This document shows, piece after piece, positions 1-56,647 of a DNA stretch of 56,647 bases. The notes under the pieces are model-generated. The model saw nothing but the letters and a program-made list of their open reading frames with translations. It did no database searches and had not been told where the DNA came from. Position 1 is the stretch's first letter. The number at the start of each line of letters is the position of its first letter. A program made the position numbers and the translations under genes. Origin of the DNA: Gemmatimonadota bacterium (GTDB lineage Bacteria > Gemmatimonadota > Gemmatimonadetes > Gemmatimonadales > Gemmatimonadaceae); NCBI GenBank assembly GCA_016871895.1, contig VHBO01000010.1:1-56647 (forward strand), written 5' to 3'.

Positions 1-54
1 GGCGACGAGGGGGAGGAGGAGGGTGAGAGCGAGAGCGAGGCGGCGGAGGGGCAT
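1..54 (-). CDS. N-terminus of a secreted or lipoprotein-type protein (partial)
   Basis: Read on the minus strand, an ATG at 54-52 opens a frame that runs off the window edge and encodes MPLRRLALALTLLLPLVA. Two arginines followed by an unbroken Leu/Ala/Val stretch is the n- and h-region of a signal peptide, so this is probably the start of an exported protein. No clear Shine-Dalgarno sequence precedes it and only 18 codons are visible, so nothing can be said about function. It would be transcribed away from the transporter at 201. Confidence 0.5.
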   Translation of the reverse strand, partial: MPLRRLALALTLLLPLVA

Positions 55-74
55 GGGGGGTCGGTCGCAGGGAC

Positions 75-187
75 CAGGTATCAGGTGTCAGGTATGAGGT
101 ATCAGGTGTGAGGGACCCGCGTCGAATCCTAATGCACGGTGTCCTGACCCCTGACCCCTGACCCCTGAACCCTGACCCCTCCTACCT
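75..187. repeat. Heptameric tandem repeat array in two orientations
   Basis: Positions 75-116 hold six 7-bp units of the form CAGGTRT (some degenerate). Positions 140-187 hold units of the form TGACCCC, which in the opposite orientation read like the first set (GTCAGGT against GTCAGGG). The period is exactly 7 bp throughout. The array fills the gap between the divergent genes at 54 and 201. Similar arrays occur at 2603-2694, 3581-3636, 16447-16520 and 18741-18766. Confidence 0.85.
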
Positions 188-200
188 GTAGTTTCTCGGT

Positions 201-1535
201 ATGTCCCCCCCCGACCGCGGCCGTCTGCGCGCCATCATCGGCGGTTCCGTCGGGAACCTCGTCGAGTGGTACGACTGGTACACCTACTCCGCCTTCGCGC
301 TCTACTTCGCGGGGAGCTTCTTCCCGAAGGGCGATGCGACCGCGCAGCTCCTGAACACCGCCGCGGTCTTCGCGGTCGGGTTCTTCATGCGGCCGGTGGG
401 GAGTTGGCTCCTCGGGTGGTATGCCGACCGGCACGGCCGCCGCGCCGCGCTCACGCGCTCCGTCTGGTTGATGTGTGCGGGGTCGCTCCTCATCGCGGTC
501 ACGCCGTCGTATGCGACCATCGGGGTCGCGGCTCCCATCCTCCTCGTGGTCGCGCGGCTCCTGCAGGGGCTCAGTGTCGGTGGGGAGTATGGCGCGAGCG
601 CGACCTATCTGAGCGAACGCGCCGGCCGCGCGCGGCGCGGCTACTACACGAGCTTCCAGTACGTCACGCTGATCCTCGGTCAACTCCTCGCGCTCACGGT
701 CCTCCTCGTGTTGCAGCGCGTGCTCCCGGAGGCGTCGCTCGTCGCCTGGGGATGGCGGATCCCCTTCGTCCTTGGCGCGTGCGCCGCGATTGTCGCCGTC
801 TGGATGCGGCACGCATTGGATGAGACCGAGAGCTTCACGCGCGCGCAGGCCGCGGCGGAGGCGGCCCGCGTCGCCGCGCAGGCACCGAACGGCGCAATCG
901 CGTCGGCGGCGGTCGCGGTCCCCGTACGCGGTCTCCGGGGACTCGCCCGACACCGCCGCGCCGCGTGGACGGTGTTTGGCCTCACCGCCGGCGGTGCCCT
1001 CGCCTTCTACGTCTGCACCACCTACGCACAGAAGTTCCTCGTCAACACGACCGGGCTCTCGAAGGCGGTCGCGTCGCAGGTGAACGCGATCACCCTCGTC
1101 GGCTTCATGCTGTTGCAACCCCTCGTCGGCGCGCTCTCCGATCGCATCGGGCGCCGACCGATCCTCCTTACCTTCGGCGTGCTCGGCACCCTCGGCACGG
1201 TGCCCCTCCTCACCGCGCTCGAGACGGCGACGCCACTACGCGCGGTACTCCTCCTCGCGGCCGCACTCACTGTGGTGACCTGCTACACGTCGATCAACGC
1301 CGTGGTGAAGGCGGAGCTCTTTCCGACCGAGGTGCGCGCGCTCGGGGTCGCGTTGCCGTATTCGCTCGCCGTCTCGCTCTTCGGTGGCACCGCGGAGTAC
1401 ATCGCCCTCTGGCTCAAAGGGCTCGGGCACGAGCGGTGGTTCTACTGGTACGCCACCGTGGTGATCGCGGCCTCGTTGGTGGTGTACTGGCGGATGCCGG
1501 ATACGCGAGCGGCGTCGCTCATCGAGGAGGATTGA
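201..1535 (+). CDS. MFS transporter, metabolite:H+ symporter (MHS) family
   Basis: The 444-residue protein is a 12-helix major facilitator of the MHS subfamily, which imports dicarboxylates, 2-oxoglutarate, proline/betaine or shikimate by proton symport across the inner membrane. Features seen are the N-terminal GNLVEWYDWYTYSAFALYF helix typical of MHS proteins, the loop motif with DRHGRR near residues 76-81, RRGYYTSFQ near 145 and a second DRIGRR loop near 315. A long cytoplasmic loop around residues 205-250 separates the two halves. The substrate cannot be told from sequence. The start ATG at 201 lacks a strong ribosome site and follows a repeat array. The gene converges on the broken cysteine synthase and overlaps its end by about 17 bp. 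Confidence 0.85.
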   Translation: MSPPDRGRLRAIIGGSVGNLVEWYDWYTYSAFALYFAGSFFPKGDATAQLLNTAAVFAVGFFMRPVGSWLLGWYADRHGRRAALTRSVWLMCAGSLLIAVTPSYATIGVAAPILLVVARLLQGLSVGGEYGASATYLSERAGRARRGYYTSFQYVTLILGQLLALTVLLVLQRVLPEASLVAWGWRIPFVLGACAAIVAVWMRHALDETESFTRAQAAAEAARVAAQAPNGAIASAAVAVPVRGLRGLARHRRAAWTVFGLTAGGALAFYVCTTYAQKFLVNTTGLSKAVASQVNAITLVGFMLLQPLVGALSDRIGRRPILLTFGVLGTLGTVPLLTALETATPLRAVLLLAAALTVVTCYTSINAVVKAELFPTEVRALGVALPYSLAVSLFGGTAEYIALWLKGLGHERWFYWYATVVIAASLVVYWRMPDTRAASLIEED

Positions 1536-2511
1536 GCGGCGAGCGCCCGCCGCGCCGCTCCAGCTGCTTCGCCATCTCGAAGATCCCGGTGGGATGACTC
1601 GCGGGATCCTGCGGATCGACGCAGGTCAGGCAGGAGCGGTTGATCGCCCGAAACCCCACGAAGCTCGTGCGCGGGGTGAGGTAGCCGTCGCGCGCCGGCA
1701 TCTCGCGCAGCAATGGCCCGTCGAGATACGTGCGATTCGAATCGCAGAGCACCATCGTGACGACCGCGCCGTCGCCGAGCGTCTCGTGCAGCCGGAACGC
1801 CGCGACGAGATTCGCGCCGCTTGAGATGCCGACCCCGAGTCCGAGCTCCCGCGCGAGCTTCTGCGCCATCAGGATCGCGTCGCCCACGGCGACTGCGATC
1901 GGGCCGTCGCTGCCCTGGAGCTCGCGCCGTCACGTCTGCCCGACGCCGCGCACCGTGCCACCGGTACCGACTCCCGCGACGAACGCGTCGGGGATGACGT
2001 GCTGGCCGAGGAGTTGGAGCCAGAGCTCGCGCGCGGTAGTCTGTCGATGGGCGTCCGCCTGTTCGTCGGGGGTGAGGCGGTCGAGGCGATACGCGCCGGG
2101 CGCGGCGCGCGCGAGCTCCTCGACGAGCGTGGGGAGGAGCGCGCGCGGCGCGAGGTGCAGCTCGGCGTCGTACGCACGCGCGAGCATCGTGTGTTCGGGA
2201 CGGGCATCGTCGGGCATCACGAGCTGCACGCGCCGGCCGATGGCGCTCCCCACCGCGCTGAGGCTGACCCCCGCGTGCCCCTCGGCCGCGACGACGAGCC
2301 GCGTCGCTTCGTCGAGCACGCCGTCCTCGAGCCCGCGGCGCACCGCCTCCACCGCGGCGCGGTCCTTGATGCTTCCCGTGAGGTTGAGGTGCTCGGCTTT
2401 CGCGTGGAGGACGAACGGCGCACCGCCGTCACGTCGGCACTCGATGGCGAGGAGGGGGGTGCCGCCGACGAGACGGCGGACGGATCGCAGGCGATCCGTG
2501 ACGGGGACCAT
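1519..2511 (-). pseudogene. Cysteine synthase-family PLP enzyme, interrupted
   Basis: Two open stretches in the same reading frame (2511-1930 and 1887-1519) make up one cysteine synthase/cystathionine beta-synthase fold protein. The N-terminal part carries the PLP lysine in LTGSIKDR (about residue 49) and the phosphate loop GVGTGGT. The C-terminal part carries the GISSGAN loop. A TGA at 1932-1930 falls just after the phosphate loop. Between the GVG of that loop and GISSGA only about 36 residues remain, where CysK-type enzymes have about 80, so roughly 45 residues also appear to be missing. An in-frame internal deletion with a stop at its junction fits best. A sequencing or assembly error is possible but would not restore the missing length. 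Confidence 0.7.
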
Positions 2512-2602
2512 ACGGGACGACTCCGAGGGTGGGGCGGGGAAATACCGCCACCGCGCATCGGCGCCGATATCAGGCGCGAGGAGGGTCGGGGGTAGGGGAA
2601 AA

Positions 2603-2694
2603 CAGGTCTCAGGTCTCAGGTATCAGGTACCTGTCACCTGACCCCTGCCCCCTGTCACTTGACCCCTGACCCCTGTCACCTGACCCCTGGCCCC
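2603..2694. repeat. Heptameric tandem repeat array with central palindrome
   Basis: Four CAGGTNN units (2603-2630) are followed by about nine TGACCCC-like units (2632-2694), all with a 7-bp period. The switch of orientation is the palindrome CAGGTACCTG at 2624-2633. The right end of the array supplies the last codons and stop of the endonuclease-like gene that ends at 2676, so the repeat has probably grown into or replaced the native 3' end. Confidence 0.85.
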
Positions 2695-3530
2695 TGCAAC
2701 TCCGCCACCACCGGCCGATGGTCCGATGCCAGCGGCTCGGTGAGCACCCGGGCGCCGAGGGGGCGCCAGCGGCCGCGCGGGGCCGCGAAGATGAAGTCGA
2801 TCTCCTTCACGGGGTCCGTCGACGAGAAGGTGAAACGGTCCGTCGCCGGCTTTGCCATCTCCGTCGCGCGCGCGTGGAAGAGCGCGAGGGTGCGCGACCC
2901 GGGTTCGTCGTTGAAGTCGCCGAGCAGCAGATACGGATGCGACAGTGTGTCGAGGACCTGGGCGAGCGCCGTCGCCTGCGCGAAGCGGAACCCGTCGTCA
3001 TCGACCCAGTCGAAGTGGACGTTCACGACGACGACGGTATCGCCGGGGGCGGGGACGATCGTCGCGGCGAGCGCGACGCGCGGCTCGTTCCCCTCGGGGA
3101 GACGGATCGGCGTCGCGCGCACGATCGGGTGCCGCGAGAGGATCGCGAGGCCATACTCGCCTCCCTGATACGGCATGAAGGCCCCAAACGCGTGCGCCAT
3201 CCCGAGCGCTCGGCCGAGGGACGCGGCCTCGTCGACCCCGCCGCTGCGCCGCACGACCCGGTCGACCTCCTGTAGTCCGACGATGTCGGGGGTGAGGGGG
3301 CGCAGGACCGCCGCGGTGCGATCGAGGTCGACGCGCTCATCCGTCCCACGCCCGTGGCGGATGTTGTAGCTGACGACGCGCCAGGTGGCGGGCGGTGGTG
3401 CGGGGGCGGCCGCCGACGCGGGCGTGGCGTCTCGACGTAGCGTCGCACCGACGCAACCGACGAGCCCGAGCAGGTACGTGGTCGCCGGCAGCAGCACGAC
3501 GATCATCAGGGCGGTTGGACGATGTCGCAT
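2676..3530 (-). CDS. Secreted endonuclease/exonuclease/phosphatase family protein
   Basis: This protein belongs to the Mg-dependent EEP fold (DNase I, AP endonuclease, sphingomyelinase, inositol phosphatase). I place the start at the ATG at 3530-3528 (MRHRPTALM), giving 284 residues. The open frame reaches back to 3650, but the extra codons are translated heptamer repeat. After a hydrophobic N-terminus with a Cys at a lipobox-like position (LVGCVG) come the fold's signatures: YNIRHGRG, GLQEVDR (catalytic Glu), NVHFDW, LLGDFND and the C-terminal SDHRPVVA. It is likely an exported or lipid-anchored phosphodiesterase; whether it acts on DNA, lipid or sugar phosphates cannot be told. The last residues and the stop come from the adjacent repeat array. 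Confidence 0.8.
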   Translation of the reverse strand: MRHRPTALMIVVLLPATTYLLGLVGCVGATLRRDATPASAAAPAPPPATWRVVSYNIRHGRGTDERVDLDRTAAVLRPLTPDIVGLQEVDRVVRRSGGVDEAASLGRALGMAHAFGAFMPYQGGEYGLAILSRHPIVRATPIRLPEGNEPRVALAATIVPAPGDTVVVVNVHFDWVDDDGFRFAQATALAQVLDTLSHPYLLLGDFNDEPGSRTLALFHARATEMAKPATDRFTFSSTDPVKEIDFIFAAPRGRWRPLGARVLTEPLASDHRPVVAELQGPGVR

Positions 3531-3580
3531 CCGGCAACGATAGCACCCGCCGCCGAACGTCGCGTTGCACCCTGACGACC

Positions 3581-3636
3581 TGATCCCTGACCCCTGATCC
3601 CTGACCCCTGACCCCTGATCCCTGACCCCTGTCCTT
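3581..3636. repeat. Heptameric tandem repeat (TGAYCCC)
   Basis: Eight consecutive 7-bp units alternate TGATCCC and TGACCCC, ending in TGTCCTT. They lie between the divergent starts of the endonuclease-like gene (3530) and the PLP decarboxylase (3673). Read as protein on the minus strand they give a repeated seven-residue pattern, which is why the open frame there extends past the real start. Confidence 0.85.
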
Positions 3637-3672
3637 GTATCGTTCCCCATCGCCTCCCGCCCCCGCCCTCAC

Positions 3673-5163
3673 GTGACCGACCTCCTCCCGCCCGACGATC
3701 TCGCCGCCCTCGACTTCCCGCCCGACGTGATGCGGGCGCTGGGGCACACCGTCGTCGACCGTGCCGTCGGGCATCTCGCCGGTATCCCGACGATGCCGAG
3801 CCGCGGAGACGTCGCAGCCGATGCGCTCTGCCGCGCGCTGCGCGCGGAGGCGCCGGAGACGGGGCGGGCGCTCGAACCCCTCCTCGACGAGCTCTTCGAC
3901 CGCTGCATCCCGCCCTCGTTCACCACGATCGGCGCGGGGTACCTCGCCTACATCCCCGGCGGCGGTATCTACCCCGCCGCGCTCGCCGACTTTATCGCCG
4001 ACACGACCAACCGCTTCACCGGGATCTGGCAGGCGGCGCCGGCCCTCGTGCAGCTCGAAGCCAACGTCCTCGAGTGGCTCCGCGCGTGGATGGGGTTTCC
4101 CGAGACGGCGCGCGGCGTGTTCACGACCGGCGGTTCGATGGCGACCTTCAACGCCATCGCCGCCGCCCGTGAACGGCACCTCGGTCCCGATATCCGGCGT
4201 GGGACGCTCTATGTCTCGACTCAGGCACATCACTGCGTCCAGAAGGCAGCGAAACTCGCGGGTATCGCCGCCGACCGCGTGCGCGAGATCCCGGTCGATA
4301 CCGCCTATCGGATGCGCCTCGACGCCCTCACCGAGGCGATCGCCGCCGACCGCGCCGCGGGGCTGACGCCGTTCTTCATCTGCTCGACGGCGGGCACGAC
4401 GAACACCGGCGCGGTCGACCCGCTCGACGCGATCGCCGACCTCGCCGCGCGCGAGGGATGCTGGCATCACGTCGACGGCGCGTACGGCGCCTGCTTCCAT
4501 CTCGTCCCCGAGCTCCGTCCGCTGCTCGCCGGTCTCTCGCGCGCCGACTCGCTCACCCTCGACCCGCACAAGGGACTCTTCCTGCCGTACGGCACCGGGG
4601 CGCTCCTCGTCCGCGACGGCGAGGCGCTCCGCGTGCTGCACGCCTCGACCGCCGGCTATCTCCCGCCGAATCAGGGGGAGTTCTACGACCCGGCGCAGTA
4701 TGGGCCCGATCTATCCCGCGATTTCCCCGGGCTCCGTCTCTGGCTGACCTTCCAGCTCGTCGGCGTCGCGCGCTACCGCGCGGCACTCGCCGAGAAGCGC
4801 GCGCTCGCGGTCGAGGCGACGGCACGACTCTCGGCGGTACCGGGCCTCGTGCTCGATGCGCCGCCGCAACTCTCCCTCCTCGCGTTTCACCTCGAGGGGC
4901 CGGGCCTCACGACGCGCGAGGCGGAGGACCGCGCGACGGCGGCGCTCGTCGAGCGCGTCACCGCTCGCGGCGATGTGATGCTCTCCGGTTGCGTCGCGGA
5001 GGGACGCTATCTCGCCCGCCTCTGCGTGCTGAGCTTCCGCACGCGTCGGCGCGAGATGGAGGTCGCGGTCGCGCAGCTGACGGCGGAGGCGGCGACGCTC
5101 CTCGCTGAGGCGCGCGCGGCCCACGACGCCACCGTTGGACGCGCCGCCGGGCACCCCACGTGA
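3673..5163 (+). CDS. Group II pyridoxal-phosphate decarboxylase (aromatic amino acid decarboxylase-like)
   Basis: This 496-residue fold-type I PLP enzyme belongs to the group II decarboxylases (aromatic-L-amino-acid, tyrosine, glutamate and diaminobutyrate decarboxylases). The PLP lysine is K300 in TLDPHKGLF, the PLP-ring aspartate is D268 in HVDGAYG, and the stacking histidine lies in STQAHHC (186-187). FTTGGSMATFN (150-160) forms the phosphate cup. Length is normal. The stop overlaps the GTG start of the following exporter by 4 bp (GTGA), so the pair is probably co-translated. That suggests the amine product, or something derived from it, is exported. The substrate cannot be fixed from sequence. 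Confidence 0.85.
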   Translation: MTDLLPPDDLAALDFPPDVMRALGHTVVDRAVGHLAGIPTMPSRGDVAADALCRALRAEAPETGRALEPLLDELFDRCIPPSFTTIGAGYLAYIPGGGIYPAALADFIADTTNRFTGIWQAAPALVQLEANVLEWLRAWMGFPETARGVFTTGGSMATFNAIAAARERHLGPDIRRGTLYVSTQAHHCVQKAAKLAGIAADRVREIPVDTAYRMRLDALTEAIAADRAAGLTPFFICSTAGTTNTGAVDPLDAIADLAAREGCWHHVDGAYGACFHLVPELRPLLAGLSRADSLTLDPHKGLFLPYGTGALLVRDGEALRVLHASTAGYLPPNQGEFYDPAQYGPDLSRDFPGLRLWLTFQLVGVARYRAALAEKRALAVEATARLSAVPGLVLDAPPQLSLLAFHLEGPGLTTREAEDRATAALVERVTARGDVMLSGCVAEGRYLARLCVLSFRTRRREMEVAVAQLTAEAATLLAEARAAHDATVGRAAGHPT

Positions 5164-6440
5164 GCGAGACCGCCCCGGTCCGTCCCGATCCCTACGCGGC
5201 GCTGCGGCACCCGAAGTTCAAGCGCTACATCCTCTGCCTCTTCGCCCTCACCCTCGGGATCCAGATCCAGGGCACGGTGGTCGGGTGGCAGATGTACGAC
5301 CTCACGCACGACCCGCTCGCGCTGGGATTGATCGGCCTCGCCGAGGCGCTCCCGGCACTCGCGACGGCGCTCTACGCGGGCCACGTGGCGGACCAGCACG
5401 ACCGACGGCGCATCACGCTCATCGCCCTCGCCGTGCTCGTCGCCTGCAGCCTCGCCCTCTGGGCGCTCGCGGGTCCGCTCGCGCTCGGCGTTCCCCTCGC
5501 CACGCCCGCGCGCGTGCGCGCGATCTACGGGGTGATCATCGTGAGTGGCGTCGCCCGTGCCTTCCTCCAGCCGGCGCGGCAGGCGCTCTCGGCGGAACTC
5601 GTCCCGCGGGCGCTCTTCAAGAACGCGATCACCTGGCGCAGCGGCTCCTGGCAGCTCGCTGCGGTGCTCGGCCCCGCCCTCGGCGGGCTCCTCTACGCCC
5701 TCGGCGGGACGACCCTCGCCTACGCGGTGGATGCGGCGCTGATGGTCTTCGCGGCGGGCGTGATGCTCTCCATCCGGCATCGCTCGCCCGCGCGCGAGCG
5801 GTCGCAGGAGCCGGTGTGGCGCTCGGTCGTCGGCGGGGTCCGCTTCGTGGCCGGCGAGCCCGTGATCCTCGGGGCGCTCACCCTCGATCTCTTCTCCGTC
5901 TTCTTCGGCGGCGCTGTCGCGCTCCTGCCGATCTTCGCCGCCGAGATCCTGCACGTCGGCCCGATCGGGCTCGGCCTACTCCGCGCCGCCCCCGCCGTCG
6001 GCGCGGTCACGATGGGGCTCCTCCTCGCCCGGCATCACGACTTCGAGCGGACCGGACACGTCCTGCTCTGGTCGGTCGCGGGCTTCGGGGCCTGTATGAT
6101 CGGCTTCGGCCTCTCGACGAGCGTCTGGCTCTCCCTCGCCCTCCTCTTCGCCTCGGGGCTGCTCGATATGATCAGCGTCGTGATCCGCAGCACCCTGCTG
6201 CAGTCGCGCACGCCGGAGGCGCTCCTCGGGCGCGTCTCCTCGGTGAACCAGCTCTTCGTCGGCTCCTCGAATGAGATCGGGATGTTCGAGAGTGGGGTCA
6301 CCGCGCGGTGGTTCGGGACGGCGCCGAGCGTGGTGATCGGCGGGGTGGCGACGCTCGGTGTGGTCGCGCTGACGGCGCTCTTCGTCCCCACGTTACGGAC
6401 GCTGCGGCGGTTGCATCCCGAGGAACGCCCCGGGATCTGA
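5160..6440 (+). CDS. MFS exporter (EntS-like)
   Basis: The 426-residue, 12-helix major facilitator most resembles the enterobactin exporter EntS and related drug or siderophore efflux proteins. The N-terminus (about residues 10-40) reads FKRYILCLFALTLGIQIQGT, and the cytoplasmic loop motif GHVADQHDRRR is near residues 74-84. GTG at 5160 is the start because it overlaps the decarboxylase stop by 4 bp. Its role is inferred to be export of a small molecule across the inner membrane, perhaps linked to the decarboxylase product. No other siderophore genes are seen nearby. Confidence 0.75.
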   Translation: MSETAPVRPDPYAALRHPKFKRYILCLFALTLGIQIQGTVVGWQMYDLTHDPLALGLIGLAEALPALATALYAGHVADQHDRRRITLIALAVLVACSLALWALAGPLALGVPLATPARVRAIYGVIIVSGVARAFLQPARQALSAELVPRALFKNAITWRSGSWQLAAVLGPALGGLLYALGGTTLAYAVDAALMVFAAGVMLSIRHRSPARERSQEPVWRSVVGGVRFVAGEPVILGALTLDLFSVFFGGAVALLPIFAAEILHVGPIGLGLLRAAPAVGAVTMGLLLARHHDFERTGHVLLWSVAGFGACMIGFGLSTSVWLSLALLFASGLLDMISVVIRSTLLQSRTPEALLGRVSSVNQLFVGSSNEIGMFESGVTARWFGTAPSVVIGGVATLGVVALTALFVPTLRTLRRLHPEERPGI

Positions 6441-6484
6441 CCTCGCGGGTACCATTCGTCAGACGCTGATTCCACCCCACCGCG

Positions 6485-7147
6485 ATGCCGCATCATCCGC
6501 TTCATCATCGACGCCTCGTCGTCCTCGTCGTCGTCCTCCTCGTCGTGCTCGGCGTGGGGCAGTCGGCGGTGCTCAGCGATGCCGTCCGCGAGTTGCTCGC
6601 CGTGGTCGAGCGGGTGGTCCGCTCCTACCCGCGCGCCGGGATGGCGGTCTTTCTCGTCTTCGCCGCCGTCTCGGCGATGCTCTCCTTCTTCTCGAGCACG
6701 CCGATCGTCCCCGTCGGGGTCTACGTGTGGGGCGCCGAGCGGACGATGCTGCTCCTCTGGATCGGTGGTGTGGTCGGCGGGGCGGGGGGCTATTGGCTCG
6801 CGCGGACCCTCGGGCGTCGTGTGGCGCTCCGGTTCCTCCCCCCTGAGCCCTTCCACCGCTACGAGACCTTCTTCGCGACGCGTGCGCAGTGGCGGAGCAT
6901 CCTTCTCTTCCGGCTCGCCTTACAGTCCGAACTTCCGAGCTACGTCCTCGGCGTACTCCGCTATCCGTTCGGGAAGTACCTGCCAATCATGGCGCTCGCC
7001 GAGCTCCCCTTTGTGGCCGTCGTGGTCTATCTCGGCGATGCGTTCGTCCGGGGGCGTAGTTCGGTCTTCGTGCTGACCCTCGCGGCGAGCCTCGGGCTCA
7101 CCGTCCTCGCCTTCCGGCGGCTGCAGCGGGAGATGCGCGCTGGGTGA
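6485..7147 (+). CDS. TVP38/TMEM64-type (VTT domain) membrane protein
   Basis: This 220-residue polytopic inner-membrane protein has the VTT/SNARE-associated domain shared by DedA and TMEM64 proteins. Visible features are an N-terminal membrane helix (about 10-30), a re-entrant segment rich in small residues with STPIVPVGVYVWGA (about 76-90), GGVVGGAGGYWLARTLGRR (97-115) and the FRLALQSELPSYVLG segment (about 145). Related proteins act in lipid scrambling and envelope homeostasis; a specific role here is unknown. It lies 44 bp after the exporter in the same direction. Confidence 0.75.
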   Translation: MPHHPLHHRRLVVLVVVLLVVLGVGQSAVLSDAVRELLAVVERVVRSYPRAGMAVFLVFAAVSAMLSFFSSTPIVPVGVYVWGAERTMLLLWIGGVVGGAGGYWLARTLGRRVALRFLPPEPFHRYETFFATRAQWRSILLFRLALQSELPSYVLGVLRYPFGKYLPIMALAELPFVAVVVYLGDAFVRGRSSVFVLTLAASLGLTVLAFRRLQREMRAG

Positions 7148-7209
7148 CCGCAACTGCGCCTCGCGCTTCGACTTGCGCGCGGTGAGGGGCGGCATTTGAA
7201 TCCACCCGA

Positions 7210-8346
7210 ATGGCTGCCCTGCCGATCCCGCTCGCGACCCCCGCGCCGCTGGTGTGGGTGCTGATCCCCACCGTCGCGACCGACGACCCGAACCTCGCCT
7301 GGTACAGCGACTACTCGCTCGCGCGCGAGGAGTACACGCGCGCCTTCGCGGCGCTCGGGATGGCGTGGCGCTGGCAGCCGGTGACGATGGGCGACGTCGA
7401 GACGGTGATCGGCGGCATCCGCCGCGCCTCGCGTGGTCACGCGCCGATCGCGCTCAATCTCTGCGATGGCGACGAGATCAACGGTTCGCCCGGCCTCTCG
7501 GTCATCCGCGCGCTGCGCGCACACGGGATCCCCTTCACCGGCGCCGATGAGACCTTCTACGACCTCACGACGTCGAAGATCGTGATGAAGCGCCTCTTCG
7601 AGGCAGCCGGCGTCCCGACGGCGCCGTGGGCCATCGTCCAGCGCGACGGACGTGGCACCGCGCGGCTCTTCGATGCAATCTCGCGTACACTGATCCTGAA
7701 GCCGGCGATCTCCGCCGGCAGCCTCGGCATCGGGATGAAGTCGGTCGTGCGCTCCCCGCAGGCGCTGCGGGCGCAGCTCAAGCGTCTGCACGACGGCTAC
7801 CGCGGCTGGGCGCTCGCCGAGGGGGGCGCCTTCGTCGAGAAGTTCGTCATCGGGCCCGAGTACACGACCTTCATCGTCGGGAGCGGCGAGGATTCAGCGG
7901 CCGCGCGGATCTATCCCCCCGTCGAGCGCCTCTTCAACGAGACGATCCCGGTGCGGGAGCGCTTCCTCTCATTCGATCGCCTCTGGGGGATCTACGAGGA
8001 CGAGCCCGAGATCGACGGCGGCGACGGCGAGCTCTGGCGCTACAAGCCGGTGCGCCGGAAGGCGCTGGCGCGTGAGATCGAGGCGATCAGCTGGGCGGCG
8101 TATGCGGCCGTCGGCGGGCGCGGCTACGGGCGCGTCGACCTGCGGCAGGACGCCCGCACGGGGAAGATCTATGTGCTCGAGGTGAACTCGCAGTGCGGGC
8201 TCTCCGAGGACGAGGTCCAGACCTCGATCGGCGCGATCCTCCGCTTCGCAAAGCTCCCCTTCTCGAGCGCGGTGGCGGCGATCCTCGCGCACGCCAACAT
8301 CCCGGACCGACGCCGCGGTCGGCGCGTCACCCGCGCGGCCGGATGA
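7210..8346 (+). CDS. ATP-grasp ligase, D-alanine-D-alanine ligase-like
   Basis: This 378-residue protein has the ATP-grasp layout of the D-Ala-D-Ala ligase family. An N-terminal substrate domain contains NLCDGDEINGSP (about 85) and GIPFTGADETFYDLTTSK (about 107-124). The central ATP-binding part has LILKPAISAGSLGIGMKS (160-177), and the C-terminal Mg-binding segment reads GYGRVDLRQD...VLEVNSQCG (about 308-335). A cell-wall role is doubtful because the next gene is a second diverged ATP-grasp, overlapped by 4 bp (ATGA), and a Ddl is normally single and beside mur genes. An amide- or peptide-forming ligase of unknown substrate is more likely. Confidence 0.75.
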   Translation: MAALPIPLATPAPLVWVLIPTVATDDPNLAWYSDYSLAREEYTRAFAALGMAWRWQPVTMGDVETVIGGIRRASRGHAPIALNLCDGDEINGSPGLSVIRALRAHGIPFTGADETFYDLTTSKIVMKRLFEAAGVPTAPWAIVQRDGRGTARLFDAISRTLILKPAISAGSLGIGMKSVVRSPQALRAQLKRLHDGYRGWALAEGGAFVEKFVIGPEYTTFIVGSGEDSAAARIYPPVERLFNETIPVRERFLSFDRLWGIYEDEPEIDGGDGELWRYKPVRRKALAREIEAISWAAYAAVGGRGYGRVDLRQDARTGKIYVLEVNSQCGLSEDEVQTSIGAILRFAKLPFSSAVAAILAHANIPDRRRGRRVTRAAG

Positions 8347-9851
8347 AGGTCTGCGTCCTCCAGCCCGACTACTCGGCGTCGGGCGTCGATTATCGACACT
8401 ACGATCCGCGGCGTGACCTCACGCCGCTGCTCCCGGCGGGCGCCACGGTACATCACGAGGCGCTCAACAAGGTCAGCACGTATCGGCAGCTGAAGCGGCT
8501 CGCCGCGCAGGGGTTCGACATCTTCGTGAATCTGTGCGAGGGCTACCCTGAGTGGGATGTCCCGGGGATCGATGTCATCCAGTCCCTTGAGGCGCTGGGG
8601 CTCCCGTACACCGGCCCGACGCCCGCGCTCTACGACGTGCCGAAGCCGATTATGAAGTACGTCGCGCACATCATGGGCGTCGCGACGCCGTTGCACGCGC
8701 TGCTCGACGCCGCACGGCTCCCGGCGGATGCGGCGGCGGCGCGGCAGGTGATCGGTGCGGCCACGCACCGGCTGCGCTTTCCCTGCTTCGTGAAGCCCGC
8801 CGGCGCCGGCGACAGCCTGGGCGTCGATGAGCAGGCCGTCGTCGCCGACCTCGAGGCGCTCACCACGCAGGTGCGGAAGCTGGCCGAGGAGTTCCCCTCA
8901 CTCCTCGTCGAGGAGTACATCGATGGGCGCGAGTTCACGGTCCTCGTCGTCGGGGAGGCGGATCGCCCCGGACGCGGGACCGCGCTCGTCCCGGTCGAGT
9001 ACACCTTCCCAACCGGCTTTCGCTACAAGAGCTACGCCCTCAAGACGAGCGAACTGCATCCCGAGGCGAACCATCCCGTGCGCGACGAGGCGCTCGCGAG
9101 CCGGCTCCGGCAGGCGGCGGAGCGCGTCTTCGAGGGATTCGCCGGCGTCGGGTATGCGCGGATGGACTTCCGGATGGATGCCGCCGGGACGATCCACTTC
9201 CTCGAGATGAACTTCACTTGCTCCGTCTTCTATGAGGGGGCGTACGGTGGATCCGCCGACCATATCCTGCGCTTCGATCCGATAGGCCAGGCCGGGTTCC
9301 TTGAGCGGATCATCGCGGAGGGGATCGCTCGGCATCGGCGCCGGGAGAAAGCGTACGCGCTCCGCGGCGACGCGATCGCCGGGTACGGGGTCGTCGCGAC
9401 GAAGCGGTTGACGGCGGGGGAGTTGATCTGGGCCGGGGAGGGACGGCCGCACCGGATCGTGACCCGTCGACACGTGGAGCGGCACTGGGACGCGACCGAC
9501 CGGGAACTCTTCCGGCACTATGCCGTCCCGCTGAGCGATGAGGTCTACGCCATCTGGGACGAGGATCCCCTCGCTTGGGCGCCGTGGAACCACAGCTGCG
9601 AGGCCAACACCGCCTTCCGCGGGCTCGATGTCGTCGCCGTGCGTGACATCGCGGTGGGCGAGGAACTCACCCTCGACTACGGCCAGCTCCTGGATGACCG
9701 GAGTGCGGGCTTCGATTGCCGCTGTGGGGCGGCGGCGTGCCGCGGACGGATCGCCGGCGCGCAGGGCAACTCCGTCACGGCCCGGGAGCGGGCCGCGTCC
9801 CCGTCATCAGCGCCGCCGCCTTGGCGTCGGCGCGATGCAAATGTGTCTTGA
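8343..9851 (+). CDS. ATP-grasp ligase fused to a SET domain
   Basis: The start is the ATG at 8343, overlapping the previous stop (ATGA), giving 502 residues. Residues 1 to about 330 are an ATP-grasp ligase of the D-Ala-D-Ala ligase family: FVNLCEGYPEWDVPG (about 62), LPYTGPTPALYDVPK (about 87), FVKPAGAGDSLGV (about 150) and the Mg site ARMDFRMD...FLEMNFTCS. From about 345 to 475 there is a SET lysine-methyltransferase-like domain, with AGYGVVATKRLTAGELIW, WNHSCEANTAF, VGEELTLDYG and a post-SET-like CRCGAAACRGRI. The C-terminal 25 residues are low-complexity. Covalent fusion links ligation to SAM-dependent methylation of the product or of a partner protein. The substrate is unknown. Confidence 0.8.
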   Translation: MKVCVLQPDYSASGVDYRHYDPRRDLTPLLPAGATVHHEALNKVSTYRQLKRLAAQGFDIFVNLCEGYPEWDVPGIDVIQSLEALGLPYTGPTPALYDVPKPIMKYVAHIMGVATPLHALLDAARLPADAAAARQVIGAATHRLRFPCFVKPAGAGDSLGVDEQAVVADLEALTTQVRKLAEEFPSLLVEEYIDGREFTVLVVGEADRPGRGTALVPVEYTFPTGFRYKSYALKTSELHPEANHPVRDEALASRLRQAAERVFEGFAGVGYARMDFRMDAAGTIHFLEMNFTCSVFYEGAYGGSADHILRFDPIGQAGFLERIIAEGIARHRRREKAYALRGDAIAGYGVVATKRLTAGELIWAGEGRPHRIVTRRHVERHWDATDRELFRHYAVPLSDEVYAIWDEDPLAWAPWNHSCEANTAFRGLDVVAVRDIAVGEELTLDYGQLLDDRSAGFDCRCGAAACRGRIAGAQGNSVTARERAASPSSAPPPWRRRDANVS

Positions 9852-9934
9852 CGCCGAGCCTCAGGTGGTGGCATCGTGAGGCAGCGGGCGCCCACCATCG
9901 GGGCTCCGCATCACCCCAGCAGGGATCGGTACCA

Positions 9935-10375
9935 ATGACTCGGACCTTCCGTCGCCTTCTCACCCTCCTCGGCGTCGCCCTCCTCGCCGCCCCGTCGGCG
10001 GCGTCGGCGCAGAGCTACGCCAACACCGTGTGGGATCAGTTGAAGCGCGGCTACGAGTCGAATCAGGGCCAGGGCTTCACGTCGCGGAATTACATCATGG
10101 GGCGGATGAACGGCGACGCCTCCGATACCTGGAGCTTCGCCCTCACCGCGGGGATGACCTACAAGTTCTGGGGCGTCTGCGACGCTGACTGCAGCGATCT
10201 CGACATCGCCCTGCTCGACGAGAACGACAACGAGCTCGAGTCGGACGTCCTCACCGATGACAACCCGATCGTCGAGTACCGCCCGAAGAAGAGCGGCACC
10301 TACAAGGTGAAGGTCACGATGGCGGCGTGCAGCACGAACCCCTGCTTCTGGGGCTTCGCGATCTTCCAGAAGTAG
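9935..10375 (+). CDS. Small secreted protein, PPC-like beta-sandwich
   Basis: The ATG at 9935, after AGGGA, gives 146 residues. The first 25 form a clear signal peptide (RRLLTLLGVALLAAPSAASAQ) with an ASAQ cleavage site. The mature part has the pattern of bacterial pre-peptidase C-terminal type beta-sandwiches (TWSFALTAGMTYKFWGVCDADCSDLDIALLDEN, shown here only as a description of spacing between the two Cys pairs). Four cysteines in two close pairs (near 77/81 and 133/138) could form disulphides. It is likely a periplasmic or extracellular binding module; no enzyme motif is seen. A strong terminator follows, so transcription ends here. Confidence 0.65.
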   Translation: MTRTFRRLLTLLGVALLAAPSAASAQSYANTVWDQLKRGYESNQGQGFTSRNYIMGRMNGDASDTWSFALTAGMTYKFWGVCDADCSDLDIALLDENDNELESDVLTDDNPIVEYRPKKSGTYKVKVTMAACSTNPCFWGFAIFQK

Positions 10376-10405
10376 TCGCGACGTCGTCACGGTCACTCCG
10401 TGATG

Positions 10406-10445
10406 GACGAGGGCCCGGCTCCCCATAGGGAGCCGGGCCCTCGTC
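10406..10445. terminator. Bidirectional hairpin terminator
   Basis: A perfect 18-bp stem (10406-10423 against 10428-10445; left arm GACGAGGGCCCGGCTCCC) closes on a 4-nt loop. It lies between the stop of the plus-strand secreted protein (10375) and the stop of the minus-strand M14 peptidase (10504), so it can serve both. There is no long U-tract. Confidence 0.85.
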
Positions 10446-10503
10446 GTTGCCGGCCGATCCGGGCCTTGGGCGATCCGGATCGGCCCGCGCCGCCGGTCTC
10501 GCC

Positions 10504-13413
10504 CTACCGGCCGGCGTCGAGGTCGTTCCAGTGCAGGATCGAGTTGAAGCCGAGGAAGAAGGTCCCGTGCGTCTGCCACCGCCAGAAGGGTCGGATCCCG
10601 AAGCTCACCACGTGGCCCTGGCCGAGCGGCGAGTCGATGACCTGCGCGCGGTTCGCGAGCGCCTGGCCCCCATCGAGCGAGCCGGAGAGGAGCATCTCTG
10701 CGGGGTTCGCGGGGAAGCTCATCACGACGCGCGGTCGACCCGGGAGCGCGCCCGCACTCGTCGCCCCGCCGGTCGCGGGACCGCCCATCGCGCCCGCCGG
10801 ACCGGGGCCGCGCCCCGCCGCACCACCCGCGGCAGCGCCCGTCGCCGGCGCGGAATCGACCGCCGCCCAGTTCCACGTCGAGAGGGTGAGTGGCGTCGCC
10901 ATCGGCGTCGTGTTCTGCCCAGGGCCCGCGCCTCCACCCGCTCCGCCACCGAAGGCCCCCGTTCCCGCCACGCTGAGCACCGGCGCGGAGTTGAAGTAGA
11001 CCGGGACCTGCGCACCATAGCCGTAGGCGATGGGGCTCGTGCGGTCGGTGACGAGGCCGCGCATCACCGAGCCGCGTACGAAGAGGTTTGCCGGCGTCTC
11101 GACGGTGATCCCGGTGAGGAGCTTGTACTCCGGGAAGATCGTCGCCGTCGCGCCCTCGACGATCAACGTCCCCCCGGCCTCGACGAACTTCCGCAGCTCG
11201 AGCAGCCCCTCGTAGCCCATCCCGCCCCGGATGTCGTCCGACTCGTCGTTGACGCCGAGGTTCGGCGTCGCCGGTGTCCGGCGATACGGGAGCGGGAGCG
11301 ATCCCGTCATCGCGATTCCATTCACCTGCGACTCCGCGCTCCCGCCGACGTGGGGGTAGATGATCACGTCGTAGCGCGCGCGGAGGTTCCCCTGTCGCAG
11401 CGTCTGGTCGGCGAAGTAGGTGTACGGGACGCCGTAGGTGTCGAGCGCGGCGCGGACCCAGCCCTCATCCTGCGTGCGCTGCCAGCTGTGGACGTAGCCG
11501 ATGCGCGGGAGGTCGAGGTCGTGTGTCTTCACCGTCGGCGCGGCGGCGAGCGCCACCCCGGAGAGCCCGAGGTCGCGCAGCACCGGCCCGACGACCGCGG
11601 GGTTCGCGTTCGCGATGATGAAGCTCCCCGCCCGGAAGCGTCGCCCCCCCGCCTCGAAGTCCGACTCGGCCGCCGCCATCGGTACGTCCTTCAGCCGGAA
11701 CCGCATCGTCACGAGCGCATTGTCCGCCGTGTGCTCCACCACGACGACCGGGCCGGTGCCGGTGATGCCCCCCGCCGCGCGCGCCGGCGTGGTGAGCCGC
11801 GTCATCCGCTGCGTCAGGATCGACGTGTCCGTCACCGCGTGGAGCACCACATTGCGCATCAGCTGGAAGGTCCAGCCGGTGTCGTCGTACGGGCGCGGAT
11901 TCGTGCTCGGGAAGTTCTGGGTCGAGAAGTACATATCCGCGAGGGTCCGGTACGGCTGGTCCGCGCGGATGACGTAGTCCCCCTTCTGGACGGTGAGCCC
12001 ACCCGCCGTGAAGGTCGCATCGGCTACGTGGATCTCGAGGCCCTGCCGATGCAGTTCGTTGATCGCTTCCACGGCATCGACGCGCCGACGCTGCCCTGCC
12101 GGCACCACCCACCCGAACGTCGGGCCCGTACGCCCGCGCGCCACCGAGCGCTGCGCCTTCAGCCAGTAGTTCTCGAGATAGAGCTTCCGGTTCTTCGCGA
12201 AGTGGTCGAGGGAGAAGAGCACCCCCGACTGACCGATGTTCACCGAGTTGCGCGGTCCCCACTTGATCTCCTGGAGCGGCGGGTTCGGCCGGAACCACTC
12301 GCGGCTCGTCGTCCCCGGCCCCACGCGGAGCGACGGGTTGTTGTCCGGGCCGTAGCTCTGTACCTCGTAGAAACGGCCGATCGCGTTGCGCGAGTGCGCG
12401 GCGAAGAAGAGATAGTTCGGCACCCAGCCGTCGTAGAAGCCGTAGGTCCACACCCCCGGCACGCCGCGCTTCGTCAGCTCCATCACGTCGGCCTGCGCCA
12501 TCATCCACCACTCGTTGACGGTGATGGGATCGAGCCCCTCGTTGTACGGGCCCGTCCCCGTGGACGAGTAGAGGTAGGACACCGACTCGTGGAGGTCGTG
12601 CATCACCTGCGGCGTCCACTGGAGGAAGGTGCGGTTCACGTGGCGCGTCAGCGCGAGGAACTGCCCCATCCCGTCCCGGTTGTTGTCGTGCGCGACGTAC
12701 TTGCCCCAGTACATCAGCGGCAGCCGCGCCTCACCTGCTGGCCGCGCCTTGTTGAAGTAGTACGTGTCGACCTGCCGCTCGCGCCCGTCCACCTCGAGCA
12801 CTGGCGTGATGAAGGTGATGACGTTCGTCCGGATGTTCTCGTAGAACGGCGTCTCCGTCACCGCCATCCGGTAGGCGAGCTCCATCAGCATCTCGGGCCC
12901 GCCCGTCTCACCGGAATGCAGCCCCGACGTCAGCCAGTAGATCGGCTTCGCGGTCTCGAGGAGCTGCTGCCCGCGGGCGACCGTCGTCCGGCGCGGGTCG
13001 GTCAGCTCGTTGAGGTAGCCGCGGTGCGCGTCGAGGGTCGCGATGATCGCGGAGTCGGCGATCGCCACGACGATCATCTCGCGCCCCTCCTCGGTCTGAC
13101 CGATCGTCCACGTCTTCACGCGCGGTGAGGCCGAGTCGAGCGCGAACATATAGCGGTGGATGTCGCGCGCGTACGTGAGCTCGCCCGGCGTGCCGACGAT
13201 CCGCCCGAGGAACTTCAGCGGCGTGGGCACCCGGTCGGAGGCCGGCAGGTGGTCCACGAGCTCTGTGCTGATGCGCGCGTCCTGCAGGTGCTCGCGGATC
13301 TTGGCCGTGTACTCCCGGTCGACGGGCTGGCCCTGCGCCCGTGCGATGCCGGACACCAGCAGGGAGGCGAGGAGCGCGGCCGTGGCGAGCCGCGGGCGGG
13401 TCAGGCGGGACAT
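10504..13413 (-). CDS. Secreted M14-family zinc carboxypeptidase, large form
   Basis: The 969-residue exported metallopeptidase has a signal peptide (residues 1-26, ending SGIARAQ). Zinc ligands are seen in LHSGETGGPE (H166, E169), and the third histidine is in MHDLHES (H272 or H275). HDNNRDGMG (about 242-250) supplies the substrate-carboxylate region. The remaining 500 residues include a region resembling a class I glutamine amidotransferase-like fold (about 560-760) and a Gly/Ala/Pro-rich stretch (about 840-920). Large peptidases of this kind are common in bacteria that feed on proteins. It is followed, 111 bp away, by another secreted hydrolase on the same strand. Confidence 0.85.
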   Translation of the reverse strand: MSRLTRPRLATAALLASLLVSGIARAQGQPVDREYTAKIREHLQDARISTELVDHLPASDRVPTPLKFLGRIVGTPGELTYARDIHRYMFALDSASPRVKTWTIGQTEEGREMIVVAIADSAIIATLDAHRGYLNELTDPRRTTVARGQQLLETAKPIYWLTSGLHSGETGGPEMLMELAYRMAVTETPFYENIRTNVITFITPVLEVDGRERQVDTYYFNKARPAGEARLPLMYWGKYVAHDNNRDGMGQFLALTRHVNRTFLQWTPQVMHDLHESVSYLYSSTGTGPYNEGLDPITVNEWWMMAQADVMELTKRGVPGVWTYGFYDGWVPNYLFFAAHSRNAIGRFYEVQSYGPDNNPSLRVGPGTTSREWFRPNPPLQEIKWGPRNSVNIGQSGVLFSLDHFAKNRKLYLENYWLKAQRSVARGRTGPTFGWVVPAGQRRRVDAVEAINELHRQGLEIHVADATFTAGGLTVQKGDYVIRADQPYRTLADMYFSTQNFPSTNPRPYDDTGWTFQLMRNVVLHAVTDTSILTQRMTRLTTPARAAGGITGTGPVVVVEHTADNALVTMRFRLKDVPMAAAESDFEAGGRRFRAGSFIIANANPAVVGPVLRDLGLSGVALAAAPTVKTHDLDLPRIGYVHSWQRTQDEGWVRAALDTYGVPYTYFADQTLRQGNLRARYDVIIYPHVGGSAESQVNGIAMTGSLPLPYRRTPATPNLGVNDESDDIRGGMGYEGLLELRKFVEAGGTLIVEGATATIFPEYKLLTGITVETPANLFVRGSVMRGLVTDRTSPIAYGYGAQVPVYFNSAPVLSVAGTGAFGGGAGGGAGPGQNTTPMATPLTLSTWNWAAVDSAPATGAAAGGAAGRGPGPAGAMGGPATGGATSAGALPGRPRVVMSFPANPAEMLLSGSLDGGQALANRAQVIDSPLGQGHVVSFGIRPFWRWQTHGTFFLGFNSILHWNDLDAGR

Positions 13414-13524
13414 ACGGACTCCGAGGTGGGAGGAACGAAGGACGCCGGGAGGCCTACGCGCGGGCGTCGCCGGATGCTGAATGCTGGAGGTTGAACGCGA
13501 TCGCGATGCGATGGACGAAAGGCC

Positions 13525-16005
13525 TCAGCGCGGCGTGAGCCGCGTGCGCGACGCCGTCGCCGCGTCGATCTTCGGTCGCGTGTACAGCACCGGGAAGTAC
13601 CGGTCCCGCGCCCACTCGCCGAAGAGGTCACGATAGAACGGGCTCGTCGGGTCCCCAGACTGGCCCGGGGTGTTGGTGCCGAGCGCGAGGTCCCAGTCCG
13701 CGAGGTCGATCGCGATCCGGAACGAGGCGCCGCTCGTCTGGTTGTCGCCGTTCCCGTTCGCGTTCAGGGTGAGGCCGTAGCCGCCGCGCGGTGCGGGGCC
13801 CACGTCGAGGCGCGCGCGTAGCGAGTCCGCCACGAGCCCGCTGAGCACGTGCCGGATCATCACGTGCTTGTAGCCCGATCGGCCATACGCCCACCCCGAC
13901 ACCTCCGCGCCGAACCGCTCCCGTAACGAGGCCTCCGCGTCCACCAGCGCCTGCACGAGCAGGGCGTCGCGTGACGGCAGCGGCGCCGGCCCCCACGCCC
14001 CGTCGGGGATCGTCACCGCGCGCAGGACCACCTCGAACGGGATCTCCGGCATCACCGCCCGCTCGGCCGGCGCCACGAGGCGCTCAGAGGTGAGGCGCGT
14101 GAGCCGACGTTCCCACGCCACATAGATCCCCGCCTCCACGCTCTCCTTCGCGAGGACGTGGTCCCAAGCGAGGAGACGCCGACGGAGCGAATCGAGCCGC
14201 GGTGTGGGCACCGCGACGTCACGCAGCAGTCGCGTCAGCTCACGCGCGGGGAGCGAGAGCTCATCCGTCTGCAGGCGCGTCATATCGGCGAGCGAGAAGC
14301 GCCGGCCGCTCCCGAGCACCTCCGTCGCGCGCGCCCACCGGTGCGGACTCGCCCAGGTGAAACCGATCGCGTCCATCGCGGGGAAGTCGCGCGGCACGTT
14401 GTCCTGATTCGCCGTCGCGAAGAACCCGTCCGCGGGGTCCAGCACGTGCGGCTTCTGCAGGATGTCGAGGAACCCGTTCCACTCGTAGCGACCATCGCCG
14501 GGAACGGGGACGAGCCCGCTGAAGTTCGGGCGGCGCGGCGCGATCCCCACCGCCTGCCATCCGATGTGGCCCGTGCGGTCCGCCCAGATCATGTTCTCGC
14601 CCGGGATGTGCCCATAGCGGTTCGCCGCGCGGAACTCCTCCCACGTCGTCGCCTGGTCGATCCGCAGGCTCGAGAGATACGGCGCCCCGCCGGGCTCGAG
14701 CCACGCCGCCCGCACCGCGAAGGCGCGATGGCGCGCCGCATCCTGGTACACCACCGGCCCGTGCCGCGTGTATCGGTGCCGCACGATCGCGGGACGCTGG
14801 CCCTTCACCGGGATCGTGTCGACGATGACGCGCATCGGCTCCCACTGCCCGCGATAGCGATAGCGGTCGGCGTTCGCGGGGTCGGTCTCGTAGACGAGGA
14901 GATCCTCGCCGTCGGTCTCGAAGATCGTGAGCCCCCACGCGCCGTGCTGGTTATGGCCGATCGAGATGCCTGGGAGCACCGGCTCGCCGCCGCCGATCAC
15001 ATCCCACCCCGGCCCCACGAGGTGCGCGAAGTAGCGGAGCGAGGGGACCGAGATCGCCCGGTGCGGATCGTTCGCGAGCAGCGGCGCGCCGCTCTGGCTC
15101 AGTCGACCGCTGACGATCCAGTTATTGCTCCCGCCGGCAAGGCGTTCGCGGGACCAGTCGATCGGGTCGGCGTCGTCGGTCGCGTCCGCTTCGGCGGATG
15201 CCGCGCGACGCGCCGGGGGAGACATCGGATTCGCATCGTGGGGCGTGCTCGCGTGCGCCGTCCGGTACGCCGGCGCGATGTCCTCCGCACGGAATCGCAG
15301 CGACCCGCGGAAGGCGTTGTAGAGCTTGAGGATGTCGGCGGCGAGCAGCGCGGAGTCGATGCCGGGTGCGAGGGTCAGATCAGGATCGCCCGGCCGGAAC
15401 GCCTGCAGCGCCTTCACGCGTGCGGGGCCCAGCGACGCGACCATCCGCCCGTAGTCGAGCTCCTCGGTGATGTTCCCGAGGAGCCCCTGATGCCGCGAGA
15501 TCACGACCTCCGTGGTCCAGAGGCCTGGGAGCGTGTTGAGGATTCGGAATTCGATCGGGAGGCGCGCGGGATCGCGGCGTGCCTCGGTCACGTACGCGTT
15601 GATGCCGTCGACGAACGCCGTGATGATCGCGCGCCCGCGCGGATGGTAATGCTGGAACTCCGCGGTGAGGTCGCCGCGGAACCGGAAGAGCCGCGCCCCG
15701 ATGTCGCGGTCCAGTTCGCGCGGGCCGAGCCATTCGGCCACCGTCCCCGTCGCCTGGCGTCGCCAGACCTCGAATTGAAAGAGCCGGTCCTTCGCGGCGG
15801 CCCATCCCTGCGCGAAGAAGAGGTCGTGCTCCGTCTTTGCGTAGATGTGGTTGATCCCCCAGCGGTCACGGACGATCTCGACCGGTTGTTCGAGTCCCGG
15901 GAGGCGCAGTGTCGTCTCCTCTGCGGCAGTCGGCTGCGCGCCGAGGGGGGCGGTGGCGGCGCAGAGGAGGGCGAGGAACGCGCGGACGGAGGTGGAGGGT
16001 CGCAT
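13525..16005 (-). CDS. Penicillin acylase family Ntn-hydrolase
   Basis: This 826-residue precursor of the penicillin acylase/acyl-homoserine-lactone acylase family has a signal peptide (1 to about 23, TAPLGAQ). Residues 30 to about 290 form the alpha chain plus linker peptide. GGSNNW at 291-296 marks autocatalytic cleavage, which would free S293 as the N-terminal nucleophile of the beta chain. The mature enzyme would hydrolyse amide bonds in the periplasm; substrates in the family include beta-lactams, N-acyl-homoserine lactones and cyclic peptides, and cannot be distinguished here. The linker before the cleavage site is rich in Asp/Ala. Confidence 0.85.
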   Translation of the reverse strand: MRPSTSVRAFLALLCAATAPLGAQPTAAEETTLRLPGLEQPVEIVRDRWGINHIYAKTEHDLFFAQGWAAAKDRLFQFEVWRRQATGTVAEWLGPRELDRDIGARLFRFRGDLTAEFQHYHPRGRAIITAFVDGINAYVTEARRDPARLPIEFRILNTLPGLWTTEVVISRHQGLLGNITEELDYGRMVASLGPARVKALQAFRPGDPDLTLAPGIDSALLAADILKLYNAFRGSLRFRAEDIAPAYRTAHASTPHDANPMSPPARRAASAEADATDDADPIDWSRERLAGGSNNWIVSGRLSQSGAPLLANDPHRAISVPSLRYFAHLVGPGWDVIGGGEPVLPGISIGHNQHGAWGLTIFETDGEDLLVYETDPANADRYRYRGQWEPMRVIVDTIPVKGQRPAIVRHRYTRHGPVVYQDAARHRAFAVRAAWLEPGGAPYLSSLRIDQATTWEEFRAANRYGHIPGENMIWADRTGHIGWQAVGIAPRRPNFSGLVPVPGDGRYEWNGFLDILQKPHVLDPADGFFATANQDNVPRDFPAMDAIGFTWASPHRWARATEVLGSGRRFSLADMTRLQTDELSLPARELTRLLRDVAVPTPRLDSLRRRLLAWDHVLAKESVEAGIYVAWERRLTRLTSERLVAPAERAVMPEIPFEVVLRAVTIPDGAWGPAPLPSRDALLVQALVDAEASLRERFGAEVSGWAYGRSGYKHVMIRHVLSGLVADSLRARLDVGPAPRGGYGLTLNANGNGDNQTSGASFRIAIDLADWDLALGTNTPGQSGDPTSPFYRDLFGEWARDRYFPVLYTRPKIDAATASRTRLTPR

Positions 16006-16064
16006 CGGGAGGCGCGGGCGAGAGGTCTGTGGGGCGCCGGCAGGGCCAAGCGTCTCCAGAAACT

Positions 16065-16129
16065 ACGAACGGGTGGCCCGCGAGGGACCACCCGTTCGTG
16101 TCGGAGATGGAGAGCCCCCGATGCGGGGG
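16065..16129 (-). terminator. Two hairpins downstream of tRNA-Cys
   Basis: On the minus strand the tRNA-Cys gene (3' end at 16133) is followed by a 6-bp stem with a 3-nt loop (16115-16129, CCCCCG/CGGGGG). Next comes a 12-bp perfect stem (16065-16076 against 16088-16099, ACGAACGGGTGG/CCACCCGTTCGT). They probably end transcription of the tRNA before the penicillin acylase gene. Confidence 0.6.
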
Positions 16130-16132
16130 GAG

Positions 16133-16204
16133 AGGCGCCGGTCGGAATCGAACCGACGAATAGCAGATTTGCAGTCTGCCGCCTTACCACTTGGCCACGG
16201 CGCC
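16133..16204 (-). tRNA. tRNA-Cys (anticodon GCA)
   Basis: The minus strand folds into a complete cloverleaf of 72 nt. The acceptor arms are GGCGCCG and CGGCGCC with discriminator U. The anticodon stem GCAGA/UCUGC carries the loop CUGCAAA with anticodon GCA. The T stem is GUCGG/CCGAC with loop UUCGAUU. The 3' CCA is not encoded. Confidence 0.95.
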
Positions 16205-16526
16205 GTATCGGCAAAGGTAGCGGCGACGCCCCTCGAGGGAAACCGTGGCGCCGCGACTCTGAGGACTAGCCGAAGTGTCCTAAAATTAGGTCAAAATCTC
16301 GTCATCGCGTACTTCGGCGTGCAATATTCGCACTGATTGTCTTGAAAACCAAGGAATTTCCCGTAAATTTTGCAAAATCAGCACGTAAAGATCGTCAGAA
16401 AGCACATTCTTTTATCGTTTATTGGCACATCTGCTGTTTCGGTCCGCGTCCAGCGTCCAGCGTCCAGCGTCCAGCTTCCAGCTTTCAGCCTCCAGCTTTC
16501 AGCCTCCAGCCTCCAGCCTCAACAGA
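16205..16526. other. AT-rich leader region upstream of glutamine synthetase III
   Basis: No gene is seen here. Positions 16265-16440 are clearly AT-richer than the rest of the window and probably hold the glnN promoter and operators. Visible features are an inverted repeat CCTAA-AA-TTAGG (near 16279), the near-palindrome GGAATTTCC (near 16353), and the heptamer array at 16447-16520 that ends a few bases before the start codon. I could not place a convincing -35/-10 pair. Confidence 0.5.
16447..16520. repeat. Heptameric tandem repeat (CNTCCAG) directly before glnN
   Basis: Ten 7-bp units follow each other without gaps: four CGTCCAG, one CTTCCAG, then CTTTCAG and CCTCCAG units. The array occupies the place of the ribosome binding region and ends 6 bp before the ATG at 16527, so it lies within the transcript leader. 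Confidence 0.9.
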
Positions 16527-18740
16527 ATGTCCTCCTCGCCCCGCTCCGAAGCCCTCCGCGCGATCGCGACGCGCGCCCCGATCGTCCCAAAGGTCCCCGC
16601 GCTCGCGGAACCGCCGATCCCGACCTCCGCGTACTTCGGCAGCAACACCTTCGGCGCGCGCCAGATGCGCGACAAGCTCCCCAAAGAGGTCTACGCGAAG
16701 CTGACCGAGGCCATCCGCCTCGGGAAGAAACTCGACCCGGCGATCGCACCCGCCGTCGCAAGCGCGGTGAAGGACTGGGCCATCTCCCGCGGCGTGACCC
16801 ACTTCTGCCACTGGTTCCAGCCGCAGACGGGGCTCACCGCCGAGAAGCACGACGCCTTCCTCGCACTGAACGGCGAGGGGGCCGCCATCGAGAAGTTCTC
16901 GGCGGAGCAGCTGATCCAGTCGGAGCCGGACGCCTCGTCGTTCCCGTCGGGCGGACTGCGCGCGACGTGGGAGGCGCGCGGGTACACGGCGTGGAACCCG
17001 GCGTCGCCGGTCTTCATCATGGAGGCGGCGGGGACGCGGACGCTCTGCATCCCGTCGGTCTTCATCGGCTACAACGGCGAGGCGCTCGACGAGGTCACGC
17101 CGCTCTTCCGCTCGAGCGAGATCCTCTCCACCTCGGCGCGCGAGCTCCTCGACCTGATCGGTGACACCGGCGCCCTCCGCGTCTACACGACGATGGGCAC
17201 CGAGCAGGAGTTCTTCGTCATCGACCGCACGCACTTCGCGATGCGCCCCGACCTCGTGATGGGCGGCCGTTCGCTCGTCGGCGCCCCGCCGCCGCGCGGC
17301 CAGCAGCTCGAGGACCATTACTTCGGCGGCATCCCGGAGCGCGTGCAGGCGTTCCTCGCCGAGGTGGAGTACGAGCTCTACAAGCTCGGCGTGCCGATCG
17401 TCACGCGGCACAATGAGGTCGCGCCCTGCCAGTTCGAGATGGCGCCGCAGTTCGAGGAGACGGACATCGCGACTGATCACAACCAGCTCGTGATGTCGGT
17501 CCTCAAGGACGTCGCGCTCCGGCACGGCCTCCAGGTCCTCCTGCACGAGAAGCCCTTCGCCGGCATCAACGGCTCAGGCAAGCACTGCAACTGGTCGCTC
17601 TCGATCGCGAGCGACAACGCGCTCAATGGCATCAACCTCCTCAAGCCGGGGAAGACGCCGCACCAGAATGTGCGCTTTCTCCTCTTCCTCTCGGCCTTCC
17701 TGAAGGGCGTCTACAAGCATCAGGGGCTCCTCCGCGCCGGCATCGGCACGAGCGGCAACGAGCATCGCCTCGGTGCCAACGAGGCGCCGCCGGCCATCAT
17801 CTCCGTCTTCATGGGCAACGCGCTCACGAAGATGATCGAGGACATCATCGCCGGCCGCGCAGGGACCAAGGCGGAGCAGGCGATGCTCGCGCTCGGCGTC
17901 GCGAAGCTCCCGGAGATCGAGCAGGACAACACCGACCGCAACCGCACGTCGCCGCTCGCCTTCACCGGCGCGAAGTTCGAGTTCCGCGCAGTCGGCTCCT
18001 CGCAGAGCATCGCCTTCCCGGTGATGACGCTCAACACGGTGGTCGCCGAGGCGATCCGTGAGATTACCGCGGAGCTGAAGGCGGAGCTCGCGAAGGGTGG
18101 CTCGGTCGACGACGCGGCCTTCACGGTGGTCCGCAAGGCGTTCAAGGCGACGAGCGCGATCCGCTTCGAGGGGAACGGCTACAGCGAGGCCTGGGTGAAG
18201 GAGGCGAAGAAGCGTGGCCTCCTCAATCTCCGCCGCGCCCCGGAGGCGCTGGCGCAGATGACGACGAAGCCGGTGAAGACGCTCTTCACCTCGCTCGGCA
18301 TCCTCACCGCCGAGGAGCTCGAGAGCCGCTACCACGTGCGCGTCGAGCGCTACGTGAAGGACGTGCTCATCGAGATGGAGACGCTGGCGGAGATGCTCGA
18401 CACGCAGATCCTTCCGGCGGCATACGCCTACCTCGGCGCCCTCGCGCACGGCGCGGCGCAGGCGAAGCAGGCGGGCATCAAGGTGATCCCGCAGAAGGCC
18501 GCCGCCGAGGCGACCGGCAAGCAGGTCGCGGCGCTGCAGGCCAAGACCGTCGCGCTCCACGCCGCGATCAAGCGGGCCCACGCGCTCCACGACGATGTCG
18601 CGAAGTGTGCGGCGTTCGTGACGAGCACCGGTGCCGATGCGATGGCCGCCTGCCGGGAGATCTCCGACACGCTCGAGGTCTCGATCGGCGACGCGTACTG
18701 GCCGCTCCCGCGGTACCGGGAGATGCTGTTCCCGGTCTAA
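16527..18740 (+). CDS. glnN: Glutamine synthetase type III
   Basis: The enzyme makes glutamine from glutamate, ammonia and ATP. The ATG at 16527 gives 737 residues, normal for GSIII (about 700-730) and much longer than GSI. GSIII features are the N-terminal PTSAYFGSNTFG (about 32-43), GVTHFCHWFQPQTG (about 89-102), GTEQEFFVIDR, the NEVAPCQFEMAP ligand segment (about 299), HCNWSLSI, and the region with GNEHRLGANEAPPAI (about 411-425). The upstream frame to 16422 is translated heptamer repeat. A hairpin terminator follows at 18775. Confidence 0.93.
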   Translation: MSSSPRSEALRAIATRAPIVPKVPALAEPPIPTSAYFGSNTFGARQMRDKLPKEVYAKLTEAIRLGKKLDPAIAPAVASAVKDWAISRGVTHFCHWFQPQTGLTAEKHDAFLALNGEGAAIEKFSAEQLIQSEPDASSFPSGGLRATWEARGYTAWNPASPVFIMEAAGTRTLCIPSVFIGYNGEALDEVTPLFRSSEILSTSARELLDLIGDTGALRVYTTMGTEQEFFVIDRTHFAMRPDLVMGGRSLVGAPPPRGQQLEDHYFGGIPERVQAFLAEVEYELYKLGVPIVTRHNEVAPCQFEMAPQFEETDIATDHNQLVMSVLKDVALRHGLQVLLHEKPFAGINGSGKHCNWSLSIASDNALNGINLLKPGKTPHQNVRFLLFLSAFLKGVYKHQGLLRAGIGTSGNEHRLGANEAPPAIISVFMGNALTKMIEDIIAGRAGTKAEQAMLALGVAKLPEIEQDNTDRNRTSPLAFTGAKFEFRAVGSSQSIAFPVMTLNTVVAEAIREITAELKAELAKGGSVDDAAFTVVRKAFKATSAIRFEGNGYSEAWVKEAKKRGLLNLRRAPEALAQMTTKPVKTLFTSLGILTAEELESRYHVRVERYVKDVLIEMETLAEMLDTQILPAAYAYLGALAHGAAQAKQAGIKVIPQKAAAEATGKQVAALQAKTVALHAAIKRAHALHDDVAKCAAFVTSTGADAMAACREISDTLEVSIGDAYWPLPRYREMLFPV

Positions 18741-18766
18741 GGCTGAAGGCTGAAAGCTGAAGGCTG
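18741..18766. repeat. Short heptamer repeat (GGCTGAA)
   Basis: Three and a half 7-bp units (GGCTGAA, GGCTGAA, AGCTGAA, GGCTG) start immediately after the glnN stop codon. Read on the other strand they match the CTTTCAG units found before glnN, so the gene is flanked by related repeats in opposite orientation. Confidence 0.7.
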
Positions 18767-18774
18767 CACAACGA

Positions 18775-18803
18775 GGGGGCGGCGCCTGATGGCTCCGCCC
18801 CCT
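18775..18803 (+). terminator. Hairpin terminator after glnN
   Basis: GGGGGCGG (18775-18782) pairs with CCGCCCCC (18795-18802), and GCC pairs with GGC inside, around a TGAT loop. It lies 35 bp after the glnN stop and 18 bp before the glycosyltransferase start, so the two genes are probably transcribed separately. Confidence 0.7.
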
Positions 18804-18820
18804 TCGACTATCCTTCCTCG

Positions 18821-20086
18821 ATGGCACGCATCCTGATCGGCTGCTGGGGATCCCACGGCGATATCGACCCCTCCATCGGCCTCGGCGTCGGGCTTCGGCG
18901 CCGCGGCCACGACGTCACCATCGCGACGATGTCGTATTTCGCGGACCACGTCCGCGCCGCAGGACTCGCCTTCCACCCGATCAGGCCGGACGTGAGTCCC
19001 ACCGACACGACAATCGTGCAGATGGTGATGGACCGCTGGCGGGGAAGCGAGCACCTCCTCCGCCGCATCATCGTGCCGGCGATCCCGCAGATGTACGAGG
19101 ACCTCGAGGGGCCCGCGCGCGCGTCGGACCTCCTGATCAGCCACGCCCTTACGATGCCGCTCCCGCTGCTCGGAGAACGGTACGGCATCCCGTGGGTGAG
19201 CACGGCGCTCGCGCCGATGATGTTCTTCTCTGCCACCGACGTCCCGATCTTCCCGCCGGCGCCCTGGCTCAAATCGGTGGAACGGGTCGCGCCGTGGGTG
19301 GGGCCCGCGCTGGCGCGGAGCGCCCGCGTCGCGTCGAAGGCCTGGCTCCAGCCGGTCATCGACCTGCGCCGCCGCCTCGGGCTCTCGGATACGGGGTCGC
19401 CGATCTTCGAGGGCCAGCACAGCCCGCACCTCGTCCTCGCGCTCTACTCCCGGGTGCTCGGCGAGCCACAGCCCGATTGGCCCGCCAACGTCGTCATCAC
19501 GGGCCAGATGTTCCACGACGCGGTGCACGGCGCGACGCTCCCGCCCGCCGTGGCGCGGTTCCTCGACGACGGGCCGGCCCCCTTCCTCTTCACCCTCGGC
19601 TCATCCGCGGTGCTCACGCCGGGCCGATTCTGGGACGAGAGCATCGCCGCGACGCAGCGGCTCGGCGGGCGGGCGCTGTTGCTCGTCGGGCCGGAGAATC
19701 GCGCGATGCTGGATGCCACGCTCCCACCGGGATGCCTCGCCGTGGAACGCGTCCCGCACTCACTCGTGATGCCGCGCGCGGCCGCGGTCGTTCAACAGTG
19801 CGGCATCGGCACCCTGACCTTCGCGATGCGCGCCGGCGCCCCGATTCTCGCGGTCCCCTTCGCCAACGACCAACCGGACAACGCCTACCGCGCCGCGCGG
19901 CTCGGCGTAGCCCGCATCGTCACCCCGGGTCGCTACCGCGCACGGCGCGTCGCCGCCGAGCTCGATGCGCTCACCCACGATCCGGCGGTTCGGACCGCGG
20001 CGGCACAGGTGGCGGCGCGCGTCCAGTCGGAGGGCGGGGTGGACGCGGCCTGCGATGCGCTGGAGTCGCGCTTCGCGCTCCGCTAG
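18821..20086 (+). CDS. GT-B glycosyltransferase, UGT/RhlB-like
   Basis: This 421-residue family 1-type glycosyltransferase would transfer a sugar from a nucleotide sugar to a lipophilic acceptor. The N-terminal acceptor domain begins with [22 protein letters not shown] (positions 4-25; the GSHGD pattern is typical of RhlB and sterol or macrolide glycosyltransferases). The C-terminal donor-binding segment has [18 protein letters not shown] and [11 protein letters not shown] (about 325-355); the usual His of this signature is Gln here. It converges on hemL with a 4-bp stop overlap. Because carotenoid glycosides occur in phototrophic Gemmatimonadota, a carotenoid-modifying role is possible, but only position supports it. 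Confidence 0.75.
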
Positions 20087-21381
20087 ATGTCGCAGCGCCG
20101 CAGTGCGTCCTCGACCTGATCCATCACCTCATCGTTGTGCATCACCGAGGTGAACCCCGCCTCGAACTGTGACGGCGCGAGATACACCCCCTCCCGCAGC
20201 AGCTCGTGGAAGACGTATGCGTACCGTGCCGTGTCGGCGGTCTTCGCCGTCGCGTAATCCACGACCGGCGTCGATGTGAAGAACGAGCCCCACATCGTGC
20301 CGGCTCGCGCGGCTTGGAACGGGATCTCGCGATCCGCCGCCCAGTCCGTCAGCAGCCGGACGAGCCGCGCCGCCGCGGTCTCCGCCCGCTCGAACATCCC
20401 GTGGCGCGAGAGGACATCGAGCGTCGTGATCCCCGCCGCCATCGCGACGGGATTCCCGCTCAACGTCCCGGCTTGATACATCGTCCCCGCCGGCGCGACC
20501 ATCTCCATCAGGTCGCGGCGGCCGCCGTACGCGCCGACCGGCATCCCGCCGCCGATCACCTTGCCGAGCGTCGTGAGGTCGGGCGTCACGTCGTAGTACG
20601 CCTGAGCGCCACCGAGCGACACACGGAACCCGGTCATCACCTCGTCGAAGATCAGCACGATCCCCCGCGCGGTGCAGAGGGCCCGCAGCCCTTCAAGGAA
20701 TCCCGGCTGCGGCGTGATGAAGCCCGCGTTCCCCACCACCGGCTCGACGATGACCGCCGCCACCGTGTCGACGTGCGCGTCGAGGAGCTGCGTCACCGCG
20801 TCGAGGTCGTTGTACGGCGCAGTGAGCGTGTCGGCCGCGGTGCCGGGTGTCACACCCGGGGAATCGGGGAGGCCGAGCGTCGCGACGCCGGAGCCAGCCT
20901 GCACCAGAAACGCATCGCCGTGCCCGTGATAGCAGCCGGAGAACTTGAGGAGCTTCGCCCGCCCGGTCGCGGCGCGCGCCAACCGCACCGCGCTCATCGT
21001 CGCCTCGGTCCCGCTCGAGACGAAGCGCACCATCTCCATCGACGGCACCATCCGCACGATCCGCTCAGCGAGATCGGCTTCGAGCGCACACGGCGCCCCA
21101 AAGCTCATCCCGTCGACGACCTGCTTCCGCACCGCCTCCACCACTTCGGGATGCGCGTGCCCGAGGATCATCGGGCCCCACGAGAGGACGAAATCGACGT
21201 AGCGGTGGCCGTCCGCGTCCCACAGGTAGGGGCCCTGCGCGCGCGAGATGAAGCGCGGCGTCCCGCCCACCGAGCGGAACGCGCGTACGGGGCTGCTCAC
21301 GCCACCTGGCATCAGGGTCTTGGCGCGGGCGAAGAGCGCCTCCGACCGCGAGGTCGGGGGTGCGTCGCTGGGTTGGATCAT
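20083..21381 (-). CDS. hemL: Glutamate-1-semialdehyde 2,1-aminomutase
   Basis: HemL converts glutamate-1-semialdehyde to 5-aminolevulinate, the second step of the C5 route. The PLP lysine is in [33 protein letters not shown] and the N-terminal [13 protein letters not shown] are family signatures. I choose the ATG at 21381 (MIQPSDAPP, 432 residues) because it overlaps the hemB stop as ATGA; an upstream ATG at 21399 would add six residues. It is the last gene of the hemC-hemD-hemB-hemL operon. With HemA it shows that this organism does not rely on ALA synthase, unlike alphaproteobacterial phototrophs. Confidence 0.95.
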
Positions 21382-22391
21382 CCCGCCGTGGACAGCCATC
21401 GGGCGGCCTCCTTCGCATAGTAAGTGATCACCTGGTCGGCGCCCGCACGGCGGATCGCCACGAGCGACTCGAGTGCGGCCCGGCGCTCGTCGAGCCAGCC
21501 CCGCTCGGCCGCGGCCTTCAGCATCGCGTACTCCCCGCTCACCTGATACGCCACGAGTGGATGTGGGAAGCGGTCGCGCACCTGTCGGATGATGTCGAGC
21601 GCGGAGCCGGCGGGCTTCACCATCAGCAGGTCGGCGCCCTCGTCGACGTCGATCTGCACCTCGACGAGCGCTTCGCGCGCATTCGCCGGATCCATCTGGT
21701 ACGCACGCCGGTCGCCGAACGACGGCGTGCTCTCCGCCGCGCCGCGGAACGGTCCATAGAACGCCGAGGCGTGCTTGGCGGCGTAGCTGAGGATCGGCGT
21801 GTCGAGGAAGTCCGCGTCGTCGAGCGCCGTGCGGATCGCCGCGACCTGACCGTCCATCATCGCGCTCGGCGCGACGATGTCCGCGCCGGCCCGCGCGTAG
21901 CAGACCGCGGCGGCGCCGAGGAGCGGGAGCGTCTCGTCGTTCACGACGACGCCTGAGTCATCGCGCACGACCCCGCAGTGCCCGTGCGCGGTGTACTCGC
22001 AGAGGCAGACATCGGCGATCACCACGAGCGACGGGTCGAGCCGCTTGAGTTCGGCGATCGCCTGCGGCACCGGCCCATCCGAATCCCACGCCCCCGTCCC
22101 TTCGTCATCCTTGTGGCGAGGGATCCCGAAGAGGAGCACGCTGCGGATGCCGAGCGCGCGGATCTCCTTCACCTCGGCGGCGAGCCGGTCGACGGAGAGC
22201 TGCGCGTGTCCCGGCATCGTCTCGATCGGCTTCGAGATGCCGGTGCCCTCGACGATGAAGAGCGGATGGATCAGGTGCCCCGCCTCGAGCGACGTCTCGC
22301 GCACGAAGGCGCGCAGCGCCTCCGTGCGACGGGTCCGCCGCGGGCGGCGCGCGTCAGGCAGGGTGGTGGGGACGAAGGTGTCGAGCATCAC
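21378..22391 (-). CDS. hemB: Porphobilinogen synthase (5-aminolevulinate dehydratase)
   Basis: HemB condenses two 5-aminolevulinates to porphobilinogen. The 337-residue protein has both Schiff-base lysines, in [15 protein letters not shown] and in [12 protein letters not shown]. The cysteine cluster [14 protein letters not shown] marks the zinc-dependent class. It lies 12 bp after the hemD stop and overlaps hemL at its own stop. Confidence 0.95.
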
Positions 22392-22403
22392 GGCCTCCGG
22401 GGG

Positions 22404-23195
22404 TCAGACGGCGACGGAACGGGTGGTACAGCAGCGGAGCAGTGCATCGATGAGGCCGGCGTCGTCGTGGCTCGCGGCGACCGCGTCCACGGGGAGCCCG
22501 CAGTCGCGGGCGGCGGACGCGGTGACGGGTCCGATGCAGACGATGAGCGGCCGCGTGGCGGGATCGAGGTCGACCATCGCGATCCCTGCGGCAGCCAGCC
22601 CCTCGACGACGTGACGGACGGTGGAACCGCTCGTGAAGGTGATGGCGTCGACGTGGCCATCGCGCAGGATCTCCGCGACGCCGAGCGAGCCCGCGTCCGA
22701 GACGGTCCGGTAGGCCACCGGCGCGCGCACGGTCGCGCCGCGCGCGGTGAGGGTGTCGACGATGGCGGGGCCGGCGAGGTCGCCGTGCGGCCAGAGGACG
22801 TGGTCCCCGGCGGTCACGGGGAGTTCGCGCCCGAGCGCGTCGGCCACCGCCTGCGAGGGGGTGAAGGCGATCGTCGCACCGGCGGCGCGCAACGCGACGG
22901 CGGTCGCCGTCCCCACCGCCGCGATCCGTAGCGACGTGGGCCAGGTCGCCTCCGGTCCGCGCGCCGTCACGACGGCCCGCACCGCGTTCGCGCTCGTGCA
23001 GACGAGCCAGTCCATCGTATCGAGGCGCTCGAGCGCCTCCAGGAGCGGCTGCGGGTCCTCCGGCGGGAGGATGCGGATCGCCGGCGCGGCGATCGGCATG
23101 GCCCCAAGGGTGCGCAACGACTCGAGCAATGCGGCGCCCTGAGCAGCGGCGCGCGTCACGACGATGCGGCGTCCCTCGAGCGGCCGCTCACGCAT
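22404..23195 (-). CDS. hemD: Uroporphyrinogen-III synthase
   Basis: HemD closes hydroxymethylbilane and inverts ring D. The family is poorly conserved; recognised here are the N-terminal GRRIVVTRAAAQ, the WLVCTSANAVRAV segment, AITFTSGSTVRHVVEGL and CIGPVTASAARDCGL. The ATG at 23195 (263 residues) overlaps the end of hemC by 8 bp; codons upstream of it belong to the hemC reading region. The operon position between hemC and hemB supports the call. Confidence 0.9.
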   Translation of the reverse strand: MRERPLEGRRIVVTRAAAQGAALLESLRTLGAMPIAAPAIRILPPEDPQPLLEALERLDTMDWLVCTSANAVRAVVTARGPEATWPTSLRIAAVGTATAVALRAAGATIAFTPSQAVADALGRELPVTAGDHVLWPHGDLAGPAIVDTLTARGATVRAPVAYRTVSDAGSLGVAEILRDGHVDAITFTSGSTVRHVVEGLAAAGIAMVDLDPATRPLIVCIGPVTASAARDCGLPVDAVAASHDDAGLIDALLRCCTTRSVAV

Positions 23196-24132
23196 GCGCG
23201 GTCCCCGCGGCGAGCGCCTCGGCGAGGAGCGTCGAGCCGCCCGAGGCGACGAGCGCATCGGCGGTCGCACGTCCGATCGCGACCGCGTCATCGACCGCGC
23301 CGTCGCGATGCACACGCACCAGTCGCCCGTCGGGCGCGCCGACGAGCGCGGTCATCGTCAGGGTGTCACCGTCGATGGTCGCGAAGCCTGCGAGCGGCGC
23401 ATTGCATCCCGCTCCCATGGCGGCCAGGAAGGCGCGCTCCGCCTCCGCGCATCGACGGCTCGGGAGATGGTCGAGCGCGGCGCAGAGGGCCTGGGCCTCG
23501 GTGTCGTCCGCGTGCGTCTCCACCGCGAGGATCCCCTGCGCGACGGCGGGGAGCATCCGGTCGGGATCGAGATACTCGGTGACCACGCTGTCCCAGCCGA
23601 GGCGCGCGAGTCCCGCCGCGGCGAGGACGATCGCGTCGTAGTCACCGCGGTCGAGCTTGGCGAGCCGGGTGTCGACGTTGCCGCGGATGTCGAGGCAGAC
23701 GAGGTCGGGACGTAGCGCTTTTAGCTGACAGGCACGCCGCGGACTGCTGGTGCCCACGCGCGCACCGCGGGGGAGCGCTGCGAGCGGGCCCGCCTTCGAG
23801 ATGAGCGCGTCCCGCGGGTCGGCCCTTTCGGTGTAGGCGGCGATGGTGAAGGCGTCCCCGAGGGTCGAGGGGAGGTCCTTGGCCGAGTGCACCGCGAGTC
23901 GGATGCGGCGGGCGCGGAGCGCCTCTTCGATCTCCGCGACGAAGAGGGAGTTGCGGCCGATCGCGGCGAGGGGGCGATCCTGGATCTCATCGCCCCGCGT
24001 GCTGATGCGCTCGAGCGGGATGGCGAGCCCCGGGTGCCCCGCGAGGAGTCGGTCCCGGATGTGGTTCGACTGCCAGAGCGCGAGCTGGCTCGCGCGGGTC
24101 CCGATCACCATCGACGTATCGCTGTTCACCAT
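23188..24132 (-). CDS. hemC: Hydroxymethylbilane synthase (porphobilinogen deaminase)
   Basis: HemC polymerises four porphobilinogens on a dipyrromethane cofactor. From the ATG at 24132 the protein has 314 residues. The cofactor cysteine is C243 in GAGCNAPLAG, and the catalytic aspartate is in VHSAKDLP (about 86). IGTRASQLALWQ, GTSSPRRACQL and DIRGNVDTRLAKLD are family signatures. An ATG six codons upstream (24150) is possible. It is the first gene of the minus-strand hemCDBL operon. Confidence 0.95.
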   Translation of the reverse strand: MVNSDTSMVIGTRASQLALWQSNHIRDRLLAGHPGLAIPLERISTRGDEIQDRPLAAIGRNSLFVAEIEEALRARRIRLAVHSAKDLPSTLGDAFTIAAYTERADPRDALISKAGPLAALPRGARVGTSSPRRACQLKALRPDLVCLDIRGNVDTRLAKLDRGDYDAIVLAAAGLARLGWDSVVTEYLDPDRMLPAVAQGILAVETHADDTEAQALCAALDHLPSRRCAEAERAFLAAMGAGCNAPLAGFATIDGDTLTMTALVGAPDGRLVRVHRDGAVDDAVAIGRATADALVASGGSTLLAEALAAGTAHA

Positions 24133-24264
24133 CCACCTCCACCCGGCCAAGGCGGACGTCCCGGGACCTCGGCGCCCGGGGGGGTGCGCCCTGTGCGTCT
24201 GCCATCCGGCCCAATGGGGCCTCGGGGGCGAAGATACGGTCCGGCGGACGATTTGTCACGCCCT

Positions 24265-24292
24265 CCTGTCGTCACGCAAACCTGACGACAGG
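24265..24292. promoter_or_regulatory. Perfect inverted repeat between hemC and the phytochrome-like gene
   Basis: CCTGTCGTCA (24265-24274) and TGACGACAGG (24283-24292) form a perfect 10-bp inverted repeat with an 8-bp spacer, in the 269-bp divergent region. It does not match the PpsR site TGT-N12-ACA (the TGT/ACA spacing is 18). It could be the operator of a dimeric regulator controlling hemC, the phytochrome-like gene or both. A possible -10 TATATA for the plus-strand gene lies downstream at 24340-24345, with only a weak -35. Confidence 0.55.
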
Positions 24293-24401
24293 TACAAAAT
24301 TCGCCCAACTTTCCTAGTGCTTTTTCGTGGTCCGCACCGTATATAGGTGGAACGGGCCCCTCTCCGGGGGACCGTGGCTGACCCTCCGCAGCCCAGGAAC
24401 G

Positions 24402-26579
24402 ATGCCCCGCGCCGAACGTCCCCCCGTCGGATCGGCACAGCCGTCGCCGTCGCAGATCCTCCATCATCCTGAGCGGATGGTGCAGGCGCACGGCGTCTTG
24501 CTCGTCGTCGCGGAACCGCACGGACAGATCGTGCAGGTGAGCGAGAACCTCCCAGGCCATCTCGGGTGGTCCCTCGATGACATCATCGGCCACGGTGTCG
24601 ATCGGCTCGGTCCGGAACTCGCCCACGCGGTGCGGCACTGGGCGGAAGCGCCCTCGCTGACCCTCGCTATCCCGCGTCGGGTGCGCCTGACCACCAGCAC
24701 CGGAACGATCACCGCGCTCGCGACGATGCACCGCCCCGGCACGGGAAGTGTGCTCGTCGAGCTCGAGGATATCCGGAAGACGCCGCCGAAGCGCACACCG
24801 CCGCTCACCGCACGGCTCACCGCGGTGGTCACGCAGCTGAGCGCCGCGCATTCCATCGCGGCGCTCGCCGACCTCCTCGTCACCGAACTCCGAGACCTCA
24901 CGGGATTCGAACGCGTGGTGCTGCAGCGCTGGGACGTCGCCGGGCACGCAGAGGTGATCGCCGAGTCGCGACGCCGGACGCTCGTGGCGCATCTGCATCG
25001 CCGGGTCCCGGCGCATGCGGGCCACGCGGCGATGCGCGCGCATCAGCTGCGGCAACGCACACAGCTCTCGGTCGACCTCGAGGCCGATCCGGTCGCCATC
25101 CACCCGCCCATCGAACAGTCGGGCCGGATGACCGACCTCACCGCCGCATCGCTCCTCGCGGTGCCGCCGGCGGAACGGGCGCAGCTGCGCGCCGACGGGG
25201 TCGGGGCGCTCTTCGACGTCTCCCTGTTGCACGAGGGACGGGTCTGGGGGCTCCTCCACTGCACGCACACGAGCGCGCGCTATCTCACGGTCGAGGTCCG
25301 CGCCGCCATCGAACTCCTCGCTGAAGTCGCCTCCACGCGCATCTCGGCGCTCGAGCACTACGCCGAGGCGCAGGCGGAGGTGCTGGTGCGCCGTCTCGAA
25401 CATCGGCTCATCGAAGCCACCTCGGCCGATGGAGACTGGCAGCGGGCGCTCTTCGAGACGCCGCGACAGCTTCTCCAACCCCTCGGTGCGACCGGCGCCG
25501 CGTTGCGCTTCGACGGAGAGATACACACGACCGGCGAGGCGCCCGCGCCCACCGATCTGCAGCGACTCTTCGCCTACCTCGACACGCTACCGATGGCGGC
25601 GGTCTTCGCGACGGCGGCCATCGGCAAGGAGCATCCCCCGCTCGCCGGGATGTCACGATCGGCCGCCGGTGTGCTCGCCGTCCGGATCGGTGCGGCGCGC
25701 GGCGAATACCTCGCCTGGTTCCGACGCGAACAGCCGCACGACGTCACGTGGACCGGTGCCAATCCCTCGGTGGCGCCAGCCGCGTCGCCTGCCGCCGACC
25801 CCACCTGGCGGGAGCACATCCGCGAGACCGCGTTGCCGTGGCGGATGCGGGAGTGTGCGATCGCGAAGGCCATCGGGGCTTCAGTGGCAGATATCGTCAC
25901 GCAGCTCCGCTCCGTTCGCGTGCTCATCGCCGAACGGCAATTGATGAAGATGCACGGCGCCGTCGAGGCGATGGATGAACCAGTCGTCATCACCGACGCC
26001 GACGGCGACATCCTCCTCATCAATTCTGCGGTCGGCCGGCTGATTGGCGGGCCACATCGGCAACTCCAGACGCTTGAGGATCTCGCCGCCGCCTTCTCGG
26101 ATGCCGAGGAGACCACCGAGATGCTCGGAACCCTGCTCATCGACCGCCGTCCGTGGCGCGGGGAAGTGCGCCTCGCCGCGCGCGCTGGCGACGCGGGCAC
26201 GCCCGTGGCGGTCCGCGCCGACCCGATCCCCGGCGTCGATGGTGGGCTGCTCGGCGTCATCGTGATGCTCACCGATCTGAGCGAGCGGCACGGCGCGGAC
26301 GTCGCGCGGGACCGCCTGCAGCGGCTCATTCTCGCCGCCCAGCGCCCCGGTGGCGCGCCCGGCGATGCGCCGCCCGCGCCGCCCACGGTGCAGGCGCTCG
26401 TCTCCGCCATCTGGGCGAATGCCGGCGTCGCGGTGAGTGAGATCGCCGACAGCGCCGATGCCGCATCGATCGCGCCGCTGTTGCAGGAGGTCGAGGCGGC
26501 CACCGAGCACGCGGTCCGGCTCTCGGCCATCCTCGGGCGCTTCACCCTCGATCCCGGTCCGATCCCCGACGGCGAATAG
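24402..26579 (+). CDS. Degenerate bacteriophytochrome-like sensor (PAS-GAF-PHY-PAS)
   Basis: The ATG at 24402 (after AGGAAC) gives 725 residues. A phytochrome photosensory core is recognisable. The PAS entry has HHPERMVQAHGVLLVV (21-36), like the bacteriophytochrome IHIPGxIQPHG segment. The GAF domain has LTAASLLAV and ADGVGALFDVSLLHEGRVWGLLHC (264-287). The PHY domain has RLEHRLIEAT (331-340) and a tongue-like GEYLAWFRREQPHDVTWTG (434-452). A second PAS lies at about 516-625, then helical segments; no histidine kinase ATPase domain is seen. Key photochemical residues are missing: no Cys before the PAS, the PASDIP motif reads PAHAGH (203-208), the GAF His is Glu (ERAQL, about 258) and PRxSF is absent. 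It converges on hemY with a 6-bp gap. Confidence 0.75.
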   Translation: MPRAERPPVGSAQPSPSQILHHPERMVQAHGVLLVVAEPHGQIVQVSENLPGHLGWSLDDIIGHGVDRLGPELAHAVRHWAEAPSLTLAIPRRVRLTTSTGTITALATMHRPGTGSVLVELEDIRKTPPKRTPPLTARLTAVVTQLSAAHSIAALADLLVTELRDLTGFERVVLQRWDVAGHAEVIAESRRRTLVAHLHRRVPAHAGHAAMRAHQLRQRTQLSVDLEADPVAIHPPIEQSGRMTDLTAASLLAVPPAERAQLRADGVGALFDVSLLHEGRVWGLLHCTHTSARYLTVEVRAAIELLAEVASTRISALEHYAEAQAEVLVRRLEHRLIEATSADGDWQRALFETPRQLLQPLGATGAALRFDGEIHTTGEAPAPTDLQRLFAYLDTLPMAAVFATAAIGKEHPPLAGMSRSAAGVLAVRIGAARGEYLAWFRREQPHDVTWTGANPSVAPAASPAADPTWREHIRETALPWRMRECAIAKAIGASVADIVTQLRSVRVLIAERQLMKMHGAVEAMDEPVVITDADGDILLINSAVGRLIGGPHRQLQTLEDLAAAFSDAEETTEMLGTLLIDRRPWRGEVRLAARAGDAGTPVAVRADPIPGVDGGLLGVIVMLTDLSERHGADVARDRLQRLILAAQRPGGAPGDAPPAPPTVQALVSAIWANAGVAVSEIADSADAASIAPLLQEVEAATEHAVRLSAILGRFTLDPGPIPDGE

Positions 26580-26585
26580 TCGCGG

Positions 26586-28007
26586 TCAGACCGCGAGCGG
26601 CGTCCGGTGGGCGCCCTCGCCGGAGAACCGGTTCGACCGGCCGCTCGCGGCGCCCCGCTCCTGCACGATCCGCGTCGCCAACTGCTGTCCCTGTGCGAGG
26701 CAGTCGCCCAGCGACACGCCGCCGCGCCACTGCCCCCCCAGATAGAACCCAGGGTGCTCCGACTCGATGCGGAGCGCGGCACCGACCACGCGCTCGTGTC
26801 CGAGCGCGTACTGCGGGATTGCCTGCGGCCAGATCTGATGCTGCACGAGGGTCGGTGCGGCGCGCACGCCGAGGAGTGCCTGCAGGTCTGCGAGGATGAG
26901 CGGGAGCACGGCATCCGTCGACATCCGGCCGATCTCCGGCGCGCGCTGGCCGCCAAGGAAGCAGGTGATGAGAACCTGCCCGGCGGGCGCGCGTCCCGGA
27001 AAGAGCGATGAGGAGAAGATCGCGCCGAGGAGGGTGCGACCTTCGACGGCAGGGCAGAGCATCCCGAAACCATCCAAGGGATGTGCGACGGCCTCACGCG
27101 GGAAGCCCAGTGCGAGCGTGGCGACCGGCGGATGCTCGAGGCGCTCGATCGGTTGGAGCGCCTGTCGGATCTCCCACGGCAGGTCGATCGCGTGCACGGC
27201 GTGCGCGGGGCCGGTATAGCAGACGGCGTCACAGGCGATCTGCGCCGGACGGCCCTCTCCATCTTCGACGCCGACCTGCCAGCCCTCCGTGTGCGGTTGC
27301 ACCGTGGTCACACGCGTCCGGAGGCGCACGCGGCCGCCGAGCGCTTCGGCCATCGCGTTCGGCAACGTCGCGAGCCCCTCGCGGAAGCTCGTGATCCCCC
27401 GGTGGCGGACGACCCCCGCGCGAGCACGCGCCTCGCGGATCCCGCCGAGGAGGATGGAGCCGTGGCGCCGCTCCGCGTGGAAGAGCATCGGCATCGCGTG
27501 ACGTGCCGAGAGCGTCTCCGGATCGCCAGCGTAGATTCCCGAGACGAACGGGGCCACAAGGTAGGTGAGCACCTCGGATCCGAGACGGCGGCGCACGAGC
27601 GAGGCAATCGACTCGTCCGCGGCGCCGCGCACTGGGGTCACCCAGGGTTCGCGGAGGAGCCGCCACTTGGCGCCGCGCGAGAGCGCGCGCGAGGCGAGGA
27701 GCGACGCGGGTCCGGACGGGAGCGCCACCGGCGTGCCGTCGCGGACGATGAAGCGCCGCTTCGCGGACGGGGTGGGGAAGACGCGCTCGTCCTCGAGACC
27801 CAACCGCGTGATCAGCGACTCGAGCGTCGATGTGGCGCTCAGCGAGGTCGGACCCGATTCGATCAGGAAGCCATCGACGCGACGCGTGGTGATCACACCG
27901 CCCACGCGTGCGCCGGCGTCGAGCACCGTCACGTCGACGCCCTGGTCGCGGAGTTCGAGCGCCGCGCTCAACCCCGTGACCCCAGCGCCGATCACGACGA
28001 CGCGCAT
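26586..28007 (-). CDS. hemY: Protoporphyrinogen oxidase, oxygen-dependent
   Basis: This 473-residue FAD enzyme oxidises protoporphyrinogen IX to protoporphyrin IX with O2, or in some Gram-positive-type homologues coproporphyrinogen III. The dinucleotide site is VVVIGAGVTGLSAALEL (3-19). The second signature includes GGVITTRRVDGFLIESGPTS (36-55), and the C-terminal FAD segment includes YLGGQWRGGVSLGDC. It is the last gene of the long minus-strand operon, 4 bp after hemF. Because HemF and HemE are present, the classical protoporphyrin route is expected. Confidence 0.9.
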   Translation of the reverse strand: MRVVVIGAGVTGLSAALELRDQGVDVTVLDAGARVGGVITTRRVDGFLIESGPTSLSATSTLESLITRLGLEDERVFPTPSAKRRFIVRDGTPVALPSGPASLLASRALSRGAKWRLLREPWVTPVRGAADESIASLVRRRLGSEVLTYLVAPFVSGIYAGDPETLSARHAMPMLFHAERRHGSILLGGIREARARAGVVRHRGITSFREGLATLPNAMAEALGGRVRLRTRVTTVQPHTEGWQVGVEDGEGRPAQIACDAVCYTGPAHAVHAIDLPWEIRQALQPIERLEHPPVATLALGFPREAVAHPLDGFGMLCPAVEGRTLLGAIFSSSLFPGRAPAGQVLITCFLGGQRAPEIGRMSTDAVLPLILADLQALLGVRAAPTLVQHQIWPQAIPQYALGHERVVGAALRIESEHPGFYLGGQWRGGVSLGDCLAQGQQLATRIVQERGAASGRSNRFSGEGAHRTPLAV

Positions 28008-28011
28008 CAGA

Positions 28012-28977
28012 TCAGGCCTCGGTGGCCCAGTCGCGCGGCGCGAGCATCGCGGCGAGCTCCGCCTCGATCGATCCCTGCGCCGGCTCGTGGTACGGCGCCC
28101 ACGCGGCGAGCGGCGGGAGCGACATCAGGACGCTCTCCGTCCGCGCGCCGGTCTGCAGCCCGAAGATGGTGCCCCGGTCGTGCACGAGGTTGAACTCCAC
28201 ATAGCGTCCGCGACGGTAGAGCTGAAGCGCCTTGTCGCGCTCAGTATACGGCAGGTCGCGCCGTGCGTGGACGATCGGACCATAGGCGTCGTCGAGCGCG
28301 CGTCCGACGGTGGTCACATACGCGTGCAGCGCCTCGGGTGCGAAGTGGAACGGCCCTTCGCCGGGACGCAAATGGTCGAAGAAGACGCCGCCGATGCCAC
28401 GGGCCTCGTTGGCGCGGTGCAGGTTGCGGAAGTACTCGTCGCACCACGCCTTGTGCGCGGGGTAGAGCCGCGGATCGTGGGCGTCGCACGCCCACTTGAG
28501 CGAGCGATGGAAGTGCCGGGCATCATCCGGGAAGGGATGCATCGGCGTGAGGTCGGTGCCGCCACCGTACCAGGCGTCGTGCAGCTGGCCGTCGGCGTCG
28601 GTGAGCTCGAAGTACCGCACATTGAGATGGACGGTTGGGACCATTGGCGACCGCGGGTGCACCACCACGCTGACACCGGTCGCGAAGAAGTAGGGGGTCG
28701 CGTCGGGCGGCACGTTCCCGCCGAGTCGCTTGGCCGCCTCGGGGGGTAGGATCCCCTCGACGAGCGCACGGTTCACGCCCGCCTTCTCGAAGACCGCCCC
28801 ATCACTGAGGAGCCGCGACCGACCGCCACCGCCGCCCTGACGGTCCCACGCCGCCTCGGAGAAGTGCCCGCCGTCGAGCCGCTCGAAGAAGGTCGTGATC
28901 TCATCCTGCAGCTGCGCGGTCCACGCTGCCATCAGGTCGCGCCGTGCTGTGCGTGTGAGTCCTTTCGCCATCGTCAT
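28012..28977 (-). CDS. hemF: Coproporphyrinogen III oxidase, aerobic
   Basis: HemF decarboxylates two propionates of coproporphyrinogen III using O2. From the ATG at 28977 the protein has 321 residues. Family motifs are NVPPDATPYFFATGVSVVVHPRSP (in part), HLNVRYFE, WYGGGTDLTP, HKAWCDEYF and GIGGVFFDHL. The start overlaps the hemE stop as ATGA. No anaerobic HemN is in the window. Confidence 0.95.
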   Translation of the reverse strand: MTMAKGLTRTARRDLMAAWTAQLQDEITTFFERLDGGHFSEAAWDRQGGGGGRSRLLSDGAVFEKAGVNRALVEGILPPEAAKRLGGNVPPDATPYFFATGVSVVVHPRSPMVPTVHLNVRYFELTDADGQLHDAWYGGGTDLTPMHPFPDDARHFHRSLKWACDAHDPRLYPAHKAWCDEYFRNLHRANEARGIGGVFFDHLRPGEGPFHFAPEALHAYVTTVGRALDDAYGPIVHARRDLPYTERDKALQLYRRGRYVEFNLVHDRGTIFGLQTGARTESVLMSLPPLAAWAPYHEPAQGSIEAELAAMLAPRDWATEA

Positions 28978-30050
28978 CGCGTCATCTCCGCCGATTGTGC
29001 CGCGGCCATCGCACCGCGAGAGTCCCACGCCTGCACCGTCTCGATGAATGCCTTCGCGTGCGCCACCGGGACGTCAGGCAGGATCCCGTGTCCGAGGTTC
29101 GCGATGTAGCCGGGCCCGTCGATCGCCGCGAGCATCGCCTGCGTTCGCTCACGGATCACCTCCGGCGCCGCGTACAGCGTGCACGGATCGAGGTTCCCCT
29201 GAATGCCACAGCGCCGCGTGTCCGCGACCCCACGGGCCCACGCCGCGTCGGTGTGCCAGTCAACACCGAGGACATCGCACCCCGTGGCCTCGGCAATCTC
29301 ACCCAGCGCCCAGCCGGCGCCCGGCGCGAAGGCGATCACCGGGACGCCCGCGGTCTTGGCGATGCGCGCGGCTCGCGCCATATACGGCAGCGCGAACTCG
29401 CGGTACTCGCGCGGGCCGAGCGAGCCGGCCCACGAATCGAAGAGCTGCAGCGCCTGCGCCCCCGCGGCCGCCTGCGCGACGAGGAAGCGGCCGACGTTGT
29501 CGGCGAGTCGCGCAAGCAACGCGTGCGCGAACTCAGGATCGGCGAAGAGCAGCTTCTTGGCGATGCTGAACGACTTCGTCCCCTTCCCCTCGGTCATATA
29601 GGCGAAGAGCGTCCACGGCGACCCGGCGAACCCGATGAGCGGGACGCGGCCGTCGAGCGCGCGGCGCGTCATCCGGAGCGCGTCGAGATGGTAGCGGAGG
29701 CCCTCCTCCGGCTCCACGTCGCTGAGGCGCACGAGGTCGCGCATCGTGCGGACCGGATCGGAGAACTGCGGGCCGACCCCTTCGTCGACGGTGAGATCCA
29801 TCCCCATCGCGTCGGGGATCACCAGGATGTCGGAGAAGATGATTGCCGCATCGACGCCGATGAGGTCCACCGGCTGCAGCGTCACCTCGGTGGCGAGCTC
29901 CGGCGTGCGGCACATCGTGAGGAAGTCGGCCTTCGCGCGCACCGCACGATACTCGGGGAGATAGCGACCGGCCTGTCGCATCATCCAGACGGGCGGGCGC
30001 TCGACCGGTTCACGGCGGAGGGCGCGGAGGAAGAGATCGTTCGTGGCCAT
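28974..30050 (-). CDS. hemE: Uroporphyrinogen decarboxylase
   Basis: HemE removes four carboxyl groups from uroporphyrinogen III. The 358-residue protein has the PPVWMMRQAGRYLPEYR signature (about 19-35), the IIFSDILVIPDAMG segment and GFAGSPWTLFAYM. It overlaps hemA by one base (TGATG) and hemF by four. Confidence 0.95.
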   Translation of the reverse strand: MATNDLFLRALRREPVERPPVWMMRQAGRYLPEYRAVRAKADFLTMCRTPELATEVTLQPVDLIGVDAAIIFSDILVIPDAMGMDLTVDEGVGPQFSDPVRTMRDLVRLSDVEPEEGLRYHLDALRMTRRALDGRVPLIGFAGSPWTLFAYMTEGKGTKSFSIAKKLLFADPEFAHALLARLADNVGRFLVAQAAAGAQALQLFDSWAGSLGPREYREFALPYMARAARIAKTAGVPVIAFAPGAGWALGEIAEATGCDVLGVDWHTDAAWARGVADTRRCGIQGNLDPCTLYAAPEVIRERTQAMLAAIDGPGYIANLGHGILPDVPVAHAKAFIETVQAWDSRGAMAAAQSAEMTR

Positions 30051-31372
30051 CAGTGGCTCCGGGGGGAGGGACGCCGGCCGCGTGGCCGGCTACGGTCGGA
30101 CGCAGGCGCCGGCATCGGCCCAGCGAAGAGAGAGTCGAGCGTGAGGTGGAACGCCTGCAGCGCCTCGCCGTGGGCGATGGCGGTGCGGAGCTTCGTCATC
30201 GGACGGGCGAGGAGCTTCGCGACGATTCGGTCGGTGGCGTGGTCCGCCACCGCATCCCCCGCCGCGAAGGTGAGCTCGCGACGACAGATCTCCGTGAGCG
30301 CCTCGGCGAGCGGACGGATCGCCTCGCGGGCGGCGGCGACCGCCACCCACTCGACGAAGCTCGCCAGCTCGGCGTCGACGATCGATTCCGCCGCGGGCGC
30401 CGACGACTTCCGCGCCTCCTCCGCCTGCAGCACCGGCAGATGGAGCGCGTCGAGGTCGGCCACGGTGATCCCGGGCACCCCGTGCAGCGCCGGGTCGATG
30501 TTCCGTGGCATCGAGAGATCCATCAGGAGGACCGGATAGGCGCTGGTGCCGCAGTTGGCGCGTGCCACTGCGAGTGCCGGCGCCGTCACCACGGGTTCGT
30601 GTGACCCCGTCGCGGCGATCGCGACATCCGCCATCGCCACCTCCACGTGCAGTGCCTCATAGGGCGCGGGGCGGCCACCGACCTCCGCCGCCAGCGTCTG
30701 CGCACGCTTGGGCGACCGGTTGATGCAGACGACGTCGCGCGCGCCGAGCTTCACGAGCTGACGGGCCACCGACTGGCCGGTCTTCCCACACCCGATTACG
30801 ACGAGTCGCGCGTGCGCGAGGTTGCCGAAGCGGTCATGCGCGACCGCTGCGGCCTCGGCGCCGACGGACCGTCGCCCCGCGGTGAGCGCGGTCTCGGCGT
30901 GCACCCGCTTGCCGGCGCGGAGCGCGGTCTCGAAGAGCCGATGCAGCACGGAGCCGGCGGCGCCGGCGTCGGCCGCCTCGCGGTATGACTGCCGGAGCTG
31001 GCCGAGGATCTGGCCGTCGCCCATCACCTGAGATTCGAGGCCGCTGGCGATGCGCAACACGCGTCGCGCCACGTCGAGCCCCGCGCGCCGCTGGGCCACG
31101 CCGAGGAGCGCCTTCGCCCCCGCGCGATTCCCCATCCAGACCCGCGCGATCGCCTCGACCGCGTCGTCGAAGGCTGCGGTGCTGGCGGGATCGTGCCCGC
31201 CGGTCCAAGCGTAGATCTCGCTGCGATTGCACGTGGCGATCGCGACGAGCTCGCGGACATTGGCGGGCAGCGTCGTCGTGTGGAGCCGGAGGATCCGCTC
31301 CGGCGAGAGATGGAACCGCTCCCGCGTCGCGACGTTCGCGTGGCGGAAGTCGACCGCGATGGAGATCAGCAT
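30050..31372 (-). CDS. hemA: Glutamyl-tRNA reductase
   Basis: HemA reduces glutamyl-tRNA(Glu) to glutamate-1-semialdehyde, the committed step of the C5 pathway. The 440-residue protein has the nucleophile C48 in VAIATCNRSEIY, the NADPH-domain loop VIGCGKTGQSVARQL, and a C-terminal dimerisation helix region ending in a basic tail. It starts 4 bp after tspO ends, within the bch/hem operon, so ALA supply may be co-regulated with photopigment synthesis. Confidence 0.95.
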   Translation of the reverse strand: MLISIAVDFRHANVATRERFHLSPERILRLHTTTLPANVRELVAIATCNRSEIYAWTGGHDPASTAAFDDAVEAIARVWMGNRAGAKALLGVAQRRAGLDVARRVLRIASGLESQVMGDGQILGQLRQSYREAADAGAAGSVLHRLFETALRAGKRVHAETALTAGRRSVGAEAAAVAHDRFGNLAHARLVVIGCGKTGQSVARQLVKLGARDVVCINRSPKRAQTLAAEVGGRPAPYEALHVEVAMADVAIAATGSHEPVVTAPALAVARANCGTSAYPVLLMDLSMPRNIDPALHGVPGITVADLDALHLPVLQAEEARKSSAPAAESIVDAELASFVEWVAVAAAREAIRPLAEALTEICRRELTFAAGDAVADHATDRIVAKLLARPMTKLRTAIAHGEALQAFHLTLDSLFAGPMPAPASDRSRPRGRRPSPRSH

Positions 31373-31376
31373 CGGG

Positions 31377-31868
31377 TCACCTAGCGTCGAAGGGACCGTT
31401 CAGCCGCACGACGGTCCAGTTGAGGTAGGTGGCGATCGCGACCCAGCCGAGGTACGGCGCGAACCAGATCCCCGCCTCGTAGGCGAGGGGGCGCGTGGTC
31501 CAGTACATCCCGAGGATCGAGAGCCAGAAGGGGACGACCTGCCGCAGCGCCCAGTCGGGGCGCCGCCGCCGGAAGAAGAGCCAGCTCCACCAGGTATTGC
31601 CGAGGCCGTTGATGACGCACGCCAGCAGGAAGCGCTGCCGCTCGTCCGGCGTGCCGCCGCCGCGCCACGCGAGGACGCAGCCGATCCCCGTGCAGAGGAA
31701 GACCGTCGTCCAGATCGGACCGAAGAGTGCGTCCGGCGGCTTCCACCACGGCTGCCGGAGCGCCCGATACCACGGTCCGATGTCCGTGACGAACGCCCCC
31801 GCCACGGCGACCGCGCACCAGAACGCGACTGCCGCCGTGATCGGGAGCCAGACGGCCGGCGCCATCAC
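31377..31868 (-). CDS. tspO: TspO/MBR-family tryptophan-rich membrane protein
   Basis: The 163-residue, five-helix membrane protein has the TspO signature WYRALRQPWWKPPDALFGPIWT and the later NTWWSWLFF and LNWTVVRLN segments. TspO proteins bind porphyrins; in Rhodobacter sphaeroides TspO damps photosynthesis gene expression through tetrapyrrole intermediates and the PpsR/AppA pathway. Here it sits between bchP (ATGA overlap at 31865-31868) and hemA, in the same operon as ppsR and the hem genes, which fits a feedback role. Confidence 0.92.
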   Translation of the reverse strand: MMAPAVWLPITAAVAFWCAVAVAGAFVTDIGPWYRALRQPWWKPPDALFGPIWTTVFLCTGIGCVLAWRGGGTPDERQRFLLACVINGLGNTWWSWLFFRRRRPDWALRQVVPFWLSILGMYWTTRPLAYEAGIWFAPYLGWVAIATYLNWTVVRLNGPFDAR

Positions 31869-33061
31869 GCCGTCGCGAGACCGGTGAGATGAGCAAGGTT
31901 CTTGAAGAAGATGCGCACGTGCGAGAGCGGCTTGGCGCGCACGAGGCGCTTCCGCATATACGCGTCGAAGGTGAGCTGCTGCACGTCACGGTCGCGGCAG
32001 ATGGCCACGAAGCGCTCGCGGCGCGCGTCGGAGGTGTACCAGAAGCGCTGCATCACGTCGAGCACCCAGAAGACCTGCCCGTGCGCCCCCATGAAGCGGC
32101 GGCGTGCGGAGGCGAGTGCCGCGACACGTCCCGTCGCGAGGGCCTGCTCGACGGCGTCGGCCGCGAACCGGCCGCCGGTCATCGCGTAGAAGATCCCCTC
32201 GCCGCTCGCCGGCGCGACGACGCCCGCGGCATCGCCGGCGAGTACCACCTCGCGACCGTCATCCCACCGCGGGAGCGGATGCAGCGGGATCGGCGCGCCC
32301 TCGCGTCGGATCGTCTCCACCTGATCGAGTCCGGTGTCGGCGCGGAGCTTGGCGACGGACTCCTTCAGCCCGAACCCCCGCTGGAGCGAGCCGGTACCGA
32401 TGCTCGTCGTCTTCCCGTGCGGGAAGATCCACGCGTAGAAGTCTGGAGAGAGCGGTCCCTGGTAGTAGACGTCACACCGATCGTGCGCGAAGACGCGGCT
32501 ATCGGTCTCGGGTGACTTCACGATCTCGTGGTAGGCGAAGACGAACTTCCCCTCATCCGCCCGTGGGACGCACTGCCGCGCGACCTGCGAGAGGGCGCCG
32601 TCGGCGCCGATGATGAAGCGCGTCCGGACCGACCGCTCCTCGCCGTGCCGCGAGCGCCCGTCGGTGTAGTGCACGCGCGCCACGCCGTCGCCGTCGTGCG
32701 TGCGGCGCACGAACGCGCCGAGCCGCCGCTCCGCACCGGCCTCGGCCGCGCGCGCCCGGAGCCATTCGTCGAAGACGTCGCGGTCGACCATCCCCACGAA
32801 CCCGTCACCGACCGGGATATCCACCGTCTGCCCCTTCGGTGAGATCATCCGCGCCTCGTTGATGCGCGCGACGAGCAGCGACTCCGGCACGTCGAAGTCG
32901 CTGAGCAGCTGCGGGGGCACGGCCCCGCCGCACGGCTTCACCCGCCACGCACGGTCGAGGAGCAGCACCTTCCGGCCCTTCCGCGCGAGGTCGTGCGCGG
33001 CCGTCGCGCCTGCGGGCCCGCCACCCACCACCACCACGTCATACGTCGTCTCGAGGATCAT
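31865..33061 (-). CDS. bchP: Geranylgeranyl reductase (bacteriochlorophyll tail)
   Basis: BchP reduces the geranylgeranyl tail of bacteriochlorophyll to phytyl. The ATG at 33061 gives 398 residues and overlaps the bciB stop (ATGA). The FAD fold starts at YDVVVVGGGPAGATAAHDLA (7-26). KPCGGAVPP (about 41), IGADGALS, DVYYQGPLSPDFYAWIFPHG (shown as family landmark) and LAGDAAGVVAPASGEGI are typical of BchP/ChlP. Its order with bchG and a pucC-type gene matches purple-bacterial clusters. Confidence 0.93.
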   Translation of the reverse strand: MILETTYDVVVVGGGPAGATAAHDLARKGRKVLLLDRAWRVKPCGGAVPPQLLSDFDVPESLLVARINEARMISPKGQTVDIPVGDGFVGMVDRDVFDEWLRARAAEAGAERRLGAFVRRTHDGDGVARVHYTDGRSRHGEERSVRTRFIIGADGALSQVARQCVPRADEGKFVFAYHEIVKSPETDSRVFAHDRCDVYYQGPLSPDFYAWIFPHGKTTSIGTGSLQRGFGLKESVAKLRADTGLDQVETIRREGAPIPLHPLPRWDDGREVVLAGDAAGVVAPASGEGIFYAMTGGRFAADAVEQALATGRVAALASARRRFMGAHGQVFWVLDVMQRFWYTSDARRERFVAICRDRDVQQLTFDAYMRKRLVRAKPLSHVRIFFKNLAHLTGLATA

Positions 33062-34308
33062 CCGGTCGTCTCCTGGGGGGTCTGCAGTCGCTCGCCGGGA
33101 CGCGGCGTGAGCCCGTATCGGGCCACGAGGTCCCACGCGAAGCCCGGGATCATCCGCTTCATTCGATGCGGACGCTCGTGCCGTAGGGCGAGGATGCCCT
33201 CGGCGCACTTCATCTCCACGCGCGTGCGCGCGAACTCGAGCCCCTTCGGGCCGAATCGCCGCTGCGCCCAGCCGATCAACGGCCGCGCCCAGTCCGGGGC
33301 ACCGCGCACCGGCAGCCCGCCCGCCGCGCGTTCACTCAGTGCGACGAAGGTCTTCACGGGGCCGGTGCGGTCGCCACGCGAGCCCGGCGCCGTCACCGTC
33401 ACCTCATCGCGGATGAGGTCGAGGAGCGCCTCGCCGCGGGCGGTCCGGATAAGCAGCCACTGGTCCCCCTCGCCACCCATATAACCGACCGTCAGGTCGC
33501 TCAGGCTGTTCGTGTAGTCGAAGCAGGAGCGGCAGGTGGCCGGAAAGAAATCACGCGGCAGGTCGCGGATCGGGAGCTGCAGGAAGGGGATGAACCGGTG
33601 CGAGCCATCGCGGAACCGAAGCTCGACGCGGTAGTCGGCGAGGAACTCGAGGTAGGTAACGTCGTCCGGCGTGTCGGTCAGGAGCCCGAGGAACCGATGG
33701 AAATTCTCGGTCGTCGTGTTGTCGCTGCACGGGGTACCGATCACATAGAGGGCCTCGAGCCCGAGCTCCGCCTCGAGCGCGCGCAGCGCGTGCACCTGGC
33801 ACGCCACGCCGATCATCGCGATCCGGCGATAGCCACGCGCCACGCATTCATCGAGCAACGCGAGGAGTGGGCTGTAGCCCATCTTCATCCCGCGGCACTT
33901 GGCCATCCCCTCGGGGGAGGTGACGATCACCGGCCGCGGGCGCCAGCGGTCCGTCGCATCACTCGCCGTCGCGAGGACGGCGTCGACAGCCCCGGTCTCG
34001 AGGAGGCGCTCGCCGAGGCGCGTGGTGATGCCGGTCCACTGCGCCCCGGCCCGCGGCACGTCGAGACGGGCGCGATACATCGCGCGATGCACCCCGAAGA
34101 ACCCCTCATCGCCGCGGCCGAGGTCACGGGCTCGGCCGTGCACCTGCCGCTCGAGCGCTTCATACCGCGGATGGATGAACTGGCAGGCCTTCCCGCACTG
34201 GTGCGCCCACGACGAACGGGAGACCCCGCAGTCGGTGCAGAGGTCGCGGTGCGGCGCCGGCGCGAGCGCCGGCGTCTCCACGAGGAGCGGGAGGGCCGCG
34301 ACCGCCAT
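33058..34308 (-). CDS. bciB: 8-vinyl reductase of the FrhB type (BciB)
   Basis: The 416-residue protein belongs to the coenzyme F420 hydrogenase beta-subunit family. In the setting of bch genes this is BciB, the ferredoxin-dependent 3,8-divinyl (proto)chlorophyllide 8-vinyl reductase with Fe-S clusters and FAD. Cysteine motifs are CTDCG-N8-CGKAC near residues 23-40, CRGMKMGYSPLL, GTPCSDNTTTENF and FPATCRSCFDYTN. I use the ATG at 34308, overlapping pucC's stop; the frame extends upstream but only inside pucC. It replaces bchJ/bciA functionally; neither is seen. Confidence 0.88.
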   Translation of the reverse strand: MAVAALPLLVETPALAPAPHRDLCTDCGVSRSSWAHQCGKACQFIHPRYEALERQVHGRARDLGRGDEGFFGVHRAMYRARLDVPRAGAQWTGITTRLGERLLETGAVDAVLATASDATDRWRPRPVIVTSPEGMAKCRGMKMGYSPLLALLDECVARGYRRIAMIGVACQVHALRALEAELGLEALYVIGTPCSDNTTTENFHRFLGLLTDTPDDVTYLEFLADYRVELRFRDGSHRFIPFLQLPIRDLPRDFFPATCRSCFDYTNSLSDLTVGYMGGEGDQWLLIRTARGEALLDLIRDEVTVTAPGSRGDRTGPVKTFVALSERAAGGLPVRGAPDWARPLIGWAQRRFGPKGLEFARTRVEMKCAEGILALRHERPHRMKRMIPGFAWDLVARYGLTPRPGERLQTPQETTG

Positions 34309-35639
34309 CAGCGCATCGCCCCCAGGATCGCATCCCCCGCCTCGGCGCGGCGCAGCAGGCCGGCACGCACCGAGGGCGTGCTCGCCATCGCCATCGCAGC
34401 GGCGACCACGAAGAGCACAGCCTCGGCGGCGAACACCACCGTGTACCCGCGGACCGGCTCTCCGAACCACGCGATCGTGAGGTCACTCGCGACCCCACCG
34501 CCAAGTGACCCAGCGGCGTAGGCGATCGCCTGAGCGGCGCCGTACACGCCGAGCCGGATCCCCGTCCCGCGTGTCCCGTCGGCGGCGGTCATCGCCATCA
34601 TCGCGCCGATCGCGCCGACCGCGAAGACGCCGTTCGCGACACCGAGGCAGAAGATGATGACCGAGAGCGCCGTCGAACCGCCGAGGGCGGGGGACTGTGC
34701 CAGCGCGACGAGCGCGAGTGCGGAGGCGAGACAGCCGCCGACGGCCCAGTGCCGGAGCGAGCCGAACCGCGCGCTCAGCAGCGCGGCCCCGAGCATCCCG
34801 AGCATCACACCGCCGTGCTGCGTGCCACCGAGCTTCGTGCTCTCGCCCGGCGTCATCCCGAAGACCCGGCCAGCGAAGGGCTCGAGGATCAGGTCCTGCG
34901 CGGAATAGGCGAGCATCGCCGCGAAGACGAAGAGCGCGAACCGGCGCGTCGCGCGGTCGGCGAGCGCGTCGCGGAGCACGGTCGCGAACCCCGCCTGCGG
35001 AGCCGCCGTCCCTGTACCCGCAGGCGCGCGGCGGATGTGCCACGAGCCCCACGCGGCGAGCGCTGCCAGTACGACGGCGATCGCGCACACCGTGCCGATC
35101 ACGCCGAGGAGTCGACGGAACGAGAAGGGATCGAGGAGCTGGCCCGAGACGCCAGCGGTCACGGCGATGCCGAGAATCATCATGATCCAGAGCATCGCGG
35201 CGGCGCCACCGAGTTTCTGCGGCGGCATCTCTTCGGCGACGTGGGCGAGGAGCGCGGTACCCGACGCGCTCATCCCGATGCCGATCAGCGCATAGCCGAC
35301 GAAGGCGACGCCGAGCCCCGGGATGGTGCGGCTCGCCGCGAGCGCGACGCCGAGGGCAGCGAGGAATCCGCCGACTGCGAAGGTCGCGACGCCGCCAAGG
35401 ATCCAGGGTGCACGATGTCCGCTCCGATCCGAGTCGAAGCCGAAGCGCGCGCGCGACATCTGGATCACGAAGTGCAGCGCCACGAGCACGCTCGGCACCG
35501 TCGCGGGCAGGACGAGCTCGACGATCATCACGCGATTGAGCGTCGACGTCATCACCGCGGCGACCGCGCCGATAGCGATCTGGGCGAGGCCGAGCCGCGC
35601 GACGTCGCGCCAGCCGAAGGGGCGTCGGATCGAGGTCAC
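34308..35639 (-). CDS. pucC: PucC/Bch2-type MFS protein (light-harvesting assembly)
   Basis: The 443-residue, 12-helix membrane protein belongs to the BCH (PucC/LhaA/Orf428) branch of the major facilitators, seen from [12 protein letters not shown] near residue 32, RFGFDSDRSGHRAPWI (about 65-80) and the conserved QDLILEPFAGRVFGMTPGEST (about 245). Family members deliver bacteriochlorophyll or stabilise antenna assembly. It overlaps bchG by 4 bp. Its position between bchG and bchP matches orf428/bch2 of purple bacteria. A second paralogue, lhaA, is at 49033. Confidence 0.88.
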   Translation of the reverse strand: MTSIRRPFGWRDVARLGLAQIAIGAVAAVMTSTLNRVMIVELVLPATVPSVLVALHFVIQMSRARFGFDSDRSGHRAPWILGGVATFAVGGFLAALGVALAASRTIPGLGVAFVGYALIGIGMSASGTALLAHVAEEMPPQKLGGAAAMLWIMMILGIAVTAGVSGQLLDPFSFRRLLGVIGTVCAIAVVLAALAAWGSWHIRRAPAGTGTAAPQAGFATVLRDALADRATRRFALFVFAAMLAYSAQDLILEPFAGRVFGMTPGESTKLGGTQHGGVMLGMLGAALLSARFGSLRHWAVGGCLASALALVALAQSPALGGSTALSVIIFCLGVANGVFAVGAIGAMMAMTAADGTRGTGIRLGVYGAAQAIAYAAGSLGGGVASDLTIAWFGEPVRGYTVVFAAEAVLFVVAAAMAMASTPSVRAGLLRRAEAGDAILGAMR

Positions 35640-36553
35640 GTGAGGCTCCGGAGGGCGACCGCGGCGACCATCATCCCCGAGACGTAGAACGGGACGCCGA
35701 CGGCGGAGAGGAAGAGCGCCCGCTCACGCGGGGCGGCGAGGAATCGCGCCATCAGGCCGAGCTGCACCGCGACGAGCGCGGCGATCCCCATTGGAGCGCC
35801 GCTCGCGCCCCACGTCCGGAGGAGACCGATGACGAGGAGTTGGGGCAGGACCATCACGGCGCAGAGCACCCACGCCGCACGCGAGACCCCGAGCGTGGCG
35901 GGGAGGGAGCGGATGCCCATCCGGCGATCGCCGTCGATCGCCTTGAAGTCATTGAGGGTCAGGATGCCGTGCGCGCCGAGCGAGTACAGCGCCGCGATCG
36001 CGAGGACGCGGCCGTCGGGGAGCGCCCCGCCGAGGAGGACCACGGCGCCGGTCACCCAGGCGAGCCCTTCATACGTGATGCCGACCGCGGCGTTGCCGAT
36101 CCATCCGTTCTGCTTGAGCCGGAACGGAGGCGCGGAGTAGGCCCACGCGAAGGCGAGGGCGATCGCCACCGCGAGCACACCCGTCGGTCCGAGGGGGATC
36201 GCGGCCGCGAGCGAGAGGAGGGTCCAGACGATCGCGATGCGCAGCCCCCACGTGCCCGGCATCCGACCCGAGGGGATCGGGCGGTGCGGTTCGTTGATCG
36301 CGTCGACGTGTCGATCGAACCAGTCGTTCGCGGCCTGGCTCGTCGCACAGACGAGCGGACCGGTGATCAGCACGCCGAGTGCCACGCTGCCGAGTCGGTC
36401 ACGCACCGGCAGACCGGTGGAGACGACGCCGCAGGTGAAGGCCCACATCGGTGGGAACCAGGTGACGGGCTTGAGCAGCTCGACGATCGCCGAGGCGTTG
36501 GGCACGCTCCGCATCGGCGTCGACGACGCGCTGACACCAGAAAGTGTCGTCAT
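35636..36553 (-). CDS. bchG: Bacteriochlorophyll synthase (geranylgeranyl transferase)
   Basis: BchG esterifies bacteriochlorophyllide a with geranylgeranyl diphosphate in the membrane. This 305-residue UbiA-family prenyltransferase has the first Asp-rich motif NDWFDRHVDAINEPHRPIPSG-type (the DRxxD starts near 80) and the second in LNDFKAIDGDRRMGIRSLP (about 200). SAPPFRLKQNGWIGN between them is characteristic of BchG/ChlG. It starts 54 bp after ppsR. Confidence 0.94.
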   Translation of the reverse strand: MTTLSGVSASSTPMRSVPNASAIVELLKPVTWFPPMWAFTCGVVSTGLPVRDRLGSVALGVLITGPLVCATSQAANDWFDRHVDAINEPHRPIPSGRMPGTWGLRIAIVWTLLSLAAAIPLGPTGVLAVAIALAFAWAYSAPPFRLKQNGWIGNAAVGITYEGLAWVTGAVVLLGGALPDGRVLAIAALYSLGAHGILTLNDFKAIDGDRRMGIRSLPATLGVSRAAWVLCAVMVLPQLLVIGLLRTWGASGAPMGIAALVAVQLGLMARFLAAPRERALFLSAVGVPFYVSGMMVAAVALRSLT

Positions 36554-36607
36554 CGCGTGACACCGGGGGAGGACGGACCGCGGCGGAGGGGCACGTGCGT
36601 CATCCGA

Positions 36608-38032
36608 TCAGACGGCTTCGGCGGTGTCGGTGTCGCCGCCCGAGAGACCGTGGCGGCGGAGCTTCACGTAGAGCGTCTGACGCGAGAGGCCGAGGACCTC
36701 GGCGGCCGTGGTGCGATTGTCGCCGGTCAGCTCGAGGGCGGCTTCGATGAAGTGCCGCTCGACGAGGTCGGTCGTGTCCTTCACGAGCGTCGGGAGCGAG
36801 ACGCGACCGACGAGCGCGGTGAGATCCTCGACCGCCTTCGTGAGGTCGCGTGCACCGTGCGGGACGGTGGCGACGCGCCGACCGACGTCCCGCATGATGA
36901 AGCCGATACCGGCGCCGTCACCCCCGGTGAGCGTCACGGCGGAGAGCTCGATCTCCGAGCTGAGGCCGAGGTCGCCGCGCACGCTGCTCGCCGCCACCCG
37001 CACCACGCCGTGCTTCTTGAGCGTCGAGAGGAAGACCTGCAGGTCGGCACCGGGCCGGCCCACCCAGTTGCCGAGCGAACGCGCCTTCGCCTGCTCCTCG
37101 CTCGCGAGCTGCGCGAGGTCGAGGAAGGCGCGATTGGCGTAGACGATATCGCCCTCGGCGTCGGTGATGACGCAGGCATCGGGGGCCGCCTGCACGAGCG
37201 CGAGCACCTGCTCGCGCGTCACGCTCGCCCCCACCGGTGCGGCGAAGCGCGACAGGCGGACGAGGAGGAGCGTGAGGTTCTCCTGTCGGAAGCAGGAGGC
37301 GGAGGCAAGGGACTCCCCGCGGTCGTCGGCGAGAGTGATGCGCACGTCGCCCGCGTGCCCGGTGGTGCGCGCCGCGGCGAGGAGATCCTCCATCGCGCGA
37401 GCGGAGCCGGCGGCGATGCCGAGCGGGAAGCTCCGTCCGACGAGCTTCTCGGCGGGGAGGTCGAAGAGACGTGATGCGGCGTTCGAGGCATCGACCACCT
37501 TCATCGTGTCGGCGTCGACGACGATGATCGCGTCGGTCGAGAGCTGGAAGAGGAGACGATAGCGTGTCTCGACGTGACGGAGCTTCCAATAGTCGCGCTC
37601 CATCGCCTGCTGCGTGTCGACGAGGCGCTGCTGGAGCGTGGAGATCGCCCGGAGGTCGCGCCCGACGGCGACGACCGAGCCGTCCTCGGCGCGGACCGCG
37701 TTGTACGCGACCGGGATGTCGGCGCCCGCACGAGAGGGATGATTCACCTGGCGTCGGCGCGTCGTCCCCGCCGACGTCGCCTCACGCAGCATCTGCTCGA
37801 TCTTACCGCGGGACTCGGGGGTCACCGTATCGACCCACGGCGTCCCAATCCACCCTTCCGCCCCGTCGACGGGCGCCTCCGTCCCGCTGAACTCGACATG
37901 TCGGATGATGCCGCCGCGATCCACGACCAGCGCCACCTCGCTGGTGGCGGTGATCAGCTTCGCCGCCCAGTCCGGTGCGAGACCGGAGAGGGGAGCGCGC
38001 GAAGCGTCGGAAGCGGAGTGACCGGAAGTCAT
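36608..38032 (-). CDS. ppsR: PpsR/CrtJ photosynthesis gene repressor
   Basis: This 474-residue transcription factor has an N-terminal PAS-like domain (about 20-130), a coiled-coil Q-linker (about 132-160), two PAS domains (about 160-265 and 275-390) and a C-terminal Fis-type helix-turn-helix (TTAAEVLGLSRQTLYVKLRRHGL, shown as the landmark near 440-462). PpsR represses bch, crt and puc genes by binding TGT-N12-ACA pairs; such sites occur here at 38827 and at 55959/55985. Only two cysteines are visible (ASASCFRQ and PDACVIT). The redox cysteine that CrtJ/PpsR carries just before the HTH is Phe here (ERHFIEAALEL), judged from memory of those sequences. It follows aerR by 30 bp. Confidence 0.92.
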   Translation of the reverse strand: MTSGHSASDASRAPLSGLAPDWAAKLITATSEVALVVDRGGIIRHVEFSGTEAPVDGAEGWIGTPWVDTVTPESRGKIEQMLREATSAGTTRRRQVNHPSRAGADIPVAYNAVRAEDGSVVAVGRDLRAISTLQQRLVDTQQAMERDYWKLRHVETRYRLLFQLSTDAIIVVDADTMKVVDASNAASRLFDLPAEKLVGRSFPLGIAAGSARAMEDLLAAARTTGHAGDVRITLADDRGESLASASCFRQENLTLLLVRLSRFAAPVGASVTREQVLALVQAAPDACVITDAEGDIVYANRAFLDLAQLASEEQAKARSLGNWVGRPGADLQVFLSTLKKHGVVRVAASSVRGDLGLSSEIELSAVTLTGGDGAGIGFIMRDVGRRVATVPHGARDLTKAVEDLTALVGRVSLPTLVKDTTDLVERHFIEAALELTGDNRTTAAEVLGLSRQTLYVKLRRHGLSGGDTDTAEAV

Positions 38033-38062
38033 CAGGTGTGCTCTATGGGCGAGAGAACGAGA

Positions 38063-38767
38063 TCATCCGAGGGTGAGCTCGGCGATGCCGCGGAGGCGAC
38101 GTGCCATCAGGATCGCCGACTCGGCGTCGGTCGCGATCGCATCCACCCCAAGATCCTCGGCGAGTGATGGTTCGGAATCGAGCAGCTGTCCACCGACGAG
38201 CACGCGGATGTCATTGTTGCGTGACACCTGTCGTACTCGGCGGATGTCCTTGCGCAGTCCCGGTACGTGCTGGGTGCACGCGACCGAGAAGCCGACACAA
38301 TGATACTCGGTTTTCCTAACCATGTCGAACAAAATATCTGGATTGTACGTGGTCAGCAGGTGGACATCCCACCCATCCCGAATGAAATACTCGGCGATTA
38401 CGAGTGAGCCGAGCGAGTGCTGCTCACCGGAGGCGCAGGTCAGGAGCATCCGGCCGGTCGATCCGAGCGGTGCGCTGTCGGCGAGGAAGAGCGGGCTGAC
38501 GGCACGCAACAACCGTTGGATGTGGCCGGACGCGAGCGTCACTTCATAGAAGGAGCATTCATCGGTCTTCCAGCGTTCGCCGAGGACGCGGGCAGCTGGG
38601 GTGAAGACCTCTTCAATGAGAGTCGCCGGTGACACCCCCTGCCGGAGGAGCTCACGGACGTACGCGCCTGGGGCCGATTCATCCGGTGAGAGGATGGCCT
38701 CGGTGAACTGCTCGACGATCCGTGATGTCGCCACGAGCTGTTCTCGGGCGAGGCCAGACGATGACAT
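38063..38767 (-). CDS. aerR: AerR/PpaA-type B12-binding regulator
   Basis: The 234-residue protein has a short helical N-terminal part with ERWKTDECSFYEVTLA (64-79), the helix that covers the upper face of cobalamin. A SCHIC/B12-binding Rossmann part follows, with the axial histidine H117 in SGEQHSLGSLV. In purple bacteria AerR/PpaA binds cobalamin and light-dependently antagonises CrtJ/PpsR. It is the first gene of the minus-strand operon, directly upstream of ppsR, and is divergent from bchF with a PpsR site between them. Confidence 0.9.
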   Translation of the reverse strand: MSSSGLAREQLVATSRIVEQFTEAILSPDESAPGAYVRELLRQGVSPATLIEEVFTPAARVLGERWKTDECSFYEVTLASGHIQRLLRAVSPLFLADSAPLGSTGRMLLTCASGEQHSLGSLVIAEYFIRDGWDVHLLTTYNPDILFDMVRKTEYHCVGFSVACTQHVPGLRKDIRRVRQVSRNNDIRVLVGGQLLDSEPSLAEDLGVDAIATDAESAILMARRLRGIAELTLG

Positions 38768-38826
38768 GAGAACCTACCGGTTGGGGGGCGTACCCCGGCT
38801 ACTCCATCCCCAAGGTGGGACCGCGG

Positions 38827-38844
38827 TGTCTGGCTGTCAAGACA
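38827..38844. promoter_or_regulatory. PpsR binding site (TGT-N12-ACA) between aerR and bchF
   Basis: TGTCTGGCTGTCAAGACA is a perfect match to the PpsR/CrtJ site. A second, imperfect copy (CGT-N12-ACA, 38851-38868) follows after 6 bp and overlaps the bchF -35 hexamer. Paired sites are the normal CrtJ/PpsR arrangement, so both aerR-ppsR and the bchF operon are probably repressed from here. Confidence 0.7.
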
Positions 38845-38862
38845 CTTTGACGTAAACTTCTA

Positions 38863-38891
38863 TTGACATCGCGCCGGACGGCTCCCAATAT
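38863..38891 (+). promoter_or_regulatory. Sigma-70-type promoter of the bchF operon
   Basis: TTGACA (38863-38868), a 17-bp spacer and CAATAT (38886-38891) form a near-consensus promoter. Transcription would start about 38897-38899, which coincides with the GTG start codon of bchF at 38898, so the mRNA would be almost or fully leaderless. Confidence 0.65.
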
Positions 38892-38897
38892 CACGGG

Positions 38898-40666
<1,769 letters not shown>

Positions 40667-40669
40667 CCG

Positions 40670-42317
40670 ATGCAGCTGACGCTCTGGACCTACGAAGGGC
40701 CGCCGCACGTCGGGGCGATGCGCATCGCCACTTCTATGGAAGGCGTGCATTACGTCCTTCACGCGCCACAGGGCGACACCTACGCCGATCTGCTCTTCAC
40801 GATGATCGAGCGACGCGATGCCCGGCCGCCGGTCACCTACACGACGTTCCAGGCGCGCGACCTCGGCGGTGATACCGCGAATATGGTCGTCACCGCGGTG
40901 CGCGAAGCGTATGAGCGGTTCCGCCCGCAGGCGCTCCTCGTCGGCGAATCGTGCACCGCGGAGCTGATCCAGGATCAGGCCGGTGCGCTCGCCGTCGGGA
41001 TGCAGCTCCCGGTCCCCGTCGTCCCGCTCGAGCTACCGGCGTACTCGAAGAAGGAGAACTGGGGCGCCTCGGAGACCCTCTACCATCTCGTTCGCGCGAT
41101 GGTCGGCAGCGCCGCGCGCCCACGCCCGGCGCGTGACGGCCGCCGGCCGCGTGTGAACCTCCTCGGGCCGACGAGCCTCGGCTTCCGATGCCGTGACGAC
41201 GTACGCGAGGTCCGCGAACTGCTCGCCAGCGTCGGGGTCGATGTGCACGTGGTCGCACCACTCGGCGCCACCCCCGAGCAGCTCGCGACCCTCACCGACG
41301 CCGACGCGAACGTCGTGCTCTATCCCGAGATCGGGCAGACCACCGCCGGATGGCTGCAGCGGACCCATGGGATGCCGGTGGTGCGCACCGTTCCTATCGG
41401 GGTCGGAGCGACGCGGGACTTCCTCGCCGAGCTCGGGGCGGTCCTCGGCGTCGATGTCCAGCCGGTGCTCGACCGCCCCGCCTCGCGGCTTCCGTGGTAC
41501 TCCCGTTCGGTGGACTCCACGTATCTCACCGGGAAGCGCGTCTTCATCTTCGCCGACGCCACCCACGCCATCGCCGCCGCCCGCGTCGCCCGCGACGAAC
41601 TCGGCTTCGAGGTCGTCGGGCTCGGGACCTACGCGCGCGAGATGGCACGCGAGGTGCGCGAGGCGGCCAAGGGCTATGGACTCGAGGCGCTGATCTCGGA
41701 CGACTACCTCGAGGTCGAGCGCGCCATCGCCGCCGCCGCCCCTGAACTGGTGCTCGGCACCCAGATGGAGCGGCATATCGCCAAGCGGCTCCACGTGCCC
41801 TGCGCCACGATCTCCGGTCCCTTCCACGTGCAGGATGTCCCGGCGCGGTACAGCCCGCAGATGGGATGGGAAGGCGCCAACGTCCTCTTCGACGCCTGGG
41901 TCCATCCCCTGATGATGGGACTCGAGGAACATCTCATCACGATGTTCAGCGAGGACTTCGAGTTCGACGAGACCGGCAGTCATCTCGGCAAGGGGGGCGG
42001 CCGGCGTCAGGAGCAGGAAGGCGCGGCGCGCCAGACACCGCGCGCCGCAGCGATCGGTGCGAGCGGGTCGCCGGCGATGCCGGATGCCGCGGTGGAGGAT
42101 TCGGCCGATGCCGCGCTGCATCAGGCGGACGACGCGGCCGCGACGGCCGTGGCGGTCGCGGTGGCCGGACCCAGCTGGAGTGCCGACGGCGAGCGTGAGC
42201 TCAAGAAGATCCCGTTCTTCGTCCGCAAGAAGGCGCGGCTCAATACCGAACGGTTCGCCGCCGACCGAGGGATCGTGACGATCACGGTCGACACGCTGTA
42301 TGAGGCGAAGGCGCACT

Positions 42318-42328
<11 letters not shown>
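40670..42328 (+). CDS. bchB: Light-independent protochlorophyllide reductase, subunit B
   Basis: This 552-residue NB-protein subunit has [20 protein letters not shown] at the N-terminus (3-22), [11 protein letters not shown], the GPTSLGF segment, and [21 protein letters not shown]. The C-terminal domain ([16 protein letters not shown], about 510) is intact, but the linker before it (about 440-505) is an unusually long Ala/Asp-rich stretch. It starts 3 bp after bchN and overlaps bchH by 11 bp. Confidence 0.95.
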
Positions 42329-46890
<4,562 letters not shown>

Positions 46891-46891
<1 letters not shown>

Positions 46892-47625
46892 TGCATCTCG
46901 CCCAGCCGCCCGAATCGACCGGATATGTGCGCACGCGCGCGTGGCTCGAGGAGTACTTCGACCGCCGCGCCGCCGCAGCCTGGGCGGCTCTCACCTCGGA
47001 GACGCCGGTCGGCCGCATCCGGGCCACGGTCCGGGAGGGGCGTGCGCAGATGCAGCGCACGCTGCTCGACTGGCTCCCCACGAACCTCTCCGGGATGCGG
47101 GTGCTCGATGCCGGCTGTGGGACCGGGACGGCCTCGATCGAACTCGCCCGGCGCGGGGCCGAGGTGGTCGCCATCGACCTCTCGCCGACCCTCGTCGCCG
47201 TGGCGCGGGACCGTGCCGCGCAGTCGTCGCTGCGCGGGCGCGTCGATTTTCGGAGCGGGGATATGCTCGACCCCGCACTCGGGACGTTCGATCACGTCAT
47301 CGCGATGGACTCCCTCATCCACTACGAGATGCCTGATGCGCTCGCCGCGCTCTCGCGTCTCGCTCCTCGGGTCCGGGCGTCGATCGTCTGGACCTTCGCG
47401 CCCCGGACGCCCCTCCTCGCCGTGATGCACGGCGTCGGTCGGCTCCTGCCCGGGCGCGATCGGGCCCCGCGCATCGTCCCGATGCGCGAGGCAGGCGTCC
47501 GGCGCGGCCTGCAGGCCGCGCTCGGCGACGCCGGTTGGACGGTCGGCCGCACCGTGCGCGTGCAACGCGGCTTCTACACCTCGCAGGGCCTGCATCTCTC
47601 CCTCACCCCCCGGAGGACCCCATGA
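46891..47625 (+). CDS. bchM: Magnesium-protoporphyrin IX methyltransferase
   Basis: BchM methylates the ring C propionate of Mg-protoporphyrin IX using SAM. The 244-residue protein has the SAM motif RVLDAGCGTGTASIELARRGA (about 70-90), the second motif VVAIDLSP and MDSLIHYEM. It is coupled to bchL by TGATG and to the next small gene by ATGA. Confidence 0.95.
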
Positions 47626-47948
47626 ACGGATGGACCTGGCTGGCGCTCGCCGCCGCCGCGCTGGCCGGTTGGCTGGCGTATCGTCGGACACGCGAGGTTG
47701 CGTGCACCATCGACCTTGCCTCGACCCCGACCGATTTCCACGCGCACGTCGTGCTCGATGGCGTTGACGTGAATGAGGGCGACGCCGTGCTGGTGCACGG
47801 CGCGCCGGACCATATCGGGCTCGGCGAGGTCCGTACGATGCAGGCGACGGCCACCGTGCAACAGGCGAGCTGGCCGCGTCGCCTCCTGGTGCGCGTCCTG
47901 GGGACGAGCGGGATCACCGAGCTGTACGAAGTCGGGTTCGAGGGCTGA
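47622..47948 (+). CDS. Small membrane-anchored protein between bchM and acsF
   Basis: I do not recognise this 108-residue protein. It has one N-terminal membrane helix (about residues 3-20, WTWLALAAAALAGWLAY) followed by a predicted beta-rich soluble domain of about 85 residues with no cysteines or catalytic motif (for example HVVLDGVDVNEGDAVLVHG). The ATG overlaps the bchM stop (ATGA), and acsF starts 3 bp after its end, so all three should be co-translated. Some alphaproteobacteria have a small gene (bciE) next to acsF that is needed for cyclase activity. This ORF has a similar position but no demonstrated similarity. Confidence 0.8.
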   Translation: MNGWTWLALAAAALAGWLAYRRTREVACTIDLASTPTDFHAHVVLDGVDVNEGDAVLVHGAPDHIGLGEVRTMQATATVQQASWPRRLLVRVLGTSGITELYEVGFEG

Positions 47949-47951
47949 GCG

Positions 47952-49028
47952 ATGATCGATGCCACGATGGCCCCGCCGCTCGAGACGGTGAACGAGACGA
48001 CCCGCGCCGCGACCGAGGATGCGGTGCTCAACCCGCGCTTCTACACGACGGACTTCGAGGAGCTCGACCGCCTCGATGTGTCGCCCCTGCGTGCGCAGTG
48101 GGACGAGCTCGTCGGTGAGTTCCGCCGCGACCCGAACAAGGACCACTTCAAGCGGACGCCCGAGTTCGCGGAGCTCGACTGGACCGGGTGGTCGCCCGAG
48201 CTCAAGGCGGCGTTCATCGAGTTCCTCACGAGCTCCGTGACCGCCGAGTTCTCCGGGTGCATCCTGTATGCCGAGATCAAGAAGCGGGTGAAGAACAAGG
48301 ACATCCGTGAATTGTTCGGCTTTATGAGCCGTGATGAGGGCCGGCACGCGGGGTTTATCAACCACGTGCTCAACGACTTCAACGTGCGCGTCGACCTCTC
48401 GTTCCTAACGCGCGCTAAGAAGTACACCTTCTTCAAGCCGAAGTACATCTACTACGCCACGTATCTCTCCGAGAAGATCGGCTACGCGCGCTACATCACG
48501 ATCTTTCGGCAGCTCGAGAAGCATCCGGAATACCGTTTCCATCCGATCTTCAAGTGGTTCGAGGAGTGGTGCAACGACGAGTTCCGCCACGGGGAGGCGT
48601 TCGCCGTCCTGATGCGGGCTAACCCGCACACGCTCGAGGGGATCAACAAGCTCTGGATCCGGTTCTTCCTCCTCGCCGTCTTCGCCACGATGTACGTGCG
48701 GGACCACGCGCGGCAGACCTTCTTCCAGGCGCTCGGCTTCGATGTCGACGATTTCGACCGGAAGGTGATCCGGCTGACGAACGAGATCAGCCGGCAGGTC
48801 TTCCCGGTGACAATCGATACCGACAATCCGCAGTTCTGGGCGTTGCTGGAGCGGATGCATCAGAACATGCAGACGATGGCGCGAGCCGACGCGGCCGCTG
48901 GGATCGGTGGGGCGGTGCGTTCCACGCTCGCCAAGCTCGACAACGGTCTCACCTTCGTGCGGCTGATGTTCCTCCCGGCGAAGCACGCGCCGCTCCCCGC
49001 CAACGTCCGGCTGGAGCCGGTGTGGTGA
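47952..49028 (+). CDS. acsF: Mg-protoporphyrin IX monomethyl ester oxidative cyclase
   Basis: AcsF forms ring E using O2 and a diiron centre. The 358-residue protein has the paired iron-binding motifs: E99 in TAEFSG, E129 and H132 in [10 protein letters not shown], and E210 and H213 in CNDEFRHGE. The anaerobic cyclase BchE is not seen in the window. In purple bacteria acsF usually sits after puhC; here it precedes lhaA. Confidence 0.96.
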
Positions 49029-49032
49029 GCCG

Positions 49033-50481
49033 ATGAGCCGTCGCCGCTCCCCCGTGACGTGGGCCCTCGAGACGCTGGGGCCCCGCTGGCTGCCGTTCGC
49101 GGATATCGCGACGGCGGAGGTGCCGTTCACGCGGTTCCTCCGGCTCAGCCTCTTCCAGCTCACGGTGGGGATGGCGACGACGCTCTTCTATGGCACGTTG
49201 AACCGGGTGATGATCGTCGAGCTGCACGTCCCGTCGACGGTCGTGGCGGCGATGATCGCCATTCCGCTCCTCGTGGCGCCCTTCCGTGCGCTGATCGGGT
49301 TCCGGTCGGACACGCATCGGAGCTTCTGGGGATGGCGGCGGGTGCCCTACATCTACGTGGGCTCGTTCATGCAGTTCGGCGGGCTCGCGATCATGCCGTT
49401 CGCCCTGCTCCTGCTGTCCGGGGAGCAGGCGTCCGGGCCGGCGTGGCTGCCCTACGTGGGGGCGGCGCTGGCGTTCTTCCTCGTCGGGGCCGGGGCGCAC
49501 ACGGTGCAGACGAGCGGGTTGGCCCTCGCGACCGATCTTGCCGATGAGGCGAAGCGGCCGCGCGTGGTGGCGTTGATGTACGTGATGATGCTCGTCGGGG
49601 CGCTCGCGAGCGCCTTCCTCCTCGGCGGGCTGCTGCACGATTTCACGCCGCTCCGGCTCATCCAGGTCATCCAGGGGGCTGCGGTCTTCACCGTCGGCTG
49701 CAACTTCGTCGCGCTCTGGCAGCAGGAGGCGCGTGGTCCGGCGACGGTTCCGTATACGGCTTCGGACGCCCGGCCCCGCTTCCGCGATGCCTGGCGGACC
49801 TTCGTCGCAGGAGGGCACGCGGTCCGACTCCTCGTCGCGACGGGGCTCGGCTTCTTCGCCTTCAACATGCAGGACGTCCTCCTCGAGCCGTATGGCGGGG
49901 AGATCCTGCATTGGGGCGTGGGGGCGACGACGTCACTCACGGGGATCGCAGCGATCGGGGCGTTGCTCGCCTTCGTCCTCGCCGCCGCCCTCCTCGAACG
50001 AGGACACGACCCGGTGCGCGTCGCCGCGCTCGGCGCGCTCGTCGGCGTACTGAGTTTCGTCGCGGTGATCTTCGCCTCCCCGCTGCACTCCTCCACGCTC
50101 TTCATCGCCGGCACGGGATTGATGGGATTGGGGGAGGGGCTCTTCGCGGTGGGGACGCTGAGCGCCGCGATGGGGCTCCGTGACGTCACGCAGCACGGCA
50201 TCGCGCTCGGCGCGTGGGGGGCGGTCTTCGCGACCTGCGAGGGGGTCTCGATGGCCACGGCCGGCGTCATCCGTGACACGATGGGGGCGGCGATCCGGTC
50301 GGGTGGCCTGCAGGGTGTCTGGGCCGACCCGAGCGTCCCGTACACCGTCGTGTACCACCTCGAGACGTTGTTGTTGTTCGCCACGCTGCTGGCCCTCGGG
50401 CCGCTCGTGCGGTTGGTCCGGTCGGGCGCGATCCGGCGCGCGCCCGATGCGGAGTTCGGTCTCGCCGATCTGCCGGCGTAG
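49033..50481 (+). CDS. lhaA: LhaA, light-harvesting 1 assembly protein
   Basis: This 482-residue BCH-family MFS protein, homologous to PucC, contains [15 protein letters not shown] (about 50), [25 protein letters not shown] (about 83-107) and [15 protein letters not shown] (about 278). LhaA promotes LH1 assembly around the reaction centre. The order bchM...lhaA-puhA is the classic superoperon order. It follows acsF by 4 bp. Confidence 0.92.
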
Positions 50482-50509
50482 TCGTCTTTCATCCCAGGGG
50501 GGAGGAATC

Positions 50510-50713
50510 ATGGAGTACATCGATGGTGCACAGATCGCCCTGTACGCGTTCTGGGCGTTCTTCGTCGGGCTGGTGATCTACCTGCGCCGCGAGGACAAGC
50601 GCGAAGGGTATCCGCTCGAGTCGCCGCAGGGCCCGCGCGAGGGGTGGCCGACGGTCCCCGAGAAGAAGGAGTTCATCCACGTCACCCAGCACACGGACGG
50701 AGGGTCGCACTGA
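50510..50713 (+). CDS. puhA: Reaction centre H subunit, N-terminal membrane part (split puhA)
   Basis: This 67-residue ORF encodes only the N-terminal part of PuhA: the single membrane helix (about 7-25, [19 protein letters not shown]) and the conserved [15 protein letters not shown] that follows it in every PuhA. It has a good ribosome site (GGGGGGAGGA) and ends TGA at 50711-50713, where the second ORF begins as TGATG. In purple bacteria both parts are one chain of about 250-260 residues; here 67 plus 180 equals nearly that length, split in the linker between the helix and the cytoplasmic domain. Confidence 0.9.
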
Positions 50714-51255
50714 TGTCGGAGCTCAAGGCAGTCCCGGTGGACCACTGGAACGGGTCCCCGCTCGTCCCGACCGGTGACCCGATGGTCGACGCCGTCGGCC
50801 CGGCGGCGTACGCCGACCGCGCGGACGTCCCGGACCTCACCGCACACGGCGAGGCGAAGATCATCCCGATGCGCGTCGCGCCCAGCTTCTCGATCGCCGC
50901 GGGCGACCCCGATCCGCGCGGCCTCCCCGTGAAGGCGTGCGATGGGGCCATCGCCGGCACGATCGCCGACCTCTGGGTCGATCGCTCCGAGCCGCAGATC
51001 CGCTACTACGAGGTCAAGCTCGCCGCGAACGGCGCGCACCGACTCCTCCCCGCCGCCCTCGTGCAGTGGCCGCACTTCGGGCTCTGGGGGAACGACCACG
51101 TGATCGTGAAGGCGATCACCGCGGCGCAGTTCGCCAACGTCCCCACCACGAAGCGCGATGATCGCATCACGCTCCTCGAGGAAGACAAGATCATGGCGTA
51201 CTACGCCGGTGGGCACCTCTACGCGACGCCTGATCGCGCCGAGCCCTGGATCTGA
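50713..51255 (+). CDS. Reaction centre H subunit, cytoplasmic PRC-barrel part (split puhA)
   Basis: The ATG at 50713 (TGATG overlap) opens a 180-residue ORF covering the rest of PuhA. It has PLVPTGDPMVDAVGPAAYADRADVPDL (about 14-40), IIPMRVA, DPDPRGLPV, the PRC-barrel strand GTIADLWVDRSEPQIRYYEV, and the C-terminal TLLEEDKIMAYYAGGHLYA. It has no membrane helix. Because nothing is missing between the two ORFs, they probably make two polypeptides that assemble into one H subunit. A single -1 or +2 frame change would be needed to fuse them. Confidence 0.9.
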   Translation: MSELKAVPVDHWNGSPLVPTGDPMVDAVGPAAYADRADVPDLTAHGEAKIIPMRVAPSFSIAAGDPDPRGLPVKACDGAIAGTIADLWVDRSEPQIRYYEVKLAANGAHRLLPAALVQWPHFGLWGNDHVIVKAITAAQFANVPTTKRDDRITLLEEDKIMAYYAGGHLYATPDRAEPWI

Positions 51256-51256
51256 G

Positions 51257-51853
51257 ATGACCACTTCCGTCCTCGGCGTCTCGGCGACGTCCCCCCGTGC
51301 GCGGGTGCACGGCGTCGCCGAGGCCCTCCCCCCCGGGGAACGGGTGCTCTGGGAGGGCGCGCCGCAGCCGCGCGCCCTCGCGCGGCACCTCCTACTCGTC
51401 CGGCCCCTCGCCGCGTACTTCACGCTGATGGTGGGCTGGTGGGTGTTGGCCAACGTCTCGCGTATCGATGGCGCCGCCTTCTGGGGGCCATTCGCCTTGC
51501 AGCTGACGCTCGTCGCCGTCGTCATCGGCGGTGCGCACGGCCTCGCCCGATGGATCGCCGCGAGCACGACCTACGCCATCACCGACCGCCGGCTCGTGAT
51601 GCGGCTCGGTGTCGTCTTCCCGCTGACCGTCAATATCCCGCTCGCGTACGTCCAGGGCGCGCAGGCGCGCACCTTCGGCGATGGGACGGGACAGATTGCG
51701 CTGCAGCTCGACCCGAAGGAGAAGCTCGCCTGGATCGTGCTCTTCCCGCACGTCCGGCCGTGGCGGATCGGACGTCCCGAGCCGCTCCTCCGCGGCCTCG
51801 AGGATCCCGCCGCCGTCGGCGCGGTCCTGCGCCGCGCCACCCTCGGCGAGTGA
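51257..51853 (+). CDS. puhB: Photosynthetic complex assembly protein PuhB
   Basis: The ATG at 51257, 1 bp after the puhA stop, gives 198 residues. PuhB is a PH-domain membrane protein that aids reaction centre assembly. Seen are LPPGERVLWEGAPQP (about 25-39), two membrane helices (about 50-90), and YAITDRRLVMRLG...PLAYVQGAQARTFGDGTGQI, the usual PuhB core. Confidence 0.92.
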   Translation: MTTSVLGVSATSPRARVHGVAEALPPGERVLWEGAPQPRALARHLLLVRPLAAYFTLMVGWWVLANVSRIDGAAFWGPFALQLTLVAVVIGGAHGLARWIAASTTYAITDRRLVMRLGVVFPLTVNIPLAYVQGAQARTFGDGTGQIALQLDPKEKLAWIVLFPHVRPWRIGRPEPLLRGLEDPAAVGAVLRRATLGE

Positions 51854-51860
51854 GGCCCCG

Positions 51861-52370
51861 ATGAGCGTCGAGATTCACTTCGAGGCGGAGCCAGGCGCCA
51901 CGTCGGCGATGCCGCAGATCACGCCGCCGAAGGCCTTCCTCCGTGCGGCGGTCGCGATGGCGGTGCTGACCCTCGTCGTCGCCACCCTCGCCGCGCGCTT
52001 CGGCATCGGGAAGTCTGCGGACACCTACGGCACGCTGGTCGCGCAGCGCGCGCTCCGCTTCACCGATGCGCCCGACGGCGGCATCGTCGTGACGGATGCC
52101 ACGACCGGGACACTCGCGGTCGCGATGCCCAGCGGCACGAACGGTTTCATCCGGGGGGCGCTACGCGCCCTCGCGGGGGGTCGTCGACGGGCCGGTCACT
52201 CACCGGCCGCGCCCTTCCTGCTGACCGCGTGGGACGATGGGCGTCTTACCATCGAGGACCCGACCACCGGCGAACGCATCGCGGTGAGCTCCTTCGGTCC
52301 CACGCAGGTGCAGAGCTTCCTCGCGCTGCTCGACACCGCCGGTCGCGCCGTCAGCGGTCCCGTGCGCTGA
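51861..52370 (+). CDS. puhC: Photosynthetic complex assembly protein PuhC
   Basis: This 169-residue protein has one N-terminal membrane helix (about 27-45) and a periplasmic or soluble domain with LRFTDAPDGGIVV, NGFIRGALRAL and WDDGRLTIEDPTTGERI, typical of PuhC. It acts in assembly or stability of the RC-LH1 complex. Its 3' end overlaps puhE on the opposite strand by 20 bp, so the two operons converge here without a visible terminator. Confidence 0.9.
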   Translation: MSVEIHFEAEPGATSAMPQITPPKAFLRAAVAMAVLTLVVATLAARFGIGKSADTYGTLVAQRALRFTDAPDGGIVVTDATTGTLAVAMPSGTNGFIRGALRALAGGRRRAGHSPAAPFLLTAWDDGRLTIEDPTTGERIAVSSFGPTQVQSFLALLDTAGRAVSGPVR

Positions 52371-53103
52371 GGAAGGCGTCCCACGGCGTCGTGTCCACTC
52401 GGACGCCGAGCAGGGCGATCTCCAAGACCGCGAGCGCTAGGATCGTGACGTAGATCGCCGCCGCCTGCCGCCGCCCCGCCGAGTGGCGTGAGCGGGTGCC
52501 GAGGAGCATCCACGCCGTCGCGAGGACGAGCAGGATGAGGCTCACCGTCCGGAACGGGGCATTCACGGCCGGTCCGAAGAACTGGCGGAGCCCCGCGAGG
52601 TGCGGTGGGAGGAAGTTGGCCGCGGGGTTCTCGACGCCGAAGAAGACATTGAGTTTCGCGACCTGTTGCACGCCCCAGAAGAGCGCGAGCGCCTTGAGTC
52701 CGGTGCGATTCCTCGCGCCGTGGTCGAGCCAGGCGGAGAAGATCAACAGACAGAGCGCCGCCGAATCGCTGACGAGTGTCGCGGCGATGGCGGGGAGCAC
52801 CGCGCCCCACGATGGAGCGGGCGGCGTCGGGCCCGTCGGGGCGATACCGGTGAGGAATCCGCCATAGAAGGTCGCCGAGACCCACCCCCAGAGCATCGCG
52901 CCGCCGAGGAACGACCGGCGCACCGCGTCGGGCGTATCGTCCTCGCGCGTCGCTCGCATCTCGAGGAAGCCCACGACGGCGAGCAGGGTGGAAAGCACGA
53001 GTCCGGCGCCCCGGGTCCACGCATTCGCCTGCATCGCGATGATGATCCCCGTCGCGACCCACCAGAACGCGAGCACGAGCCCGACGCCGCGCCAGAGTCC
53101 CAT
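52351..53103 (-). CDS. puhE: Photosynthetic complex assembly protein PuhE (DUF3623)
   Basis: The 250-residue polytopic membrane protein (about 7 helices) has the PuhE landmarks FWGVQQVAKLNVFFGVENP and LARRHL-like PPHLAGLRQFFGP near residues 143-178. PuhE modulates photosystem formation in purple bacteria, where it follows acsF. Here it is the last gene of the bchI-bchD-puhE operon and is coupled to bchD by TGATG. Confidence 0.88.
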   Translation of the reverse strand: MGLWRGVGLVLAFWWVATGIIIAMQANAWTRGAGLVLSTLLAVVGFLEMRATREDDTPDAVRRSFLGGAMLWGWVSATFYGGFLTGIAPTGPTPPAPSWGAVLPAIAATLVSDSAALCLLIFSAWLDHGARNRTGLKALALFWGVQQVAKLNVFFGVENPAANFLPPHLAGLRQFFGPAVNAPFRTVSLILLVLATAWMLLGTRSRHSAGRRQAAAIYVTILALAVLEIALLGVRVDTTPWDAFLSARDR

Positions 53104-54875
53104 CAGCTGCTCGTCGGTCGGACGGCGGTGACCGCCGCGTGGATACTCTGTGCATCGGTGCGCGGCAGCGCGACGTAGCGTGCGCCCATCGCCGTCGCCA
53201 GCGCCTGCGCCGTCGTCGAGGGGCGCGTCGAGGTGTCGATCAGCAGCGTCGTGCCGCCCAGCTGGCGAAGGAGGGTGGCACTCGCCGTCGCATCGGCCTC
53301 GGCGGCCGGTCGCCCCGGCGTCCCGTCCCGTGCGATGTTCGCGCGGGCATCGGTCAGGAAGACGACGATCGTATCGTTCCCGTCTCGCCGCGCCCGATCG
53401 GCGAGTTCGCGGGCCCGGTCGATCGCGCTCGCGAGCGGCGTCCCGCCGCCACCGGGGAGCGCTGCGAGCGCCCGCTTTGCCGCGGCGATGGCACGGGTGG
53501 GTGCGAGCAGCACATCGGCGGTCGTCCCACGGAAGGCGATGAGCGCGACTTCGTCTCGCCGCGAGTAGGCATCAGCGAGCAGGAGTTCCACGGCGCCCTT
53601 CGCCTCGGCCATCCGGTTGAGTGCCGCCGATCCTGACGCATCCACGACGAAGATGGCGGTCGTCCCCGTCGGCTCGACGAGCCGACGAATCCGGAAGTCG
53701 TCGGGGCGGACTTGGATGCGGACCCGCTCGCGTGCGCCGGCGGGGGCGGGGCGCAGTCGTTGCCACGGGGCGGCAGCGCGCAGCGTCTCCAAGAGATCGA
53801 GTCGGCCACCGGCGCGCGGGTCGCCACGTCGTGTCCCCACCTGTCGGCCACGCCGCCCGCCCGCACGATCCATCCCGGCGCGTCCGCTACTGCGACCCGC
53901 GCGGGGCGCCGCCGCCGGCGCAGACATCGTCAGGCCCATGGGGAGCGTGGCGAGGGCGGCCTGGATCAGCATCTCTTCGAGTGCCTTCACCTCGTCGGCG
54001 CTCGGAGTCTCCGAGGAATCCGATGGTGGCGGCTCCGCGTCGGCGGACGGCGGGGGCGGTGGCGGCGGCGACTCGGTTGCGTTGTCAGTCGCGGGTGGGC
54101 GTCGGGTGGCGCGCGGCCCGAGGACGAGGGCCGCGGCGGCCGCGCAGTCGTCGTCGCTGGTGTGTGTCCGTCCATCGAGTGCGGCACGGCCCCGTGCCGT
54201 GCGCACCGCGAACGAGAGCGCGCGCACCGAGGCGACGCCGAGGAGCTCCGCGGTCGCCACCAGGGTCGCGACCTGCGCGTGCGTCATCTCGATCGTGTGC
54301 CAGCGTCTCGCCGCGGCATCGATCTCCTCGCGCGTCAGGTATGGGGTGTCGTCCTCGACGTCGAGCGTGAGATGGAATGCGAGTCGATCGGCGAGCGCTG
54401 CGTGGATCGGCTCATCCTCCGGCTCCGACTCATCGAGTGCAATCAGTCCGATTCGTGCATCGGCTGGCTCGCCGGCGAAGGGCCCGCGTGGCACAGCGAC
54501 GTGCGTGTCGAGCACCGCTGCGAGTCGCGCGACGAGTGTCTCGCCCGCCCGCTCGGCGCACGGCAGCACGAGGAGTCCGCCGTCGTGTCGCGCGAGGAGG
54601 CCGCGTTCCGCCACCGGACGTCCCGTGGCCAACGTCATCGCGAGATCGAGGCCGCCGAGGAGACGGTCATCGCCGATGCTGATGGGGAGGCGTCCGACGG
54701 GGGATCGCTCCGGCCGGAGCGCGGTGAGATGCGCGATCCACGCCGTGGCCCGGTCGGCGCGCGGGCTGCGGAGCACGACGCCGCCGAACGCGACCGGGTC
54801 GAGCGCCACCAGCGCCGCGGCGAGCGCGGCGCGTTGCGTTCCGTCGAGCACCGGGGTCGAGCCCTCCACCGACAT
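53103..54875 (-). CDS. bchD: Magnesium chelatase subunit D
   Basis: The ATG at 54875 (MSVEGSTPV) gives 590 residues; the longer frame upstream lies inside bchI. An AAA-like but degenerate N-terminal domain (no Walker A) is followed by a Pro/Ser/Asp-rich linker (about 270-300, including seven consecutive prolines) and a von Willebrand A domain with the MIDAS motif VVDASGSA (about 410). BchD forms the ATPase ring with BchI and contacts BchH. It starts 2 bp after bchI. Confidence 0.95.
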   Translation of the reverse strand: MSVEGSTPVLDGTQRAALAAALVALDPVAFGGVVLRSPRADRATAWIAHLTALRPERSPVGRLPISIGDDRLLGGLDLAMTLATGRPVAERGLLARHDGGLLVLPCAERAGETLVARLAAVLDTHVAVPRGPFAGEPADARIGLIALDESEPEDEPIHAALADRLAFHLTLDVEDDTPYLTREEIDAAARRWHTIEMTHAQVATLVATAELLGVASVRALSFAVRTARGRAALDGRTHTSDDDCAAAAALVLGPRATRRPPATDNATESPPPPPPPSADAEPPPSDSSETPSADEVKALEEMLIQAALATLPMGLTMSAPAAAPRAGRSSGRAGMDRAGGRRGRQVGTRRGDPRAGGRLDLLETLRAAAPWQRLRPAPAGARERVRIQVRPDDFRIRRLVEPTGTTAIFVVDASGSAALNRMAEAKGAVELLLADAYSRRDEVALIAFRGTTADVLLAPTRAIAAAKRALAALPGGGGTPLASAIDRARELADRARRDGNDTIVVFLTDARANIARDGTPGRPAAEADATASATLLRQLGGTTLLIDTSTRPSTTAQALATAMGARYVALPRTDAQSIHAAVTAVRPTSS

Positions 54876-54877
54876 CG

Positions 54878-55906
54878 TCAGGCGCCGAGGACGTCGGTGA
54901 CGGCGCGGGCGATCCTCGCGGTGCTGCCGACGTCGTCGAGGACATTGCGACGCAGGCGATGGCGGAGCGCGCTCGGGGCGATCGTGCGGAGGTGGGTGAG
55001 CCCGACGTGGCGGGCGCCGTCGAAGGCGGCGAGGGCGCGCGCGCCGCGCAGCAGGGCGAGCTCCCCGCGGACGCCGTCGGTACCGATGGCGGTGCAGAGG
55101 CGCGCTGCGGCGCGGAGCACCTCGTCGGGGACGGTGAGCGCATCGACCCTCGGTCGGGCCCGCTCGACCTTGCGTCGAATCGCACGGTCCGCGTCGGCCC
55201 ACTGCGCCGTGAAGCCGTCGGGGTCACGGTCGAAGGCATCGCGCCGCTTGATCACTTCGATGCGTTCCTCGAGATCGGTCGTCGTGGTGACTTCCACCGA
55301 GAGGCCGAATCGGTCGAGGAGCTGCGGTCGGAGGTCTCCCTCCTCCGGGTTGCCGCTGCCGACCAGGACGAATCGGGCGGGGTGGCGCACGCTGATCCCT
55401 TCGCGTTCGACGACGTTCTCGCCGGTCGCGGCGACATCGAGGAGGAGATCGACGAGGTGGTCCTCGAGGAGGTTGATCTCGTCGACGTAGAGGTAGCCGC
55501 GGTGGGCGCGGGCGAGGAGCCCGGGTTCGTAGGCTTTCTCGCCGCGGGTGAGCGCGCGTTCGAGGTCGAGGGCGCCGACGACACGGTCCTCGGTCGCTCC
55601 GAGCGGGAGGTCGACGACGGGGACGGCGGTCTTGGTGGTCCGTGTTTTATGGCCGGCGGCGTCGTTGGCGAGGCAGTCGGCGCAGCGGCGTCGTCCGGCG
55701 TCGGGGTCACAGCCGTATCGGCACCCCGAGACGACGGTCATCGGTGGGAGGAGTGCCGGGAGGGCGCGGACCGCGGTGGACTTGGCGGTACCGCGGTGGC
55801 CGAGGATGAGGACGCCACCGAGGGTGGGGTCGACGGCGGTGAGGAGGATGGCGCGCTTCATCTCGTCCTGACCGACGATCGCCGAGAAGGGGAAGGCGAC
55901 TCGCAT
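54878..55906 (-). CDS. bchI: Magnesium chelatase subunit I (AAA+ ATPase)
   Basis: This 342-residue AAA+ ATPase has Walker A GHRGTAKST (36-44) and the BchI-specific insert CRYGCDPDAGRRRCADC with three cysteines. VDLPLGATEDRVVGALD and YVDEINLLEDHLVD (Walker B) are clear. With BchD it powers Mg insertion by BchH. It is the first gene of bchI-bchD-puhE and is divergent from crtF. Confidence 0.96.
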   Translation of the reverse strand: MRVAFPFSAIVGQDEMKRAILLTAVDPTLGGVLILGHRGTAKSTAVRALPALLPPMTVVSGCRYGCDPDAGRRRCADCLANDAAGHKTRTTKTAVPVVDLPLGATEDRVVGALDLERALTRGEKAYEPGLLARAHRGYLYVDEINLLEDHLVDLLLDVAATGENVVEREGISVRHPARFVLVGSGNPEEGDLRPQLLDRFGLSVEVTTTTDLEERIEVIKRRDAFDRDPDGFTAQWADADRAIRRKVERARPRVDALTVPDEVLRAAARLCTAIGTDGVRGELALLRGARALAAFDGARHVGLTHLRTIAPSALRHRLRRNVLDDVGSTARIARAVTDVLGA

Positions 55907-55937
55907 CTATTGAATGGCTCCGGGGGAAGTCGTTCCG

Positions 55938-55966
55938 ATAGTACGAAGGGAGGCGTTGTGTCGCAA
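55938..55966 (-). promoter_or_regulatory. Promoter of the bchI operon
   Basis: Read on the minus strand, TTGCGA (55966-55961), a 17-bp spacer and TACTAT (55943-55938) form a sigma-70-type promoter about 32 bp before the bchI ATG. Its -35 lies inside the first PpsR site. Confidence 0.65.
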
Positions 55967-56002
55967 TACCCTGACAATATTTTTTGTCTTTTAGTATTGA
56001 CA
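55959..56002. promoter_or_regulatory. Tandem PpsR sites between bchI and crtF
   Basis: Two perfect TGT-N12-ACA sites occur: TGTCGCAATACCCTGACA (55959-55976) and TGTCTTTTAGTATTGACA (55985-56002), separated by 8 bp of A/T. Two palindromes 8 bp apart is the classical CrtJ/PpsR arrangement. Site 1 covers the bchI -35 and site 2 covers the crtF -35, so PpsR bound here should block both promoters. Confidence 0.85.
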
Positions 56003-56025
56003 CTTTGGACTTTCGGTCTTATCGT
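55997..56025 (+). promoter_or_regulatory. Promoter of crtF
   Basis: TTGACA (55997-56002), a 17-bp spacer and TATCGT (56020-56025) form a good promoter. The -35 coincides with the right half of the second PpsR site. The predicted start is near 56032, leaving a leader of about 60 nt before the crtF ATG at 56094. Confidence 0.7.
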
Positions 56026-56093
56026 AGCCCTGCGGTCGTGTCTCGATTGGCAATTCGCGGATTCGTGCAGGGAAGGTTCAGCCCGGCGGGGTC

Positions 56094-56647
56094 ATGGCAA
56101 CCAGGGAGTCAGCGTTCGCAGGGGTGTCGGTGTCGGGCGACCAGGTGCCGATGACGTGGTGGGACCGGGTTTTGGCGTGGCGGGATTCGATCCAGTCGAG
56201 TCCGAAGTTCCAGCGGTGGGCGGCGTCGTTCCCGTTGGTGCGGCCGATCGCGTTGCGTCGGTCGCGGGCGATGTTCGATCTGGCGGCGGGGTTCGTCTAC
56301 ACGCAGACCCTGACGGCGTGTGTGCGGGTGGGGCTGTTCGACTTCCTCGCGGTGCGACCGCGGTCGCGCGAGGAGATCGCGTCCCACATCGGGGTGCCGA
56401 TGGAGGAGACGGAGCGGTTGTTGCGGGCGGCGGCGGCGTTGGGCTTGGTGCAGGGGAGGTCGGGGGGGCGGTTCGGCTGTGGCCCGATGGGGGCGCCGCT
56501 GATCGGCAACATGGGCCTCACGCGGATGATCAAGCACAACGCGTTGCTGTATCGGGATCTGGCGGACCCGGTGGAGTTCTTCCGGGAGGCGAGTAACAGC
56601 GGGGCGGTGAACAGTCACTTCCCGTATACGAGTGTGGCGCATCCCGA
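56094..56647 (+). CDS. crtF: Demethylspheroidene O-methyltransferase, N-terminal part (runs off the window)
   Basis: From the ATG at 56094 the frame stays open to the window end (184 codons). The sequence matches the N-terminal dimerisation half of CrtF: SPKFQRWAASFPLVRPIALR, MFDLAAGFVYTQTLTACVRVGLFDFL, and a winged-helix with LLRAAAALGLVQ followed by LLYRDLADPVEFF. CrtF methylates the hydroxyl of acyclic carotenoids with SAM; the SAM domain would lie outside the window. In purple bacteria crtF leads into bchCXYZ and puf, so these may follow. Confidence 0.85.
   Translation, partial: MATRESAFAGVSVSGDQVPMTWWDRVLAWRDSIQSSPKFQRWAASFPLVRPIALRRSRAMFDLAAGFVYTQTLTACVRVGLFDFLAVRPRSREEIASHIGVPMEETERLLRAAAALGLVQGRSGGRFGCGPMGAPLIGNMGLTRMIKHNALLYRDLADPVEFFREASNSGAVNSHFPYTSVAHP

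Follow-up and report, generated by a model that had tools for sequence, protein, structure and literature searches.

What can a phytochrome still do when the residues that hold its pigment are gone? This question is raised by a bphP-like gene (24402-26579, forward strand, 725 amino acids) located between two haem operons in a 56,647-nucleotide stretch of DNA from a member of the Gemmatimonadota (contig VHBO01000010.1), the whole of which is called the window here. An initial annotation, made from the sequence alone, described the product as a phytochrome-like protein without photochemistry that had become a light-independent sensor, perhaps of porphyrins or of redox state. Here we place the protein in its class, follow the loss of the bilin site through its relatives and ask what has been kept by selection.

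RESULTS

Pfam detects PAS_2, GAF, PHY (1.9e-32) and a C-terminal PAS domain in the protein, in agreement with the PAS-GAF-PHY order described earlier, and detects no kinase domain. The start codon at 24402 is backed by the orthologue in genome G008, which begins with identical residues. The N-terminal PAS domain covers residues 22 to 124 (24465-24773) and the GAF domain residues 134 to 318 (24801-25355). They are followed by the PHY domain with its connecting helices (residues 319 to 504; 25356-25913), the PAS9 domain (residues 505 to 632; 25914-26297), located by Pfam and by the match to RpBphP1, and a region with a predicted two-helix HOS output (residues 633 to 725; 26298-26576). The histidine kinase output of the RpBphP4 type is thus not found by Pfam, and the PAS-GAF-PHY-PAS9 order without kinase domains is that of type 3, or RpBphP1-like, bacteriophytochromes. 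RpBphP1 is also the best PDB sequence (4gw9, E 4.6e-107, residues 22-633), and 4gw9 takes rank 1 when the first predicted model is searched with Foldseek. In the second model (mean pLDDT 78.8), HOS has two predicted helices (661-684 and 687-716), which occupy the position of helices hJ and hK of RpBphP1, with hJ starting at residue 656 (PMC6899989); by prediction, the two-helix HOS of type 3 is therefore present. Because these helices match the RpBphP1 position, the C terminus, previously described as a PAS domain and helices lacking a kinase ATPase domain, represents the ordinary type 3 output rather than a truncation. The absence of a kinase domain stands, but the protein is not a kinase that has lost its ATPase domain. 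In a maximum-likelihood tree it joins RpBphP1 and is separated from the kinase-type phytochromes included (100/99), in a clade that also holds the type 3 forms of genomes G179, G122, and G189. By descent, the window protein is a PAS-GAF-PHY-PAS9-HOS member of the type 3 lineage.

Alignment with relatives that have an intact bilin site and with RpBphP1 (DrBphP numbering) showed how much of this site is gone. The N-terminal biliverdin-binding cysteine, expected upstream of the PAS domain, is missing, the only cysteines of the protein being Cys287 and Cys485, and the QPHG motif reads QAHG. Every bilin-pocket residue checked in the GAF domain is replaced (Tyr176, Asp207, Ile208, Pro209, Tyr216, Arg222, Arg254, Ser257, His260, Tyr263, and His290). 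The PAxDIP motif has become PAHAGH (residues 203 to 208; 25008-25025), so that the DIP triplet is A-G-H with Ala206 in place of Asp207, and Glu258 (25173-25175) is found where the conserved His260 is expected. The PHY tongue (residues 449 to 469; 25746-25808) is shortened, rich in proline and alanine, and without the PRxSF motif. The two AlphaFold models differ here: the first (mean pLDDT 69.7) forms a helix over residues 467-476, and the second places strands at 446-451 and 468-473. By prediction, the PAS-GAF fold is kept. The initial annotation had correctly listed the missing cysteine, the aspartate lost from PASDIP, the exchange of the GAF histidine for glutamate, and the missing tongue motif, but it understated the losses, as Tyr176, Arg222, Arg254, Ser257, Tyr263, and His290 are gone too.

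The losses of the cysteine, aspartate, arginines, histidines, tyrosines, and PRxSF are common to four other genomes of the genus (G008, G012, G013, and G003). With that of the window's own genome (G000), these proteins form one clade (100/100) beside those of G011, G002, and G005. The first two of these neighbors keep all of the residues concerned, and so does G005 over the alignable parts of its split gene, the second piece having PRRSF. As the same losses occur in four other genomes and in a fully supported clade, they are due neither to chance nor to assembly error. A strong phytochrome match is present in 20 of the 395 genomes sampled from the phylum. In the 15 of these that fall outside the chromophore-less clade, the cysteine and the DIP aspartate are kept, as is PRxSF where it could be aligned; three kinase-type sequences among them have tyrosine for His260, and two differ at His290. 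No chromophore-less phytochrome of this type was found outside the five genomes in the 395-genome sample, and viral contigs yielded no relatives of the window protein. One loss of the bilin site inside the genus is the simplest reading of the tree. The evidence on the clade comes from five genomes, all draft assemblies, with sizes of 1.8 to 2.3 Mb; the three relatives with intact residues have genomes of 3.3 to 4.1 Mb. Red-light sensing may have been lost in connection with genome reduction. In G005 (L046, 11888-14085) a frameshift divides bphP, and no bphO remains at the locus; the bilin residues are intact, and another heme oxygenase is encoded on a different contig. This is possibly a separate ongoing loss, or else an assembly error.

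On the 5' side of bphP lies the divergent hemC (23188-24150, reverse strand), recognized by order and sequence as the last gene toward bphP of hemL-hemB-hemD-hemC (20083-24150). On its other side lies the convergent hemY/hemG protoporphyrinogen oxidase gene (26586-28007, reverse strand; TIGR00562 and gene order), the first of hemY-hemF-hemE-hemA (26586-31372). Further on follow bchP, bchG, ppsR (36608-38032, reverse strand; TIGR02040, 449.6 bits against a cutoff of 275.4), and, adjoining the latter, a gene for an AerR-like B12-binding regulator (38063-38767, reverse strand), assigned from its sequence. This whole order is identical in G008, G011, G002, and G005, and the hem/bphP/bch/ppsR/aerR order is the same in G013, G012, and G003 over the contigs available. 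In G011 and G002, bphO, encoding heme oxygenase, is located between bphP and hemY; in the window this position is reduced to a 6-bp gap (26580-26585). A profile search of the draft assemblies for heme oxygenase (PF01126) was negative in all five genomes with the chromophore-less protein. Of the 15 genomes whose phytochromes have intact residues, 14 encode the enzyme, versus 0 of these 5 (Fisher p 0.0004, kinship ignored). The HugZ-type DUF2470, an alternative source of biliverdin, was not found across the genus, and neither a second PHY protein nor an intact phytochrome was found in the window's genome. With five independent absences and an empty ancestral site, gaps in draft assemblies are hard to invoke. 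Together with the residue losses, the negative heme oxygenase search upholds the earlier view that photochemistry is gone: from sequence evidence, it is strongly supported that the window protein has lost bilin photochemistry. The place of bphP between the two haem operons is ancestral and was once occupied by the gene for an intact phytochrome next to that for its heme oxygenase.

The region between hemC and bphP contains, at about 24254-24292, a block TTTGTCACG...TGTCGTCA...TGACGACA that forms a 10-bp perfect inverted repeat. An exact TGT-N12-ACA site is not present between these genes, and TGTCACG and GTC/GAC half-sites resembling the block recur in all eight relatives. This seemingly conserved block may serve hemC and bphP as an operator. 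Elsewhere the window has five exact TGTC-N10-GACA palindromes (36545-36562, 38209-38226, 38827-38844, 55959-55976, and 55985-56002), PpsR-like sites of the TGT-N12-ACA type, of which the last two form a tandem pair (55959-56002) and the others lie close to bchG/ppsR/aerR. By expectation there would be 0.68, and 100 shuffles gave at most 3.

In the comparison of the window with G008, the whole gene has a dN/dS of 0.149. By domain it is 0.20 for PAS, 0.25 for GAF, 0.11 for PHY, 0.12 for PAS9, and only 0.017 for HOS, where 2 replacements stand against 32 silent changes; for ppsR the value is 0.060. Inside the sub-clades, the chromophore-less gene has values of 0.12 to 0.15, with 0.14 to 0.25 for GAF. 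In the intact pair G011/G002 the GAF domain has the highest amino acid identity (72%), followed by PHY (69%), HOS (60%), and PAS9 (54%). On a fixed tree, the branches of the chromophore-less clade sum to about 4.5 times those of G011 plus G002 for GAF, 2.1 times for PAS, 1.9 times for PHY, and 1.2 times for PAS9 and for HOS. Constraint has been lowered on the sensor and kept on the output. A retained light-independent function, as had been proposed, is supported by purifying selection, which acts most strongly on the output domains. As the signalling end is preserved by selection, photosynthesis genes are probably now under the control of a protein that no longer sees light. The GAF domain is still under purifying selection (0.25), so it may serve beyond scaffolding, for example, in binding another ligand; alternatively, the conservation of PAS and GAF could reflect dimerisation only.

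Nine genomes of the genus have PpsR (TIGR02040 above its cutoff), including all eight that carry a type 3 phytochrome; in the eight genomes that lack PpsR there is no phytochrome either. G016, of which the assembly is 83% complete, has PpsR with no phytochrome detected; a search there for hemC, beside which a clean deletion of bphP might be seen, gave no match. The other type 3 carriers, G179, G122, and G189, also have PpsR, and in G189 bphP adjoins ppsR. In total, PpsR is found in 11 of 11 genomes with a type 3 phytochrome versus 50 of the 395 in the phylum sample (hypergeometric 5e-11, kinship ignored). The G189 locus (C8, 134659-138797, near L059), from another family of the class, has ppsR, the type 3 bphP, and bphO side by side as a compact light-and-repressor module.

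DISCUSSION

RpBphP1 is a light-driven partner of the repressor PpsR2; its HOS binds PpsR2, and the Pr state frees HOS for this binding (PMC6899989). A link between the window protein and PpsR is supported by homology to RpBphP1, by co-occurrence with ppsR, and by adjacency in one relative. The explanation that we prefer, with a probability of roughly 0.6, is that the window protein is a light-independent PpsR partner that derives from a type 3 ancestor and binds PpsR through HOS. An RpBphP1-like type 3 bacteriophytochrome would have lost bilin binding in the ancestor of the small-genome clade, the adjacent heme oxygenase gene would have been lost too, and the PHY-PAS9-HOS output would have been kept. 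HOS would still engage PpsR and tune the repression of photosynthesis genes without input from red/far-red light. The chromophore-less protein would then be either a constitutive partner or controlled by another signal, such as a thiol signal through Cys485. For the window protein, we infer the binding to PpsR, the direction in which this acts, and any replacement for the light signal.

A special case of this explanation is a redox sensor in which oxidation of Cys485, for example to an inter-subunit disulfide, would switch HOS and thereby PpsR. The residue (25854-25856) lies near the start of the PHY-PAS9 helix as a candidate thiol switch; each of the five chromophore-less proteins has it, and none of the other proteins compared does. 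The PpsR of this genus has a helix-turn-helix without cysteine, which would make a thiol input at another point useful, and RpBphP4 is a reported precedent for a conversion from light to redox. However, a lone cysteine in a single clade may be an accident of shared ancestry, and the other invariant cysteine, Cys287, is general in these phytochromes. We therefore regard this role of Cys485 as possible but tentative. The broader proposal, that the phytochrome-PpsR system of the whole lineage switched from light to thiol/redox as the bilin and the gene for its synthesis were lost and a cysteine arose in the signalling helix, is equally doubtful; if true, it would be a second independent light-to-redox case, in a non-kinase phytochrome. 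The AerR-like protein is fast evolving, with 68% identity to its G008 counterpart versus 95% for PpsR and a dN/dS of 0.24. Its B12 domain keeps the EQH motif, so a cobalamin-based light input may remain.

The haem-operon setting had suggested a sensor of porphyrins. In a reading of this kind, haem, a porphyrin, or a bacteriochlorophyll precursor would now be held in the GAF pocket, and the protein would be a reporter of tetrapyrrole level. In its favor, purifying selection on GAF persists within each sub-clade, and the window sub-clade has a His-rich stretch (PAHAGH or PAHAVH) at the old DIP site. The location, however, is shared with the intact relatives and predates the loss of bilin, so it provides no evidence for porphyrin sensing. 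Moreover, the former pocket residues are not alike in the two sub-clades, the other one having PATAVP, and no shared new ligand site is seen. We consider the reporter improbable, and the earlier suggestion of porphyrin sensing is not borne out. Still less probable is that the protein takes up bilin from the environment, holds it non-covalently, and keeps some photochemistry. The persistence of the predicted PAS-GAF fold is consistent with this idea, and the structural matches include the single pocket mutants D207A, H260A, and H290T of DrBphP, which indicates that the fold tolerates single losses. Here, however, the attachment cysteine, Asp207, both arginines, His260, Tyr263, His290, and the tongue motif are lost jointly, and heme oxygenase was not found in the five genomes. 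That the gene is a decaying pseudogene is the least credible of these readings. The frameshifted bphP of G005 and the presence of ppsR without a detected phytochrome in G016 do suggest that the gene can be dispensable. In the chromophore-less clade, however, the reading frame is open in all five genomes (that of G003 is truncated only by the contig end), and the dN/dS values within the sub-clades and for HOS refute this reading there.

Among known systems, RpBphP1 of R. palustris resembles the window protein in its PAS-GAF-PHY-PAS9-HOS architecture (35% identity in the structural alignment), in the shared clade, and in the presence of ppsR in the genome. It differs in keeping the pocket and PRRSF and in being switched by light (PMC6899989), whereas the window protein has none of the checked pocket residues and no detected heme oxygenase. 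The intact type 3 phytochromes of G011 and G002 share the locus, synteny, and architecture and are 50 to 54% identical to the window protein, but they keep all bilin residues and the adjacent bphO. RpBphP4 is a kinase whose bilin loss varies between strains of R. palustris, and Vuillet and coworkers reportedly described in 2007 how its non-bilin form went from a light to a redox sensor. It likewise concerns the loss of bilin binding, seen at the level of sequence in our case, from a photosynthesis regulator derived from a phytochrome. The window protein, unlike RpBphP4, is a non-kinase with a PpsR-type output in another phylum, the loss is clade-wide, and a redox role is only a candidate. Apo-bacteriophytochromes were reportedly also described by Fixen and coworkers in 2014, with further work in 2019, for RpBphP2/P3 in low light. 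In that system light-quality sensing is dispensable and the protein is still needed (PMC6879726), but RpBphP2/P3 are kinases able to bind bilin, a capacity that the window protein appears to have lost. RpBphP4 and these apo-phytochromes are precedents for bilin loss with a kept function, both kinase-type and from one proteobacterium.

In the Gemmatimonadota, G. groenlandica is reported to have BphP and BphO, and G. phototrophica to have neither; the presence of the two proteins has been used as an indicator of an aerobic lifestyle (PMC7844134). Red-light sensing does not necessarily follow from a phytochrome match in a phototroph of this phylum. We found no description of the chromophore-less type 3 phytochrome of this clade in the literature searched. 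Non-light roles of phytochromes become directly testable here, with the intact sister proteins as natural controls. What is new compared with the precedents is a non-kinase lineage of the PpsR type in another phylum, in which the pigment gene is lost and sister species retain the ancestral state. It provides a comparative case in which the pigment site and the pigment gene have gone and the output is the domain under the strongest selection.
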